Shown here: positions 1-64,000 of the stretch, one piece after another
How positions within the stretch are numbered: position 1 is the first letter of the stretch
Layout: every line of letters begins with the position of its first letter
Assembly (NCBI GenBank): GCA_020996635.1
Contig: JAJJBE010000085.1
Span: 1-64,000 of the forward strand
Reading direction: 5' to 3'
Length of the DNA: 64,000 bases
Origin: Bathymodiolus brooksi methanotrophic gill symbiont
GTDB taxonomy: Bacteria; Pseudomonadota; Gammaproteobacteria; Methylococcales; Methylomonadaceae
Made by a program: the position numbers and the translations under genes
The notes under the pieces: generated by a model
The model's input: only the letters and a program-made list of their open reading frames with translations
What the model was told of the DNA's origin: nothing
The model's database searches: none

Positions 1-95
1 TTATCAACTAAGCCTGACAAGCCTGTCGCTGTTGTATAGCTAAATGAAGTGATCAGGTAATCGGTGTATAAGTCAAAAATATCAGGTGTTTTCAT
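1..95 (-). CDS. Transposase N-terminus, partial (IS4/IS701-like)
   Basis: Read on the minus strand from the ATG at 95, an open frame runs off the window start. It begins MKTPDIFDLYTDYLI and continues into a TTATGLSGL stretch. This resembles the N-terminus of DDE transposases of the IS4/IS701 group as I remember them, which is not a database match. Only 31 codons are visible, so no catalytic residue can be seen. A matching element end lies about 45 bp outside the start codon, as expected for an insertion sequence. The frame is too short to say whether the element is intact. Confidence 0.6.
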   Translation of the reverse strand, partial: MKTPDIFDLYTDYLITSFSYTTATGLSGLVD

Positions 96-128
96 AGCCT
101 ACTATTTTAATGGAAATATCATTAGGGG

Positions 129-146
129 GCGTAACATCAGTTATTA
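129..146. mobile_element. Right end of insertion sequence with TATTA flank
   Basis: The sequence gcgtaacatcagt (129-141) followed by TATTA (142-146) matches the terminal inverted repeats and flanks of the MITE at 2191-2424. It lies just outside the start of the partial transposase, so it is probably the outer end of that insertion sequence. The other end is off the window, so the target duplication cannot be confirmed for this copy. Confidence 0.55.
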
Positions 147-340
147 GTATATTCAGTTAAATTAGCATTGCATAGTAAGTAATTCTACGTGCTTGATTCA
201 CATTGTTACATTTTGTTACAAACGCGGTTTTTGCGACATATTTTAGATGCACCTGTTCTTTATACTTGAGATGTAATTCATAGATACTGCAATGCGGTAT
301 TAGACGTGAAAGTTTTAATATTTAAAGGGGCAGGAAGGCA

Positions 341-1858
341 ATGAAAAAAATTCTAATAGGACTTTGTATAGTAGGTGCTGTCAGTTATAACGTTAGCGCG
401 ATAGCGGCTGGTAAGATGCATCAGCATAAATTTAATAAGCATTTAGATAAGGCGTTAAGGCCGATAGTTAGCTCGCTAGGCTTAACGGGAGACCCTTTAC
501 TAAACAGGGACGTACCGGACATTAGTAGTCCGCAAGCACAACTTGGTATGGAATTGTTCTTTTCTAAATCGCTAGGAGGAGATCGTGACTCCGCTTGTGT
601 CACTTGTCATCACCCTTTATTAGGTGGCGGTGATCGATTGTCCTTACCGATTGGTGTGGAGTCTGATACGCCTGATTTATTAGGTCAAGGGCGAACTAAT
701 GCAGATGCTGAGAATCATGCTGGTTTTCCGCCGGTACCAAGAAATGCGCCAACAACTTTTAATGTTATCGCTTGGGATAAGTTTCAGTTTCATGATGGTC
801 GTGTAGAAAGCCTAAACCCACAGCAAGGTGCAAATGGTAAGGCCGGTGGTATTCGTACGCCTAATTCGGCATTTGGTGATGCAGATCCGTTAGCCGGTGG
901 TAATTTAGTGCAAGCGCAGGCGCGTTTTCCCGTTACATCAAGGGAAGAGATGAAATCATTTTCACATAACTCTTATAGTGATCAAGATATTAGAGAGTTT
1001 TTAGCTGCAAGGTTAGCAGGTTATGAAGGGCCGCAAATTGTTGATGAAAATGGTAATAATGTTACTGATACCGTGCCATTGCCTGAAACAGCGCATTGGA
1101 TAGAAAAGTTTCGTCGTGTCTTTAATGAGCCTGATACACAATTAGAAGCATTGGTTACTGAGCAAAGAGTATCTATGTTAATTGGTGAATACGAACGCTC
1201 TCAAGCTTTTGGTAATACGCCGTGGAAACGTTATGTTGAAGGTGATAATAGGGCAATCTCTGCAGATGCAAAAAGAGGTGCGATATTATTTTACACTTCA
1301 GACATGCAGGGTGGAGCGAACTGCTCTAGTTGTCATAGTGGAGATTTCTTTACTGATGAAAGCTTTCATAACCTAGCGATGCCACAAGTGGGCGAGGGTA
1401 AAGGTAATGGTGATGATGGATCTAAAGATTTTGGTCGTGCAAGGGAAACAGTTTTAGAGCAAGATAAATTTGCATTTAGAACGCCATCATTAGTTAATGT
1501 TGAAGTCACAGGGCCTTGGTCACATGCGGGTGCTTATGATTCATTAGAGGCAGTTATTAAGCATCACTCAAATGCAGCGCATGCAATTGATAGTTTTGAT
1601 GAAAGTCAGCTACTTGTTGAAAATGTCACTAACTTAGATAAAATGCGTGCAAATACTTTAGAGGCTCTAAATGCACCTAATTTTGAATTGGAAGCGCTTA
1701 ATTTAAGTGATATGCAAGTAGGATTCTTAGTGGAATTTATACAGTCTTTAACAGATCCTTGTGTTAAAGATCGTGACTGTTTAGCGCAGTGGATTCCAGC
1801 AAATGATGACGACTTAAATGGAGATCAACTCAATGCTATTGGCGAGGACTTACGCTGA
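341..1858 (+). CDS. Di-haem cytochrome c peroxidase (MauG/CcpA family)
   Basis: Predicted periplasmic c-type cytochrome related to bacterial cytochrome c peroxidases and MauG, which reduce peroxide or oxidise protein substrates through two haems. A signal peptide (MKKILIGLCIVGAV, cleaved near residue 23) is followed by two CXXCH haem sites, CVTCH at residues 86-90 and CSSCH at 328-332. At 505 aa it is longer than classic CcpA (about 320-350 aa), and the extra length lies between the haem sites. A purine-rich ribosome site (aaaggggcagg) precedes the ATG. The last two codons and the stop fall in a sequence repeated at 46496, so the C-terminus may have been changed by a repeat insertion. The true substrate cannot be told from sequence. 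Confidence 0.85.
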   Translation: MKKILIGLCIVGAVSYNVSAIAAGKMHQHKFNKHLDKALRPIVSSLGLTGDPLLNRDVPDISSPQAQLGMELFFSKSLGGDRDSACVTCHHPLLGGGDRLSLPIGVESDTPDLLGQGRTNADAENHAGFPPVPRNAPTTFNVIAWDKFQFHDGRVESLNPQQGANGKAGGIRTPNSAFGDADPLAGGNLVQAQARFPVTSREEMKSFSHNSYSDQDIREFLAARLAGYEGPQIVDENGNNVTDTVPLPETAHWIEKFRRVFNEPDTQLEALVTEQRVSMLIGEYERSQAFGNTPWKRYVEGDNRAISADAKRGAILFYTSDMQGGANCSSCHSGDFFTDESFHNLAMPQVGEGKGNGDDGSKDFGRARETVLEQDKFAFRTPSLVNVEVTGPWSHAGAYDSLEAVIKHHSNAAHAIDSFDESQLLVENVTNLDKMRANTLEALNAPNFELEALNLSDMQVGFLVEFIQSLTDPCVKDRDCLAQWIPANDDDLNGDQLNAIGEDLR

Positions 1859-1953
1859 AAATCAGGGATGATTTTTAGTCCGCGATAGGCGAAGGGTTGT
1901 TACCAATCTGAAGTGAACTGTAAGTTCGCTCAGGCGGTAAAAATTTTATCCCG
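1851..1953 (+). repeat. Dispersed repeat, copy 1 (also at 46496)
   Basis: The blocks tacgctgaaaatcaggga, then ccaatctgaagtgaactg, taagttcgctc and aattttatccc recur in the same order at 46496-46571. This copy carries about 26-30 extra bases between the first and second blocks. It includes the stop codon of the upstream peroxidase gene. The second copy truncates a higB toxin gene, which suggests a mobile or recombinogenic element. Confidence 0.6.
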
Positions 1954-2121
1954 GAGAGCCATTTGAGGTAGGATTAACGAAGCAGCTTTTGTGCGTAGTT
2001 GATCCGAACGCAGGGCGTATCGGGGCATTATTGATTCGCCGCGTGGTGGCGCGCCCATTACCTTTGTAAGGTAGTGAATGGTATTTAGTAAGAGAGAAGG
2101 GCGCATAATGCGCCCTTTTTT
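1859..2121 (+). other. Possibly structured non-coding stretch ending in a terminator
   Basis: No convincing protein is encoded here. The stretch is rich in G and C compared with other spacers and contains short complementary segments, for example gccgcgtggtggcgcgc near 2038-2054, before a clear intrinsic terminator. It could be a long structured 3' untranslated region, a small RNA, or remnants of a repeat element whose first 100 bases are also found at 46496. I do not recognise it as 6S, tmRNA, RNase P, SRP RNA or a known riboswitch. Confidence 0.35.
2097..2121 (+). terminator. Intrinsic terminator
   Basis: Arms aagggcgcat (2097-2106) and atgcgccctt (2108-2117) form a perfect 10-bp stem that runs into a six-T tract (2116-2121). 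It would end transcription from the peroxidase gene and the unexplained stretch after it. Confidence 0.8.
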
Positions 2122-2190
2122 GTGCTTATCGCTTTATTGAGTTTCGACCGACAATAAGTGGCATTGGAGCCTGCTAAAGTATAATTATTA

Positions 2191-2424
2191 ACTGATGTTA
2201 CGCAAAGGGTTGAAAAAACTTATGCCTCCCCCTTTCACTCATAACATCAAGTAGCCCGTATGAAGCTTGCGAAATACGGGGGGTTGACGCGCTGTTTATC
2301 CCGTATTCCGTGCCTCTATACGGGTTACGATAACAACTGCTTAGCTTATTTTAGTACCTGTAAATTTCTTTACGCCGTATTAGAGAGTGGAGAGCTTAGG
2401 GTTAATTATATGCATAACATCAGT
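2191..2424. mobile_element. MITE with 10-14 bp inverted ends and TATTA flanks
   Basis: Left end actgatgttacgc and right end gcataacatcagt are inverted repeats. TATTA lies directly outside both ends (2186-2190 and 2425-2429), consistent with a 5-bp target duplication. The 234-bp element has no coding capacity. Its ends match the insertion sequence end at 129-141, so that element's transposase may move it in trans. A large palindrome sits inside it (2250-2329). Confidence 0.65.
2250..2329. repeat. Inverted repeat inside the MITE
   Basis: The segments tagcccgtat and atacgggtta bracket a stretch that contains gaaatacgggg and cccgtattccg, giving nested complementary arms around a short AT-rich loop. 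It looks like a REP-type palindrome either nested in the surrounding MITE or forming its core. Confidence 0.5.
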
Positions 2425-2452
2425 TATTAGTTTTGATAGGCGAGTGCTGTCA

Positions 2453-3115
2453 TTATTGTTTACAACATAGAATGTTGTAGCAATTGCCGCTTACTGTTTC
2501 AGATAAAACTTTAAACCCACTATTAACAATTTTTTGTCGAATGGCGGCTTGTTCATAAGGCGTATAGAGTATCCCTTTTCTGATGCCCCAGTTATTAATG
2601 CGCTCAGCAAAGCCGTTGAACGGCCAGGGTGTGCGTGGATAAAGCAATACATTTGCGGCCAAGGTACCTCCGGGTTTAAGAGTTCGGTGTATATCAAGCA
2701 AAGCGCCGTCAACATCAGGGAAGCAATGAATTGAATTGGCGATATTTGCTGTATCAAAAGTATTGTCTGCGAATGGGAGTGCTGCTGCATCTGCGTGCTG
2801 AAGATCCACTGATGTTTCTTTTGAAAAACGCTTTATAGCGCCAGCCAGCATTGATTCAGCATAATCAATTCCAGTGATTTGTGACTCGGGTAGTTTTTTC
2901 CAACGGCGCCAGCGTAGTACTAACTCAAGCATGGTTCCTGTTCCACAAGCAACTTCAAGATGCTTTTCACCGAAATTGGGACTGAAGAAACGTAACTGAG
3001 ATGTTAATGTGCTGTTGTAAGCAAAGGTAAGAATGAAAAAACCGCGTAGGTCGTACCACCAGGGTTCAGATATATAAGCTGAGGCGATTTCATCTCGTGT
3101 TTTAGGTTTTAACAT
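2453..3115 (-). CDS. Class I SAM-dependent methyltransferase
   Basis: A 220-aa protein with a Methyltransferase_11-type Rossmann domain. Motif I is LEVACGTGTML (residues 53-63), followed by an acidic residue in ITGIDYAESML that should bind the SAM ribose, then HADAAALPFADNTFD and a GGTLAANV strand as in UbiE-like enzymes. The N-terminal 50 residues carry aromatic residues (WWYDLRGFF) that may form a lid or substrate site. The gene stands alone, divergent from edd, so neither its neighbours nor its sequence show the substrate. There is no signal peptide, so it should act in the cytoplasm. Confidence 0.8.
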   Translation of the reverse strand: MLKPKTRDEIASAYISEPWWYDLRGFFILTFAYNSTLTSQLRFFSPNFGEKHLEVACGTGTMLELVLRWRRWKKLPESQITGIDYAESMLAGAIKRFSKETSVDLQHADAAALPFADNTFDTANIANSIHCFPDVDGALLDIHRTLKPGGTLAANVLLYPRTPWPFNGFAERINNWGIRKGILYTPYEQAAIRQKIVNSGFKVLSETVSGNCYNILCCKQ

Positions 3116-3279
3116 ATTTATATATCCTCTTAAATTCTCAGATTAACATAGCGTTCATGAGTATGGGTATTGCAACGATTTTTTGCAAATTATTTTAGTT
3201 TTGCCGGTTTATTTATGGTGCGGAATCTTGTTAACTAAAGGCGGTGGCGTGGTTTTTTACTGATTTTTGTTTGATGTTG

Positions 3280-3285
3280 TATAAT
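3280..3285 (+). promoter_or_regulatory. Possible -10 box upstream of edd
   Basis: A perfect TATAAT sits about 100 bp upstream of edd. The hexamer 17 bp upstream (ttactg, 3257-3262) is a poor -35 match, so either the promoter depends on an activator or the match is by chance. Confidence 0.4.
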
Positions 3286-3309
3286 ACCGAAAAAATATAG
3301 ATCTGTTTA

Positions 3310-3340
3310 ATGAGTTTTAGATGAGTTTTAGATGAGTTTA
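3310..3340 (+). repeat. 11-bp tandem repeat in the edd leader
   Basis: The unit atgagttttag occurs twice exactly (3310-3320 and 3321-3331), with a third partial copy (3332-3340). It lies between the possible -10 box and the ribosome site of edd, so it would be within the leader RNA. Confidence 0.7.
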
Positions 3341-3386
3341 AAGCTGTTATTTTGAGTAACTTTCAAATATAGAAGGAAGGGATAGA

Positions 3387-5231
3387 ATGCATCCAGTAGT
3401 AGATAAGGTCACCCAACAGATTATCGAGCGTAGCCAAGTTGTTAGGGCTGCTTATTTAAAGCATATAGATGAAGCGGCAGGGCAAGGTACTCAGCGATCA
3501 ACGCTTGCTTGCGGGAACTTAGCGCATGCATTTGCTGCCTGTGGTACGGGTGAAAAAGCAGATTTAACAGGTGATAAGAAAGCCAATATTGCTATTATCT
3601 CTTCTTATAATGATATGTTATCTGCACATGAACCTTACAAAGATGCACCTGCATTAATTAAAGAAGCAATTAAGCAAGCGGGTGGTGTTGCTCAGTTTGC
3701 AGGTGGCGTACCTGCCATGTGTGACGGTGTGACTCAGGGTCAGCCTGGTATGGAGTTATCACTGTTTAGTCGTGATGTAATTGCGATGTCTACGGCGATC
3801 AGCTTAAGTCATAATGTGTTTGATGGTGGGTTATATTTAGGGGTTTGTGACAAAATTGTTCCTGGTTTATTACTGGGTGCTTTAAGTTTTGGTCATTTAC
3901 CAGCGGTTTTTGTTCCTTCAGGTCCAATGACGAGTGGTATTACCAATAAAGAAAAAGCGGAAACACGTCAACTTTATGCGGAAGGTAAAATCGGTCGTAA
4001 AGAGTTATTAGAGTCAGAGTCAAAATCATATCATGGGCCAGGTACTTGTACTTTCTACGGTACGGCAAACAGCAATCAAATGATGGTTGAGATTATGGGT
4101 TTGCACCTTCCTGGTAGCTCATTTATTAACCCTTACACACCATTGCGTGATGAACTAACTAAAGAAGCCGCTAGACAGGTCTTAAAATTCACTGTATTAG
4201 GTGATGATTATCGTCCTTTAGGTAAGGTCATTGATGAAAAAGCGATTGTGAATGCAATTGTGGGGCTTTTAGCAACAGGTGGATCAACAAATCATACAAT
4301 GCATTTAGTGGCTATTGCTCGTGCAGCAGGAATTACTATTAACTGGGATGATTTTGATGCGCTATCGCGTGTTGTGCCATCACTGACAAAAATTTACCCG
4401 AATGGCCAAGCAGATATTAATCACTTTCAAGCCGCTGGTGGTATGGGTGTGTTGATTGCTGAGTTATTAAAAGGTGGCTTTTTACATGAAGATGTTCTAA
4501 CCATCTCGGATAAACCTGGAATGAATAGCTACACGGAAGAGCCTAAATTAGAAAATGATAAATTAATTTGGACGGCAGTTCCTGAAACTTCTTTAGATAA
4601 AGAAGTTATTTCTACTGTTGAAGAGCCATTTGCACCGAGCGGTGGGTTGCATGTAATGCACGGTAATTTAGGGCGTGGTGTGTCTAAAGTTTCTGCGGTG
4701 GCTAAAGAGCATCAAGTTGTAGAAGCTCCTGCTTTAGTGTTTGATGACCAAGATGATGTGGTTAAAGCATTTCATAATGGTAAACTAGAAAGAGACTTTA
4801 TTATTGTCTTGCGTTTCCAAGGCCCTAAGTCTAATGGAATGCCTGAATTGCACAAATTAACGCCATTGTTAGGTTTATTACAAGATAAAGGCTATAAAGT
4901 CGCAATTGTTACTGACGGCCGTATGTCGGGGGCATCAGGAAAAATACCTTCAGCCATTCATATGTGCCCTGAAAGTGAAGACGGTGGGCCGTTATCTAAA
5001 GTACAAGATGGCGATATTATTAGCCTAAATACGCAATCGGGTGATGTAAATGCCTTGATTGATGCCGATGAATTTGCAGCACGTACAGCAGCGCCAAATA
5101 GTGCTAAAGGGCATCATTGGGGTATGGGGCGTGAAATGTTTGGTGCATTCCGTGTGGGAGTATCAACAGCTGAAACAGGCGCATCAAACCTATTTAGTGA
5201 AAAAGATCTTTTTTGCCTGCTAAAAAAATAA
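3387..5231 (+). CDS. edd: 6-phosphogluconate dehydratase
   Basis: First enzyme of the Entner-Doudoroff pathway. It dehydrates 6-phosphogluconate to 2-keto-3-deoxy-6-phosphogluconate using an iron-sulfur cluster. The 614-aa length fits the family (E. coli Edd 603 aa). It shows the ILVD/EDD hallmarks, including [13 protein letters not shown] from residue 112 and the C-terminal signature [12 protein letters not shown]. Features such as [13 protein letters not shown] fit Edd better than dihydroxy-acid dehydratase, and the next gene is eda, which settles the identity. The ATG has a good ribosome site (gaaggaaggg). edd and eda are separated by a 74-bp gap containing a hairpin. Confidence 0.95.
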
Positions 5232-5239
5232 ATCATAAG

Positions 5240-5271
5240 AACTAAGGTTGTTCAAATGGGCGACCTTGGTT
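5240..5271 (+). terminator. Weak hairpin between edd and eda
   Basis: aactaaggttg (5240-5250) pairs with cgaccttggtt (5261-5271) through 11 bp, including two G-U pairs, with a 10-nt loop. Only a short T-rich tail follows. It may attenuate or stabilise the edd message rather than fully terminate it. Confidence 0.35.
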
Positions 5272-5305
5272 ATCTTTAACTCAATAAAAAAATAAGTGAT
5301 TAAAC

Positions 5306-5953
5306 ATGTCTATTAATAACTGGAAAGTTCAACCTAGTGAAGTTTTAAACGCATCTCCTGTTATGCCAGTAATGGTGATTGAAGATGCAGAAAATGCCGT
5401 GCCTTTAGCGCGTGCTTTAATGGCAGGCGGTATTAAAGTATTAGAAATTACTTTACGTACAGAAGTTGCAATGGCCTCTATTAAAGCCATTAGTGAACAG
5501 GTTGAAGGTGCGCTAGTTGGCGCAGGAACGATTACTACGCCTGAGCAATTACAAGCAGTTGCTGATGCTGGTGCAGTATTTGCAATTAGCCCAGGCTTAA
5601 CACCTAAGCTTTTAGAAGCAGCGAATAAAAGTTCGATTGCTTTAATTCCAGGTATTTCTTCTGTTTCAGAATTAATGACAGGTATGGAATACGGTTTAGA
5701 TCATTTTAAATTCTTTCCAGCAGCAGCGGCTGGTGGCATCCCAATGTTAAAAGGTATTGCGGGGCCTATTCCACAAATTACTTTTTGCCCAACTGGGGGT
5801 ATTTCACCAAGTAATTACAATGATTACCTAGCACTTAAAAATGTAGCGTGTGTGGGTGGTTCTTGGTTGGTACCTGCTGATGCAGTTAAAAATAAAGATT
5901 GGGATGCGGTAACAGCATTAGCAAAAGAAGCGGTTGCTAACGCAAAAAGATAG
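5306..5953 (+). CDS. eda: KHG/KDPG aldolase
   Basis: Class I aldolase that splits 2-keto-3-deoxy-6-phosphogluconate into pyruvate and glyceraldehyde 3-phosphate, completing the Entner-Doudoroff pathway. The 215-aa protein fits the family. The catalytic Glu47 and the phosphate-binding Arg51 lie in LEITLRT, and the Schiff-base Lys135 lies in HFKFFPA. The phosphate-binding loop [10 protein letters not shown] is also present. It follows edd in the same direction and the two probably form one transcription unit. It acts in the cytoplasm and feeds pyruvate to the aceEF-lpdA cluster just downstream. Confidence 0.95.
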
Positions 5954-5993
5954 ATAGGTTATTTTTAGCATTGGATTAAACCGCTGCTTTAAG

Positions 5994-6060
5994 TAAGGAA
6001 CGAGCATGGAATAACATCCCGAAGTTAGAAATCGGGAGCTTGTTTCATGCTCGTTGCTAA
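5994..6060. repeat. Palindromic repeat, family R2 copy 1
   Basis: aaggaacgagcatggaat (from 5996) and the inverted attgtttcatgctcgtt-like right arm frame a central pair, catcccgaagtt and aaatcgggag. It is the compact form of a repeat whose larger version lies at 23723-23890 and whose half copy is at 46613. Its RNA would fold into a long hairpin between eda and aceE. Confidence 0.65.
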
Positions 6061-6074
6061 GTACAGGTACATTT

Positions 6075-6117
6075 GATATGTAGGGTGGGTAGAGCATTTT
6101 GCGAAACCCATCATTGT
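6075..6117. repeat. Repeat family R1, half copy
   Basis: gtagggtgggtagagcat followed by ttgcgaaacccatcat is the left half of the R1 repeat seen in full at 12140, 55985 and 63308. The right half is missing. Confidence 0.6.
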
Positions 6118-6185
6118 GTACTTAGTCAAAATAGCAAGTCTTTGAATAAAGACAGCGCATAATAGTTGTATTTAAGGAGTATGGA

Positions 6186-8867
6186 ATGAGTAATGGTTTG
6201 AATGCCAATAAGTTGAATCAGGTCGATATTGATCCAGAAGAAACGCAAGAATGGTTGGAGTCACTGGCTGCTATTCAAGCGCAAGATGGTGCGGATCGTG
6301 TTCACTTTATTATCGAACAATTGGTCGAGCAGGCAAGACAATCAGGTTCTGATATTCCATACAGTGCTAATACAGCGTATATCAATACAATTACAACCGA
6401 GCAACAGCCTAAATTTCCAGGTATGACTACGATTGAGCGAAAGATTCGTTCGTATGTACGCTGGAATGCCATGATGATGGTGTTAAGAGCCAATAGAAAT
6501 ACTAATGTAGGCGGGCATATTGCCAGCTTCGCTTCTTCTGCAACTTTATACGATATCGGGCATAACCATTTTTGGCGCGCACCTACTGCAGAACGCGGTG
6601 GTGATATGGTATTTGTTCAAGGACATTCTTGTCCGGGGGATTATGCGCGTGCGTATTTATTAAGCCGTTTCTCTGATGAGAAAATGGATAACTTTCGTCA
6701 AGAAGTCGGCGGCAATGGTTTATCGTCTTACCCTCACCCTTGGTTAATGCCTGATTTTTGGCAGTTCCCTACGGTTTCTATGGGGCTAGGACCCATTATG
6801 GCGATTTATCAGGCGCGTTTTATGCGTTATATGCAAAGCCGTGGACTGGCGCAAACAGAAGGGCGTAAAGTTTGGGCATTTTTAGGCGATGGTGAAACGG
6901 ATGAGCCTGAAACCTTAGGTGCTATTAGCATGGCTGGGCGTGAACAGCTAGATAACCTAATCTTTGTGGTCAATTGTAATTTACAGCGATTAGATGGTCC
7001 GGTACGTGGTAACGGTAAAATCATTCAAGAGCTGGAAGGTAGTTTCCGTGGTGCTGGCTGGAATGTAATTAAAGTTATTTGGGGTAGACGTTGGGATGCC
7101 TTATTAGCGAAAGATAAAGACGGTATCATTATGAAACGCATGATGGAGTGCGTAGATGGTGATTATCAAACATTTAAATCAAAAGATGGCGCGTATGTAC
7201 GTGAGTTTTTCTTTAATACGCCTGAGTTGCAAGCAATAGTTGCAGAGTATACCGATAAAGATATTTGGGACTTAAATCGTGGCGGACATGATCCTATCAA
7301 GGTTTTTGCGGCTTACAATGCGGCAGTTAACACCAAAGATCAACCTACAGTGATTTTAGCCAAAACCATTAAAGGGTATGGTATGGGTGAGTCAGGTGAA
7401 GCGCAAAATACCAGTCACCAACAAAAGAAAATGAGCATGAATTCAATTAATGATATTCGTGATCGCTGGCAGTTACCTGTGACGGATGCAGAAATTGCAG
7501 ACTTTCCATATATTAAGTTTGAAGAAGGCTCAGAAGAGCTAAACTACATGAAGCAGCGCCGTGCAGACTTAGGCGGTAATATTCCTGTTAGGCGTGAGAA
7601 ATCAGACGCTTTAGAAATTCCTGAGTTAAGTGCTTTTCAGGCCATTTTAGATGGTACAAAAGCAGGTCGTGGTATTTCAACTACAATGGCGTTTGTTAGA
7701 ATTTTAAATATTTTGGTTAAAGATAAAAAAATCGGCGAACGTATCGTACCGATTGTGCCAGATGAATCGCGTACCTTTGGAATGGAAGGTATGTTCCGTC
7801 AACTAGGTATTTGGTCGCAAAAAGGGCAATTATATACGCCGCAAGATGCTGACCAGTTAATGTATTACAAAGAAGATAAAGCCGGCCAAGTTTTACAGGA
7901 AGGCATTAACGAAGCAGGTGGCTTATGTGATTGGATCGCGGCGGGAACGGCGTACTCTACTTACGGAGTGCCGATGATTCCATTCTTTATTTATTATTCG
8001 ATGTTTGGTTTTCAGCGCATAGGAGATTTGATTTGGGCGGCGGCTGACCAACGAACACGCGGATTTTTATTAGGAGGTACAGCAGGGCGTACCACTTTAA
8101 ATGGTGAAGGTTTACAGCATGAAGATGGCCATAGTCATTTAATGTCTGCAACGGTTCCTAACTGTGTTTCTTATGACCCGACTTATGGCTATGAGTTAGC
8201 CGTTATCGTTCATGATGGCTTACGTCGTATGTACGCTGAGCAAGAAGATGTGTTTTATTACATCACGGTGATGAATGAAAACTATGACCAACCACCAATG
8301 CAAGAAGGGACTGAGCAAGACATCCTAAAAGGAATGTACTTGTTTGAGTCGGGTATTAGTCGTAAAAAATCACCCAAAGTGAACTTATTAGGTTCGGGTG
8401 TGATTTTCTGTGAAGTGGTTCAAGCGGCAAAATTATTGCGTGAAGACTGGGGTGTAGAGGCTGATTTATGGAGCTGCCCAAGTTTTACAGAATTAGCGCG
8501 TAATGGCCAAGCAACTACGCGTTGGAATCGTTTACACCCAACAGAAAAAGCTAAATTATCGCACGTTGAAAAATGTCTGACTAAGGCAGATATTCCTGTA
8601 ATTGCGACCACTGATTATATGCGTGTTTTTGCTGAGCAAATCTCGCCGTATGTTAATGCTGACTACACAGTATTGGGGACTGATGGTTTTGGTCGTTCAG
8701 ATACACGTGAAAACTTACGTAGTTTCTTTGAAGTAGATCGTTACCATGTCGTTATTGCCGCTTTAAAAGCCTTGGCTGATAAAGGTGAGTTTGATGCGAA
8801 GAAAATTGATGAGGCGATTGCTAAATACAATATCAATGCTGATGTCGTTGCGCCTTGGTTAATTTAA
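6186..8867 (+). CDS. aceE: Pyruvate dehydrogenase E1 component (homodimeric)
   Basis: Thiamine-diphosphate enzyme that decarboxylates pyruvate and transfers the acetyl group to lipoyl-AceF. The 893-aa length matches single-chain E1 of the E. coli type (887 aa). The cofactor motif begins GDGETDEPE near residue 234 and ends VVNCNLQ about 30 residues later. Further hallmarks are GGHIASFASSATLYD and GHNHFWRAP near the N-terminus, and TLNGEGLQHEDGHSH in the second half, with histidines that line the active site. The ribosome site is aaggagt. aceF follows after 11 bp, so the two are co-transcribed. Confidence 0.97.
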   Translation: MSNGLNANKLNQVDIDPEETQEWLESLAAIQAQDGADRVHFIIEQLVEQARQSGSDIPYSANTAYINTITTEQQPKFPGMTTIERKIRSYVRWNAMMMVLRANRNTNVGGHIASFASSATLYDIGHNHFWRAPTAERGGDMVFVQGHSCPGDYARAYLLSRFSDEKMDNFRQEVGGNGLSSYPHPWLMPDFWQFPTVSMGLGPIMAIYQARFMRYMQSRGLAQTEGRKVWAFLGDGETDEPETLGAISMAGREQLDNLIFVVNCNLQRLDGPVRGNGKIIQELEGSFRGAGWNVIKVIWGRRWDALLAKDKDGIIMKRMMECVDGDYQTFKSKDGAYVREFFFNTPELQAIVAEYTDKDIWDLNRGGHDPIKVFAAYNAAVNTKDQPTVILAKTIKGYGMGESGEAQNTSHQQKKMSMNSINDIRDRWQLPVTDAEIADFPYIKFEEGSEELNYMKQRRADLGGNIPVRREKSDALEIPELSAFQAILDGTKAGRGISTTMAFVRILNILVKDKKIGERIVPIVPDESRTFGMEGMFRQLGIWSQKGQLYTPQDADQLMYYKEDKAGQVLQEGINEAGGLCDWIAAGTAYSTYGVPMIPFFIYYSMFGFQRIGDLIWAAADQRTRGFLLGGTAGRTTLNGEGLQHEDGHSHLMSATVPNCVSYDPTYGYELAVIVHDGLRRMYAEQEDVFYYITVMNENYDQPPMQEGTEQDILKGMYLFESGISRKKSPKVNLLGSGVIFCEVVQAAKLLREDWGVEADLWSCPSFTELARNGQATTRWNRLHPTEKAKLSHVEKCLTKADIPVIATTDYMRVFAEQISPYVNADYTVLGTDGFGRSDTRENLRSFFEVDRYHVVIAALKALADKGEFDAKKIDEAIAKYNINADVVAPWLI

Positions 8868-8878
8868 CAGGTAAAAAT

Positions 8879-10477
8879 ATGAGCGAATTAATAGAAATAA
8901 AAGTACCTGATTTGGGTGATGTATCTGAAGTTGACGTGATTGAGATTTCCGTTAGCATTGGGGATGTGATTGAGCTAGAACAAACTTTAGCCGTGCTAGA
9001 AACGGATAAAGCCAGCATGGATTTACCTGCGAGTGCAGCCGGTAAAGTCACAGCGGTACATTTAAAAGAGGGCGGCACTGCGTCGGTGGGGGATTTAATC
9101 GTAACGGTTGAAAGCCTTGATGCAGTATCGGTACCTGCTGATGACGTTGTGCGAAAAGAACCTAAGCTTGAAGAGCCAGTGCTTGAAAGTTCAAAGGAGG
9201 CTGAAGTTGAAACAGTTGATGTCGCAACAGCTACCAGCGAAAATATTGCTGTGAATGTTCCAGATTTAGGGGATGTCAGTGATGTTGATATTATTGAAGT
9301 ATCGGTACAGGTTGGGGATACAGTAGAAAAAGAGCAAACACTCGCGGTATTGGAAACCGATAAAGCCAGTATGGATTTACCAGCAACTCATGCTGGTGTG
9401 GTAACAGAAGTCGCTATTAGTGTCGGTAGCAAAGTATCAGAAGGTGATTTAATTATTCGCTTAGATACTCAGGTAATGGCAGAGGTGAAACCTGTTGCGG
9501 TGGCTGCTCCTGCAGAAAAAGTAGAAAAAACAGTGTCTGTGGCTATAACAGCCCCTGTGAAACATTCTGGGCTTGCGCCTCATGCAACACCTAGTGTACG
9601 TTTATTTGCGCGTGAATTAGGGGTAGATATTACCCTGGTTACTCAGGCGAGTGGCCGTAAAGGGCGTATCTTAAAAGATGATATTAAAAACTTTGTTAAA
9701 CAAGCCTTAGCATCAGGAGCGGGTTCTACCGCAAATCAAGGTGCGGGTATTCCTCCGATTCCTGCCGTCGATTTTTCTCAATTTGGTGAAATCGAAGAGC
9801 AAAAACTTAGTAAAATTAAGCGCTTAACAGGTCAGCATTTAACGCGTGTGTGGTTGAACTTGCCGCTAGTGACTTATCATGATGAAGCGGATATTACAGA
9901 GTTAGAAGCTTTCCGTAAGGCATTGAATTCAGATAAGAACGCAGATATAAAAGTAACGGGCTTAATTTTTATTGTTAAAGCTTTAGCTGCAGCAATGAAA
10001 GAATTTCCAAGTTTTAATAGTTCATTATCTGCGGACGGTGAAAGCTTAATCCTGAAAAAATATTTTAATATTGGTATTGCGGTGGATACACCGAATGGCT
10101 TAGTCGTGCCTGTGTTAAAAGATGTGGATAAAAAAGGCATTGCAGAATTGACCCGTGATTTATCGGCACTTAGTGAAAAAGCTCGCAACGGAAAATTACT
10201 ACCTGCAGATATGAGTGGCGGTTGTATGACTATTTCTAGCTTAGGCGGTATTGGCGGTAAAGCATTTACACCGATTGTAAACGCGCCTGAAGTGGCTATT
10301 TTAGGATTAACACGTGCTTCCATGCAGCCTGTATGGAATGGCTCAGAGTTTGAACCTAAATTAATGCAGCCTTTAGATTTAACCTATGACCATCGTGTGA
10401 TAGATGGAGCGGAAGGCGCGCGTTTTACAGCGACTTTAATTAAATACCTTGGCGATATACGTCGCTTATTAATGTAA
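8879..10477 (+). CDS. aceF: Dihydrolipoamide acetyltransferase (pyruvate dehydrogenase E2)
   Basis: Core of the pyruvate dehydrogenase complex, moving acetyl groups from lipoate to CoA. The protein (532 aa from this ATG) has two lipoyl domains with lipoylated Lys44 and Lys162, each in ETDKASMDLP. Alanine/proline-rich linkers lead to an E3-binding domain (ATPSVRLFARELGVD), then the catalytic domain ending in DHRVIDGAEGARF with the active His505 and Asp509. A TTG eight codons upstream (8855) overlaps aceE. The ATG at 8879 starts the usual MSELIEIKVPD and is preferred. lipA and lipB, which make its cofactor, lie about 6 kb downstream. Confidence 0.96.
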   Translation: MSELIEIKVPDLGDVSEVDVIEISVSIGDVIELEQTLAVLETDKASMDLPASAAGKVTAVHLKEGGTASVGDLIVTVESLDAVSVPADDVVRKEPKLEEPVLESSKEAEVETVDVATATSENIAVNVPDLGDVSDVDIIEVSVQVGDTVEKEQTLAVLETDKASMDLPATHAGVVTEVAISVGSKVSEGDLIIRLDTQVMAEVKPVAVAAPAEKVEKTVSVAITAPVKHSGLAPHATPSVRLFARELGVDITLVTQASGRKGRILKDDIKNFVKQALASGAGSTANQGAGIPPIPAVDFSQFGEIEEQKLSKIKRLTGQHLTRVWLNLPLVTYHDEADITELEAFRKALNSDKNADIKVTGLIFIVKALAAAMKEFPSFNSSLSADGESLILKKYFNIGIAVDTPNGLVVPVLKDVDKKGIAELTRDLSALSEKARNGKLLPADMSGGCMTISSLGGIGGKAFTPIVNAPEVAILGLTRASMQPVWNGSEFEPKLMQPLDLTYDHRVIDGAEGARFTATLIKYLGDIRRLLM

Positions 10478-10491
10478 TCGAGGATAACAAG

Positions 10492-11907
10492 ATGACTGAT
10501 GTATTAAACGCCGAAGTTCTCGTTTTAGGCGGTGGCCCAGGTGGCTATACGGCTGCTTTTCGTGCCGCAGATTTAGGCAAGCAAGTAGTTTTAGTAGAAA
10601 AATATTCTGTTTTAGGGGGGGTTTGCCTGAATGTGGGCTGTATTCCTTCTAAAGCGCTATTGCATATTGCACAAATTGTGCATGAAGCGGATGCTTTTGG
10701 TAGCCATGGCGTTAGTTTTAGTCAGCCAGAGTTTGATTTAGATAAAATCAGAGAATGGAAAGAAAGTATTACCAATAGCTTAACCGGAGGCTTAGCTAAA
10801 TTGGCTAAGCAGCGCAAAGTAACGGTTGTGAATGGCTATGGAAAATTTACTTCTGCCAATGAATTGGCTGTTGAAACGGATGATGGCATACAGACAATTA
10901 AATTTGAGCAAGCGATTGTTGCAGCAGGTTCACGAGTTAGCGAAATCCCAGTATTTCCAAATGATGATCCACGCTTAATGGATTCAACGGATGCTTTAGA
11001 AATTACTGACGTACCTAAAAAGCTATTAATTGTTGGTGGCGGTATTATTGGTCTAGAAATGGCGACGGTTTATCATGCGCTCGGTTCTGAGATTAGCGTA
11101 GTGGAATTGATGGATCAAATCATTCCTGGTTGTGATAAAGATTTAGTGACACCGTTACAGCGACGTATTAAAAAGCAATATAAAAACATTTGGCTAAAAA
11201 CGCGTGTGCAGGGTATAGAGGCACAAGATGACGGCTTAAAAGTGAGTTTTGAAGGGGCGAAAGCACCTGAGTCAGAAGTGTTCGATAAAGTTCTGGTGGC
11301 TGTTGGTCGTAAACCAAATGGCTTAATGATTGATGCCGATAAAGCGGGAATCAATGTTGATGAGTGGGGTTTTATTGCGGTTGATAAACAGCAAAAAACC
11401 AATGTGCCACATATCTTTGCAATTGGCGATATCGTCGGTCAGCCTATGCTAGCGCATAAAGCGGTGTATGAAGGTAAGATTGCAGCAGAAGTTTCAGCAG
11501 GACACAAATCAGGCTTTGATGCTTTAACTATTCCTTCTGTTGCTTATACAGACCCTGAAATTGCATGGATGGGTTTGACGGAAAACGAAGCCAAAGAAAA
11601 AGGCATCGCTTATGAAAAAGGTGCATTTCCATGGGCGGCTAGTGGTCGATCATTAAGCCTTAGTCGTAGCGAAGGTATTACTAAAGTCTTATGTGATCCT
11701 GAATCAGGGCGTATTTTGGGTGCGGGCATGGTAGGACCAAATGCAGGCGAGTTAATTGCTGAAGCAGTATTGGCTTTAGAAATGGGCGCAGATGCAGAAG
11801 ATGTGGGTTTAACCATTCATGCGCATCCAACCTTATCGGAAACCTTTGCCTTTGCCAATGAAATGGTAACGGGAACGATTACTGATTTGTATGTTAAAAA
11901 GAAATAA
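10492..11907 (+). CDS. lpdA: Dihydrolipoyl dehydrogenase (E3)
   Basis: Flavoprotein that reoxidises dihydrolipoate on AceF and passes electrons to NAD. The 471-aa length is typical. The FAD site is VLGGGPGGYTAAFRAADLG, the redox-active cysteines are Cys45 and Cys50 in GGVCLNVGCIPSK, the NAD-binding GGGIIGLEMA follows, and the C-terminal catalytic pair is His445 and Glu450 in HAHPTLSE. It is the third gene of aceE-aceF-lpdA, 14 bp after aceF, with a GAGGA ribosome site. The same E3 normally also serves 2-oxoglutarate dehydrogenase. Confidence 0.97.
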   Translation: MTDVLNAEVLVLGGGPGGYTAAFRAADLGKQVVLVEKYSVLGGVCLNVGCIPSKALLHIAQIVHEADAFGSHGVSFSQPEFDLDKIREWKESITNSLTGGLAKLAKQRKVTVVNGYGKFTSANELAVETDDGIQTIKFEQAIVAAGSRVSEIPVFPNDDPRLMDSTDALEITDVPKKLLIVGGGIIGLEMATVYHALGSEISVVELMDQIIPGCDKDLVTPLQRRIKKQYKNIWLKTRVQGIEAQDDGLKVSFEGAKAPESEVFDKVLVAVGRKPNGLMIDADKAGINVDEWGFIAVDKQQKTNVPHIFAIGDIVGQPMLAHKAVYEGKIAAEVSAGHKSGFDALTIPSVAYTDPEIAWMGLTENEAKEKGIAYEKGAFPWAASGRSLSLSRSEGITKVLCDPESGRILGAGMVGPNAGELIAEAVLALEMGADAEDVGLTIHAHPTLSETFAFANEMVTGTITDLYVKKK

Positions 11908-11924
11908 GTAACTATTTTTAGTTT

Positions 11925-11978
11925 TAACGTTTTATGTAGGATGGGTAGAGCGCCTTTTGCGAAACCCATCATTTTGAT
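11925..11978. repeat. Repeat family R1, half copy after lpdA
   Basis: gtaggatgggtagagcgcc and gcgaaacccatcatt match the left half of R1. The right half is absent. The non-coding spacer 11908-12371 consists of this copy, the R3 element and a full R1 element, and I see no gene in it. Confidence 0.65.
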
Positions 11979-12002
11979 CGTGTTAATGGCTTTCTTTCGG
12001 GC

Positions 12003-12139
12003 TTATACCTAAACCACTTAAAGTTTTCCTTTTCGTCACTCCCGAAGTCTTTTGTCGAGAGTCTACGTCATACAACAAAATCCCTGCTAGAAGCATGCGG
12101 GGGATGACGTGGTGAGCAATTCAAGTAGCTTGGGTATAA
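12003..12139. repeat. Repeat family R3 with internal palindrome
   Basis: ttatacctaaaccacttaa at the left and ttcaagtagcttgggtata at the right are imperfect inverted ends. Between them lie cgtcactcccgaag and gcgggggatgacg, the arms of a second palindrome related to the one at 34012. Similar right ends occur at 45805-45828 and 63550-63575. Confidence 0.55.
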
Positions 12140-12312
12140 GGCTTGTGCATAGTTATTTTAACATTTTGGTATTACGGATTTTCGTAGGATGGGTAGAGCG
12201 CCCTTTGTGAAACCCATCATTCTGGTTAGGTTGATGGGTTTCACTACGCGCCTAAAAAATAGGCACTTCACTCTACCCACCTTGCAAAATGTTAAATTAA
12301 ATTTTGTGACTT
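12140..12312. repeat. Repeat family R1, full copy
   Basis: The left arm includes taacattttgg and gtaggatgggtagagcg. The right arm is its inverse, ending in ctctacccaccttgc and aaaatgttaaatt. Inside is an inverted pair, gaaacccatcat and gatgggtttcac, and the small palindrome gcctaaaaaataggc. This copy is more diverged than those at 55985 and 63308 and ends about 60 bp before mltB. Confidence 0.7.
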
Positions 12313-12371
12313 ATGTGGGCTGTGGGTTAAAGTTTACGCTCCGTTAAACTATTATTTTAGTGATAAAAATA

Positions 12372-13352
12372 ATGAAAAAATTAGTTTTAGCCTTGCTTTT
12401 AGCAAGTTCAATAGGGTTTTCTCAAGCTGAAATAAAAGAAACCGTGGCATTAAATGTGTTTATTAGCAAAATGGCTAAACAGCATGCGTTTAATAAAACT
12501 GAATTAGAGAGCTTGTTTCAATCTGTAGAAACAAAAGATAGCATTATTAAAGCAATCACTCGCCCAGCAGAAGGTATGCCTTGGTATAAATACCGACAAA
12601 TTTTTATGCGTGAATCACGTATTAATGGCGGTGTTAAGTTTTGGCAAGAAAACCAAAATGTGCTGCAAGCAATGCGCGAGCAATATGGTATTCCAGAAGA
12701 GATAATGGTTGCTATTATTGGTGTCGAAACTTTATATGGTGAACGCACGGGGGGATACCGTGTGATTGATGCATTAGCAACACTGGGTTTTTCATACCCT
12801 AAACGAAGTAAATTCTTTTTAGGCGAATTAGAACAGTTTTTAATTTTATGCCGTGAAGAAAATATGAACCCTATAGAACCCGTTGGTTCTTATGCCGGTG
12901 CAATGGGGTTGCCGCAATTTATGCCGAGTAGTTATCGTCATTATGCCACTGATTTTGAAGGAGATAAACAGCGTGATATTTGGGGGAACCCTGCGGATGC
13001 AATTGCGAGTGTTGCCAATTACTTTAGTAAGCACCATTGGCAAGCAGGTAAAGTGATTGCCTATTCTGTAAAAGCAGAAGGAAATGACTATAAAAAAGCA
13101 CTGACTAAAGGCTTAAAGCCCGATACAACAGCTAAAAAACTAGCACAATTGGGTATTAGTTTACCTCGGTTAGATTCTAAAGAGCCTTTGAAATTATTAA
13201 GCTTTGAGCAAAAATCTGGCCATGATTTATGGGTGGGCTTAACAAATTTTTATGTGATTACTCGTTATAATCATAGTGCGCTTTATGCACTGGCTGTTTT
13301 TCAATTAAGTGAAGCGATTAAAAAAGCGCATGATAGGGTAGAGAGTAAATAA
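12372..13352 (+). CDS. mltB: Membrane-bound lytic murein transglycosylase B
   Basis: Cleaves peptidoglycan glycan strands and forms 1,6-anhydromuramic ends, acting in the periplasm. A signal peptide (MKKLVLALLLASSIG) ends near QAE. There is no lipobox cysteine, so unlike E. coli MltB it may be soluble or anchored in another way. The family-103 catalytic glutamate is Glu119 in AIIGVETLYGERTGG, and the fold motif SYAGAMGLPQFMPSSY follows. A GTG four codons upstream (12360) is possible, but this ATG gives a better signal peptide. No strong ribosome site is visible. It begins the mltB-rlpA-dacA wall cluster. Confidence 0.93.
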   Translation: MKKLVLALLLASSIGFSQAEIKETVALNVFISKMAKQHAFNKTELESLFQSVETKDSIIKAITRPAEGMPWYKYRQIFMRESRINGGVKFWQENQNVLQAMREQYGIPEEIMVAIIGVETLYGERTGGYRVIDALATLGFSYPKRSKFFLGELEQFLILCREENMNPIEPVGSYAGAMGLPQFMPSSYRHYATDFEGDKQRDIWGNPADAIASVANYFSKHHWQAGKVIAYSVKAEGNDYKKALTKGLKPDTTAKKLAQLGISLPRLDSKEPLKLLSFEQKSGHDLWVGLTNFYVITRYNHSALYALAVFQLSEAIKKAHDRVESK

Positions 13353-13356
13353 GTAC

Positions 13357-14160
13357 ATGAACAAAGTTATGTTATTATTACTGAGTGTAGCCATACTTAG
13401 CTGTACAGTTATTCAGGAGCCTGAAGAGCTTATTATTGAAGAGGTAGATGGTTGGCCAGATAGGAATGAAATGCAACTGGATCTTGCTGGTATTCCTGAT
13501 GCGATACCGCAGTATGAACCTTGGTCTCCAAGCATTAACCCCGTGTCTTATACTGTGTTAGGCAAAGACTATCAGGTTTTAAAAACCAATAAAGGCTATC
13601 AGCAGCAAGGTATTGCATCGTGGTATGGTACTAAATTTCACGAAAAAAAGACGGCGACTGGTGAAGATTATGACATGTTTGCTATGACGGCGGCGCATAA
13701 AACCTTACCTATTCCGAGTTATGTACGAGTCACTAATTTAGATAATCAAGTGAGTATTATTGTAAAAATAAATGATCGTGGCCCTTTCCATGAGCATAGG
13801 ATTATTGATTTATCATATATTGCTGCTATTAAGCTAGGGATAGAGCAAGCAGGAACAGGCTTTGTGGAGGTTACTGCCGTTCATCCGGGTGAAACAGGCG
13901 TACCACGAGGGACTCTAAAAGCTAAGCAAGTGTACATACAAATAGGTGCATTTGGCGAGCAAGCGAATGCGCTTAAGTTACAGCAAAGGTTAGCATCAGA
14001 AATTTCATTAACAGCGAGTCGAATTAAAAAACAAGTCACTTCTGATAGAGCATTATATCGAGTGCAAGTTGGACCTATTTCATCGGTTGTTGAGGCAGAT
14101 GAAATAACACAAAAATTGAACAGTATTGCAATCACACGGACGCAGTTTATATCTGAGTAA
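13357..14160 (+). CDS. rlpA: RlpA-like septal ring lytic transglycosylase lipoprotein
   Basis: A 267-aa envelope protein. The lipobox LLSVAILSC predicts a lipid anchor. A double-psi beta-barrel domain starts at GIASWYGTKFHEKKTATGE and includes the conserved KINDRGPFHEHRIIDLS. The last 75 residues, from VYIQIGAFGEQANAL, form a SPOR domain that binds denuded glycan strands at the septum. RlpA of Pseudomonas cuts such strands. The gene starts 4 bp after mltB and is followed by dacA, so all three probably form one operon remodelling peptidoglycan. Confidence 0.92.
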   Translation: MNKVMLLLLSVAILSCTVIQEPEELIIEEVDGWPDRNEMQLDLAGIPDAIPQYEPWSPSINPVSYTVLGKDYQVLKTNKGYQQQGIASWYGTKFHEKKTATGEDYDMFAMTAAHKTLPIPSYVRVTNLDNQVSIIVKINDRGPFHEHRIIDLSYIAAIKLGIEQAGTGFVEVTAVHPGETGVPRGTLKAKQVYIQIGAFGEQANALKLQQRLASEISLTASRIKKQVTSDRALYRVQVGPISSVVEADEITQKLNSIAITRTQFISE

Positions 14161-14220
14161 TTGCACTCCCTTTCTCCAGTTAGATCAAATCCATTTTTGG
14201 TCGTAAATAATACATACAAT

Positions 14221-15387
14221 ATGTCTTCTAAAAAAATTATTATATTTTTATTCTTTTTAGTATTTTCTCCTTTTGTTCAAGCAGAATTTTCTGGAGAGAT
14301 TGTTATACCCGCACCTCCAAGACTTGCAGCGAGTAGTTATATTTTGCAAGATTTTGATAGCGGGCAAATATTAGCAGAAAGGAATGCCGATAAAGTATTG
14401 CCACCAGCCAGCTTAACAAAAATAATGACAGCTTATGTTGCTTTTACGGAGTTAAAAGTAGGGCGATTAAGCTTAGAAGAGAAAGTGACTGTTAGTGAAA
14501 AAGCTTGGCGTACCCAAGGCTCTAAAATGTTTATTGAAGTCAATAAGCGAATCACCATTGAAGATTTGTTACAGGGTATCATTATTCAATCAGGAAATGA
14601 TGCAAGTGTTGCTGTTGCTGAGCATATCGCAGGAAGTGAGCAAGCCTTTGCAGAAATGATGAACGAGCAAGCGCGACGATTAAAAATGAATAGTACGCAT
14701 TTTATGAATGCGACAGGCTTACCAGTGCCTAGCCAACATTACACAACAGCGCGTGATTTAGCGATATTAACGCGTGCGGTTATTCGTGATTTTCCTGAGT
14801 ACTATAAATGGGAGGCAGTAAAAGAATTTACTTTTAATAATATTACCCAAAAAAATAGAAACACATTGTTGTGGCGAGATGAGTCGGTAGATGGTGTGAA
14901 AACGGGACATACAGAAGAGGCTGGGTATTGCTTGGTTGCTTCAGCAAAAAGACAAAAAATGCGTTTAATCTCTGTTGTTTTAGGTACAAAAAGTAAAAGT
15001 GCCCGTGCTAATGAAAGCCAAACATTATTAAATTATGGATTTCGGTTTTATGAAACTCATAAATTATATGATGCCAATACGGTGCTAGCTTCCCCTAGAG
15101 TTTGGAAGGGAGCGACTGAAACTGTCGAACTAGGATTAGCTGAGGACTTATTTGTGACTATTTCTAGACGGCATTATGCCGAGATGAAAGCAACAACTGA
15201 TGTTGATTATAAAATTATGGCGCCAATAGAAAAAGGGGATCAATTAGGGGCGGTTAATGTGATGTTGCATAATAAAATTGTTAGCTCTAAACCTTTAATT
15301 GCCTTAAATGCTGTTGCAATCGGGTCATTTTTTCAGCGTGCTTATGATTCTGCTTTAATGTTGATAAAATCAAATAATGGAAAATAA
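14221..15387 (+). CDS. dacA: D-alanyl-D-alanine carboxypeptidase (PBP5/6 type)
   Basis: Removes the terminal D-alanine from peptidoglycan pentapeptides in the periplasm. From the ATG at 14221 (388 aa) there is a signal peptide (MSSKKIIIFLFFLVF to QAEF). The three penicillin-binding motifs are present: Ser64-Leu-Thr-Lys67, Ser124-Gly-Asn126, and Lys227-Thr-Gly. The C-terminal domain and final helix probably act as the membrane anchor. An upstream TTG (14161) would add 20 hydrophilic residues before the signal peptide and is rejected. The 3' end overlaps the next gene by 11 bp. Confidence 0.95.
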   Translation: MSSKKIIIFLFFLVFSPFVQAEFSGEIVIPAPPRLAASSYILQDFDSGQILAERNADKVLPPASLTKIMTAYVAFTELKVGRLSLEEKVTVSEKAWRTQGSKMFIEVNKRITIEDLLQGIIIQSGNDASVAVAEHIAGSEQAFAEMMNEQARRLKMNSTHFMNATGLPVPSQHYTTARDLAILTRAVIRDFPEYYKWEAVKEFTFNNITQKNRNTLLWRDESVDGVKTGHTEEAGYCLVASAKRQKMRLISVVLGTKSKSARANESQTLLNYGFRFYETHKLYDANTVLASPRVWKGATETVELGLAEDLFVTISRRHYAEMKATTDVDYKIMAPIEKGDQLGAVNVMLHNKIVSSKPLIALNAVAIGSFFQRAYDSALMLIKSNNGK

Positions 15388-16216
15388 AAAAGTCTATTTA
15401 AATGGAGAATATTTGCCATTATCGGAAGCAAAGGTTTCTGTTTTAGATAGAGGTTTTTTATTTGGTGACGGTGTTTATGAGGTGATCCCGGCTTATTTTG
15501 GCAGATTATTTTGTTTTGATGCACATTTAGAACGTTTGAATAAAAGCTTGCAAGCGGTACGTATCGATTTAAAACTTAGTGCTGAGCAGTGGTTAGACAT
15601 ATTGCAACCCTTATTAATACAAGGTGATGTGCAGTATATTTATCTTCAAATTAGCCGAGGTGTTGCTAGTAAAAGAGATCATGCATTTCCTGAAAATTGT
15701 ACGCCAACTATTTTTGCTATGTGCTCACCGATTACAGCTTTTCCAAAAGATGTTGGAGTTAAAGCCATTACATTAGATGATATGCGTTGGGAGCTTTGCA
15801 ATATTAAAGCAACAACATTATTAGCCAATATTTTATTGCGCCAACAAGCCGTCGAAAAACAATGTGCCGAAGCGATATTAATTAAAAATGGCTATGCGAC
15901 AGAAGGCGCGGCAAGCAATGTTTTTGCGGTGATTAATGATGTTTTAGTGACTCCCCCTAAAACGGATGATATTTTATTAGGCATCACACGTGATGTGGTG
16001 ATTCGATTAGCCAAAGAAAATAACATGCAGCTTAAAGAGGAGCCTATTTCATTAGGCGCTTTGCAGGACGCAACAGAAATCTGGATGACAAGTTCTATGC
16101 GTGAGATTTTGCCCGTGATTAATTTAGATAATAAACCAGTAGGAACAGGACAGATTGGTGAATTTTGCTTAAGCATGCAAGCGTATTTTCAAGATTATAA
16201 AAGAGCGGTCTTATGA
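15377..16216 (+). CDS. dat: D-amino acid (D-alanine) transaminase, class IV PLP
   Basis: Pyridoxal-phosphate aminotransferase of fold type IV, 279 aa. The cofactor lysine is Lys144 in CNIKATTLLANI, and VLDRGFLFGDGVYEV at the N-terminus and EGAASNVFAVI are family hallmarks. Family members include D-alanine transaminase, branched-chain aminotransferase and aminodeoxychorismate lyase. I favour D-amino acid transaminase because it sits between dacA and ybeD, where this activity could recycle the D-alanine released by DacA. It overlaps dacA and also ybeD by 4 bp, so translation is probably coupled. Confidence 0.85.
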   Translation: MENKKVYLNGEYLPLSEAKVSVLDRGFLFGDGVYEVIPAYFGRLFCFDAHLERLNKSLQAVRIDLKLSAEQWLDILQPLLIQGDVQYIYLQISRGVASKRDHAFPENCTPTIFAMCSPITAFPKDVGVKAITLDDMRWELCNIKATTLLANILLRQQAVEKQCAEAILIKNGYATEGAASNVFAVINDVLVTPPKTDDILLGITRDVVIRLAKENNMQLKEEPISLGALQDATEIWMTSSMREILPVINLDNKPVGTGQIGEFCLSMQAYFQDYKRAVL

Positions 16217-16485
16217 GTGAAGTAGAGCAAGAAACATTATTTGAATTTCCCTGTCAATTCCCCATTAAAGCAATGGGACGAAATATTCCCAATTTAGATG
16301 CTATTGTGGTTGAAATGGTACGCCGGTATGCGCCTGATTTAAAAGAATATTCGGTGAAAACTAGGGCAAGTAAGGGTGGAAAATTTATTGCTGTAACGAT
16401 TCATCTAGAAGCGCAAAGTAAAGCACAGCTAGATGCAATTTATATGGATTTGACAGCATGCCCTGATATTATTATGACGCTTTAA
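16213..16485 (+). CDS. ybeD: YbeD family protein (DUF493)
   Basis: A 90-aa cytoplasmic protein of the UPF0250 family, which has an ACT-like ferredoxin fold. It is recognised by LFEFPCQFPIKAMGR at the N-terminus and the final MDLTACPDIIMTL. In many gammaproteobacteria it lies between dacA and lipB, as here, but its function is unknown. The start overlaps the upstream stop (ATGA). Confidence 0.9.
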   Translation: MSEVEQETLFEFPCQFPIKAMGRNIPNLDAIVVEMVRRYAPDLKEYSVKTRASKGGKFIAVTIHLEAQSKAQLDAIYMDLTACPDIIMTL

Positions 16486-16486
16486 G

Positions 16487-16987
16487 GTGCAGCAAAGAGC
16501 TATTGCGGTGAGTGCTTGTTTATTAGGCCATAAAGTTAGATATGATGGAGCAGACCAAAAGTTGTCGCTTATTTCCAATATACTTGCTGAACAATTTAAA
16601 TTAATCGCAATTTGTCCAGAAATGGAAATAGGTTTAGGTGTTCCGCGTGAGAAAATAGAATTAATAATAAATGGCTTACAAACGCGCGTACAAAGTACCC
16701 AAGTACCTTTTGTTGATTTAACATCAAAAATACAAAACTATGCCAAGTCTTTTCTGGCTAATGAAATGATTTTTGGTTTTATTCTGAAAGATAAATCACC
16801 CAGTTGCGGTGTTAAAAATTGTAAAATTAAGAACCAACAGGGAGTAGTTAATAATAATGGCACGGGTATTTTTGCTGCCCAAATTATGTCTTTAAAACCT
16901 AATATGCCAATGATACAAAGTGATCGTGTGATTAATACACAAGCTTTAAAACTTTTTATACAGCAAGTAAATGTCTATGAATATTAA
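16487..16987 (+). CDS. DUF523 domain protein
   Basis: A 166-aa protein of the DUF523 family, whose members carry conserved cysteines. [15 protein letters not shown] near the N-terminus, [14 protein letters not shown], and [13 protein letters not shown] are the family signatures and suggest a metal or cluster site. The function is not known. The start is a GTG immediately after ybeD, and the 3' end overlaps lipB by 17 bp. It is an addition to the usual ybeD-lipB order. Confidence 0.85.
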
Positions 16988-17591
16988 ATGTCGTCAGCTA
17001 GGAGCGCAAGACTATACAAGCTGCTGGCAAGCGATGCAAGATTTCACTGTAGCAAGAGATGAGCAGACGGAAGATGAAATATGGATAGTAGAGCATCCTC
17101 CTGTCTTTACTTTAGGGCTTAATGGCAAGCCAGAGCATTTGTTACAAAGTTCCGAGATACCTTTAGTCAACACGGATAGAGGGGGACAAATTACCTATCA
17201 TGCCCCGGGGCAGTTGGTGATTTATACTTTAATTGATATGAAGCGCCGTGGATTAGGTGTGCGCCAATTAGTGACAATTTTAGAACAAGCGATGATTGAT
17301 GCTTTGGCACAATATGGATTAAAATCCAAAGCAAAATCAGATGCTCCAGGTGTTTATATCGATGGGAAAAAAATTGGTGCAGTTGGTTTGCGTATCAAAA
17401 AAGGCAGCAGCTATCATGGCTTAAGCTTAAATAATAATATGGACTTATCGCCCTTTAGCCTGATTAATCCCTGTGGTTATAAAGGCTTACAAGTGACACA
17501 ATTAAGTGATTTTGATGTCAATATACGCACCAACGAACTTGCTGTGCCTGTCCTGCATGCGATTGTTAATGCTTTAAACACAATAGATTAA
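16971..17591 (+). CDS. lipB: Octanoyl-[ACP]:protein N-octanoyltransferase
   Basis: Moves octanoate from acyl carrier protein to the lipoyl domains of E2 subunits and GcvH, the first step of lipoate assembly. It is 206 aa. The active pair is Lys134 ([11 protein letters not shown]) and Cys168 (NPCGYKGL), matching the Lys/Cys pair of E. coli LipB, and the substrate loop [13 protein letters not shown] is present. Two ATGs two codons apart (16971 and 16977) could serve as start. It is followed by lipA, and its target AceF is encoded in the same region. Confidence 0.95.
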
Positions 17592-17610
17592 TTACCCGAA
17601 CTCTTTATTT

Positions 17611-18576
17611 ATGTCATCAATTCAAGCTCCTTCGCGAACCAGTCCCGATACACATCAGCGTAATGCAGATAAATTATCGCGTATTCCCATAAAGGTAGAG
17701 CCTGCTGAAACAGTCTTACGCAAACCCGAGTGGATACGGGTGAAATTAAGCGCAAATCCTGATGTGGCGCGAATTAAAAAAACACTACGTGATAATAATT
17801 TGCATAGTGTTTGTGAAGAAGCCGCTTGCCCTAACTTGAGTGAATGTTTTAGTTTGGGTACGGCAACTTTTATGATTATGGGGGATTTGTGTACACGGCG
17901 TTGTCCTTTTTGTGATGTGGCTCATGGAAAGCCACAAGCTTTAGATGTTGATGAGCCGTTTAATATGGCTAAAACAATAAAAAAATTATCTTTAAATTAT
18001 GTGGTTATTACTTCGGTTAATCGGGATGACCTAAAAGATGGTGGCGCTGGACATTTTTCTGCGTGTATTTCTGCTATCAGAAAGCAGTCACCTAAAACTA
18101 AAATAGAAGTACTAGTTCCTGATTTTAGAGGGCGTGTGGATATCGCATTAGCTATCTTAAAAGAATCACCTGTGGATGTTTTTAATCATAATTTAGAAAC
18201 TATTCCGCGTTTATATAAACAAGCTCGCCCAGGGGCGAATTACCAAGAGTCTTTAGATTTACTTAAAGCTCATTATGAAATGTTACCTGCAGTACCAACT
18301 AAATCAGGTTTAATGCTAGGTATTGGTGAAACGCAAGAAGAAGTGCTAGCTGTTATGCGTGATTTACGTGCGCACCACGGTGCTATTTTAACCTTGGGGC
18401 AATACTTGCAACCGAGTGCAGACCATTTAGCCGTACAGAGATATATTACGCCTGATGAATTTGATGAATATGCCGTATTAGCGAAAGAAATGGGCTTTAA
18501 AAAAGTCGCGAGTGGCCCGATGGTACGCTCCTCTTATCACGCTGATGAACAAGTACGTGGATTACTGGAGAAATAA
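17611..18576 (+). CDS. lipA: Lipoyl synthase
   Basis: Radical SAM enzyme that inserts two sulfurs into octanoyl groups on lipoyl domains. The 321-aa protein has the auxiliary cluster cysteines Cys68, Cys73 and Cys79 ([12 protein letters not shown]), and the radical SAM cluster Cys94, Cys98 and Cys101 (CTRRCPFC). The C-terminal SSYHADE supplies the serine that caps the auxiliary cluster in this family. It begins 19 bp after lipB. The enzyme consumes its auxiliary cluster, so it depends on iron-sulfur supply. Confidence 0.97.
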
Positions 18577-18577
18577 G

Positions 18578-18922
18578 ATGAATAGTAGAAATACCCTGAA
18601 ATACTCTTTTTTGTCGGTTTGTTTGCTGCTGCCTGTGCTTGCAAGTGCCTTTGATGATGCAACGCCTGAAGTACCTGAAATGCCATTGTCTGTGCAAGAT
18701 GGTGAGCCAATGGAAGCTGATATCACCATTAGTAGGGAAGGTGATAAAGTGATTTATGAATATAAAGTGAATGGCAAAATTTATAAAATTAAAGTAATAC
18801 CTGCGATAGGGCCTGCTTATTATTTTATTGATCCTGATGGCGATGGCGAAATGGAAGAAGTGACTGAAAGTGATTTAGTGAATGGTATGAGTGTTAACCA
18901 ATGGACTATTCTTAGTTGGTAA
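18578..18922 (+). CDS. DUF2782 family periplasmic protein
   Basis: A 114-aa protein with a signal peptide (MNSRNTLKYSF to LASA) and a single small beta-rich domain containing GKIYKIKVIPAIGPAYYFID, as in the DUF2782 family. Its function is unknown. The ATG lies 1 bp after the lipA stop. A longer in-frame start at 18512 would overlap lipA by 65 bp and is rejected. DUF2782 genes commonly stand directly before thrB and polA in gammaproteobacteria, which fits the next gene. Confidence 0.85.
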   Translation: MNSRNTLKYSFLSVCLLLPVLASAFDDATPEVPEMPLSVQDGEPMEADITISREGDKVIYEYKVNGKIYKIKVIPAIGPAYYFIDPDGDGEMEEVTESDLVNGMSVNQWTILSW

Positions 18923-18926
18923 GCAT

Positions 18927-19859
18927 TTGGCTGTTTATACTTCATTAACATTAGAGCAAATCAAGCATTTTTTAAATGCCTACCAACTTCCTGAATTACT
19001 GTGCCATCGTGGCATTAGTGATGGCATAGAAAATACTAATTATTTAATAAAAACCAAGGATGGTGATTTTATTTTAACTGTGTACGAGCACTTTACTGCT
19101 CAGCAAGCTCTGCATTACCTTAGCTTATTGCAGCAGCTTGCGACATTGGAAAAATACTACCCAGAACCTATAAAGCCGATACAAGGCAATGTTTTACAGC
19201 AAATAAATAATAGACCAGCCGCATTATTCAAATGTTTACCTGGTAGTTCTGTTGATCAGGTATCGCCCCTACAAACTGCAGCGATTGCAAAAGCTTTGGC
19301 TCAGTTACATTTATCTGCTTCGCAATTAAACTTTTCACAAATAAATTCTAATGGCTTGGATTGGATTCAGCAGGTTGCAGAAAAAATACTACCGAGATTA
19401 AATAAGCAAGATGCAGTGCTATTAATGGATGAATGCCAATATCAGTCGCAGGTTAAATTAGGGCAACTTGAACAAGGTGTGATTCATGCTGATTTATTTA
19501 AAGATAATGTGCTCTTTTCTGGTGATAGCTTAACAGGATTTTTAGATTTTTATGCGGCTTGCAATGATGTTTTTTTATTAGATATAGCGATTGCCGCCAA
19601 TGATTGGTGCGTTGATAAGTATGGCGTTTTTCAGAAAAATCAATATCAAATATTCATACAATCGTATCAACAACTTAAACCTTTAAGAGATAAGGAGTTA
19701 GTGTTTTTAGATGTCTTTTTACGGCGCGCATGTTTGCGTTTTTGGCTATCGCGTTTAGAACATCAATTTAACCCCAAAGCGGGTGAAATAACGTTGGAAA
19801 AATCACCTGAAAGGTTTAGAAATTTACTGTATGAGCATCGAAAAAGAGTGAGTGGCTAG
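18927..19859 (+). CDS. thrB: Homoserine kinase (ThrB, APH-fold type)
   Basis: Phosphorylates homoserine on the way to threonine. It belongs to the choline/aminoglycoside kinase fold, not the GHMP fold of E. coli ThrB. The preferred start is a TTG giving MAVYTSLTLEQ, the usual beginning of this family (310 aa). An ATG at 18891 would overlap the upstream gene and add 12 residues. The kinase motif VIHADLFKDNVLF carries the catalytic aspartate and GFLDFYAACND the metal-binding aspartate. GISDGIENTNYLI forms the nucleotide loop. Confidence 0.88.
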   Translation: MAVYTSLTLEQIKHFLNAYQLPELLCHRGISDGIENTNYLIKTKDGDFILTVYEHFTAQQALHYLSLLQQLATLEKYYPEPIKPIQGNVLQQINNRPAALFKCLPGSSVDQVSPLQTAAIAKALAQLHLSASQLNFSQINSNGLDWIQQVAEKILPRLNKQDAVLLMDECQYQSQVKLGQLEQGVIHADLFKDNVLFSGDSLTGFLDFYAACNDVFLLDIAIAANDWCVDKYGVFQKNQYQIFIQSYQQLKPLRDKELVFLDVFLRRACLRFWLSRLEHQFNPKAGEITLEKSPERFRNLLYEHRKRVSG

Positions 19860-19861
19860 CA

Positions 19862-21005
19862 ATGCCTGAACCATTTAAGAATTTATTTAATGATGAGTTA
19901 AGCGTAGGCATAGCGAGGCATTTTAAAAGGCAATATGCTAAATTTGATAGCTTAGGGTTTATTAATGCTGCGGTGCAAGGCTTGGATAAGCTTGAGTTAA
20001 AAGAGCGTAGCCAACAAATTACTCAAGCCATGGTGGATTATTTGCCTGCTGATTTTGAGCAAGCGGGACAAATCATAAGAGCTTCTTTAGGTACACCTCT
20101 AGGAGATGATCTGCTATCACGAGCTATTGATGAGAAAGGCATTGCAGGTTGGGCTGCTATTATGCCAATAAGTGATTATGTGGGCTTGCAAGGGAGCGAT
20201 CATTTTGAGTTATCGATGCTGCTGTTTAAAGAAATGACTCAACGTGGAAGTGCTGAATTTGGTATTCGATATTTTTTATTAAAACACCCAGAAAAAATAC
20301 TAGCTGAATTAGAGAGCTGAATTAGAGAGTTGGGTTAATGATGAAAATCAACATGTACGGCGATTGATTTCAGAAGGAACAAGGCCGAGATTACCGTGGG
20401 CAATGGCTTTACCTAGCTTTAAAAAAGATCCGTTTGCCTTACTTAATTTACTGGAAAAATTAAAAGATGATAAAGCTGAGTATGTGCGGCGATCAGTTGC
20501 CAATAATTTAAATGATATAGCGAAAGACCATCCTGACCTTATTGCAAACATTGCTGAAGCTTGGTTAAAAAGTGCGAGTGAAGCACGTAGGAAATTAATT
20601 AAACATGCTTGTAGGACGTTGGTAAAACAAGGGCATCAACATACTTTACAAGTACTGGGTTATCAGTCCCCGCAAATCAAAGAGTTTCATACTGTAGTGC
20701 TGGATACAGCAGTCACCTTTGGTAATGCACTGCAATTTTCATTTTCTTTATGTTCAAGCTCTGATAAAGAACAAGCCTTGATGATTGATTATGTTATTCA
20801 TCATCAGAAAGCAAATGGCACAACAAAGGCTAAGGTTTTTAAATGGCGCAATATCCATTTAGCAGCGCAGCAAAGTTTTCAAGCATCAAAAAAACACGCA
20901 ATCAAGAAAATTAGTACACGACAATATTATGCCGGGTTGCATAGTTTGAAGGTTGTAGTGAATGGTGTTTCACAGGGTAGAGTGGATTTTCAGTTAATCA
21001 TGTAA
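19862..21005 (+). pseudogene. DNA alkylation repair-like HEAT protein, frameshifted by a 13-bp duplication
   Basis: Two frames together read as one AlkC/AlkD-like alpha-helical repeat protein. The first (19862-20320) starts MPEPFKNLFNDELS and stops after LAELES. The second continues from WVNDENQHVRRLISEG to 21005. At the junction the 13-mer gctgaattagaga is present twice in tandem (20303-20315 and 20316-20328). Removing one copy restores a continuous 376-aa protein reading LAELESWVNDENQ. Such proteins excise or bind alkylated bases. The lesion breaks the gene unless the duplication reverts or arose in sequencing. It starts 2 bp after thrB. Confidence 0.85.
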
Positions 21006-21024
21006 AGCTTGATTATGAAAGTGT

Positions 21025-21203
21025 GTATCTCCCACCTGCGCCGATGTAAGGCATCGTCCTTGAACCGAAAGGTTCAAGTGGGTGTCTATCCTGCACTTCA
21101 GGCTTTCCGCTAGCGGACATGCACACTAATACAAGAATCGACTCCCGAGGGTTTAATAGGTCCAAGGAACACCCACCTCGCTGTCGAACGCCGCAGGAGA
21201 TAC
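21025..21203 (-). ncRNA. ssrS: 6S RNA
   Basis: The minus strand opens with gtatctcc (21203-21196) and ends with its exact complement ggagatac (21032-21025), giving the closing stem of a 179-nt molecule. Inside it are features of gammaproteobacterial 6S RNA: cttgaacc...ggttcaagg near the 3' half, gcctgaagtgcag, and a long, interrupted, double-stranded shape. It lies 10 bp downstream of zapA on the same strand, the usual place of ssrS. 6S RNA binds housekeeping RNA polymerase and mimics an open promoter in stationary phase. The usual fau (ygfA) neighbour is absent. Confidence 0.88.
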
Positions 21204-21213
21204 GCTGCGTATT

Positions 21214-21513
21214 CTAAACACTTTTAAGCGTAGTTTCGATTTTAAGACACATTTTATTAAGTTGTGCGCCCATTTGAGGTGATGCAGGTGGATGATTTTG
21301 TTTAACTTGCATCAATTCATGAGTTAAATTAAGTGCAGCAAGAACGGCAACACGTTCGGCACTAGATACCTTTCCTGTTAGCCGAATATCACGCATTTGA
21401 TGATCTAGCTGTTTTGCCGACTCGGTTAATGTGTCTTGTTCGCCTTCTGCGCAAATGATTTTGTATTCTTTACCTAAAATGGTGAGAGATACAGGCTGTT
21501 GGGCTTCGCTCAT
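21214..21513 (-). CDS. zapA: Cell division protein ZapA
   Basis: A 99-aa cytoplasmic protein that binds and bundles FtsZ at midcell. It has the beta-strand start PVSLTILGKEYKIICAEGE, the conserved RVAVLAALNLTHEL helix, and a C-terminal coiled coil. It overlaps the upstream minus-strand gene by 4 bp and is followed by 6S RNA, a conserved order in gammaproteobacteria. Confidence 0.93.
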   Translation of the reverse strand: MSEAQQPVSLTILGKEYKIICAEGEQDTLTESAKQLDHQMRDIRLTGKVSSAERVAVLAALNLTHELMQVKQNHPPASPQMGAQLNKMCLKIETTLKSV

Positions 21514-21731
21514 TTATCTTGTTCCATATTTTTTAATCGGCTAATCATTGCTTCAACACGAGTACGAGCAAGGTTGGTTTTTTCGACTAGTTTAGCCCTT
21601 TCTTTAACCAGCGCATCTTGCTTGGTTTTTAAGGTGGTGTTTTCTGATTTTACGTCTGTATAGCGTTGAATTAATTCTTCTAATTTTTCTTCAAGATCTT
21701 TAATGTCAACGGATTGATTTTCTGTATTCAT
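21510..21731 (-). CDS. ZapB-like / TIGR02449 coiled-coil protein
   Basis: A 73-aa protein that is almost entirely coiled coil (DLEEKLEELIQRYTDVK onward), rich in Glu, Lys and Leu, with a C-terminal helix containing RVEAMISRLKNME. Small coiled-coil genes of this type (TIGR02449, resembling ZapB) lie directly upstream of zapA in many gammaproteobacteria, and their role is presumed to be in division. It is translationally coupled to zapA by a 4-bp overlap. Confidence 0.8.
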   Translation of the reverse strand: MNTENQSVDIKDLEEKLEELIQRYTDVKSENTTLKTKQDALVKERAKLVEKTNLARTRVEAMISRLKNMEQDK

Positions 21732-21856
21732 GCTTAGCTCACACGGGAATGATATGAATTCAAAACTACTCTATAGACTATGGTAGCATAAGGAGTTAGG
21801 TATTGAATAATGCCAGTTTTCTGAGTCTTTAAAAAACATCCTTAAATATTATCCTT

Positions 21857-22402
21857 ATGAGCTATTTAATCGTTAATTCAACTATTTTACAACAAGAGGC
21901 CGCCGGCAGTGCTGCTGAGGTACACGGAATTGCAAGTGCATTGCTTTGTCTTGATGCAACATCGGGTGCAGGAGACTGGATGAATGAAGCAATTAGTCGT
22001 GATACTGATTTATTAGAAGATGATAAATTACTTCTCATTAACTTGTTTGAGCATACTCAAAGCTTGTTAGAAAGTGATGAATTTTTATTCGAGTTATTTT
22101 TGCCTGAAGATGATGAAGCAATAGAAGATAGAGCCATTGCAGTAACCCAGTGGTGCGAAGGCTTTCTATTTGGCATGGGCCGTATACAGTCCAGCAGTAA
22201 ATTTCCTAAAGAAATTGATGAAATCTTAAGCGATATGGTTGAGCTAACAAAAATGGATACTGGGCTAACTGAAGATGAGGAGTCTGAAGAGGCACTCATG
22301 GAAGTTCAGGAGTATTTACGCGCAGCAGTGATGCTGATTTATATGGAGTTAAATACTAAAAAACCTGCTGTTACAGCAGGAGATAGTGACACGGTACATT
22401 AA
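21857..22402 (+). CDS. ygfB: UPF0149 family protein YgfB
   Basis: A 181-aa acidic, alpha-helical protein of the UPF0149/YecA family. It shows GIASALLCLDATSG near the N-terminus and WCEGFLFGMG in the middle, both family hallmarks. It has no C-terminal SEC-type zinc tail. The gene is divergent from zapB-zapA and directly precedes pepP with no gap, as in E. coli. In Pseudomonas, YgfB has been linked to regulation of beta-lactamase expression. Its role here is unknown. Confidence 0.9.
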   Translation: MSYLIVNSTILQQEAAGSAAEVHGIASALLCLDATSGAGDWMNEAISRDTDLLEDDKLLLINLFEHTQSLLESDEFLFELFLPEDDEAIEDRAIAVTQWCEGFLFGMGRIQSSSKFPKEIDEILSDMVELTKMDTGLTEDEESEEALMEVQEYLRAAVMLIYMELNTKKPAVTAGDSDTVH

Positions 22403-23707
22403 ATGAAGTCTAGTGAATTTACCGCTCGTCGGACACAATTAATGGCTGAAGTAGGGCAAGGAAATATCGCCTTAATAGCAAGTGCTAAAGTCCGCACGCG
22501 TAATAGAGATGTTGATTACACTTTTCGTCAAGATAGTGATTTTTATTATTTGACTGGATTTAACGAGCCAGATGCCGTCGCTGTTTTTATTCCAGGTCGA
22601 GAGCAAGGCGAGTATATTTTATTTTGCAAAGAATATGATGAGAAAAAAGCACTTTGGGAAGGTGCGCATGCAGGTTTAGAAGGTGCAACCACTGATTTTT
22701 CTGCGGATGATGCTTTCCCTATTGATGATTTAAGCGATATTTTACCGGGTTTATTAGAAAATAAAGCAAAAGTGTTTTACCCCATGGGCAGAGATGCAAG
22801 CTTTGATCATCAACTTATGGAGTGGATAACTCATATTCGCAGCCAAACACGTAGTGGTATTAATGCGCCAGGTGAGTTAGTTTCATTAGAACATTTAGTC
22901 CATGAAATGCGCTTGATTAAAAGTGATGCAGAAATTGAATTGATGCGTTTTGCGGCAGATATTTCAGGCAATGCACATATTAGAGCCATGCAGCAATGTA
23001 AGGTCGGCCGATATGAGTATCAAATTGAAGCTGAGTTAATTCACGAATTTATGGAAAATGGTTTACGCCATGTTGCTTACCCATCTATTGTTGCTGGGGG
23101 AAAAAATGCCTGTGTTTTACATTATGTGGAAAATAAATCTGTCTTAAATGATGGGGATTTATTATTGATTGATGCGGGTGCGGAATATGATCACTATGCA
23201 GCCGATATTACCCGTACTTTTCCTGTTAATGGACGATTTTCAGCAGAGCAAAAAGCACTTTATCAATTAGTTTTAGATGCGCAATTTGCGGCGATTGAGG
23301 AAATCAAACCTAATACGCCTTGGAATAATGCGCATGATGTATCCGTTGATGTTTTAACCTCGGGTTTAGTTGACTTGGGATTATTGACGGGCGATGTGAC
23401 ACAATTAATCAAAGATGAAGCCTATAAAGATTTTTATATGCACCGCATTGGACATTGGTTAGGGATGGATGTGCATGATGTGGGCGATTATAAAATCAAT
23501 GATCAATGGTGTGTATTAGAGCCAGGTATGGTGCTTACGATTGAGCCGGGTTTATATATTCCAAAAAATTGTTTAAAAGTAGATAAGAAATGGCGCGGGA
23601 TTGGCATTCGAATTGAAGACGATGTATTAGTGACAGAAACGGGTTATGAAGTACTCACGCAAGCAGCACCCAAAACAATTGCTGAGATTGAAGCCTTAAT
23701 GAATTAA
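22403..23707 (+). CDS. pepP: Xaa-Pro aminopeptidase
   Basis: Manganese-dependent peptidase that removes N-terminal residues before proline. It is 434 aa and matches E. coli PepP in length. The N-terminal AMP_N domain (residues 1-170, with DVDYTFRQDSDFYYLTGF) is followed by the pita-bread domain. The metal ligands lie in LLIDAGAEYDHYAADIT (two Asp), HRIGHWLGMDVHD (His), LTIEPGLYI (Glu) and GIRIEDDVLVT (Glu). It starts one base after the ygfB stop. The order ygfB-pepP-ubiH-ubiI is conserved in gammaproteobacteria. Confidence 0.96.
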   Translation: MKSSEFTARRTQLMAEVGQGNIALIASAKVRTRNRDVDYTFRQDSDFYYLTGFNEPDAVAVFIPGREQGEYILFCKEYDEKKALWEGAHAGLEGATTDFSADDAFPIDDLSDILPGLLENKAKVFYPMGRDASFDHQLMEWITHIRSQTRSGINAPGELVSLEHLVHEMRLIKSDAEIELMRFAADISGNAHIRAMQQCKVGRYEYQIEAELIHEFMENGLRHVAYPSIVAGGKNACVLHYVENKSVLNDGDLLLIDAGAEYDHYAADITRTFPVNGRFSAEQKALYQLVLDAQFAAIEEIKPNTPWNNAHDVSVDVLTSGLVDLGLLTGDVTQLIKDEAYKDFYMHRIGHWLGMDVHDVGDYKINDQWCVLEPGMVLTIEPGLYIPKNCLKVDKKWRGIGIRIEDDVLVTETGYEVLTQAAPKTIAEIEALMN

Positions 23708-23722
23708 AACATTACGAATATT

Positions 23723-23890
23723 TAGGAACGTGCACGAAACAATCTCCCGATTTCTAACGAGTCTTTTTGCACCAGGAAAGCGGCTCTCATTCGTTGCGTA
23801 GAATAACTATGCGCCTCATGAGAGAGCAACCTTCCTGGTGCAAAAATCCTGCGTTATAACTTCGGGATGTTATTCCGTGCACGTTCCTTA
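23723..23890. repeat. Repeat family R2, large copy with a nested palindrome
   Basis: taggaacgtgcacg at the left and cgtgcacgttcctta at the right are inverted ends, with acaatctcccgatttctaac and cttcgggatgttatt as inner arms. A second inverted repeat (ttttgcaccaggaaag and ccttcctggtgcaaaa, about 23764-23847) sits inside. Compared with the compact copy at 5994, this looks like one repeat inserted in another. It lies between pepP and ubiH and is probably transcribed. Confidence 0.7.
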
Positions 23891-23929
23891 GTACGGAATA
23901 AAATAGCGCACTACAGCGAGAGAAAAGAT

Positions 23930-25144
23930 ATGAAACAAGATTATGATGTATTAATTGTAGGGGGCGGCTTAGCAGGTAATTGTCTGGCTTTAGCTTTACA
24001 AGCAAGTCATTTAAAAATCGCTATTGTAGAGGCAAACACGCCGGAAGAATTACATACTTCACTTGCAGGAGATAGAGCACTTGCCCTAGCTAGCGGAACA
24101 GTGCGATTATTAGACATGCTAGGTGTTTGGCAGCAAGCAAAAAGCAAAGCGACTGCAATCAAAAAAATTCATATTTCAGATCAAGGTCATTTTGGAAAAA
24201 CGCGGCTTTCTGCAGAAAAGGAAAAGGTAGCTGCTTTAGGCTATGTGATTACCGCGCGTGATTTAGAGGCGGTTGTATCTGATTGTGTTAAACAATCGAC
24301 TGTTCAACTAATTAGTCCTGCGCGAGTTATGGGTATTGCTTCAGATGAGCACAGCGCACACCTGAGTTTAAAGCATAATAACGAGGCATTAAGTTTATCG
24401 GCAAAATTAGTGGTGGGTGCTGATGGTGGGCAATCGAGTATTAGAAAGCTTTTAGATATTCAGCAAAATATTACCGAATATCAGCAAACAGCTATTGTTA
24501 CTACGATTAAAACTGAGCTTACTCATCAGAATACTGCTTTTGAGCGTTTTACTGCTTCAGGTCCTTTAGCGCTATTGCCATTAAAAGATGAATATGCGGT
24601 GGTTTGGACACGTAGTACGGAAGACGCAGAGCAGTTAGTCACTGATAGTGAAGATGAGTTTCTGCAAGAATTACACCGCTGTTTTGGTTATAAGTTAGGG
24701 CAGTTTTCCTTAAGCTCTGCACGACGTTCGTTTCCTTTGAGTTTAATTCGTGTGAATACGATGTATTCAGGACGTGCGGTGATTATTGGTAATGCTGCGC
24801 ATCAATTACACCCTGTTGCAGGCCAAGGGTTCAATTTAGGCTTAAGAGATGTAGTGCAATTAGCAGAATGCATTTTAAATCAAGAAGCAAAAGGTGACGA
24901 TATCGGTGCAGCTGAGATGTTGATTGATTATGCGGAGCAACGACAAAAAGACCATAATACAGTGATTAATTTTACTGATGGTATCGTTAAGCTTTTTTCT
25001 AATGAATGGTTATCTGCGGCTGCCGCTAGAAATGTAGGTCTAGCCGTATTAGATTTTGTACCGAGTTTAAAAAAACAATTAGCGCATTATGCAATGGGTT
25101 TAAATGCAAAAACACCTAAATTAGGCAGTCGGAGACAAGGATGA
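23930..25144 (+). CDS. ubiH: 2-octaprenyl-6-methoxyphenol hydroxylase
   Basis: FAD-dependent monooxygenase of the UbiH/UbiF/VisC family that hydroxylates the ubiquinone ring. It is 404 aa from this ATG (MKQDYDVLIVGGGLAGN). A start at 23867 would lie inside the R2 repeat and is rejected. FAD motifs are VGGGLAG, GDRALALASGT, VVGADGGQSSIRK, and GNAAHQLHPVAGQGFNLGLRD. The gene overlaps the next hydroxylase by 4 bp. I assign ubiH from the ALASGT motif and gene order. Exact ring-position specificity cannot be read from sequence. Confidence 0.9.
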   Translation: MKQDYDVLIVGGGLAGNCLALALQASHLKIAIVEANTPEELHTSLAGDRALALASGTVRLLDMLGVWQQAKSKATAIKKIHISDQGHFGKTRLSAEKEKVAALGYVITARDLEAVVSDCVKQSTVQLISPARVMGIASDEHSAHLSLKHNNEALSLSAKLVVGADGGQSSIRKLLDIQQNITEYQQTAIVTTIKTELTHQNTAFERFTASGPLALLPLKDEYAVVWTRSTEDAEQLVTDSEDEFLQELHRCFGYKLGQFSLSSARRSFPLSLIRVNTMYSGRAVIIGNAAHQLHPVAGQGFNLGLRDVVQLAECILNQEAKGDDIGAAEMLIDYAEQRQKDHNTVINFTDGIVKLFSNEWLSAAAARNVGLAVLDFVPSLKKQLAHYAMGLNAKTPKLGSRRQG

Positions 25145-26355
25145 AACCACATTATTCAGTGATTGTTGTTGGTGGTGGTATTGTTGGAGCAACGGCAGCA
25201 TGTGCATTAGCGGTTGAAGGCATTGATGTGGCTTTATTGGATGTTCATAATCCCGTTAGGCAATGGCCAGACGATGAGCGAGCAGATATTCGGGTTTCAG
25301 CCTTAACGCGGGCATCACAAAACATTCTAAAGGCAGTGGGTGTTTGGGATGCTATGGCAGAGCGCAATATTGAGCCTTATGATCAAATGCATGTTTGGGA
25401 TGCAAGTAGTGCGGGACTATTACATTTTGATGCTGCTGATACAAAGTATGATGTTTTAGGGCATATTGTTGAAAACCGTGTAACCGTTGCTGCTTTGTGG
25501 GATCAGTTAGAATCATTACCCAGCGCAAGTCTACTTTGCCCCGCAAAAGTGACTGATTTAAGCTGTCATATAGATAAGGCAGAAATCACTTTAGAGGATG
25601 GCTCAGTATTAACAGCCGATGTTTTGATTGCTGCAGATGAGCGTGATTCAGTATTGCGGCAAATGGCGGGCATTCAAACAACAGGTTGGGAATATAAACA
25701 AGATGGTTTAGTTGCTACCATTAGTACGGAAAAGAGCCACCAAAATACAGCTTGGCAACGGTTTTTACCAGAAGGCCCCCTCGCTTTATTACCTTTGAAA
25801 AATGGTGACTGTTCTATTGTATGGACTTTAAAGCATGAAACAGCACAAGAATATATTACCTTAGCAGACGATGAGTTTTTGCAAAAACTAGAGCAGGCTT
25901 CTGAGGGTGTTTTAGGGGGAATGCTCAGTGTAGGGCCTCGAGGTGCATTTCCATTACGTTTTCAAACTGCGCAGCAATATACCGTAGAGCATTTTGTTTT
26001 AGTGGGCGATGCTGCACATGCCATGCATCCTTTGGCAGGGCAAGGTGCCAATGCTGGGTTGTTAGATGCCGCGGCAATTGCAGAAATAATCATAAAAACA
26101 CAGCAAAAAGGTAGGCCGATTGGCAGCCGTAAATCATTACGAGAATATGAGCAATGGCGCAAAGGTGATAATTTAGCCATGATGAGTAGCATGGATGTCA
26201 TTAATAAAATGTACACACAAGAAAATGAAGTTTTTAAGCAAGTGCGCGGACTGGGAATGCAGGTGATTAATCAAACCAATATTTTAAAAAACTATTTTAA
26301 TCAATATGCCATGGGTTTGAGAGCTGATTTACCTGAGCTAGCGAATAAAGATTAA
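25141..26355 (+). CDS. ubiI: UbiH/UbiF/VisC-type ubiquinone hydroxylase
   Basis: Second FAD monooxygenase of the family, 404 aa. The N-terminal FAD site is VVVGGGIVGATAACAL, followed by DIRVSALTRAS and GDAAHAMHPLAGQGANAGL. Its position after ubiH matches visC/ubiI of E. coli, which hydroxylates C5 of the ring, but UbiF-like C6 specificity is possible. It is coupled to ubiH by an ATGA overlap. The C-terminus NYFNQYAMGLRADLP is typical of the family. Confidence 0.85.
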   Translation: MKPHYSVIVVGGGIVGATAACALAVEGIDVALLDVHNPVRQWPDDERADIRVSALTRASQNILKAVGVWDAMAERNIEPYDQMHVWDASSAGLLHFDAADTKYDVLGHIVENRVTVAALWDQLESLPSASLLCPAKVTDLSCHIDKAEITLEDGSVLTADVLIAADERDSVLRQMAGIQTTGWEYKQDGLVATISTEKSHQNTAWQRFLPEGPLALLPLKNGDCSIVWTLKHETAQEYITLADDEFLQKLEQASEGVLGGMLSVGPRGAFPLRFQTAQQYTVEHFVLVGDAAHAMHPLAGQGANAGLLDAAAIAEIIIKTQQKGRPIGSRKSLREYEQWRKGDNLAMMSSMDVINKMYTQENEVFKQVRGLGMQVINQTNILKNYFNQYAMGLRADLPELANKD

Positions 26356-26376
26356 AACGGAGTTTAATAACATATC

Positions 26377-26943
26377 ATGCAAGAGATTAAGTCCTTTAAA
26401 AACCAAATGCTAATAGCAGTGCCTAGTTTAAGAGATCCCAATTTTGATAAAGGGGTGATTTTTATGTGTCAGCATAATCATGAAGGAGGGTTAGGCTTGG
26501 TCATTAATCACCCCATCAATATGCGATTAAAAGGCTTACTTGATCAAATGGATATTGCGGTTGATGATGAAAATATCGCTAATCTTCCTGTTTATGCGGG
26601 AGGGCCTGTACAGCAAGATCGTGGTTTTATTTTGCATACTTCTGAAGCGATTAAATGGGAAACAACGGTCGATATTTCTGAAGAAGTGAGCTTAACCACA
26701 TCACAAGATATATTAAAAGCAATTGCACGCGGAGAAGGTCCTCGACACTTTTTAATTGCTTTAGGTTATGCGGGCTGGAAAGAATCGCAATTAGAAGCAG
26801 AAATGAAAGAAAATTCCTGGTTAAGTACTGATTATGATGAGTCGGTTATTTTTAATACACCGATTAGCAAGCGCTGGGATGCTGCCGCTAAAAAAATGGG
26901 TGTTGATATACGTTTATTAAGTTCTCAGGTGGGACATGCCTAA
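26377..26943 (+). CDS. yqgE: YqgE/AlgH family protein
   Basis: A 188-aa cytoplasmic protein of the UPF0301 (AlgH) family. Family signatures are NQMLIAVPSLRDPNFDKGV, NHEGGLGLVINHP, and YAGGPVQQDRGFILH. Its function is unknown. In Pseudomonas algH was once linked to alginate regulation. It overlaps ruvX by 8 bp and opens the conserved yqgE-ruvX-pyrR-pyrB run. Confidence 0.93.
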   Translation: MQEIKSFKNQMLIAVPSLRDPNFDKGVIFMCQHNHEGGLGLVINHPINMRLKGLLDQMDIAVDDENIANLPVYAGGPVQQDRGFILHTSEAIKWETTVDISEEVSLTTSQDILKAIARGEGPRHFLIALGYAGWKESQLEAEMKENSWLSTDYDESVIFNTPISKRWDAAAKKMGVDIRLLSSQVGHA

Positions 26944-27385
26944 TTTGGATCCTGCTTTAGCAGGACTAAGCTCGGAAACTTATTTAGGTTTTGATTTTGG
27001 CAATAAGAAAATCGGTATGGCTGTCGGGCAGCTTGCGACTAAAACCGCAAGCCCACTAGAAACATTACGCTCATTAAACCAAGTGCCTAATTGGGAAAAG
27101 ATAGGGCAGCTTATTGCTGAATGGCAACCTGATGGTTTGATTGTTGGTATTTCTCGAAAAGCAGATGGTAGCGATAATATTATTACTCCGCGTATGTTAA
27201 AGTTTTGTCGGCAATTAAATGGTCGATATAACTTACCGGTTTTTCAGGTGGACGAGGCCTATTCCACCTTTGAAGCAAAGCAAATGTTATATGATGAATT
27301 GCATGTTAGCGCGGCTAAGCTATGGGATGTACAAGACCAACTAGCGGCACAATTAATTTTACAATCTTGGTTAAATGAACAATAA
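26936..27385 (+). CDS. ruvX: Holliday junction resolvase-like protein RuvX/YqgF
   Basis: A 149-aa protein with an RNase H-like nuclease fold. The first catalytic aspartate lies in YLGFDFGNKKIGMAVG, and conserved ALIVGISR-like (DGLIVGISRKADGS) and VDEAYSTFEAKQ motifs follow. The family is implicated in maturing the 5' end of 16S rRNA and in resolving Holliday junctions. Its ATG lies inside yqgE, so translation is probably coupled. Confidence 0.92.
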   Translation: MPNLDPALAGLSSETYLGFDFGNKKIGMAVGQLATKTASPLETLRSLNQVPNWEKIGQLIAEWQPDGLIVGISRKADGSDNIITPRMLKFCRQLNGRYNLPVFQVDEAYSTFEAKQMLYDELHVSAAKLWDVQDQLAAQLILQSWLNEQ

Positions 27386-27387
27386 GT

Positions 27388-27924
27388 ATGGCGCAAAATC
27401 AAAATCAAAAGCAAATAGAAATTTCTAATTTATTGAATACCCTCGAAGCTTCTTTACACACAGAAGTTGATAAAAGAGCATTAAATAATCCTATTATGAT
27501 TGGTATTCATACAGGGGGTGCGTGGGTAGCAGAAGAAATGCATCAACGTTTAGCCATTAAAGAACCGCTCGCTTTATTAGATATTTCTTTTTATCGGGAT
27601 GATTTTTCTCAATTGGGCATGCACCCTAAAGTAAAACCAAGTAGCTTGCCATTAACCCTAGAAGGGCGAGATATTATTTTAGTTGATGATGTTTTTTATA
27701 CGGGGCGAACGATTCGTGCCGCATTAAATGAAGTCTTTGATTATGGGCGACCTGAGCAAGTTTTATTAGCGGTATTAATCGAGCGAGATGGTCGACAAGT
27801 TCCTTTGCGTCCCGACTGTGTGGGTACAGATATGACTTTAGCTGCTGGGCATAGAATTAAATTAACGGGGCCAAAGCCTTTAGGGTGTGTTATTCAAAAT
27901 GTAGGAGAAGTGGCTAATGCGTGA
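27388..27924 (+). CDS. pyrR: Bifunctional pyr regulator / uracil phosphoribosyltransferase-like
   Basis: A 178-aa phosphoribosyltransferase-fold protein. The PRPP-binding loop is [18 protein letters not shown]. In Gram-positive bacteria PyrR attenuates pyr operons by binding RNA. In gammaproteobacteria its regulatory role is less clear, and I see no attenuator in the 2-bp gap upstream. It overlaps pyrB by 8 bp, so it belongs to the pyrimidine operon. Confidence 0.93.
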
Positions 27925-28888
27925 GATTGAGAATTTACAACTCAATGCACAGGGGCAGCTACAGCATTTTTTAAGTATAGAAGGATTGGATAAAGCTTTA
28001 TTAACTGAAATCTTAGATACCGCTGAATCCTTTGCCGGTATATCATCGCAAAATGTAAAAAAAGTACCTTTATTACGTGGAAAAACCATTGTTAATTTGT
28101 TTTTTGAAAATAGCACGCGGACTCGCGCAACTTTTGAGCTAGCTGCCACACGCTTGTCAGCAGATATTTTGAGTATGAACATCGCGACATCAGCAACGTC
28201 AAAAGGCGAAAGCTTGCTGGATACTATCCATAATATTGAAGCGATGCAAGTGGATATGTTTGTTGTGCGACATTCTTTAAGTGGTGCCGCGCACTTTATT
28301 GCACAGCATGTAGCGCCACATGTGAGTGTTATTAATGCAGGGGATGGTCAGCATGAGCACCCGACCCAGGCAATGTTAGATATGTTTACCATTCGCCGAG
28401 TGAAAAAGCAGTTTACAGGCTTACGTGTTGCGATTGTGGGGGATATTTTACATTCACGTGTAGCGCGCTCGCAAATACAAGCTTTAAATAAGTTAGGTGC
28501 GGAAGAGGTGCGAGTCATTGCCCCTAAAACCTTATTACCAACGGATGTAGAAAGCCTTGGTGTGAGTGTTTATTACGATATGGAGGCAGGCTTAAAAGAT
28601 GTTGATGTGGTGATTATGTTACGTTTGCAAAAAGAGCGTATGAGCAGTGCTTTATTGCCGAGTGAGAGTGAATATTTTAAGTGTTATGGTTTATCGGAAG
28701 ATAAATTAAAATTAGCACATAAAGATGCGGTAGTTATGCATCCTGGACCCATTAATCGTGGTGTAGAGATTTCATCTAAAGTGGCAGATGGGACACAATC
28801 ACTAATTTTACAACAGGTTAGTAATGGCATTGCAGTCAGGATGGCGGTTTTATCAATGACCATGCAGCATAGAAGGGAGTCTATTTAA
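27917..28888 (+). CDS. pyrB: Aspartate carbamoyltransferase catalytic subunit
   Basis: Joins carbamoyl phosphate and aspartate in pyrimidine synthesis. It is 323 aa. The carbamoyl phosphate site [19 protein letters not shown] and the later [17 protein letters not shown] are diagnostic. No regulatory chain (pyrI) follows. Instead the next gene is a dihydroorotase-like PyrC', as in class A ATCases of Pseudomonas, where the pseudo-dihydroorotase is part of the active complex. The stop and the next start share one base. Confidence 0.96.
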
Positions 28889-30165
28889 TGCGTATTGAAA
28901 TTATTAATGGGCGACTTATTGATCCCGCTCAAAACATAGATAAACAAGGTTCTTTATATATAGAAAACGATAGAATTATTGCTTTATTTGATACGCCTGA
29001 TCATTTTGTTGCAGACACTATTATTGACGCGCAAGGGCAAATTGTTTGCCCAGGATTTGTTGATTTAAGCACGCGACTACGTGAGCCAGGACAAACCAAT
29101 AAAGGCACGATCAAATCAGAAACTAAAGCTGCTGCTAGTGCTGGCTTTACTAGTTTATGTGTTCCACCAGATAGCCAGCCAGTAATTGATAATGTTGAAG
29201 TAGTGGAGCTTTTAAAAGATAAAGCAGAAAAACAGGGCTATCCTCAGGTTTACCCAGTTGCGGCATTAACACAAAAATTAGCAGGTTCAGAGCTAAGCTC
29301 CCTTTATGCTTTGAAGAAGGCGGGCTGTATTGCCACTAGCCAAGCTAATCATCCGATACAAAACTTGTTAATACTGCGTCGCGCAATGGAGTATGCCGCA
29401 ACACATGATTTACTATTAATGTTTTGTCCCCAAGAAAGCAGCCTAAGTAATGGTGGCTGTGCGCACGAAGGGGCGATGGCCAGTCGGTATGGTTTACCAA
29501 GTATTCCTTATGCTGCAGAAACAATTGCTTTAATGCAATGTATAGAATTAATCGGGCAAACAGAGTGCCGTGTTCACTTCAGAGGGATTAGTTGTGCGCG
29601 ATCTGTTAGCTTAATTAGCAAAGCGAAATCAGCGGGTTTAGATGTGACAGCCGATGTTGCTATGCATCAACTACATTTAACCGATGAAGACATGCTGCCG
29701 TACGATAGCGCTTATCATGTGCAGCCACCTTTACGTAGTGTTGAGGACCGAGATGGATTATTAAAAGGTGTGCGAGCAGGTATTATTGATAGTATTTGCA
29801 GTGACCACCAGCCACATGATATTGATGCGAAATTAGGTGCATTCCCAGAAACAGAAGCGGGTATGTCGACATTAGAGACGACCTTACCTTTAATGATGCG
29901 CTTGGTTGATCTAGGCCATTTAAGTTTAAGCCAGGTCATTGCAAAGTTAACGATTGAGCCAGCAAAAATTTTGGGTCTTAATGTGGGCTCTTTAGCAGAA
30001 GGAAGCCCAGCGGATATTTGTGTGTTTGACCCGAAAAAATCATGGCAAATTAATGCTGAATCATGGCATAGCCAAGGGCGTAATACACCTTTTTGGCAAG
30101 AGCTAATGCAAGCAAAGGTGACACATACCATTCAAGCAGGTAAAGTCATCTATAAAGAGATTTAG
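28888..30165 (+). CDS. pyrC': Dihydroorotase-like, probably non-catalytic PyrC'
   Basis: A 425-aa member of the amidohydrolase family aligned with class I dihydroorotases. The usual first metal motif, DxHxHxRxPG, here reads VDLSTRLREPGQ, so both histidines are missing while the Leu-Arg-Glu-Pro-Gly part is kept. The later SDHQPHD still resembles the family. Such inactive PyrC' proteins support ATCase assembly in pseudomonads, and that role is the best inference given the tight coupling to pyrB. An active dihydroorotase must be encoded elsewhere. Confidence 0.88.
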   Translation: MRIEIINGRLIDPAQNIDKQGSLYIENDRIIALFDTPDHFVADTIIDAQGQIVCPGFVDLSTRLREPGQTNKGTIKSETKAAASAGFTSLCVPPDSQPVIDNVEVVELLKDKAEKQGYPQVYPVAALTQKLAGSELSSLYALKKAGCIATSQANHPIQNLLILRRAMEYAATHDLLLMFCPQESSLSNGGCAHEGAMASRYGLPSIPYAAETIALMQCIELIGQTECRVHFRGISCARSVSLISKAKSAGLDVTADVAMHQLHLTDEDMLPYDSAYHVQPPLRSVEDRDGLLKGVRAGIIDSICSDHQPHDIDAKLGAFPETEAGMSTLETTLPLMMRLVDLGHLSLSQVIAKLTIEPAKILGLNVGSLAEGSPADICVFDPKKSWQINAESWHSQGRNTPFWQELMQAKVTHTIQAGKVIYKEI

Positions 30166-30178
30166 TGAGGAGTTAGAT

Positions 30179-30484
30179 ATGTTTAAAAAAGTTAGTTTGT
30201 TATTGATAAGTGTTGGGTTGTTAAGTGCCTGTTCAAATGATTACACGCCTGAAAAAACAGCAACAGCAGAACAGATATATAAAGGAGCATGTGCGAGTTG
30301 CCATAGTGGTGAGTCTGCTGATTCAAGTAAATATTGGACGATAAATAAGAAAAATGCCAATAAGGCTTATGTGACTTATAAAGTAAAAAGCGGTAGTTTA
30401 ACGATGCCTAAATTTAACAATATTAATGCAGAAGATTTAGAAAAAATCAGTGAATTTGTTTTAAAACATAGCATTATTAAATAG
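30179..30484 (+). CDS. Small c-type cytochrome lipoprotein
   Basis: A 101-aa protein with a lipoprotein signal (LLISVGLLSAC) and one haem site, CASCH. The probable axial methionine lies in SLTMPKFNN, giving a cytochrome c5/SoxX-like class I fold. It should sit in the periplasm, anchored to a membrane, and carry electrons. Its partner is unknown. It follows pyrC' by 13 bp with a gtgaggag ribosome site, though it has no evident link to pyrimidine synthesis. Confidence 0.85.
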   Translation: MFKKVSLLLISVGLLSACSNDYTPEKTATAEQIYKGACASCHSGESADSSKYWTINKKNANKAYVTYKVKSGSLTMPKFNNINAEDLEKISEFVLKHSIIK

Positions 30485-30491
30485 GAATTAT

Positions 30492-31205
30492 TGTGCCAAT
30501 ATACACCATGACTCTGCAAGTATTATTGATGACTTAAAAGGTGATCAATCTTGGCGCATATTTCGTATTATTAGCGAATTTACCGAAGGTTTTGATCGCT
30601 TATCGGGAATTAAAGAAGGAATTTCTATTTTTGGTTCGGCGCGCTTAAAGCCTGATAGCCCTTATTATTTAAAAACAGTAGAAGTTGCTAAATTATTGGC
30701 TGAAAACAATTTCACCGTCATTACGGGTGGTGGCCCAGGGATTATGGAAGCGGCTAATAAAGGGGCGCATTTAGAAAATAAATGTAGTGTGGGCTTAAAT
30801 ATAGAATTACCGCAAGAGCAAACACCGAATCCTTATCAAAGTATCTCTCTCGATTTTAGGTACTTTTTTGTACGTAAAGTCATGTTTGTGCGCTATTCCA
30901 TTGGTTATGTGGGGATGCCTGGCGGCTTTGGCACTATGGATGAATTATTTGAATCACTCATACTAATGCAAACCCATAAAATCTACCCGATGCCAGTGGT
31001 ATTATTTGGAACTGAGTTTTGGAGTGGATTATTGGACTGGATACAAAATACCCTCATTAAATATCAGGTAATTTCAGAGGGAGATATTGATTACATTAAA
31101 GTGACAGATGATCCACAAGAAGTTTTAGATATAATGATAGAGCATAGAGAATGGAAAGTAGAGCAGAGACAAATTGGACAAAAGAATAATGATTTGATGA
31201 TTTAA
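30492..31205 (+). CDS. LOG-family nucleotide hydrolase-like protein (TIGR00730), start unclear
   Basis: Rossmann-fold protein of the LOG/cytokinin riboside phosphohydrolase-like group. The nucleotide-binding motif ITGGGPGIMEAANKG and the PGGFGTMDE motif are intact. Family-like sequence is readable upstream from about 30492 (CANIHHDSASIIDDL, then EGISIFGSARLKP), but this frame has no ATG, GTG or TTG before a TTG at 30696, which would remove the GSAR motif. A ribosome-like aggaatt followed by GTG (30493) is one base out of frame. A single-base deletion just after the GTG would explain this, as would a non-standard start. Function in bacteria is poorly known. Confidence 0.7.
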   Translation, partial: CANIHHDSASIIDDLKGDQSWRIFRIISEFTEGFDRLSGIKEGISIFGSARLKPDSPYYLKTVEVAKLLAENNFTVITGGGPGIMEAANKGAHLENKCSVGLNIELPQEQTPNPYQSISLDFRYFFVRKVMFVRYSIGYVGMPGGFGTMDELFESLILMQTHKIYPMPVVLFGTEFWSGLLDWIQNTLIKYQVISEGDIDYIKVTDDPQEVLDIMIEHREWKVEQRQIGQKNNDLMI

Positions 31206-31286
31206 TTCTGGCAGGCAAATTTATTGCCCTTTGAATATTTTAAAGAAATATACACACACTAAAGCAGACATATAAACGAGGCTCGC

Positions 31287-33917
31287 ATGCGGAATTTAAA
31301 ATTTTTACCCGCTTTAATAGGACTAACAGCGTTAGCTGTTGTTACCTACATTTTATTTTATTTCATTTTTGTCGATTTCTTTGTCGACTTATGGTGGTTT
31401 CGTTCACTAGAATTTGAAGGTTATTTCTGGTTAAGGCTGCTTTATCGCTTTATTTTTTCAGGCGGTGTTACGCTTATTTTCTTCAGTATATTCTTTTTTC
31501 ATTTTTGGATTTCATCACGCTACTTAGGATTAAACCCACCCGATGAAGTGCTGGTAAATGCAGATAAAAGACAGAGATTTCAAACCTTTGCTGATCTTTT
31601 TATGTATGGTTCAGTTAGAATTTATACGCCACTATCATTTATTTTAGCTGTCGTTGTTGCTAGCCCTTTTTACCATCAGTGGGAAACGGCATTACTCTAT
31701 TTCTTTGGTGGCAAGTCAGGGGTAACAGAGCCTGTTTTTGGCTTGGATGTGGGCTTTTATTTATTTTCATATCCACTGTATATGTTGATTCAGCAAGAAT
31801 TAATGTATTCCTCTATTATTTTGTCAGTACTGGTTGCGGTTTTATATTGGTTGGAACATATTTTTGTACCGAATCAAAATAAAGAATACCCACTAGGCGC
31901 CAAAATTCATATCATCATTTTATTGGGCTTTACGGTTCTTTTTATCGTCTGGGGGTTCTTCCTAGATCGATTCTCATTGCTATATACTGACGTACATGAA
32001 CCTGTTTTTTTTGGTCCAGGGTTTATTGAATTACGCTATGACTTACCTTTAATTTGGTTGAGTAGTATTTCAGTGATTGCAATGTTTGTTGCGGCAGTCA
32101 TCTATATTTTTTCGCATAGACATCGTACTTCTATCCCTATCTTTGTTGCACTTGCTGGTTTTCTTGTAGCAACTGGTTTGCAAAATGTGGATTTCATTCC
32201 TAGTTTAGTCAAAACCTTTATCGTACAGCCGAATCCCGTACAAATGGAAGGGCGCTTTATGCAGAATAATGTAAAAGCTACACTGGATGCCTATGATTTA
32301 AATAATGTTAAAATCGTTGATTTCAAAGTTGATTTAGATGCAAGTAAAGATATTGAAACTTGGGGAATTAAGCGCCATTTTGAGAATATTCCTGTTTGGG
32401 ATAGAGAGTTCTTAATCGATGGGTATAAACAATTACAAGGGATTCGCCCTTATTACAGCTTTCATAGTGTCGATGAAGATCGTTACTCCATTAATGGCCA
32501 TATTCAGCAAGTAAATTTATCGGCGCGCGAGTTAAATATCGATAAGTTACCTGTAGAAGCTAAAAACTGGGAAAATACACATTTACGTTATACGCATGGC
32601 TATGGTGCTGTTATTACGCCAGCAGCTCAAGATGCAGGAAAGCCTATTTTATGGTATCTACGTGATTTAAACATGGTATCTAATGTCGGTTTTTCTATTA
32701 AGCAGCCTGACATCTATTATGGACAAGAAAAATACACCTATGCCATCGTACCTAATAGTTTAAATGTTGTTGGTTTATCCGGTTCAGATAAAGATATTCA
32801 GGGTGTTTATGAAGGCAAGGGAGGGGTTTTAATTCCTTCTTTTTTTAGAAAGTTATTGTTTGCATTTTATTATGGCGATGAAAAAATATTTTTCTCCTCT
32901 AATATCTCGAAAAAAAGTAAAGTTTTATTAAGGCGAAATATTGTTGATAGAATTAACGCTATCACTCCCTTTTTACATTTAGATAAAGACCCTTATTTAG
33001 TGGCCACAAAAGAGCGTTTTTATTGGATACAAGATGCTTATACATTGTCAGATAAGTACCCTGTTTCGAAAATGGCTAATGATACCTTTTTATCAGGGAA
33101 TGAACGCTTTAACTATATACGCAATTCCGTAAAAATTGTGGTCAATGCGTATGATGGTTCAACGCAATATTATATTTCTGATCCTTCTGATCCTATTATT
33201 AATGCATATCGCATTGCTTATCCCGGTGTTTTTCAATCACTAGAAAAAATGCCGCTTGAATTGCGAGAACATTTGCGTTACCCACGTGAATTGTATTTTA
33301 TGCAGATGAAGATTTACTCTAAATACCATCAAACACGTCCAGAATTGTTTTATGAGCAAGCGGAAACTTGGCAGTTTGCAACAGTTAATAGTGAGGCGAT
33401 GATGCCTTATTATCAAACAATGGATTTTGGGCAATGTGACGATAGAGAAGAGATTGTTATGATTAATCCGATGACACCGATTAATCGTAGTAACTTAAGT
33501 ATGATCGGTTTGGCTGGAACATTAGATCCTGGGAGCTGTTTAAATAGCAGTTACAAGCCTTATATTACAATTTATAAGTTTGGTAAAGATACGCAAGTCA
33601 ATGGCCCAGCTCAAGTTGAAGCGCTTATTGATCAAAGTCCAGAAGTATCAGAGCAATTTACACTTTGGGATCAGCACGGTTCAAAAGTGGTAAAAGGGCG
33701 TATGGTTATTTTACCCATGGGTAAAAATTCAGTACTTTATGTACAGCCGATTTATATGATATCGACTAAAACAAGAATTCCTGAATTAACCCGAGTGATT
33801 GTCTCTATTGGTAATCAAGTGGTTATGGATAAAACACTTTGGTCTGCCTTTAACAAATTAAAAGCTAAGTTCAAACAGGGAGTGAAAGATGCTAAAGGGA
33901 CGGGGACTTCGGGTTAG
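31287..33917 (+). CDS. UPF0182 family membrane protein
   Basis: An 876-aa protein of the UPF0182 family (function unknown). About seven transmembrane helices occupy residues 1-300 (for example from FLPALIGLTALAVVTYILF), and a large soluble domain follows that probably faces the periplasm. It includes the conserved VQPNPVQMEGRFMQNN and the RYTHGYGAVITPA segment. Family members are found in actinobacteria, cyanobacteria and some proteobacteria. The gene stands alone between the LOG-like gene and a repeat-filled spacer. Confidence 0.88.
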   Translation: MRNLKFLPALIGLTALAVVTYILFYFIFVDFFVDLWWFRSLEFEGYFWLRLLYRFIFSGGVTLIFFSIFFFHFWISSRYLGLNPPDEVLVNADKRQRFQTFADLFMYGSVRIYTPLSFILAVVVASPFYHQWETALLYFFGGKSGVTEPVFGLDVGFYLFSYPLYMLIQQELMYSSIILSVLVAVLYWLEHIFVPNQNKEYPLGAKIHIIILLGFTVLFIVWGFFLDRFSLLYTDVHEPVFFGPGFIELRYDLPLIWLSSISVIAMFVAAVIYIFSHRHRTSIPIFVALAGFLVATGLQNVDFIPSLVKTFIVQPNPVQMEGRFMQNNVKATLDAYDLNNVKIVDFKVDLDASKDIETWGIKRHFENIPVWDREFLIDGYKQLQGIRPYYSFHSVDEDRYSINGHIQQVNLSARELNIDKLPVEAKNWENTHLRYTHGYGAVITPAAQDAGKPILWYLRDLNMVSNVGFSIKQPDIYYGQEKYTYAIVPNSLNVVGLSGSDKDIQGVYEGKGGVLIPSFFRKLLFAFYYGDEKIFFSSNISKKSKVLLRRNIVDRINAITPFLHLDKDPYLVATKERFYWIQDAYTLSDKYPVSKMANDTFLSGNERFNYIRNSVKIVVNAYDGSTQYYISDPSDPIINAYRIAYPGVFQSLEKMPLELREHLRYPRELYFMQMKIYSKYHQTRPELFYEQAETWQFATVNSEAMMPYYQTMDFGQCDDREEIVMINPMTPINRSNLSMIGLAGTLDPGSCLNSSYKPYITIYKFGKDTQVNGPAQVEALIDQSPEVSEQFTLWDQHGSKVVKGRMVILPMGKNSVLYVQPIYMISTKTRIPELTRVIVSIGNQVVMDKTLWSAFNKLKAKFKQGVKDAKGTGTSG

Positions 33918-34011
33918 TCGTTATTTGAATTTAAATGAGTTTTTCGGAGAGTTTTTTAGGTTGTGGTGTTGACTTGAGTGGGGATACCCATTTCAAAATA
34001 ATGACTGTCAT

Positions 34012-34110
34012 AGTTGTCATTCCCGAAATTTTTAATCGAGAATCTAGCGCACATAAATTCTTGCTAAGGCTTGTGCTCATGCTTGACTGGGTAGCATGCA
34101 GGAATAACAG
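34012..34110. repeat. Palindromic repeat (tgtcattcccg type)
   Basis: tgtcattcccgaa at the left and catgcaggaataaca at the right are inverted arms, with complementary bases between. The core of the R3 element at 12034-12110 is related. An open frame of 70 codons here (33935-34147) is an accident of the repeat. The spacer 33918-34240 contains this and a degenerate R1 copy and no gene. Confidence 0.5.
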
Positions 34111-34159
34111 TTCTATAGTTCAAGTGTCAGTATTAGGATTGCTATAATTTTATATTTTG

Positions 34160-34235
34160 CGTAGTTTTTTGTGGTGGGTAGAGCATTTTTTGCGAACCCA
34201 TTACTTTACGCAGAGTTGATGGGTTCTCAGCATAG
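34160..34235. repeat. Repeat family R1, degenerate copy
   Basis: gtggtgggtagagcattt, gcgaacccatta and gttgatgggttctcagc retain the order of R1 but with many changes. It lies just behind the stop of the minus-strand msbA, where its hairpin could act as transcript end. Confidence 0.5.
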
Positions 34236-34240
34236 CTAAT

Positions 34241-35989
34241 TTATTTTTTAGGTTCTGTGAACTGTAAAGCATGTAGCGAGGCATAAGCGCCATGTTTAGC
34301 TAATAACTCTGCATGTGAACCACGCTCAAGAATTTCACCTTGTTCCATTACTAGAATTACATCAGCATTTTCGATAGTTGATAAGCGATGTGCAATAACG
34401 ATAGTTGTTCTATTCGCCATTACGTGTTCCAGTGCTTTTTTAATATAGCGTTCAGAATGTGTGTCCAATGCAGAAGTCGCTTCATCCAAAATTAATAAGG
34501 GTGCATTTTTTAATAAAGCACGAGCGATCGCCAAACGTTGACGTTGACCACCTGATAATTGAATGCCATGCTCCCCAATCTCTGTTTGCATGCCATGAGA
34601 TAAATTATTAATAAATTCGGTTGCATAAGCATCGTCAGCAGCTTTTAAAACATCTTTTTCGGCAATACCTTCTAAAGAGCCATAAGCAATATTGTTAAAA
34701 ACAGTATCATTAAATAAAGTAATATTTTGTGTGACTAAAGCAATTTGTTCTCTTAAGGTTTCAAGTGTGTACTCAGTAATTTCAATACCATCTAATAAGA
34801 TTTTTCCTTGGGCATAGTCATAAAAGCGTGGAATAAGGTTGGTGAGAGTTGTTTTTCCACTACCAGAAGCCCCAACAATCGCGATAGTTTGCCCAGATTT
34901 AATGTTCAGGTTAATGTTCTTGAGTGCTGGTTTCTCGGAGTTCGGATAATTAAAATTAAGGTTTTTAAATACTAATGCACCCTTACCTGATGTTGTGGTT
35001 CGAGTTCCTAAGTCTTTTTCAATTTCAATATCTAATACCTCAAAAATATCACTAGCAGCAGCAATACCTTTTTGGATGTCATTATTTGCATTAGCGAGTT
35101 GTTGAATCGATTTTGGCATCATAAAGGCAGCTAGCAAGTAAGAGACAAAAGAACCGGTACTTGCCCCTTGCATCAATTGTAAAGCAAGAAAAAGTAAGGT
35201 TGCTAAGGCAAACGCAACCAGTAGTTGAATAATAGGGTTCTGAACGGAGGTAAATAAACCAACTTTCAATGATTGTTGTTTATTAAACAGGCTATTTTCT
35301 TTAAAGCGTTGAATTTCATGTTGAGAACCACCAAAGCACTTAACTACGCGATTCCCGAGAACAAGTTCCGACGTAATATGGGTCATGTCGCCCATCGAGT
35401 TTTGGATGTTTTTACTTAATGCTCTCAGGCGTTTACTCACAAAGGTAACGAGAATGGCAATAATAGGGGCAATAGCCAAAAAAACGAGTGTTAACTGCCA
35501 ATTGACCCATATTAAATAAGCAAGCAAGCCGATGGCAGTAAGGCCTTCGCGAACAAAAATTCGCACAGAATCTGTGACAGAGCGGGCTACTTCAGCAACG
35601 TTATAGGTAATTAAAGAAATTAAGTTACCACTATTCTGTGCATCAAAATACTCAGTTGATAACTGTGTGTAATGATTGAATAGTTCGCTGCGCAATTTAT
35701 GCACAACATTGACTGACACCCTGATTAAAAAGTAGTTACCTAAAAAACTGCCCAAACTTCTAAAGCTGACTAAGGCAATAATATACAAAGGTAAATACTG
35801 TGTATCCGATTTGTTACCTTTTTCTAAAGTCTCAATAATTATTTTTATCATTTCAGCTAGCAGTGGCTGAGCGAGAGCGATCATTGCAAAGCCAATAATG
35901 CTGATAATGAAAAATTTAATAGATGGTAGGGTAAACTTTAAAAGTCGTTTGTAAATGCTAAAACTAGAAGCGGATGCGTTTTTTTTCAT
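34241..35989 (-). CDS. msbA: Lipid A export ABC transporter MsbA
   Basis: Half-transporter (582 aa) that flips lipid A-core across the inner membrane and works as a homodimer. The N-terminal domain has six transmembrane helices. The ATPase domain carries Walker A GASGSGKTT, signature LSGGQRQR, Walker B LLILDEATSALD and the switch His in IAHRLS. Other lipid-exporting ABC proteins look similar, but placement in a cluster with waaA and an O-antigen ligase supports MsbA. The ATG overlaps the stop of the restored upstream frame (ATGA). Confidence 0.92.
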   Translation of the reverse strand: MKKNASASSFSIYKRLLKFTLPSIKFFIISIIGFAMIALAQPLLAEMIKIIIETLEKGNKSDTQYLPLYIIALVSFRSLGSFLGNYFLIRVSVNVVHKLRSELFNHYTQLSTEYFDAQNSGNLISLITYNVAEVARSVTDSVRIFVREGLTAIGLLAYLIWVNWQLTLVFLAIAPIIAILVTFVSKRLRALSKNIQNSMGDMTHITSELVLGNRVVKCFGGSQHEIQRFKENSLFNKQQSLKVGLFTSVQNPIIQLLVAFALATLLFLALQLMQGASTGSFVSYLLAAFMMPKSIQQLANANNDIQKGIAAASDIFEVLDIEIEKDLGTRTTTSGKGALVFKNLNFNYPNSEKPALKNINLNIKSGQTIAIVGASGSGKTTLTNLIPRFYDYAQGKILLDGIEITEYTLETLREQIALVTQNITLFNDTVFNNIAYGSLEGIAEKDVLKAADDAYATEFINNLSHGMQTEIGEHGIQLSGGQRQRLAIARALLKNAPLLILDEATSALDTHSERYIKKALEHVMANRTTIVIAHRLSTIENADVILVMEQGEILERGSHAELLAKHGAYASLHALQFTEPKK

Positions 35990-36599
35990 GGTACTTTATT
36001 GATATTGTTAACGGGTGATAATTTATTGTCCCAAAAAAACAGGGCAGTGATGAGAGTTAATACATAACCAGAAAGTTCGAATATTTCTTCTAAAAATACA
36101 TAGTGAAGTATAGAGTGACTATGCTCAAAGAAGTGGCCTACATAGAGTAAAATAGCTGCCGGTATAATAATTTTACTGCCCCTAGATGAAAAAATACTTT
36201 GACTAATTTACGGTAGTACTCAAAATGAAAGATGGCGTATAGGGTCATTGAGCTAAACCCGATGATTAGCATTATATTACGGCCTATACCATGCCCGATA
36301 AAGATTAAAAAATAGGCTATATCTATTTCCTCAACATCCACCTCTCTTAATATAAAGCTAAAACAAAGAAATGAAAAAAACATTAACATTAACTTATCCG
36401 ACCTGCTTTGACTAAAGACAGGGAAAATGAAGCTAACACAAGCTAAGAATAAAGTGATGACTTGTATATTTTCAAGTAGGCCATTTTCTAAATAAATGGA
36501 GGATTGATTAAGAGCATAAACTGCATAAGAAAAATAAAATAAAATTGTTATAAAAACAAATATAACGAGTATTATTTTTTTATTATTATCGAACTTCAT
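35986..36599 (-). pseudogene. Membrane protein of unknown function, frameshifted in a T run
   Basis: The first frame (from 36599) encodes five or so membrane helices starting MKFDNNKKIILVIFVF and then goes off frame after EYYRKLVK, ending at 36138. Another frame continues with SSRGSKIIIPAAILLYVGHF and further hydrophobic sequence, ending at a TGA that overlaps the msbA ATG. The switch lies at six T's on the coding strand (36189-36194). One more T would join both into about 204 aa. I do not recognise the family. Its position suggests a role in the envelope. Confidence 0.7.
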
Positions 36600-36667
36600 A
36601 TGGGTACCAAATCATAAGGGTAATAAAAAAATGTAAAATTATACTAATACTAGAAAAAAGTATTATT

Positions 36668-37867
36668 CTACAAAATTGTTGGGGGGGGATGAATAGCAGT
36701 GCTTGCAGAGGCTAAAATAAAGACAAAAAAGGTATTCATAACTCCATGACCAAAAGCGAGGTTCGTTAAACCAAAAAAAGCATAGCCTGTTGATAATAAT
36801 AAGACAATACTGGGTAAATAGTTGTTTTTAGTGTCTGGTAAATAAGGGTACATTAAAAATAAGGGGGCAATCAAGAGGGTTAATAAACTAATTAATCCTA
36901 AGACTCCTTTTCCGACTAATGTTGTTAAGTACTCATTATGGAAATGCCCAAATTGGTGCAATTTTTCTCTTAATTGAGTATCCTCGACGAACTCAGTGAT
37001 GACTTGTTTAGTCTTATGTAAGCCAAACCCAGCGATAGGATGTGTTGGGATGGCTGTTATCGCTATATCCCATAACACTAACCTAGCTCCTACAGAGCTT
37101 AGTTTATTGGTTTCATAGTTGCTAATATCTGCTTTTATATGATTAATGCGAGATTGTGCTTGAGGAATTAAGTGAGTCGCACTCATGCTTATGATGCCAA
37201 TAATGAGTAGTGTGGAGAGCTGCTTAAATGTAACCGTGTTTTGCTTGTACCATATCAAAAGTACAACCATAAGTAAAAAGGGTATGGTAACCCATGCCCC
37301 GCGTGATAATGAAAAGATAACAGCAGTACAGCCTAAAATAAAACTTATGAAGCTGAAAATTCTTGTGAGTTTTGATTCATTATGAATATTAATAATTGAA
37401 AAAAAACTAAGTAACAATGAAATATCGCCAAAAGGGATCGCATTGACTGAGCCATGAGCACGCTGGCCTAAGTAAAAAAATTGAAATAGGGCGACAATAC
37501 CAGCTAAGGCTGCTCCTATTTTTATAGCCATACTCAATGTTTTTTTATTGATTTGTTGAGACAACAAAACGGCAAGCCAAGGAGCAAGTAAAAAATGAAT
37601 GTTGGTACCTAAGCGTTTAAATGCATATAGCGATATATCTGAGGCTAAAATTGAAAAAAGTGCAGTTAGGAAGTAAGCCATACAAATAAAAGCGATAGCT
37701 GCTGTTTGTTTATTTGTAAAAGGGTTTATTTTTTGCTGGAAGCAATAATAGAGGCTATATAAAGCTAATAGACTAAAGGAAATTTCACCAGCAGCTGGAA
37801 TTATCAAAATAAAAGCGGGAATAAAACCAGCTAAATAATTGACGGCGGTGTATTTGTTATCGGTCAT
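36668..37867 (-). CDS. waaL: O-antigen ligase family protein (WaaL-like)
   Basis: A 399-aa inner membrane protein with about 10-12 hydrophobic helices and a Wzy_C/O-antigen ligase domain. The conserved periplasmic loop includes the arginine in SLSRGAWVTIPF and the histidines in FGHFHNEYLTTLVG. Members join O-antigen to lipid A-core or polymerise it. The two cannot be separated by sequence alone. A longer frame starts at 37924 inside waaA. The ATG at 37867, 11 bp after waaA, is preferred. The last codons contain a run of eight C's (36681-36688). Confidence 0.85.
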   Translation of the reverse strand: MTDNKYTAVNYLAGFIPAFILIIPAAGEISFSLLALYSLYYCFQQKINPFTNKQTAAIAFICMAYFLTALFSILASDISLYAFKRLGTNIHFLLAPWLAVLLSQQINKKTLSMAIKIGAALAGIVALFQFFYLGQRAHGSVNAIPFGDISLLLSFFSIINIHNESKLTRIFSFISFILGCTAVIFSLSRGAWVTIPFLLMVVLLIWYKQNTVTFKQLSTLLIIGIISMSATHLIPQAQSRINHIKADISNYETNKLSSVGARLVLWDIAITAIPTHPIAGFGLHKTKQVITEFVEDTQLREKLHQFGHFHNEYLTTLVGKGVLGLISLLTLLIAPLFLMYPYLPDTKNNYLPSIVLLLSTGYAFFGLTNLAFGHGVMNTFFVFILASASTAIHPPPTIL

Positions 37868-37877
37868 GCTTGTGGGT

Positions 37878-39137
37878 TTAGAAATAAGTATTGAGAAGGG
37901 TATAAGTTTTTTCTGTTGCTCCAAAATTTAGCCTTAGAAACTCATGGCCATTTTTAATCAGTAAGTCGCTGTCAGCTTTATTAAGGTATAAGTGGTTTAT
38001 TGCATTTATTAGATCATTTTCAGTATGACACTGGATGCTAGCTTTATGAATTAGTACGTTTTGAGAGATTTCTTTAAAGTTTAACATATGCGGGCCAAAT
38101 AAGGTTGGCGTTCCTGCGGCTAGTGACTCTAAAATATTATGCCCCCCTACTGGTGTAAGACTGCCACAAACAAAACTAACATCAGCCGAGGCGTATAACA
38201 TTTTTAATTCACCTAGCGTATCGGCTATATAGACATCCGTTTTTTTAGTGCATGCTTCATTATTACTACGCATTATCGTATTAAATTTTTTATTTTTTGC
38301 TAAAGCGTTTACTTCGATAAAACGGTCTGGGTGTCTAGGTACAATGATGAGCAATAACTCAGGAATCTCTTTTTTAAGCGCTTGGTAGCACTTTAAAAGA
38401 ATAGCCTCTTCCCCTTTATGCGTACTCGCAGCGATCCAAACAAATCTTTGTTGAAAAAGTGTTTTATGTAATTGACGGCCTTCTCTGAGCAATTGTTTTG
38501 AAATAGAGGTATCGAATTTTAAATTTCCGAGTACTGAAATGTTATGTTTATTGACACCAATATCAATAAAATATTGCATATCCTCCTCAGTCTGAGCAAG
38601 TATCTTAGTCACCTTATTTAAGGTGGGTACTATAAGGTGAGGTATTTTTTTATAATTCTTAGCAGAAATACCTGATAGGCGAGCATTTATAATAAAGAGA
38701 GGCGTTTTTTGTTTATGACATTCTGAAAATAAATTAGGCCAAATTTCTTTCTCCATGATTACAGCCATTTTAGGCTTAAAATGATTGAAGAAGCGGTGTA
38801 TCACATAAGGGATATCATAAGGTAAGTAAACATGGCTAACAGTACCACCCAAGGTCGTTTGAACTCTTTGTGAGCCTGTTGGTGTCGTAGTAGTGACGAG
38901 TATGGATAAGTGTGGGTATTTCTTTTGTATTAATTTAATTAAAGGAAACACTGCTTCTGCTTCGCCAACGGATACGGCATGAAACCATATACTCTGTTTA
39001 GAGTGCTGTTTATTATAAATGGCAAAACGCTCTTGCCAGCGCTGGTGATAAGCAGGAGCTTGAAAACCTTTAAGATAAAGGCGTAATAAAATAAAAGGGG
39101 TTAGTAATATAAAAAAAGTAGAGTAAAGGAAGTGCAT
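37878..39137 (-). CDS. waaA: 3-deoxy-D-manno-octulosonic acid transferase
   Basis: Adds Kdo from CMP-Kdo to lipid A precursor at the inner membrane. It is 419 aa, with an N-terminal membrane anchor (FLYSTFFILLTPFILLRLYL) followed by two Rossmann-like domains of the GT-B fold (family GT30). Family motifs are WFHAVSVGEAEAVFPLI, VIMEKEIWPNLF and GGHNILESLAAGTP. kdsD and kdsB, which help make its donor, lie 4 kb away on the other strand. Its start abuts the upstream glycosyltransferase stop. Confidence 0.95.
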   Translation of the reverse strand: MHFLYSTFFILLTPFILLRLYLKGFQAPAYHQRWQERFAIYNKQHSKQSIWFHAVSVGEAEAVFPLIKLIQKKYPHLSILVTTTTPTGSQRVQTTLGGTVSHVYLPYDIPYVIHRFFNHFKPKMAVIMEKEIWPNLFSECHKQKTPLFIINARLSGISAKNYKKIPHLIVPTLNKVTKILAQTEEDMQYFIDIGVNKHNISVLGNLKFDTSISKQLLREGRQLHKTLFQQRFVWIAASTHKGEEAILLKCYQALKKEIPELLLIIVPRHPDRFIEVNALAKNKKFNTIMRSNNEACTKKTDVYIADTLGELKMLYASADVSFVCGSLTPVGGHNILESLAAGTPTLFGPHMLNFKEISQNVLIHKASIQCHTENDLINAINHLYLNKADSDLLIKNGHEFLRLNFGATEKTYTLLNTYF

Positions 39138-40066
39138 TATTTTTTAAAAGCCCTTAAATTTAAAATTGCATTAATCCCATGTGCCGCTCTCTCTAGTTTA
39201 TATAAGGATCGTAAGAAAAAAGATTTTTTATAGTCCTGATAAACAAAGGGCTTCATTATGCTTGTGTTAGAGGTCTCTAAGAAATCTTCGGCTATAGGCC
39301 AATTATGAATATCTCGGCTGGTAAAATGAAGGTTTTTTTCGTTTGAGAAAGTTAAGTATCTTGAAATAGTGCCCTTTAGTTTTTTTTGTACTAATTTGCT
39401 TGCTAGTAATAATTTTTTGTTTCTATAGCAAGGTACTTCGGGGCAATAAAAAATAAAGGTATCTGCCATGAAAGGCATATATTTAAAAATTTTAAGCGCG
39501 TTTATTTGATTTTCTCTTTCGTTGTCTGCAAATTGCCAAGACACTTTTTTTAGCTTAGTTGTATGGCATAGTCCAACATCACTGTAGGCATGAACAAAAG
39601 TTCCCTCTAAGAAGCTAGTTTTTGGGTAATAGGCGCGTACTGTAGTAGATGGTGATAATAACTCGGTATTGCGTTTGCCATCATCTAATTTCATAAATTG
39701 CGGCCTTAAAAAGGCAATATCAGGGTCATTAAAAATAGCTTGTATGGTGTTCATGTCATGATGATTGATTTTTCTAATTACCTGTAAGTCATCTTGAAGT
39801 AAGAGCAAAAATGGTTTAGAAGAGTGGTCTAGTGCTAACTGCATGTTTTTATAAAGATTTCCATGCCTTGAACCTTGTGTATTCGCACCTAATGCAACCT
39901 GGTCGCCAAGGCTATTAAGATAGTGAATCGTTTCTTCATCATCACTATAGTCATCAAAAATAGTTATTTTTACATTAGGTAAGTTTTCTCGTACTGAGTC
40001 AACGCAGTTTTTAAGGTACTTCCCTCTGTTATAAGAAAATATAGCGACTTCTAAGTTATTTAGCAT
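39137..40066 (-). CDS. Glycosyltransferase family 2-like protein
   Basis: A 309-aa protein. The N-terminus VAIFSYNRGKYLKNCVDSV followed by ITIFDDYSDDEET and LLLLQDDLQV (an acidic metal-binding stretch) is typical of a GT-A fold, family 2-like. No membrane helices are seen. I choose the ATG at 40066 because it overlaps the upstream stop (TAATG) and gives the normal start of the fold. An ATG at 40078 is also possible. It probably decorates the lipopolysaccharide core. The sugar is unknown. Confidence 0.78.
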   Translation of the reverse strand: MLNNLEVAIFSYNRGKYLKNCVDSVRENLPNVKITIFDDYSDDEETIHYLNSLGDQVALGANTQGSRHGNLYKNMQLALDHSSKPFLLLLQDDLQVIRKINHHDMNTIQAIFNDPDIAFLRPQFMKLDDGKRNTELLSPSTTVRAYYPKTSFLEGTFVHAYSDVGLCHTTKLKKVSWQFADNERENQINALKIFKYMPFMADTFIFYCPEVPCYRNKKLLLASKLVQKKLKGTISRYLTFSNEKNLHFTSRDIHNWPIAEDFLETSNTSIMKPFVYQDYKKSFFLRSLYKLERAAHGINAILNLRAFKK

Positions 40067-40797
40067 TATTCTGTCCAATATTCCTTAATCCAAGGGGAAG
40101 GCTTAATATGGCGATACCATTTTCCGCTAATACCTTTCATCGCTTCAGGTGGATTAGGTAAGCCATGAAATAGAATTATTTTTGCTCCCTCTGGAATACT
40201 AGGTGCTTGAGTCCATGACTTTATCCAAGAAGGCGCACATTTATATTTAAAACTAGGCACCCAGTCATCAGGCCAAAAAGATAGTTTATTTAATTTATGC
40301 ATTTCTCGTGATAAATAGGCTTGTTCATGACGTACTTCTTGCCGAATAGTTGAAAAGTTATCCACAAAAAAATCTAATATTTCTGGGTGTTGGCTGATTT
40401 CAAAGCGAAATACTGAAGAATTCCCTTCTAAACGTTTGGGGCGATACTTATCATGAGCAATGAGGAAATCACCAGAATAAGTAAAAAAAGCATCTATATT
40501 ATCAACTATCACGATATCCAAATCTAAAAAAAGTGTTGTCCCCGTTAGGCCTCCAAAATTTTTTGCAAAAACGGATAGTTTTCTCCACCCCCTCTCTGGC
40601 AAGCCTTCAGGAATATGTAGTTCGGGTAAATCTTGAATTTCTACTTCTTCACGAATCCCTTCTGCATTATCGGTAAAACAAACAAAACGAAAAGGCGTTG
40701 TTATATTTCTAGCTACCATGCTGTATAAACGATTAACATAGAGTGCAGGAAATTTATCTCCCCATTTCATACAAATTATATTGACGCTTTTATTCAT
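40066..40797 (-). CDS. Putative glycosyltransferase
   Basis: A 243-aa soluble protein. SVNIICMKWGDKFPALYVNRL and LFLDLDIVIVDNID give a GT-A-like nucleotide-sugar fold with a DxD-type metal motif, similar to GT8/GT32-like enzymes. Conserved aromatic residues and HGLPNPPEAM near the C-terminus are seen in proteins annotated only as glycosyltransferase-like. It is the first gene of the minus-strand lipopolysaccharide block, coupled to the next by TAATG. Acceptor and donor cannot be told. Confidence 0.72.
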   Translation of the reverse strand: MNKSVNIICMKWGDKFPALYVNRLYSMVARNITTPFRFVCFTDNAEGIREEVEIQDLPELHIPEGLPERGWRKLSVFAKNFGGLTGTTLFLDLDIVIVDNIDAFFTYSGDFLIAHDKYRPKRLEGNSSVFRFEISQHPEILDFFVDNFSTIRQEVRHEQAYLSREMHKLNKLSFWPDDWVPSFKYKCAPSWIKSWTQAPSIPEGAKIILFHGLPNPPEAMKGISGKWYRHIKPSPWIKEYWTE

Positions 40798-40954
40798 TTA
40801 GCACGACATTTTTTGATAAGTAATTGATGAATTTTACCATTATTAATGGCTTCTTTATATGCAATTTTAAGCTCTAAATATTACTCCGCGACTTATTAGC
40901 CAGTACTCGGGTAAAATAGGGTTAACTATTGGACTCTTCCCTCCTATTGAGAAA

Positions 40955-42496
40955 ATGCCACAAGATTATATAAAAAAAATTCTCCGAGCTAAAGTCTATG
41001 ATGTCGCCGAAGAAACACCGCTAGACTATGCGCCTACTTTATCTAAACGAAGTTCCAATCATATATTTCTAAAGCGAGAAGATTTGCAGCCCGTTTTTTC
41101 TTTTAAAATTCGTGGTGCTTATAATAAAATTGCTTTTTTAAGTGATGCGGAAAAACAGCAAGGTGTGATTGCTGCCTCTGCGGGAAATCATGCGCAAGGT
41201 GTTGCTTTATCCACCCAAAAACTGGGTATTAAAGCACTCATTGTTATGCCTAAAACAACGCCTGAAATCAAAGTGAACTCTGTTAAAGCATTGGGTGCAA
41301 AGGTAGTGTTGATTGGTGATGCATTTGATGATGCTTATCAACATGCTAAAACCTTAGCAAAAGAACAAAAAATGACCTTTGTTCACCCGTATGATGATGC
41401 AGATGTCATTGCAGGGCAGGGTACAGTGGCAATGGAAATATTTCGCCAAAAAACTGAACATATCGATGCTATTTTTGTTCCTGTAGGAGGAGGTGGCTTA
41501 ATTGCAGGAATTGCTGTTTATGCTAAATTTGTACGCCCTGATATTAAAATTATAGGGGTTGAACCGAATGATTCTGATTGTTTGAACCGTGCATTAAAGG
41601 CAAATAAACGCGTAAGTTTAAATCAAGTGGGTTTATTTGCTGATGGTGTCGCCGTTAAGAAAATAGGCAAAGAAACATTTCGCTTAGCAAGGCTTTTTGT
41701 AGATGAAGTGATTACCGTTAATACGGATGAAATCTGTACGGCGATTAAAGATATTTTCGAAGATACGCGTTCCGTGGCGGAACCTGCAGGGGCTTTATCG
41801 GTAGCAGGATTAAAGAAATATGTAGAGCGTGAGCAGCTAATCGATAAGACTTTAATTGCAATAGAAAGTGGTGCCAATATTAATTTTGATCGCTTACGCT
41901 ATGTGGCTGAACGTAGCCAAGTAGGCGAGCAAAAAGAAATTTTATTAGCGGTTACCATTCCAGAAAAAGCGGGTAGTTTTTTAACCTTTTGTAAACTCTT
42001 AGGACGACGTAATATCACGGAATTTAATTATCGTTATTTTAATGAGTGCCAAGCACAAATTTTTGCGGGTATTTCTAGTTCAGGCCTTGAAGGCGATAAA
42101 GTAGGTATTATTTCTCGACTTGAAGAGCATGGTTTTTTAGTGACAGATATGACGCAAAATGAACTTGCAAAAGAGCATGTGCGTTATATGGTCGGTGGGC
42201 ATGCTCCTTGTGAATTGCATGAAATTATTTACAGCTTAGAATTTCCAGAAAGGCCTGCTGCATTACTCAAGTTTTTAACCTCATTAGGTAGTCAGTGGAA
42301 TATTAGTTTATTTCATTACCGTAATCATGGTGCGGCGTTTGGTAAGGTATTGATTGGTGTACAGCTTAAGCCATCAGAAAAAAAGGCCTTACAGCTATGT
42401 TTTGAAGCCTTAGGGTTTCTTTATGTTGAAGAAACAAAAAATCCTGCCTATCAATTATTTAGCGGTGGGAAAAGTGAAGAGAATAACCATGAATAG
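40955..42496 (+). CDS. ilvA: Threonine ammonia-lyase, biosynthetic
   Basis: Deaminates threonine to 2-ketobutyrate, the first step to isoleucine. It is 513 aa. The PLP lysine is Lys51 in SFKIRGAYNK, the glycine loop is VPVGGGGLIAGIA, and two C-terminal ACT-like regulatory domains (from about residue 325) mark the isoleucine-inhibited biosynthetic form. The 3' end overlaps kdsD by 8 bp. Confidence 0.96.
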   Translation: MPQDYIKKILRAKVYDVAEETPLDYAPTLSKRSSNHIFLKREDLQPVFSFKIRGAYNKIAFLSDAEKQQGVIAASAGNHAQGVALSTQKLGIKALIVMPKTTPEIKVNSVKALGAKVVLIGDAFDDAYQHAKTLAKEQKMTFVHPYDDADVIAGQGTVAMEIFRQKTEHIDAIFVPVGGGGLIAGIAVYAKFVRPDIKIIGVEPNDSDCLNRALKANKRVSLNQVGLFADGVAVKKIGKETFRLARLFVDEVITVNTDEICTAIKDIFEDTRSVAEPAGALSVAGLKKYVEREQLIDKTLIAIESGANINFDRLRYVAERSQVGEQKEILLAVTIPEKAGSFLTFCKLLGRRNITEFNYRYFNECQAQIFAGISSSGLEGDKVGIISRLEEHGFLVTDMTQNELAKEHVRYMVGGHAPCELHEIIYSLEFPERPAALLKFLTSLGSQWNISLFHYRNHGAAFGKVLIGVQLKPSEKKALQLCFEALGFLYVEETKNPAYQLFSGGKSEENNHE

Positions 42497-43436
42497 TCTA
42501 CAAATTGCTCGGCAAGTCATCAAAATAGAAGCAGAGCAAATCTCCAATTTATTAGATTCATTAGATGATAATTTTGAGCAAGCAGTGAATGTTATTTTAG
42601 GGTGCAAAGGTAAGTTGATTATTTCTGGTATGGGGAAATCAGGTATTATCGGTAAGAAAATTTGTGCGACTTTAGCCAGTACTGGTACACCAAGCTTTTA
42701 TCTACACCCTGCGGAAGCCTATCATGGTGATTTAGGCATGATAGAACCGCAAGATATTGTGTTATTGATTTCTAATTCAGGGGAAACAGATGAAGTTTTA
42801 AAACTGATTCCTTTTTTAAAAGAGCAGGGCAATATCACCTTAGCAATGAGTGGCAATTCGCACTCTACCTTAGCAAAAAATACGCATTATCACCTAAGTA
42901 TAGCTGTCACAGAAGAGGCGTGCCCTTTACAATTAGCACCGACTTGCTCCACAACAGCAACCTTAGTAATGGGGGATGCTCTCGCCGTTGCTTTAATGCA
43001 ACTTAGGCAATTTAAAGATGAACATTTTGCACGCTTTCACCCAGGTGGTACTTTAGGGCGGCGGTTATTAATGACCGTGAAGGATGTCATGCAGACGCAA
43101 AATTTACCGCGCTGTTATAAAAATACAAAAGTTCATGATGTCGTGCATGCGATTACTCAAGGCAAGTGTGGCTTGGTAGTAGTATTGCAACATAATGATA
43201 TTCTTGGCGTGGTCACTGATGGCGATATTCGTCGTGCAATGGAAACCCAAGAAAGCACCTTTTTTAGCTTAAGAGCTGCTGATTTAATGAGTGCTCAGCC
43301 TAAAATAATTCAGCAAACGGCTCGGTTGACTGACGTGAGTGAAGTTATGGAGCAACATAAAATTAATTCAGTTTTAGTGGTTGATGAACAACAAGCCTTT
43401 GTTGGTGTCGTGCAAATGTATGATTTAGGAATTTAA
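42489..43436 (+). CDS. kdsD: Arabinose-5-phosphate isomerase
   Basis: Converts ribulose 5-phosphate to arabinose 5-phosphate, the first step of Kdo synthesis. It is 315 aa from this ATG. The upstream frame to 42423 lies inside ilvA and is rejected. A SIS domain (GKLIISGMGKSGIIGKKI, then LISNSGETDEVL) is followed by two CBS domains (MQTQNLPR onward). The C-terminal SVLVVDEQQAFVGVV is typical. It leads directly into kdsB. Confidence 0.94.
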   Translation: MNSLQIARQVIKIEAEQISNLLDSLDDNFEQAVNVILGCKGKLIISGMGKSGIIGKKICATLASTGTPSFYLHPAEAYHGDLGMIEPQDIVLLISNSGETDEVLKLIPFLKEQGNITLAMSGNSHSTLAKNTHYHLSIAVTEEACPLQLAPTCSTTATLVMGDALAVALMQLRQFKDEHFARFHPGGTLGRRLLMTVKDVMQTQNLPRCYKNTKVHDVVHAITQGKCGLVVVLQHNDILGVVTDGDIRRAMETQESTFFSLRAADLMSAQPKIIQQTARLTDVSEVMEQHKINSVLVVDEQQAFVGVVQMYDLGI

Positions 43437-43439
43437 AAT

Positions 43440-44201
43440 ATGAAAACAATCGTCGTCATTCCCGCAAGATTAAATTCTAGCCGCCTGCCAAATAAAGTAT
43501 TGCTGGATTTAAAGGGTAAAACGGTCGTGCAGCGTGTTTATGAGCAATCATTAAAGGCAAAAAATATAGACGAAGTGTATATTGCGACAGATAGCCAAGA
43601 GGTGCTTAAATCATGCCAAAGGTTTACTCAAAATATTATTTTGACAGAGACTAAGCACGAGTCTGGTACGGATAGAATTGCAGAAGCCGTGAGCCAAATT
43701 GACTGTGATAATGTTATCAATGTACAAGGTGATGAGCCTTTTATAGAGCCAGATTTAATTGGCCAAGTTGCCAGTGCTTTAACCAGTGATAATAGTATAA
43801 AAATGAGTAGTGCAATGCACCGCATAGAGCAGGTGAGTGATTTAAAAAATCCTAATGTGGTTAAAGTCACGGTAACAAAAAATAAGTCAGCACTTTATTT
43901 TTCAAGGTCGATTATTCCTCATCACCGCGATGAGTGGGAGTCGCTTTTAAACCATCATACAAAAATCCCCGATGCTTTAAATTTTTATCGTCACTTAGGT
44001 ATTTATGGTTACAGCAAAGATTTTTTAATTGAATTTTCAAAAATGCAGCCGACTTATTTAGAGCGTTTAGAGAAATTAGAGCAATTACGTGCATTAGAAA
44101 ATGGCTTTGCGATACAGATGATAGAAACGAGTTATAACTCAATTGGTATTGATACTCAGGTCGATTATGATAAAGCAGTAAAGTTTTTAAGCAGAAATTA
44201 A
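43440..44201 (+). CDS. kdsB: CMP-Kdo synthetase
   Basis: Activates Kdo with CTP for transfer by WaaA. It is 253 aa with the nucleotidyltransferase start VVIPARLNSSRLPNKVL and the conserved INVQGDEPFIEPDLI. The ending GIDTQVDYDKAV is typical of KdsB. It is 3 bp after kdsD and 1 bp before a DUF3375 gene, so all three may share a message. Confidence 0.95.
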   Translation: MKTIVVIPARLNSSRLPNKVLLDLKGKTVVQRVYEQSLKAKNIDEVYIATDSQEVLKSCQRFTQNIILTETKHESGTDRIAEAVSQIDCDNVINVQGDEPFIEPDLIGQVASALTSDNSIKMSSAMHRIEQVSDLKNPNVVKVTVTKNKSALYFSRSIIPHHRDEWESLLNHHTKIPDALNFYRHLGIYGYSKDFLIEFSKMQPTYLERLEKLEQLRALENGFAIQMIETSYNSIGIDTQVDYDKAVKFLSRN

Positions 44202-44202
44202 T

Positions 44203-45642
44203 ATGGACCACGATTACCTATTAAAACTGCGCCAACACTCAACATGGCGCTTACTTTGTACGGATAATGCCCCCTTAATTATCAGTTTCTTTCATCGTGT
44301 TTTTATTGTGCCTAACTGCCGCTCTATAAAGCAGCGAGAGTTAGCGGAAAAGCTTGAAGATACTTTATTCCACCTGCGTCAAATTCATAAAAACAAATAC
44401 CCCAAATCAGCAAAAGCCTATTTAACTGATTGGGCGCATGGTGATAATGCCTTCTTGCGTAAATATTATGCAGAAAATAGTGATGAGCCAGAGTTTGATT
44501 TAACGCCAGCCAGTGAAAAAGCGATTGAGTGGCTACATAGTTTAGAGCAAAAACAATTTATAGGAACCGAGTCACGATTATTAACCGTCTTTGAGTTATT
44601 AGCGACCATTTTACAGACGACGCAAACAAACCCAGAGCAACGGATAACGGAATTAGAGGCGAAAAAGTATGAAATAGAGGCTGAAATTGCACGCTTACAG
44701 CAAGGCGAAGTGATTAGCTATGACCCTCGCCAAGTTAAAGAACGCTTTTATCAGTTAGAAGAAACGGCTCGCAGTTTATTAATGGATTTTCGCCAAGTAG
44801 AAGAGAATTTTCGTCAGCTTGATCGCAATACACGAGAAAAAATAGCCATAAGCAATAAAAACAAAGGTGATTTATTATTAGATGATATTTTTGGCGAACA
44901 GGATGATATAGGCGACTCCGATCAGGGTAAAAGTTTTCAGGCATTTTGGGGCTTGTTAATGTCGACTGCCAAACAAGAAGAGTTTAATGATTTAATTCAA
45001 AAGGTCTTAGCGTTAGAAGAGGTAAAAAGCTGTGAGCCTGATGAGTTGCTGCCTAAAATGAAATATCACTTACTTGAAGCAGGTGAAAAAGTACAGCGCA
45101 CCAGTTCTAGTTTAGTCGAGCAGTTAAGGCGTTATTTAGATGATCAAGTTTGGTTAGAAAATAAACGCATCATGGAAATTATTCATGAGGTAGAAAAATC
45201 TGCGATTAGTATTAAGCAAACACCTCCTAAAGACAAAGACTTTGCTTATTTAGATGATACCAAAGCGGCGATTGATTTAGCCGTTTCGCGAACCTTATTT
45301 CGTCCGCCTAGCCGGCCGGTTATTGCAGATGAAAAACTAAGCACTGGCACCGCTAAATTTAGCAGTGACCTGTTATATAGCCAGCATTATGTTGATATTG
45401 AAATGCTAGAACGACGCATTAGCAAGGCCTTACAAAGCCAATCACAAATTACCTTGTTAGCCTTATGTAAAGAACACCCTTTAGAAAAGGGATTGAGTGA
45501 ATTAATCGCTTATATAAACCTTGCCGGCCAAGATAATGCTAATGCTGTAATTGATACCAATAAAGAGGTAGAAATCTTTTGGCAGAGTTCGGAAGGCGTG
45601 GATAAATCGGTTAAAATGCCCAGTGTAATTTTTACGCGTTAG
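44203..45642 (+). CDS. jetA: DUF3375 protein, JetA/MksF-like kleisin, without partners
   Basis: A full-length 479-aa protein of the DUF3375 family, the MukF-like subunit of MksBEF condensins and of Wadjet (JetABCD) plasmid defence. It shows the family's N-terminal winged-helix region (LIISFFHRVFIVPN), FVGTESRLL-like FIGTESRLLTVFELL, the long helical middle, DSDQGKSFQAFWGLLMS, and the ending MPSVIFTR. JetB (DUF4194), JetC (SMC ATPase) and JetD (DUF3322/2220) normally follow it, but here only repeats and a broken toxin-antitoxin pair do. It begins 1 bp after kdsB. It may be a remnant or may work with partners elsewhere. Confidence 0.85.
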   Translation: MDHDYLLKLRQHSTWRLLCTDNAPLIISFFHRVFIVPNCRSIKQRELAEKLEDTLFHLRQIHKNKYPKSAKAYLTDWAHGDNAFLRKYYAENSDEPEFDLTPASEKAIEWLHSLEQKQFIGTESRLLTVFELLATILQTTQTNPEQRITELEAKKYEIEAEIARLQQGEVISYDPRQVKERFYQLEETARSLLMDFRQVEENFRQLDRNTREKIAISNKNKGDLLLDDIFGEQDDIGDSDQGKSFQAFWGLLMSTAKQEEFNDLIQKVLALEEVKSCEPDELLPKMKYHLLEAGEKVQRTSSSLVEQLRRYLDDQVWLENKRIMEIIHEVEKSAISIKQTPPKDKDFAYLDDTKAAIDLAVSRTLFRPPSRPVIADEKLSTGTAKFSSDLLYSQHYVDIEMLERRISKALQSQSQITLLALCKEHPLEKGLSELIAYINLAGQDNANAVIDTNKEVEIFWQSSEGVDKSVKMPSVIFTR

Positions 45643-45697
45643 TTTCTGATTATCTTCAGTTTTGCGAGTAAAAACAGTAGGTTGGTCTGCCGTCTTT

Positions 45698-45828
45698 TTG
45701 GTATCCCAACATTCCTTAGCTTATTCTGGGAGCGCGATCTTTAGTCGCTGCAATCACATATCAAGCATTCCGCGACTAAAGATCGCGGTTCCATTAAGCG
45801 AGCATCTTCAAGTAGCTTGGGTATAGAT
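45698..45828. repeat. Repeat family R3 carrying an R4 palindrome
   Basis: ttggtatcccaac at the left and cttcaagtagcttgggtat at the right resemble the R3 ends. Inside, cgcgatctttagtcgc (45733-45748) and gcgactaaagatcgcg (45772-45787) form a perfect 16-bp stem with a 23-nt loop. A half of this palindrome recurs at 46669. It fills most of the space between the DUF3375 gene and higA (45643-45938). Confidence 0.65.
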
Positions 45829-45938
45829 ACCATTTAAAATGGCAGTTTGTTGCGGTTCTTTTGCAAAAAAATGACGCTTTAAATGGTCATCTGGATTTTT
45901 TGGTTATGTTTTGTGTTAGCTACTTTATGAACTTCTGC

Positions 45939-46283
45939 CTATAAACTTTCATAAGGTATATTTAAGTTTTTATGTAAACACTTAATCATTTTTAAGCTTA
46001 AAGGGCGTTTACGGTTAAGGATTTCTGACACTCTTCCACTGCTTCCGGTATGTTCTTCTAAATCTCGAGCTTTTAAGCCTTGCTGTTCCATTCTAAATTT
46101 AATAGCATCAACAGGGTCAGGTGGTGTGATTGGGTAATGTTTGTTTTCATAAGCTTCAATTAAAGTAACTGAAATCTCCATATCATCAGCTTCTTTAGTA
46201 CCAGATTTTGCTTGAAATACTTTCTCAAGCTGACGAAAGCTTTCTTGTAAATCACTTTCACTACGGATTGGTTTAATATTCAT
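45939..46283 (-). CDS. higA: HigA-type antitoxin
   Basis: A 114-aa protein whose C-terminal half is a helix-turn-helix of the Xre class (GLKARDLEEHTGSSGRVSEI and LNRKRPLSLKMIKCLH). The N-terminal half is the domain that wraps the HigB toxin. In this type of HigBA pair the toxin gene comes first, and here its 3' remnant overlaps higA by 11 bp. The antitoxin seems complete and may still repress its promoter, but that promoter is lost with the 5' end of higB. Confidence 0.85.
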   Translation of the reverse strand: MNIKPIRSESDLQESFRQLEKVFQAKSGTKEADDMEISVTLIEAYENKHYPITPPDPVDAIKFRMEQQGLKARDLEEHTGSSGRVSEILNRKRPLSLKMIKCLHKNLNIPYESL

Positions 46284-46500
46284 TTACATCCCCAACATTA
46301 ATTTTATCGTATTGAGTATGCGTTCCAACGAACTTAACCCAAACAATATTTGCTTGATATTGAATTTCAACTATTAATCGGTATTTATTACCACCAATAT
46401 TAAACACAACTCTATTATTTTTACAAATACTTGCATTTGCATATTGGTTTTTTATGGACTGAGGTGATTCCCAGTTTGCTTTTATAGCTTCTTCATACGC
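46273..46500 (-). pseudogene. higB: HigB toxin, 5' end removed by a repeat
   Basis: In the minus strand, the frame from 46500 reads AYEEAIKANWESPQSIKNQY, then a segment containing NNRVVFNIGGNKYRLIVEI and VGTHTQYDKINV. This is the C-terminal three-quarters of a HigB RelE-fold mRNA interferase. The N-terminal 25-30 residues and the start codon are missing. A stop (TGA) lies in frame three codons upstream, inside a repeat that begins at 46496. With the toxin broken, the pair is inactive as a toxin-antitoxin module. Confidence 0.85.
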
Positions 46501-46571
46501 TGAAAATCAGGGAAATTCGCCAATCCGAAGTAAACTGGTAAGTTCGCTCGGGAGGCAAGAATTTTATCCCG
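46496..46571 (+). repeat. Dispersed repeat, copy 2 (also at 1851)
   Basis: tacgctgaaaatcaggga, ccaatccgaagtaaactg, taagttcgctc and aattttatccc match the copy at 1851-1953. Its left boundary is where the homology of higB to its family ends. tcggga and tcccga near its right end could pair. Confidence 0.65.
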
Positions 46572-46612
46572 ACAGCCGTCAAGTCATCCTATGTTCAAAG
46601 TGCTTAGGAACG

Positions 46613-46700
46613 TGCACGAAGCAACCTCCTGATTTCTAAATAGTCTTTTTGTAGATATATTTTATCTTCACTGGGAGCGCGACCTTTAGTCACGCAACTT
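46613..46700. repeat. Half copies of R2 and R4
   Basis: ttaggaacgtgcacgaa with ctcctgatttctaa (46613-46640) is the left half of R2. ctgggagcgcgacctttagtc (46670-46690) is half of the R4 palindrome. Together with the copy of the 1851 repeat they fill the spacer between higB and topA. Confidence 0.55.
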
Positions 46701-46729
46701 CATTATTCATTCAAAATGGGCTGCAATAA

Positions 46730-49048
46730 CTAGCTGGTCGGCCCATTAATATCTTCAGGGTCGCCTTCGTATGGAGTGGCGTATTTACACTCTTTTTGCG
46801 GGCAAACTTTTTCAGGGCCGCGGCGTTTAGTTGTTTTTAACGTTAAAATGGGCCATTCACAAGCAGGGCAAGGGTCTTTAACCGGCACATTCCATAATGC
46901 ATAATCGCATTTTGGGTAGTCGGAGCAAGAATAAAAAATCTTACCGTAACGTGACTTACGTTTTAAAATACTGCCTTTATTGCATTTAGGACACTCAACC
47001 CCTGTATCTAAAGGTTTCTCTAAAGGCTCGATATGCTTACATTTTGGGTAAGAGCTACAGCCAATAAAGTTACCATAGCGTCCTGTTTTAATGACTAAAT
47101 CAGACTCGCAGCTAGGACATTTCCTGTCTGCTACAATTTCTGGATTATTTGCTTCTGTGCCATTATCATTTAAATTACGGGTGTATGAGCAAGTAGGGTA
47201 ATCGGTACAACCTATAAAGCGACCATTACGACCTAAGCGGATAGATAGCTGTTTATCACATTCAGGGCACTTTTCATCAATGGCTTCTTGAGTGACATCT
47301 TTACGTTGCACCGACTCTTCTTTTTCATGGATTAGCTTGGTGAAAGGTTTCCAGAATGCACTCAGTAGTGGAACCCAATCTTTTTCGCCACGTGAGACCG
47401 CATCTAAGTTATCTTCCAGTTTAGCGGTAAAGTCGTAGTCTACATATTTTGTGAAATGATCGGTTAAAAATTTAGCAACAATACGACCCACATCGGTTGG
47501 GTAAAATCGCTTTTTATCTAAAGTAACGTATTCACGGTTTTGTAAAGTAGAAATAATTGAAGCATAAGTAGAAGGGCGACCAATACCGTGTTCTTCTAAT
47601 GATTTAACTAAGCTTGCCTCGCTGTAGCGTGGTGGTGGTTCGGTGAAATGTTGATTAGTAACAATCGCATCTAAAGGAATCTTATCGCCTTTTTTCATTG
47701 CTGGTAAGAAGGTTTCTTTGTCATCTCCTGCTTTATTGTCATCCTTTCCTTCTAAATAAACCGCCATAAAGCCAGGTTTTGCGATCACAGAACCGGTTGC
47801 TCGGAATACATTTTTTTCGTTGCCACAATTCAAATCAACAGAAACTGTGTTGATAGTAGCGTGAATCATTTGGCAGGCAATGGTACGCTTCCAAATTAAA
47901 TCATAGAGTTTAAATTGATCGCTAGATAGATACTTTTTTAAATCAGCAGGGGTTTGTTGTGCCAAAGTAGGGCGCACTGCTTCATGCGCTTCTTGTGCAT
48001 TTTTAGATTTTGTTTTAAAGGAGCGAGGTTCTTTAGGAACTTGATCGGCCCCATATTTTTCGCTGATTAAAGCGCGAATATTTTCTAGCGCTTCTTCTGC
48101 TAAATTCACAGAGTCAGTACGCATATAGGTAATTAAACCACTGGTTTCGCCACCACCAATGTCAATTCCTTCATAAAGTTGCTGTGCAACCATCATGGTG
48201 CGTTTAGTGGTAAAACCTAATTTCCGTGCAGCTTCTTGTTGTAAGGTTGAGGTAATAAAAGGCGGAGATGGGTTGCGTTTGTGTTGTTTCTTTTCTAAGT
48301 TAGCAACGACTAGTTCGCCTTGAGCTGCTTTTTCAAGCTCTTCTTGTGCCGCAACAGCTTGTGCATCATTAGTAATACTAAATTGACTTAGTTTTTCACC
48401 TTTGTAGTGGGTTAGCTTGGCTTTGAAAGTTTGTTTTTCTTGGGTGAGCTTGGAGGTAATCGACCAATATTCTTTGGTTTTAAACGCTTCAATTTCAAGT
48501 TCGCGTTCTACAATCATTCGTAATGCAGGACTTTGTACCCGGCCAGCCGATAAGCCACGACGAATTTTTTTCCATAACAAGGGTGATAAGTTAAAGCCAA
48601 CTAAGTAATCTAAAGCGCGGCGTGCCTGTTGGGCATCAACCAAGTTGGTATCAATTTCTCCTGGGTTATCAATGGCATGTGTCACCGCTTTTTTGGTGAT
48701 TTCATGAAACACGACGCGATGAACTATTTTCTTTTTAAGCAGTTTTTTATCTTTAAGCATTTCTAATAAATGCCAAGAAATTGCCTCTCCCTCTCTATCA
48801 GGGTCAGTCGCGAGATATAAAGTATCTACACCCTTTAGGGCTTTGGTAATCGCTTGTAAATGACGTTGGTTGCGTTCTTGTACTTGGTACTTCATTGCAA
48901 AATCATTTTCTGGATCAACAGCGCCTTCTTTAGGGATTAAGTCACGCAGGTGGCCAAAGGAAGCAAGAACTTGAAAGTCTTTACCTAAGTATTTTTCTAT
49001 GGTTTTTGATTTTGCAGGTGATTCTACAATAATTAAATTTTTGCTCAT
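46730..49048 (-). CDS. topA: DNA topoisomerase I
   Basis: Type IA topoisomerase (772 aa) that relaxes negative supercoils. The N-terminal Toprim domain begins NLIIVESPAKSKTIEKYLG and has the acidic triad in LATDPDREGEAISWHL. The active tyrosine is in GLITYMRTDSVNL. The C-terminus has four Cys4 zinc-ribbon units starting CPECDKQL, CPSCESDL, CPKCNKGS and CPACEWPI. The gene is followed upstream by smg and dprA, a common order. Confidence 0.97.
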   Translation of the reverse strand: MSKNLIIVESPAKSKTIEKYLGKDFQVLASFGHLRDLIPKEGAVDPENDFAMKYQVQERNQRHLQAITKALKGVDTLYLATDPDREGEAISWHLLEMLKDKKLLKKKIVHRVVFHEITKKAVTHAIDNPGEIDTNLVDAQQARRALDYLVGFNLSPLLWKKIRRGLSAGRVQSPALRMIVERELEIEAFKTKEYWSITSKLTQEKQTFKAKLTHYKGEKLSQFSITNDAQAVAAQEELEKAAQGELVVANLEKKQHKRNPSPPFITSTLQQEAARKLGFTTKRTMMVAQQLYEGIDIGGGETSGLITYMRTDSVNLAEEALENIRALISEKYGADQVPKEPRSFKTKSKNAQEAHEAVRPTLAQQTPADLKKYLSSDQFKLYDLIWKRTIACQMIHATINTVSVDLNCGNEKNVFRATGSVIAKPGFMAVYLEGKDDNKAGDDKETFLPAMKKGDKIPLDAIVTNQHFTEPPPRYSEASLVKSLEEHGIGRPSTYASIISTLQNREYVTLDKKRFYPTDVGRIVAKFLTDHFTKYVDYDFTAKLEDNLDAVSRGEKDWVPLLSAFWKPFTKLIHEKEESVQRKDVTQEAIDEKCPECDKQLSIRLGRNGRFIGCTDYPTCSYTRNLNDNGTEANNPEIVADRKCPSCESDLVIKTGRYGNFIGCSSYPKCKHIEPLEKPLDTGVECPKCNKGSILKRKSRYGKIFYSCSDYPKCDYALWNVPVKDPCPACEWPILTLKTTKRRGPEKVCPQKECKYATPYEGDPEDINGPTS

Positions 49049-49066
49049 ACGTCGGGTATCTTTAGT

Positions 49067-49534
49067 TTAATTTAAAAGAGCAGAAGCTTCTTGGTAGATG
49101 ATATTTTCCATGTGTGCAATTGCAATTTCATCACCTGGCTGGCTTAGTAATACAATTAAAGAAATCCACTTTATTTCTTCAATAGAAATAAGCGACTCTT
49201 CAATTGCCATTGCACGATCGATAACTAGTTCTCGATTATTGGGAGTTAAAATGCTTAGGCGCTCTAGGAATAAAAGAAAATCCCGGCACTCTAAATCTAG
49301 TTTTTGAATTTCTTCTGCGCAAAAAATACGGAAATTTTTTGGAGATTTAAATTCAGATTCTTCCTGTAATGCGAGTGAATCTAACCAATCGAATGCTTTA
49401 TTAATACAGCTATTGGTAAAGCCAGCTTGTTTAAGCTCGGATTTTAATTCATCAGAATTGGGGGTGGTTTCAACTTCACTATTCATATAGTTTTCAAATA
49501 GATATATTAAAATGTCAAAAATATCTTCATTCAT
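49067..49534 (-). CDS. smg: Smg family protein (DUF494)
   Basis: A 155-aa acidic protein of the DUF494/Smg family, with the start MNEDIFDILIYLFENYM and an ending similar to E. coli Smg. Its function is unknown. It lies between dprA and topA, the conserved location, 18 bp before topA. Confidence 0.92.
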   Translation of the reverse strand: MNEDIFDILIYLFENYMNSEVETTPNSDELKSELKQAGFTNSCINKAFDWLDSLALQEESEFKSPKNFRIFCAEEIQKLDLECRDFLLFLERLSILTPNNRELVIDRAMAIEESLISIEEIKWISLIVLLSQPGDEIAIAHMENIIYQEASALLN

Positions 49535-49572
49535 TCTGTTATTGTCTTTTGCGGCAATTTAATAAGAGATGG

Positions 49573-50640
49573 CTATTTATTACGCTGGTAGCCACCACCG
49601 TGAGTGGGACTAATATACCCTTGTAATTCTAATATGAGCAAGTGTGAGCTGATTTTATCGACACTTAAATTTGTTGTTAGTACCAGTTGATCAATTAAAG
49701 TTGGTGAAAACTGTATATGATTTAATAGGTTTTGCTGTTCTTCAGAGAGTTCATTAGTTTTTATGGTTTTTGTAATTGCCTGTGGCAATGGCCTGTCATT
49801 AAGGTGCGGTGCGAGTTCTTCTAAAATATCTTGTGTTGTTTCAACTAGCTTGGCACCTTCACGAATTAAGGCGTTACAGCCACGAGCTAAAGGGTTGTAA
49901 ATAGATCCAGGGATAGCAAAAACTTCTCTATTTTGCTCTAAAGCCATGCGTGCAGTAATAAGTGAACCACTTTTTTTTGCTGCTTCAACGACTAATAAAC
50001 CCATGCATAAACCGCTAATAATGCGATTACGGCGTGGAAAGTGATTTGCTTTTGCGAGTGTACCCGGTGGAAATTCGGAAAGAATAACGCCAGTGGATGC
50101 GATGTCCGTTGCAAGATTTTTGTGGGCAGCTGGGTAAACGCGGTCTAAACCTGTTCCTGTGACGGCGATGGTGGCTCCTTGGATGCTTAAAGCGCCTTTG
50201 TGGCTTGCTGCGTCAACCCCTAGGGCTAAACCGCTGGTAATTGTAAATCCTGAGCTTGCAAGGCTTTGTGCAAATTCATAGGCTATTTGCAAACCATAAT
50301 TGGAAGGATTGCGGCTACCGACGATAGCTATTTGAGGGAAGTGAATTAAATCTATATCGCCCCGAGCAAATAGAATGGGGGGAGGGTCTGCTATTTCTTT
50401 GAGTTGTTGAGGGTAGTTAGTATCTTCCCATAGAATAATATGGTTATTTTCTTGAGCTAACCAGTTTAAATCAGTTTCAATTAAATCCCAGCGTGGGTTT
50501 TTAAGGGCATCAATTATTTTAGCGCTCAAACCCAGTTGCAGTAATGCTTCACGGGGTGTTGAAAATAATGCTTCAGGGCTATAATGCTCTAAACATTTTA
50601 AAAAAGTTTTACTGCCTACACCGGGTGTACGCAAAAGCAT
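49573..50640 (-). CDS. dprA: DNA processing protein DprA
   Basis: Loads RecA on incoming single-stranded DNA during natural transformation. It is 355 aa from this ATG. The Rossmann-like core carries IAIVGSRNPSNYGLQIAYEF, SGLALGVDAASHKGAL and FPRRNRIISGL, and a C-terminal winged helix follows. Family-like sequence (KHWL) is readable just before this ATG, but no ATG, GTG or TTG is found further upstream in frame, so the N-terminus is uncertain by a few residues. It lies 34 bp after the LysM gene. Confidence 0.92.
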   Translation of the reverse strand: MLLRTPGVGSKTFLKCLEHYSPEALFSTPREALLQLGLSAKIIDALKNPRWDLIETDLNWLAQENNHIILWEDTNYPQQLKEIADPPPILFARGDIDLIHFPQIAIVGSRNPSNYGLQIAYEFAQSLASSGFTITSGLALGVDAASHKGALSIQGATIAVTGTGLDRVYPAAHKNLATDIASTGVILSEFPPGTLAKANHFPRRNRIISGLCMGLLVVEAAKKSGSLITARMALEQNREVFAIPGSIYNPLARGCNALIREGAKLVETTQDILEELAPHLNDRPLPQAITKTIKTNELSEEQQNLLNHIQFSPTLIDQLVLTTNLSVDKISSHLLILELQGYISPTHGGGYQRNK

Positions 50641-50674
50641 AAGCCAGTGCTTTTGCGTTGTTATTTTAGAGTGA

Positions 50675-51697
50675 TTATTCAGGTGTGCGTACCTTGTCTA
50701 AAAGCCGAATGTTTCTTAATGCATGCATAATTAAGCCATAACTTACCCGATCAAAAGTACGGAAAACAAGTAAAGACCCTGATTTTCTATTGGGAAGCTT
50801 AACAAGTTCGTGCCCTGTTTGATGGTATGGATCTTTAATGAGTTTACCTTTTTGCACAGTATCTAGGATATGTCCTGATTTAAGCCCATCTTTAGATCCT
50901 TTGTTGAGGACAATAATATCAAATTGACCAATTTCTTGAGAGTCTGCCATGCTGGCAATGATTGTTGCATCAATTTTATCTTTAGGAGCGATAGGGTAAA
51001 AGTTAAAATCAAGTTCAGCTTCTTCCGCTGGTATTAAGTGGTCACCTAAGCGTACTTCACGTAGCGCTCGAGTAGTGCTTAAAGTCGCGGGGTCGCCTAA
51101 TGCAATAACGGTATTATCGGCAATATGTATTGCTTCGTAACCGAGTACTTCATCAGTATCTGGGTCTTTATAGGTCTCACCGACACGATAAGTGGTGTAG
51201 TGCATAAAGTCTCTTTTCAGTATTGAGCGTACATAGATATCGGCATTTGTCGCTGCAATAAGGTGTTCGTCCGCAAAGGCTACAATATAAGGTGCGTTGT
51301 TTAAGTCGTCTTCATTTAAAACTTTTGGAGAGCTTAAAAAAGGACGAATGGCACCCATTGGGATCATCGCAATGGCTTCAGGCTCGTGATCTTGGTAACG
51401 AATGCTAGGTTGAATGCGCCCACTTGAATTAACACAAAGCATAGGCTGGTTATTAATAAAGCAAAGCGTAATGATGTCACCAGGGTAGATGAGGTGAGGG
51501 TTTTTAATTTGAGTATTATGCCGCCAAATTTTTGGCCATTCCCAAGGGTTCTCTAAAAATTTAGCTGAGATATCCCAAAGTGTATCGCCTTTTACCACGA
51601 CATGCTTTGTTGGGTGGTCAGAGTTGATTTTGACGACATCTGCGCCACAGTTAAAGCTAAATGCTAAGAAAAAAATTAAACCAATTATGCTACGCAT
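50675..51697 (-). CDS. LysM domain peptidoglycan-binding protein
   Basis: A 340-aa exported protein. A signal peptide (MRSIIGLIFFLAFSF) is followed by one LysM domain (HVVVKGDTLWDISAKFLEN to HLIYPGDIITL). The remaining 230 residues form a conserved domain with GSKDGLKSGHILDTV. LysM proteins of this type usually precede dprA in gammaproteobacteria. The function is unknown, presumably at the cell wall. Confidence 0.88.
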   Translation of the reverse strand: MRSIIGLIFFLAFSFNCGADVVKINSDHPTKHVVVKGDTLWDISAKFLENPWEWPKIWRHNTQIKNPHLIYPGDIITLCFINNQPMLCVNSSGRIQPSIRYQDHEPEAIAMIPMGAIRPFLSSPKVLNEDDLNNAPYIVAFADEHLIAATNADIYVRSILKRDFMHYTTYRVGETYKDPDTDEVLGYEAIHIADNTVIALGDPATLSTTRALREVRLGDHLIPAEEAELDFNFYPIAPKDKIDATIIASMADSQEIGQFDIIVLNKGSKDGLKSGHILDTVQKGKLIKDPYHQTGHELVKLPNRKSGSLLVFRTFDRVSYGLIMHALRNIRLLDKVRTPE

Positions 51698-51893
51698 TGT
51701 GATATTCCCACTTAAATATAAAGTCGACGTTTTATCTATTCATAATGAATGAATATGATAGATATTGCAAAAAAATAAAATTAGTTATCGATTAATAGCA
51801 AGAAAAGCTAATATCTGGTATTTCATGATAAGCCTAGATTAAAGGTACAATATGAAAATTACGGTGTATTTATAACCTTACAAGGAAAGCTGA

Positions 51894-52823
51894 GTGACAC
51901 AAAGAACCATTAAGATTGCAACAAGACAAAGCCCTTTAGCTTTATGGCAAGCAGAATATGTTGCGGCACGACTAGAGCAAGCACACCCTGGAATTAAAAC
52001 AGAATTAGTTAAAATGCTGACTAAAGGTGATAAAATCTTGGATGCACCCTTAGCTAGAATTGGTGGTAAGGGGTTGTTTGTAAAGGAATTAGAACAAGGT
52101 ATGTTGGATGACATAGCAGATATTGCTGTGCATTCAATGAAGGATGTGCCTGTTAAATTTCCAGAAGGATTGCATTTAGCTGTAATTTTGCCTCGAGAAG
52201 ATCCTAGAGATGCTTTTGTTTCTAATCATTATAAAAGTTTAGACGATTTACCAGAACGCGCAAAAATTGGTACTTCTAGTTTACGTCGCCAATGCCAGAT
52301 TGCGGAACATTTTCCTAATGCAGAAATTTTATCTTTACGTGGTAATGTTAATACTAGACTTTCTAAATTAGATGCAGGTGATTACGATGCGATTATTCTA
52401 GCTGCAGCGGGTTTAAAGCGTTTAGGTTTTGAAGATAGAATTACTCAAGTACTAGATAGTACAGTGAGTTTACCTGCCATTGGTCAAGGTGCGGTAGGTA
52501 TTGAATGTCGTAGTGATGATGCGGAAATTAATGCATTATTAGCACCCTTAGCTGATAGTGAAAGCACCATACGTGTCAGTGCTGAACGCGCAATGAATGA
52601 GCGATTAAAGGGTGGCTGCCAAGTTCCTATTGCAGGTTTTTCTGAAATACAAGGTGACCAACTTTACATGCGTGGTTTAGTAGGGAAGCCGGATGGAAGT
52701 GTGATTTATCGAGCAGAAAGAACAGGAGCAATAGAAGATGCAGTGCAAATCGGGGTAGCTATTGCTGATGAATTATTGGCAAGTGGCGCAGGAAAAGTAT
52801 TAAGTGACTTGTACGCCGATTAG
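51894..52823 (+). CDS. hemC: Hydroxymethylbilane synthase
   Basis: Joins four porphobilinogen molecules into hydroxymethylbilane. It is 309 aa. The dipyrromethane cofactor is bound by Cys242 in GGCQVPIAG, and [15 protein letters not shown] and [15 protein letters not shown] are diagnostic. It starts with GTG behind a clear aagga ribosome site. The 3' end overlaps hemD by 20 bp. It heads the hemCDXY operon. Confidence 0.96.
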
Positions 52824-53592
52824 TACTTTAGTAGGTAAAAAAGTATTAGTAACAAGGCCGGAGCATCAAGTCGCCGAATTAAATCGGTTAATCCAAGCCA
52901 GTTCTGGTATTAATATTAATTTGCCAGTGATTGAGGTTCGGGCTAAGCCTCTATCAGAGCAAGAAACTCTTTGCTTGGAGAAAATAGAATCTTTTGATTA
53001 TATTTTTTTTATTAGTGTGAACGCAGTAAACTTTGCCCTACAAGCAATTGATGGCAAAATAGAGCGCTTGCAAAAAGCTAAGGTAGTTGCAGTCGGTAAA
53101 GCAACGGCGAATGCCTTAACTGAAAAAGGAATAATAAAGATAATAAGGTCTGAAAAAGGTTTTAATTCAGAGGCTATTTTAGCGATGCCTGAATTTCAGT
53201 CTTTATCCAATGAGTGCTGCCTGATTTTTAGGGGCGATGGTGGACGAGAGTTGTTGGCGACTGAGTTAAAAGCAAGAGGTGCGTTGGTCACTTATGTTGA
53301 GGTCTATCAAAAATTATTAACGGCACCAGATACACAGGATGTTGGTAAGTCTTTATTGAACAATGAATTTGCGGCAGTACTAATATATAGTGTTGTAGCA
53401 CTGAATAACTTGCTGCTTTTATTAGCAGAAGACAAAATTAAAAAACAATTATTAATTACACCGGTAGTGGTAATTAGCCAGCGAGTTTATTTAGCGGCTA
53501 AAGAAAGCGGATTTACACAGATAATAATTGCAGCAGAGGCATCTGATGCTGCAATGGTTAATGCATTATTGAATGGGGAAGCATGTGGCTGA
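52804..53592 (+). CDS. hemD: Uroporphyrinogen-III synthase
   Basis: Closes hydroxymethylbilane into uroporphyrinogen III. It is 262 aa with the typical weakly conserved two-domain fold, recognised by [38 protein letters not shown] and the operon position. The GTG start is inside hemC. It overlaps hemX by 20 bp. Confidence 0.9.
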
Positions 53593-54730
53593 AGTCATTG
53601 AAGAAAAAAAACAAAAACCTGTAAAAGTTAAAAAAGAGCACAGTGGTGGTGCTTGGTTTGGGGTGGTTATTCTCTTAATTGTAATAGGGGTGGCTGGAGC
53701 AGGTTATTTTTTACTGCAGCAATTACGAGATAAACAGCAAGATTTAGGTGGGGAAATTAGTAAAGAAACCCAGCAAATGATAGCGTTGACTAAGCAAATT
53801 TCTGCTTATCAAACCCAGTTAGGTGTAATTCAAAATCAGTTATCAGGCTTAAATTCTAATATTGCTAATAAAGTGGATAACTTTGAGCATCGTTTAAATG
53901 AAGTGGTGAAAATTCAAGACGAGCGTCTTGAGAGCACTGTAAAAGATGTCAAAGATTCAATTCAAAAAATTCATCGCCAACTAGGTAAAACACGTGGTGA
54001 TTGGTTAGTATCTGATGCGGAATATTTATTAGGTGTTGCAAACCGTCGGTTACATTTAATGGGGGATGTTGGAACAACACTTGCCGCATTACAAGCGGCA
54101 GATCAACGACTGCGCGAAAGTGGTGATACGGCTGCATTTAAAATTCGTAAGCAGATTGCGAAAGAAATTTCAGTAGTTCAAGATATTAAAATAGCAGATA
54201 TTGTAGGGCTTTATTCTGCGTTAGAGGCCTTAGAAGAACAGGTTGATTATCTAAATTTATTTTTACCTTATTCTGGAAAAGTAAAAGATCAAGAACTAGG
54301 TGAAAGTGCACAAAAACCAACCGTAGATGTTAACGATGCTTTAGATGATGTATTGATTGAAATTGAAGGGATTGTTAGCATTCGCCGCTTAGATGCTCCT
54401 ATAAAATCAATTATGACGCCTGAGCATAAAATATTTATAAAAGAGCGTTTAAGCAGTAAATTAATGATTGTTAAGCTAGCTTTGTTGCAGCATGATGACA
54501 AACTGTATCAGGCGAGTATTGATGATAGTTTGCAGTGGTTAAGGGGGAACTTTACTAATGATCGAGTACGAGCCCGCTTTATTCGTGAATTAGATAAATT
54601 AAGAACCATTCAAATTCGTAGTAACCTGCCTGATATTAGCTTATCTTTTAAGATGTTAAAAGATATTGTGAAGCTAAGATTAGAGGTTGATAAAGCGATT
54701 CAAGATGAAAGCAGTCAAGTTAGTGAATAA
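53573..54730 (+). CDS. hemX: HemX family membrane protein
   Basis: A 385-aa protein with one N-terminal membrane helix (WFGVVILLIVIGVAGAGYFL) after a lysine-rich cytoplasmic end. A long coiled coil (residues 60-140) and a helical domain beginning WLVSDAEYLLGVANRRL follow. HemX has no known enzyme activity in gammaproteobacteria despite old annotation as a methyltransferase. It may scaffold haem enzymes. Confidence 0.9.
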   Translation: MGKHVAEVIEEKKQKPVKVKKEHSGGAWFGVVILLIVIGVAGAGYFLLQQLRDKQQDLGGEISKETQQMIALTKQISAYQTQLGVIQNQLSGLNSNIANKVDNFEHRLNEVVKIQDERLESTVKDVKDSIQKIHRQLGKTRGDWLVSDAEYLLGVANRRLHLMGDVGTTLAALQAADQRLRESGDTAAFKIRKQIAKEISVVQDIKIADIVGLYSALEALEEQVDYLNLFLPYSGKVKDQELGESAQKPTVDVNDALDDVLIEIEGIVSIRRLDAPIKSIMTPEHKIFIKERLSSKLMIVKLALLQHDDKLYQASIDDSLQWLRGNFTNDRVRARFIRELDKLRTIQIRSNLPDISLSFKMLKDIVKLRLEVDKAIQDESSQVSE

Positions 54731-54744
54731 CAGGAGCAAGTGAA

Positions 54745-55971
54745 GTGAAAAATATTTTGTTTTTTTTAGGTACACTTGTTTTAGCGTTGCTTCTAGCTTT
54801 TGTAACGCATGAATGGTTATTACAATATGATGACCCTGGTTATGTCTTAATAGGTGTTGGGCATTGGGCATTAGAAACCTCTTTGATTGTTTTTATTGTC
54901 GCTTCAATGGTGATTTTTGTTGCTTTATATTTTGTGTTTCGTGGGATCGGGTGGTTACTGCGATTTCCTGGCAGAATACGCAGTAAAGGCAAGGACGTTA
55001 AGTTTAACCGGTCTCAGGAAGCTTTAATTTCAGGACTAGTTGATGCAGCTGAAGGGAACTGGGAGCGTGCCGAAAATACTTTAATTAAGCATGCCTCTAA
55101 CAGTGGGGCACCATTAATCCATTATTTAACAGCAGCACGAGCAGCACATTCCAGGGGTGCGTTAGATAAACGTGATGAATATTTAAGGCGTGCGACAAAA
55201 GATGCTCCTGGGTCTGATGTGGCTGTGGGATTAACACAAGCAGAGCTGCATTTATCACAAAAGCAGTTTGATCAAGCACTTGTTACCCTAACTAAATTGC
55301 ATTCAATGGATTCAACACATGCCAGTGTTTTGAAAATGTTGCATCAAACCTATCACCATTTAGGGGATTGGGCGGCTATTAAATCACTTTTACCCGCATT
55401 AAATGAGCATAAAGTCTTTATGGAAGCTGAAGTGAAATTACTAGAGGTTGAAACGTATAGCACTTTATTAAAAGAAGCTGCCGGACAAGCAGATGCCAAA
55501 GGTATTCAAGCTCTTTGGAAAGATATTCCTTTACATGTTCAAGAGATGCAGGGTTTACCCGCTATTTATTATGCAGCTATGATTGAAGCGGGAGCTGGAG
55601 CAAAAATAGAAAATGATATTGTTAAATCATTAAATAATAAATGGGATATGACCTTACTTTCTCTTTTTGGTAGCGTGCAATCGATTGATTTTAGAGGACA
55701 GTTAGAAATTACTGAAAAGTGGTTGTTAGAATACGGTAATGATCCTGTTCTATTGCGAGTTTTGGGTAAAATTTCAATAAAATGTGAATTTTCAGATAAG
55801 GCTAAAAAGTATTTAGCTAAAAGTATTAGTTTAGAGCCGACTGTTGAAGCTTATCGTATTTTGGGTAACTTTTTAGCAGAAGAGGGAGATAATAAGCGTG
55901 CAATGGAATGTTTTAAACTGGGGCTAGAGCTAGCATCCAATGAAGTGATTAGTTACGTTGGTGGTATGTAA
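54745..55971 (+). CDS. hemY: HemY family TPR membrane protein
   Basis: A 408-aa protein with two N-terminal membrane helices (from FFLGTLVLALLLAFVTHEW) and tetratricopeptide-like helical repeats to the end. This is the HemY_N/TPR family, unrelated to protoporphyrinogen oxidase HemY of Bacillus. It starts with GTG behind caggag and ends the hemCDXY operon. The role in haem synthesis is unclear. Confidence 0.9.
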   Translation: MKNILFFLGTLVLALLLAFVTHEWLLQYDDPGYVLIGVGHWALETSLIVFIVASMVIFVALYFVFRGIGWLLRFPGRIRSKGKDVKFNRSQEALISGLVDAAEGNWERAENTLIKHASNSGAPLIHYLTAARAAHSRGALDKRDEYLRRATKDAPGSDVAVGLTQAELHLSQKQFDQALVTLTKLHSMDSTHASVLKMLHQTYHHLGDWAAIKSLLPALNEHKVFMEAEVKLLEVETYSTLLKEAAGQADAKGIQALWKDIPLHVQEMQGLPAIYYAAMIEAGAGAKIENDIVKSLNNKWDMTLLSLFGSVQSIDFRGQLEITEKWLLEYGNDPVLLRVLGKISIKCEFSDKAKKYLAKSISLEPTVEAYRILGNFLAEEGDNKRAMECFKLGLELASNEVISYVGGM

Positions 55972-55984
55972 ACACCTAGGTACT

Positions 55985-56170
55985 TAAGTACTTGTGCATA
56001 ATTACTCTAACATTTTGATATGACGAATTTTAGTAGGATGGGTAGAGCGTTTTTTTGCGAAACCCATCATTCTGGCAATGATTGATGGGTTTCACTACGC
56101 GCCTAAAAAATAGGCGCTTCATTCTACCCATCCTACAAAATATTAAATTAATTTTTTGGTATTTACTTAG
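55985..56170. repeat. Repeat family R1, full copy, near-identical to 63308
   Basis: The element starts aagtacttgtgcataatta and ends ttggtatttactta. The arms gtaggatgggtagagcg and cattctacccatcctac are inverted, and an inner pair around gaaacccatcat and gatgggtttcac is present. It differs from the copy at 63308-63495 at only a few positions, so one is probably a recent copy of the other. It lies between hemY and the convergent suhB. The rest of the spacer has no gene. Confidence 0.75.
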
Positions 56171-56211
56171 TAGGTAGCCTATATTAGCCATATAGGCTAC
56201 CCATTTTAAGT

Positions 56212-57015
56212 TTAACTTTTTAGGCTTTCAGTGACATGTGGCTCAATTAAGTGATATAAAGCTTGATGCATTTTAGGGTTACCGGCAATTACGTTGCCTG
56301 ACTCTAAATATTGGTCGTTAAAGGCTAAGTCAGTGACGACACCACCAGCTTCTTTTACAATCAGCAGTCCTGCTGCAATATCCCAAGGTTTAAGGTCAAT
56401 TTCCCAAAAACCATCTAGACGCCCCATTGCTAGGTAAGCCAAATCAATAGCGGCAGAACCTGTGCGGCGTATTCCTGACGTATTCACACAAATAGCTTTA
56501 AACATTTTCAAATAAGCATCTAAATATTGTTGCTGCTGTACTTTAAAAGGGAAGCCTGTACCAATTAATGAACCTGCCAGGTTGGTTTGTTGTGTCACTC
56601 GGATACGTTTACCATTTAAAGCGGCACCATCACCACGAGACGCAGTAAATAGTTCATCACGCTGTGGATCAAATACAACTGCCACGATTAAATTATTTTT
56701 GTGCTTTAAAGCAATTGAAACTGCGTAATGAGGGAATCCGTGTAGGAAATTAGTGGTGCCATCTAAAGGGTCAATAATCCAAGTATAGTCATTGCCTTCA
56801 TGAGCACCACTTTCTTCTGCAAGGATTGCATGGTCTGGGTACGCAGTTTTTAAAATTTTTATGATCTCAGCTTCAGCTTGACGATCAATTTCAGTAACAA
56901 AATCATGTTGTTCTTTGTTATCAACTTGAATATGATTCACGTTTTCAGAAGCACGAAGAATGATATCCCCCGCGCTTCTCGCAGCACGGATAGCGATAGT
57001 AAGCATTGGATGCAT
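56212..57015 (-). CDS. suhB: Inositol-1-monophosphatase
   Basis: Magnesium-dependent phosphatase (267 aa). The metal site residues lie in AEESGAHEG and WIIDPLDGTTNFLHG, and the later WDIAAGLLIVKEAGG gives the third. In E. coli SuhB also takes part in ribosomal RNA antitermination. It is divergent from trmJ with an 88-bp promoter gap. Confidence 0.95.
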   Translation of the reverse strand: MHPMLTIAIRAARSAGDIILRASENVNHIQVDNKEQHDFVTEIDRQAEAEIIKILKTAYPDHAILAEESGAHEGNDYTWIIDPLDGTTNFLHGFPHYAVSIALKHKNNLIVAVVFDPQRDELFTASRGDGAALNGKRIRVTQQTNLAGSLIGTGFPFKVQQQQYLDAYLKMFKAICVNTSGIRRTGSAAIDLAYLAMGRLDGFWEIDLKPWDIAAGLLIVKEAGGVVTDLAFNDQYLESGNVIAGNPKMHQALYHLIEPHVTESLKS

Positions 57016-57103
57016 AAGTAAATTTATAATGAGCAGTTAGAAATCAATATAGGATAACAAAAATTTTGATAAAATTGACGTTTTTATTCATTAGGGTAGA
57101 GCA

Positions 57104-57829
57104 TTGCTGGCAAATATTCGGATTGTATTGGTTGAAACATCCCATCCTGGGAACATAGGCGCGGTAGCTCGTGCTATGAAGAATATGTGTATGACTGAAT
57201 TATATTTAGTTCAACCTAAAGTTTTTCCCAGTGCTGAAGCAACCGCACGTGCTTCAGGCGCAGATGACTTATTAGCTAATGCGATTTTGTGTGATTCTAT
57301 TCAAGAGGCGGTTGCAGACTGTGAAATCGTTATTGGTGCCAGTGCACGCTCACGTAGTATTTCTGTTCCTGAACTACCTCCTAGGGAATGTGCGGAAAAA
57401 ATGGTAGTAGAAGCCCAGGACAAAAAAATTGCTATTTTATTTGGTCGTGAAAATTCAGGTTTAAAAAATCATGAACTAGATTTGTGTCAAAGTTTACTAG
57501 CTATTCCTAGTAACCCTGAATACAGCTCATTAAACCTTGCTGCTGCAGTGCAAGTTGTGTGTTATGAATTAAGAGTTGCTTCAGGAATAGAAGCAGCTAA
57601 ACCGAAAGAGTTAGAAAATCCATTAGCAAGTTCAGCTCAGATGGAATCTTTTTTTGAGCATTTGTATCAGACATTGGATGAAATAGGCTTTTTAAACCCA
57701 GAAAAGTCTACTTCTATTATGCGTCGTTTAAGACGGCTTTATCATCGGACTAATTTAGATACGAAGGAGCTAGATATTCTGCGTGGTATTTTGAAAAAAT
57801 CAACAGCAGTCTTACATAAAAAAATATGA
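57104..57829 (+). CDS. trmJ: tRNA (cytidine/uridine-2'-O-)-methyltransferase TrmJ
   Basis: SPOUT methyltransferase (241 aa) that methylates the ribose at tRNA position 32. The knot region shows [32 protein letters not shown] and the motif [19 protein letters not shown]-terminal helical extension is present. It starts with TTG. It overlaps cysE by 4 bp, and trmJ-cysE-iscR is a common gene order. Confidence 0.95.
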
Positions 57830-58572
57830 TTAATTTGATTAAAGAGGATATTTCTAGTGTTTTTGAACGAGATCCTGCCGCGCAATCATTGTTAGATGTG
57901 ATTTTTGTCTACCCTGGTTTTCATGCAATTGTTTTACATCGCTTAAGTCATGGTTTATGGGTAAAGGGGATTAAGTTCCCCGCACGATTAATTGCACATT
58001 TTAGCCGCTGGATTACTGGGATAGAAATTCACCCGGGTGCTATTGTTGGTCGTCGTTTTTTTATAGACCATGGGATGGGAGTAGTCATTGGTGAAACAAC
58101 AGTTATCGGTGATGACTGTACTTTGTATCATGGTGTAACACTAGGTGGAACGAGTGCTAGCAAAGGAAAACGACACCCTACGCTACATAACGGTGTGGTC
58201 ATTGGTGCAGGCGCGAAAATATTAGGCCCTATTGAAATTGGTAACGATGCACGAATTGGCTCTAATTCTGTTGTTTTAAAGCCTGTATCAGCAGGGGCAA
58301 CGGTTGTTGGGATTCCAGGGCATGTGGTGAGTGCCAGAGATAATAAAATGACGGATCGTAAAAAAATTGCCAATAAAATGGGGTTTGATGCTTATGGAAC
58401 AACGGCAGATTCACCTGACCCTGTTGCTTATGCGATTAATCATATGTTGGATCATATACAAGTGATGGATAAACAAATGGATGCTATGAAAAAAAACCTG
58501 AAGGATGCAGGGATACCTTGTAAAGTTGAGGATATGCCAGATTTAGATGGCTGTGAAATCGATAAAGAGTAA
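57826..58572 (+). CDS. cysE: Serine O-acetyltransferase
   Basis: Makes O-acetylserine for cysteine synthesis. It is 248 aa. The hexapeptide-repeat left-handed helix includes [19 protein letters not shown] and the active-site histidine, [18 protein letters not shown], and [15 protein letters not shown]. Cysteine is the sulfur source for the cysteine desulfurase encoded downstream. Confidence 0.95.
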
Positions 58573-58624
58573 AGTGTGAAGTGAATCTAAGTCTTTAAAA
58601 TAAACGGGGTTTTATTAAGGTTTA

Positions 58625-58657
58625 ATAGTTGACTATTTTACTAGGTTAATTTATATT
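58625..58657 (+). promoter_or_regulatory. iscR promoter with overlapping type 1 IscR site
   Basis: TTGACT (58629-58634), 17 bp, and TATATT (58652-58657) form a near-consensus sigma-70 promoter. The overlapping sequence atagttgactattttacta (58625 onward) matches the known type 1 IscR operator (ATASYYGACTRWWWYAGTC...) well. IscR carrying a [2Fe-2S] cluster would therefore repress its own operon, as in E. coli. Confidence 0.75.
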
Positions 58658-58690
58658 GCAGCTATTAACTTAATAAAAATAGGAAAATTA

Positions 58691-59176
58691 ATGAGACTAA
58701 CTACTAAAGGTCGTTATGCCGTGACGGCCATGCTCGATTTGGCAATACATAGTCAAATTAAACCAGTAACTTTGACTGAAATTGCAACGCGTCAAACAAT
58801 TTCACTCTCTTATTTAGAGCAACTTTTTTCTCGTTTACGTCGTGCTGAAATGGTTGTTGGAGTACGAGGCCCTGGTGGTGGCTATAAATTAAGCCGCGAA
58901 GCAAATGAAATTAATATTTCAGATATTATCTTAGCGGTAGATGAACAGGTTGATTTAACTAATTGTGAGCAAAAAGGGAATTGCCAAGATGGTGAGCCTT
59001 GTTTAACTCATGATTTATGGATGGGGTTAAGTGGTGTTGTTCGTAGTTATTTAGATGGTATTACTTTAGGTGATATTTTAGAGCGTGATTCAGTGAAATC
59101 AGTCGCAGCAAGGCAGGATGCAAGCCAAGTAATTCAGTTTAAAGGGGCAGCCACTGTAGGTATGGCAATAAAATAA
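58691..59176 (+). CDS. iscR: Fe-S cluster sensing repressor IscR
   Basis: Rrf2-family regulator (161 aa). The N-terminal winged helix includes RLTTKGRYAVTAMLDLA. Cluster ligands Cys92, Cys98, Cys104 and His107 are all present at the same positions as in E. coli IscR. It should sense iron-sulfur supply and repress the operon through the type 1 site found upstream. iscS follows directly (stop and start adjacent). Confidence 0.95.
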   Translation: MRLTTKGRYAVTAMLDLAIHSQIKPVTLTEIATRQTISLSYLEQLFSRLRRAEMVVGVRGPGGGYKLSREANEINISDIILAVDEQVDLTNCEQKGNCQDGEPCLTHDLWMGLSGVVRSYLDGITLGDILERDSVKSVAARQDASQVIQFKGAATVGMAIK

Positions 59177-60274
59177 ATGATCTATTTTGATCATAATGCA
59201 ACAACGCCTCTTGATGAAAGAGTGCTTGAAGAAATGCTGCCTTTTTTGGGGCAACTCTATGGCAATCCTTCTGGGCTTTACCGCTTAGCTAGAGTTTCTC
59301 GTAGTGCGATGGAAACAGCGCGTGAGCATATCGCACAATTAGTTAATGCAGAGCCAGAGCATATTGTTTTTACCAGCGGTGGCACGGAAGCAAATAATGT
59401 GGCTTTAAAAAGTGGTTTGATTAAAAAACATCTTATTACTTCTGCTATTGAACACCCTTCGATCATTAAATCATTGCCCAATAATGGAGCTAAAAAAACG
59501 ATTATTGGAGTGACTGAGCAGGGCATCATTTCTTCTCAAGAAATTAGTGATTCTGCTGATTTTGATTTTGCTTCATTTATGATGGTAAATAATGAAACTG
59601 GAGTTATTCAGGATATAAAAAAAATAACTCAATTAGTAAAGAAACGAGGAGCATTGATACATACAGATGCCGTACAGGCGCTGGGTAAAATCCCCGTAGA
59701 TTTTCAGGATTTAGGTGTTGATTTAATGTCCCTCTCTAGCCATAAAATCTACGGCCCAAAAGGCTGTGGTGCATTAATAAGCAAGCAAACTGATTTAATG
59801 CAAAATTTTATGACGGGTGGCGGGCAAGAACAAGGCTTGCGAGCAGGTACAGAAAATGTTGCTGCAATTGTTGGTTTTGGTAAAGCGGCAGAATTAGCAA
59901 AATTAGAGCTGCAAGAAAGGCAAGCTCATACGCTTAAATTAAGAAACTATTTGGAACAACAATTATACCGAGTTTCATCAGTTAAAGTATTTTCAGAACA
60001 TGTCCCGCGAATATCGAATACAGTACAAATGGGAATACAGGGCTGTATTGGAGAAATGCTATTAATGCAGTTAGACCAAAAAAATATAGCGGTTTCTAGT
60101 GGCTCTGCTTGTGCAAGTAATGAAGAAGCAAGTAGTCATGTTTTGGGTGCAATGAATATAGAGCCACAGTTAGCTCAGTCAGCAATAAGAGTTAGCTTAG
60201 GGAAAAATAACACATTAGAAGAAATTGATGTTTTTGTGCAAGAATTAAAGCAAATCATCACTAAAAATAGGTAA
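59177..60274 (+). CDS. iscS: Cysteine desulfurase (IscS/NifS type)
   Basis: Removes sulfur from cysteine for iron-sulfur clusters. The PLP lysine is Lys190 (SSHKIYGPKG) and the sulfur-carrying cysteine is Cys312 (SSGSACASN). At 365 aa it is shorter than E. coli IscS (404 aa) and lacks the C-terminal extension that contacts IscU, being closer in size to NifS-like enzymes. It is between iscR and iscA, with no iscU in the window. Confidence 0.9.
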   Translation: MIYFDHNATTPLDERVLEEMLPFLGQLYGNPSGLYRLARVSRSAMETAREHIAQLVNAEPEHIVFTSGGTEANNVALKSGLIKKHLITSAIEHPSIIKSLPNNGAKKTIIGVTEQGIISSQEISDSADFDFASFMMVNNETGVIQDIKKITQLVKKRGALIHTDAVQALGKIPVDFQDLGVDLMSLSSHKIYGPKGCGALISKQTDLMQNFMTGGGQEQGLRAGTENVAAIVGFGKAAELAKLELQERQAHTLKLRNYLEQQLYRVSSVKVFSEHVPRISNTVQMGIQGCIGEMLLMQLDQKNIAVSSGSACASNEEASSHVLGAMNIEPQLAQSAIRVSLGKNNTLEEIDVFVQELKQIITKNR

Positions 60275-60279
60275 AGATT

Positions 60280-60603
60280 ATGGCTATTGAATTAACAGAA
60301 AGTGCGGCAAAACAAATCAAAAAGCAATTGGATAGTCGAGGCGAAGGTTTGGGCTTGAAATTAGGTGTTAAAAAATCAGGTTGTTCTGGTTTTGCCTATA
60401 CGATTGCTTATGCAGATAAATTAGAAGAAGGTGATAAAGTTTATGAAACCTTTGGTGTGAATGTAGTTGTTGCAGGTGAAAATATCGACACGCTTGATGG
60501 TTTGGTTTTAGATTATGCCAAAGAAGGCATTAATGAAGCTTTTAAATTTAATAACCCCAATGTAAAAGGCACTTGTGGTTGTGGTGAAAGTTTTTCAGTT
60601 TAA
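60280..60603 (+). CDS. iscA: Iron-sulfur assembly protein IscA
   Basis: A-type carrier (107 aa) that binds iron or clusters. The three cysteines Cys35, Cys99 and Cys101 are at the positions typical of IscA (KSGCSGFAY and CGCGESF). It starts 5 bp after iscS. No hscB, hscA or fdx follows. Confidence 0.93.
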   Translation: MAIELTESAAKQIKKQLDSRGEGLGLKLGVKKSGCSGFAYTIAYADKLEEGDKVYETFGVNVVVAGENIDTLDGLVLDYAKEGINEAFKFNNPNVKGTCGCGESFSV

Positions 60604-60628
60604 GCTGAAAAGCCAAGAGAGGTAGTCA

Positions 60629-60814
60629 ATGGAATTTTCTAGGTGGGAAAATGTCTTTGTTGGGTTGATGGCTGTAGGACTTATTTTTTGGATGTTTCCA
60701 GGGATCAAAGCATCAATGGAACGCAGTAAAGATGCGGAGTCAGATTGGACTGGTTTTTTACTTCCTATTGCTGCGGTTATTATTTTTGTAGTTTTTTTAA
60801 TTTCGATGGTTTGA
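60629..60814 (+). CDS. Small two-helix membrane protein
   Basis: A 61-aa protein. Helix one is VFVGLMAVGLIFWMFPGI, a charged loop ERSKDAESDW follows, and helix two is FLLPIAAVIIFVVFLISM. It has a ribosome site (agagaggtag) and lies 1 bp before darP, so it is probably a real gene. No family is recognised. It may be involved in envelope or metal handling, but nothing in the sequence shows this. Confidence 0.65.
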   Translation: MEFSRWENVFVGLMAVGLIFWMFPGIKASMERSKDAESDWTGFLLPIAAVIIFVVFLISMV

Positions 60815-60815
60815 G

Positions 60816-61349
60816 ATGGCAGATTTTATAGAAGAAGAGTGGGAAGAAGAGGTATGGGCTATTCGCCCTAATAAATCACAGTTAAAGCGTGATATTGCAG
60901 AAGTTAGTGATTTAAGTGAAGAGATTAGTCAGTTAACGCCAGTTCAAGTAGAAAGGTTGGGTCTACCGGATACTTTGGTCTATGCGATTGAAAATGCGAC
61001 AAAAATGCCGGCAAAAAGTGCGCGTAAGCGACAAATGAAATATGTGACTTCATTGATGCGCAATGAAGATCTTGATGCTATTCAAGCAAGTTTAGATAAA
61101 ATGAAAGCAAAAAGTGCGCATGCTGCGCGCGAGTTACATCAATCGGAACGCTGGCGTGATCGCTTATTATCTGAAGATAAACAAGCATTAACGGATTTAT
61201 TAAATCAATTTCCAGGGGCTGATGCACAGCAAGTACGCCAATTAATTCGGAATGCGAAAAAAGAAATTTCTTTAAGTAAACCGCCTAAAAATTCACGTTT
61301 ATTATTTCGTTATTTACGCAATTTAATAGACAGTAATTCAAGTCACTAA
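60816..61349 (+). CDS. darP: Dual-action ribosomal maturation protein DarP (YjgA)
   Basis: A 177-aa basic, helical protein of the DUF615/YjgA family. Hallmarks are NKSQLKRDIAEVSDLSEEI near the N-terminus and RHKQ-like KSARKRQMKYVTSLMRNEDLD. DarP acts in late assembly of the 50S ribosomal subunit. It starts 1 bp after the small membrane protein gene. Confidence 0.92.
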   Translation: MADFIEEEWEEEVWAIRPNKSQLKRDIAEVSDLSEEISQLTPVQVERLGLPDTLVYAIENATKMPAKSARKRQMKYVTSLMRNEDLDAIQASLDKMKAKSAHAARELHQSERWRDRLLSEDKQALTDLLNQFPGADAQQVRQLIRNAKKEISLSKPPKNSRLLFRYLRNLIDSNSSH

Positions 61350-61359
61350 TCGTCCTTTT

Positions 61360-63285
61360 ATGTTAAAGATATTCAGCGCTATGAAATTCATTCGCCTTTT
61401 AAGTTTTTTTATCATTATTGTTTTACCCTTATCAAGTCAAGCAGCTACAAGTGGTAGTTACTCAGCAATTGCTGATGTTTTTGCTACGGTCATTGCACTA
61501 GATGAAAAGGCGAGTAAAAATGAGGTTAAAGAACTCACTGAAGGAACCGTGGCTGGGGGAGAAAAAGACGCCAAATTTGAAAAGCTAATTACCGAAAAGA
61601 ACTTACATTTTCAGCAGTTACTTTTAATGATTAGAGGAACTTTTAGTGACTTTGATGCAGAAAAAATTAATAAAAAAGAAATAAGATTTTTACAGTCTAA
61701 AATTGCTATCAATGCTTCTAGAGGGAATACCTTAGCTGTGCAGCGTGATAAATATTTAATTGCAAGATATATAGAGCAAAGGGAGAGAGCGAGTTTTATT
61801 CAATATCTAGCGAATGCTAGCCGTGATTATGAGACAAAAGAGAACATACTTTTAGAAGCAAAAAAGTATTTAAATAGAGTAATAAATAATAAGAATGATA
61901 TAAAAAAGCTGCCAGTCAATGAAGGTGGGATTTATGTTGTTGCAGAGAAAAATCGGCAAGACTTGGTAAGGTCGTACTTAGTTTCTGTAGATTTTATACA
62001 TTATGTTTTAAATAATCCAGAGGGCATTGTTGTAACCAGCTTTTTACAGCGCATATCGATTATTTCTGCTATTTCTTATGTGAATAATAATGAGCAATTT
62101 AGAAAAGTTAATCAGCTAATTTCGCCTTTAAAAATTGATGTGGGTGGGGTCCTCGTTTCATTAGCAATATTTATTGTCACTTTGGCTGGGTATCCTTTAG
62201 TGTCAAGGCTAAGTCAATATTTGATAGGACGGTTTATTCTTGATGACGGGAAAGTTGAAAGTGTTGAGGTCATTTTATTAAATATTAATAAACCTGTTTT
62301 ATATTTAGTTTCGTTTTTTGGTGTGGACTTAGCCACTAATGCACTACTTTATCGAACGGCTTATAAGGTCTCTGTCGACCAATTTAGTTTCATTATTTAT
62401 AATCTTTTATATATATCGTTAATTTTTAATTTGATAGACAGTATTATCTCAGTGCGATTTGAGCTTGTGGATAAAAGGAAGCAGGAATATAACAAAGAGC
62501 TGGTTTTATTAATTGGACAGGTATTAAAAACTATTGTTATTTTATTGTCCTTAACGCTGGTACTTAGCCATTTCGGTATTAATATTACAGCGATTATTTC
62601 TACTTTAGGAATTGGAGGCTTGGCATTTGCTATGGCTGCCAAAGATAGCTTATCTAATTTTTTTGGTGGTTTAAATATAATGATTGACCATATTTTTAAA
62701 ATGGGCGATTGGATTAAGATTAATGATGCAGAAGGGACGGTTGTAGAAATTGGTTTGCGTAGTACTACCATAAGAACATTTGATAATGCCTTGATTACGG
62801 TACCCAATTCTTTGGTCTCAGTCGCTAGTGTTGTTAATTGGAATAGACGGGCGGTTGGTCGGCGTATCAAAATGTATATTGGAGTGACTTATGAGAGTAA
62901 TATGCAAGATATTCGACAGGCACTCGTCGATATTAAACAAATGTTACAGGATCATCCTGAGATTTCTAGCCCCAAAGAGACAAATAAAAAGTTTATTGAA
63001 AAAGGCAGAAATAAATTTTTATCGCATGCAGATTCTCAAGGTGTGAAAACAACACAGTTAGTTTTTTTGGATCGCTATAATGATTTCTCGATAGATATTT
63101 TAGTTTACTGTTTTTCTAGGACAGTTAACTGGGTTGAATGGCTGGAAGTAAAAGAAGATGTGTTATTTAAAATATCGGATATTTTAGAAGCCAATAATTT
63201 ATCTTTTGCATACCCAACCAATGTACAAATTAACCGGAATGAAGAGCTAGAATTAAAAAAGAGTAATAGTCTGTTAGTTGAATAA
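61360..63285 (+). CDS. Mechanosensitive ion channel, MscS family
   Basis: A 641-aa inner membrane protein with a signal peptide (possible second ATG at 61381), a periplasmic helical domain (residues 30-240), several membrane helices, and the MscS core. The pore helix and signature GIGGLAFAMAAKDSLSNFFG are followed by GDWIKINDAEGTVVEIGLR and the beta domain. It is closer to the larger YnaI/YbdG-type channels than to small MscS. It releases solutes upon hypo-osmotic shock. Confidence 0.9.
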   Translation: MLKIFSAMKFIRLLSFFIIIVLPLSSQAATSGSYSAIADVFATVIALDEKASKNEVKELTEGTVAGGEKDAKFEKLITEKNLHFQQLLLMIRGTFSDFDAEKINKKEIRFLQSKIAINASRGNTLAVQRDKYLIARYIEQRERASFIQYLANASRDYETKENILLEAKKYLNRVINNKNDIKKLPVNEGGIYVVAEKNRQDLVRSYLVSVDFIHYVLNNPEGIVVTSFLQRISIISAISYVNNNEQFRKVNQLISPLKIDVGGVLVSLAIFIVTLAGYPLVSRLSQYLIGRFILDDGKVESVEVILLNINKPVLYLVSFFGVDLATNALLYRTAYKVSVDQFSFIIYNLLYISLIFNLIDSIISVRFELVDKRKQEYNKELVLLIGQVLKTIVILLSLTLVLSHFGINITAIISTLGIGGLAFAMAAKDSLSNFFGGLNIMIDHIFKMGDWIKINDAEGTVVEIGLRSTTIRTFDNALITVPNSLVSVASVVNWNRRAVGRRIKMYIGVTYESNMQDIRQALVDIKQMLQDHPEISSPKETNKKFIEKGRNKFLSHADSQGVKTTQLVFLDRYNDFSIDILVYCFSRTVNWVEWLEVKEDVLFKISDILEANNLSFAYPTNVQINRNEELELKKSNSLLVE

Positions 63286-63307
63286 GTAATTTTGGGGAAT
63301 AGTCTAA

Positions 63308-63495
63308 TAAGTACTTGTGGATAATTACTCTAACATTTTGATATGACGAATTTTAGTAGGATGGGTAGAGCGTTTTTTTGCGAACCCCATCAATCATTCT
63401 GGCAATGATTGATGGGGTTCACTGCGCGCCTAAAAAACAGGCACTTCACTCTACCCATCCTACAAAATGTTAAATTAATTTTTGGTATTTACTTA
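63308..63495. repeat. Repeat family R1, full copy
   Basis: It begins aagtacttgtggataatta and ends ttggtatttacttata, almost the same as 55985-56170. A small change is a duplicated caatcatt-like step in the inner arm. An R3 right end (atctgcaagtagcttggat) follows at 63550-63572. Confidence 0.75.
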
Positions 63496-63584
63496 TACTT
63501 CTGCTCAGAGGTAGTTGCGTGAAATATAGACTGTTAGAAATAGCTAGCCAACATCTGCAAGTAGCTTGGATATAGTGATTATTG

Positions 63585-63617
63585 ATAGCCGAGCATAATT
63601 GAATTATGCTCGGCTAT
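63585..63617. terminator. Perfect hairpin between mscS-like and M16 genes
   Basis: atagccgagcataatt (63585-63600) and aattatgctcggctat (63602-63617) are exact complements with a one-base centre. A TTTT follows on the plus strand. It sits between two convergent genes and probably ends transcription from at least the plus-strand side. Confidence 0.6.
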
Positions 63618-63622
63618 TTTGC

Positions 63623-64000
63623 TTAGTATTTTATACTTTCTTGTTTAAATTTAGTTATATCAAGAATTAAGTTTTTTTCTGAAAAGTCTACATTAGAAAA
63701 CTGTGTTCCTAGTGCGTAACTACGGAATAACCTTGGTTCAGTCATTAGTTGTTTAGTATAAGCCGCTAATAAGTCATTCTTGTCAATTAGCTTAATTGCT
63801 TCTGCAATACGTTCTTTGGTATCAAAATTCGTATTTTCTCGGTCAATTTCTAACCAGTTTCTATAGCTTGATTTTTGTAAGCTTTTATCCTTTTCTAGTA
63901 GATGGGTAATCAAGCCAGATTTATAATTTTCAAATTCATTATCAGGCATAGCTTGAAACGTTACTTTAAAATTAATGATAAATTGTTGGATGCGCTTTTC
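63623..64000 (-). CDS. M16 (insulinase/pitrilysin) peptidase-like, C-terminal part
   Basis: The frame enters at the window's right edge and ends at 63623, giving 125 residues of C-terminus. FENYKSGLITHLLEKDKSL followed by SYRNWLEIDRENTNFDTKER and IAEAIKLIDKNDLLAAY resembles the final domain of pitrilysin-like zinc peptidases of the M16 family. The catalytic HxxEH part lies outside the window, so activity cannot be judged. An internal ATG at 63949 is not the start. Confidence 0.7.
   Translation of the reverse strand, partial: EKRIQQFIINFKVTFQAMPDNEFENYKSGLITHLLEKDKSLQKSSYRNWLEIDRENTNFDTKERIAEAIKLIDKNDLLAAYTKQLMTEPRLFRSYALGTQFSNVDFSEKNLILDITKFKQESIKY

Follow-up and report, generated by a model that had tools for sequence, protein, structure and literature searches.

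Why does an intact Wadjet gene stand alone behind a Kdo synthesis gene, and does it still belong to a working system? We addressed this question in a stretch of 64,000 nucleotides (the window) from contig JAJJBE010000085.1 of assembly GCA_020996635.1, a methanotroph of the genus Methyloprofundus. In Wadjet, an anti-plasmid defence system, JetA (kleisin) joins JetB (KITE) and JetC (SMC) in a dimer-of-dimers motor proposed to detect small circular DNA via loop extrusion and to trigger the nuclease JetD; all four subunits are required (PMC10586767). The kleisin of the C. glutamicum system, MksF, serves as the interaction hub (PMC10123090). A sequence-only reading of the window had noticed a lone full-length DUF3375 gene 1 bp behind a Kdo gene with no partner genes, and our inspection of the frame, profile matches and searches of the same genome confirmed this observation.

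The window encodes an intact JetA behind kdsB

The gene, jetA, occupies positions 44203-45642 on the plus strand and encodes 479 amino acids with no internal stop codon. The earlier end at 45938 overshoots the stop codon by 296 bp; positions 45643-45938 are intergenic and contain a dispersed repeat. We observed full-length matches to DUF3375 (PF11855, E = 2.8e-134, profile positions 3-474 of 474) and to the PADLOC JetA1 profile (PDLC00457, E = 1.6e-188, profile positions 1-478 of 480). The sole PDB matches by sequence were JetA chains of Wadjet complexes (E about 1e-18). A Foldseek search with the predicted structure (mean pLDDT 73.6, pTM 0.34) placed E. coli and P. aeruginosa Wadjet JetA chains at the top (best E = 2.8e-16, 8as8_E), in agreement with a kleisin fold. 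Global TM was low (0.28) because the domain arrangement of the model is uncertain, and the structural comparison was made per domain with the global arrangement set aside. The window gene is an intact JetA of a type I Wadjet family. It is not a new family; the family is ordinary and the situation is unusual.

Directly upstream lies kdsB, encoding CMP-Kdo synthetase (43440-44201, plus strand; PF02348, E = 1.4e-56), preceded in the same gene run by a kdsD/kpsF-type arabinose-5-phosphate isomerase gene with SIS and CBS domains (42423-43436, plus strand). The kdsB stop codon TAA is followed by a single T and the jetA ATG. kdsB and jetA are probably cotranscribed by read-through from kdsD-kdsB, and promoter and terminator scans around the two genes gave no surplus over shuffled sequences.

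The downstream repeats and broken toxin-antitoxin pair described earlier were also recovered. An inverted repeat with 22-bp arms (45727-45793) lies within the dispersed intergenic repeat, and its core, GGAACCGCGATCTTTAGTC, occurs in about 30 genomic places. This dispersed element (45727-45827) is MITE-like and a possible rearrangement substrate. The arm CTGGGAGCGCGAYCTTTAGTC (45726-45746) has a second direct copy at 46671-46691. An intact HTH antitoxin-like gene of the HigA type (45939-46283, minus strand) matched PADLOC PD-Lambda-2_B over its first 117 positions. It is accompanied by a toxin fragment found by frame translation (about 46273-46506, minus strand), which lacks its N-terminal part and which we take to be HigB-like from its resemblance to known HigB. 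The jetA-jetB insert of another locus in our survey likewise contains a HigB toxin gene (L105, 7911-8222). Past the repeats, profile search identified a convergent neighbour, topA (46730-49048, minus strand). Elsewhere in the window, a 6S RNA was detected at 21025-21202 on the minus strand (Rfam RF00013, 90.5 bits).

JetB, JetC and JetD are not found in the same genome

No DUF4194, JetC or JetD gene was found within the window, and no jetBCD remnants were found beside jetA. The sequence-only reading had proposed a genome search for DUF4194, a JetC-like SMC and JetD; we ran it and observed no credible candidate in the assembly (2.43 Mb, 268 contigs, estimated 100% complete). Profile searches for JetB (PF13835, DUF4194) and the Toprim nuclease JetD (PF09983, JetD_C) gave sub-threshold matches only. 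JetB, JetC and JetD queries from the congener G017 returned nothing at E <= 1, not even a fragment at a contig end.

As a control, the same JetC query was positive in 70 of the 78 JetA-bearing genomes of the order, which indicates that the search method works. The window genome is one of the remaining eight. jetA is broken in three of the others (G007, G213, G308) and cut by a contig end in a fourth (G034), while the last three (G015, G091, G310) are incomplete or have no downstream room at a contig edge. The window genome is thus the sole genome of at least 90% completeness among the 78 with an intact, contig-interior jetA and no JetC.

jetA has moved relative to its congeners

JetA is carried by 7 of 18 genomes of the genus, and most congeners lack it. 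In the closest congeners, jetB-jetC(-jetD) lie immediately downstream of the same jetA. G017 has jetABCD in canonical order, with jetA on a different contig from kdsB. G010 has jetABC beside heptosyltransferase genes (locus L043) and no adjacent jetD. In G008, an insert separates jetA from jetB and jetC is followed by other genes, again with no adjacent jetD (locus L045); the gene behind jetC at this locus encodes a 720-aa PDC-S06-like ATPase, and the N-terminus of a JetD begins at the contig end. In G015, an AbiLi-like ATPase gene comes after jetA at a contig end. The G007 genome has no JetC, and its jetA is interrupted by a stop at codon 265 and is truncated beside mobile-element-like genes. 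The frame is decaying both there and in G266. The sequence-only reading had named partner genes just outside the repeats in close relatives, or a decaying frame in relatives, as findings that would speak against it; both hold in part, with partners adjoining jetA in G017 and G010 and a decaying frame in G007 and G266.

jetA adjoins heptosyltransferase genes in four congeners and lies behind kdsB in none. The heptosyltransferase-side protein that marks this congener site is absent from the window genome. The lipA site, which holds jetABCD in relatives (L070, L117), is present in the window (16971-18576) with no jet gene there. G004 and G017 share the kdsB type of the window (~85% identity), and their kdsB has other neighbours and no jetA. 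Since congener jetA sits elsewhere and congener kdsB lacks it, jetA itself moved to kdsB. The earlier proposal of a last piece of a lost Wadjet therefore stands in part. The partners that adjoin congener jetA are absent from this assembly, but the gene is not just a deletion leftover at the ancestral site.

Detachment of jetA is recurrent in methanotrophs

We surveyed 73 near-full-length JetA copies in the order. JetC was within 1.5 kb of JetA for 53 copies, about 1.8-11 kb away across inserts for 9, on another contig for 7 and absent for 4. Three of the seven other-contig cases are true splits, all in methanotroph genomes (G269, G296, G232). In each, jetA has unrelated genes as neighbours on either side, and a complete jetBCD operon lies among unrelated genes elsewhere. 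The G269 jetA lies between an ion channel gene and cheY/cheA (loci L115 and L098), that of G296 behind ruvB (L114 and L099), and that of G232 between ilvB and a nicotinamide-nucleotide adenylyltransferase gene (L104 and L103); flanking gene names come mostly from reading translations. Those of the split-genome JetB, JetC and JetD proteins that were scanned matched PADLOC type I profiles over their full length, and both JetC proteins scanned (n = 2) retain Walker A and B ATPase domains. When JetA distance is set against JetC distance, the split pairs lie on the line given by the linked pairs (r = 0.98, linked), a pattern to be expected if the parts of a single system had moved apart. Detachment of intact jetA from jetBCD is recurrent in these methanotrophs, with the partners persisting in trans.

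G301 is probably a fourth split, its JetC being cut by a contig end. Three further candidates (G028, G201, G223) were rejected as contig-break artefacts or ambiguous; a complete relative, G203, has a jetA-jetB insert. Interrupted operons (L105, L106, L107, L108, L109, L110, L045, L054) have inserts that separate jetA from jetB or jetC and that bring in defence-like genes, such as those for toxin-antitoxin pairs or helicases. The gap between jetA and jetB appears to be a hot spot for insertion. On plasmids, jetABCD was linked in the usual way (4 of 4 inspected). A narrow literature search returned no recognisable description of a split Wadjet.

Purifying selection acted along the jetA branch

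Synonymous sites were saturated between congeners (pairwise dS, NG86/YN00), and because of this we used a purpose-written GY94 branch model on a jetA tree whose deep nodes are weakly supported. Singleton N/S counts were set aside for saturation bias. The window branch had an omega of 0.061 against a background of 0.059, and omega = 1 was rejected (2dlnL = 112). When fitted jointly, the window branch (0.058, roughly 0.035-0.09) was about twice as high as the terminal branches of close congeners (0.029; 2dlnL = 7.3). The long branches of G301 and G303 had an omega as high as that of the window branch. As a control, the G007 jetA, which carries a stop codon, had an omega of 0.021, so that an omega averaged over a long branch is blind to recent loss. 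These data indicate that JetA worked for nearly all of the branch, and they are silent on its present function. The earlier view that the intact frame means continued selection or very recent loss was right, but dN/dS cannot choose between the two when a stop-carrying congener scores 0.02.

The lone jetA as a probable remnant of a recently lost system

On balance, we lean towards a two-step history. The type I Wadjet kleisin gene jetA would have left its operon for a new place behind kdsB; jetB (KITE), jetC (SMC ATPase) and jetD (nuclease) would then have been lost from the lineage, too recently for jetA to have decayed. Detachment followed by partner loss is the order we infer. The detached gene may ride on kdsB transcription, and the lone JetA would now be inactive against plasmids, because known Wadjet needs all subunits (PMC10586767, PMC10123090). 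This history is supported by the intact JetA, by partners that are absent from the assembly and adjoin jetA in the closest congeners, by recurrent jetA detachment in relatives and system decay elsewhere in the genus, and by long-term purifying selection. Against it, a partnerless state is unusual: in all three of the other well-documented cases of a detached, intact jetA, the genome also carries an intact jetBCD. In addition, a 5-kb locus could be missing from 268 contigs, and the kdsB-jetA junction comes from one assembly.

A working split Wadjet, in which JetA from the kdsB locus assembles in trans with JetBCD encoded outside the assembly, seems rather unlikely to us. It is a serious rival all the same, because partners exist for the other detached jetA genes that were verified. 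G269, G296 and G232 have both halves intact with jetA among unrelated housekeeping genes, their distances follow the linked-pair line, and the window frame is intact under strong selection. However, the genome is estimated to be complete and yielded no partner fragment even at contig ends. Moreover, where JetC falls in an assembly gap elsewhere, jetA or jetC lies at a contig end, whereas the window jetA is inside a 100-kb contig. We likewise give less than even odds to the broader proposal that methanotroph type I Wadjet can run split, its kleisin gene detached and sitting behind a housekeeping gene such as ruvB in G296 or kdsB in the window, with the lone jetA as the kleisin half of such a system.

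It is improbable that JetA acts alone or with another SMC, as a stray kleisin on a different complex or a dominant-negative Wadjet brake. The intact frame and an omega of about 0.06 on a long partnerless branch would fit such a role, and the twofold rise over congeners is compatible with altered constraint. Nevertheless, the broken congener copy shows that omega does not mirror recent history, the raised omega recurs on the G301 and G303 branches, and no other genome of at least 90% completeness has an interior, intact jetA without JetC. We know of no activity of JetA alone, and no catalytic activity is known for the protein. Nothing positive supported the earlier suggestion of a new role with proteins encoded elsewhere.

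That the junction is an assembly chimera, with the real jetA and its partners elsewhere, is very improbable. Although the junction occurs in a single assembly and the nearest relatives with this kdsB (G004, G017) have no jetA there, no repeat was found at the junction, jetA and kdsB are equally diverged from congeners (83-86% and 84-85%), and JetB, JetC and JetD would remain absent from the assembly.

Comparison with known Wadjet and condensin systems

The part of the finding worth keeping is the recurrent detachment of jetA in methanotrophs. Defence-system finders rely on rules for gene sets and genetic organisation (PMC9090908), and therefore a jetA apart from jetBCD may score as absent or incomplete; such calls could be wrong for the split genomes. 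These genomes also enable a clean test of whether JetA from another locus gives JetBCD back its plasmid restriction. It is the window genome that would tell a split system and a stranded leftover apart.

MksBEF condensin, which has no nuclease MksG, contains a kleisin (MksF) of the same type as JetA, but an MksB/JetC-like SMC and MksE/JetB were not found in the window genome. Compared with type I Wadjet (JetABCD; MksFEBG/EptABCD), the window JetA is a full-length JetA1/DUF3375 protein whose nearest structures are JetA chains; the genome differs in that its assembly has none of JetB, JetC and JetD and in carrying jetA detached behind kdsB. The closest likeness in setting is to the split Wadjet of G269, G296 and G232: there, as in the window, an intact jetA stands alone at a housekeeping locus, whereas those genomes hold jetBCD elsewhere and the 268 contigs of the window assembly hold none.
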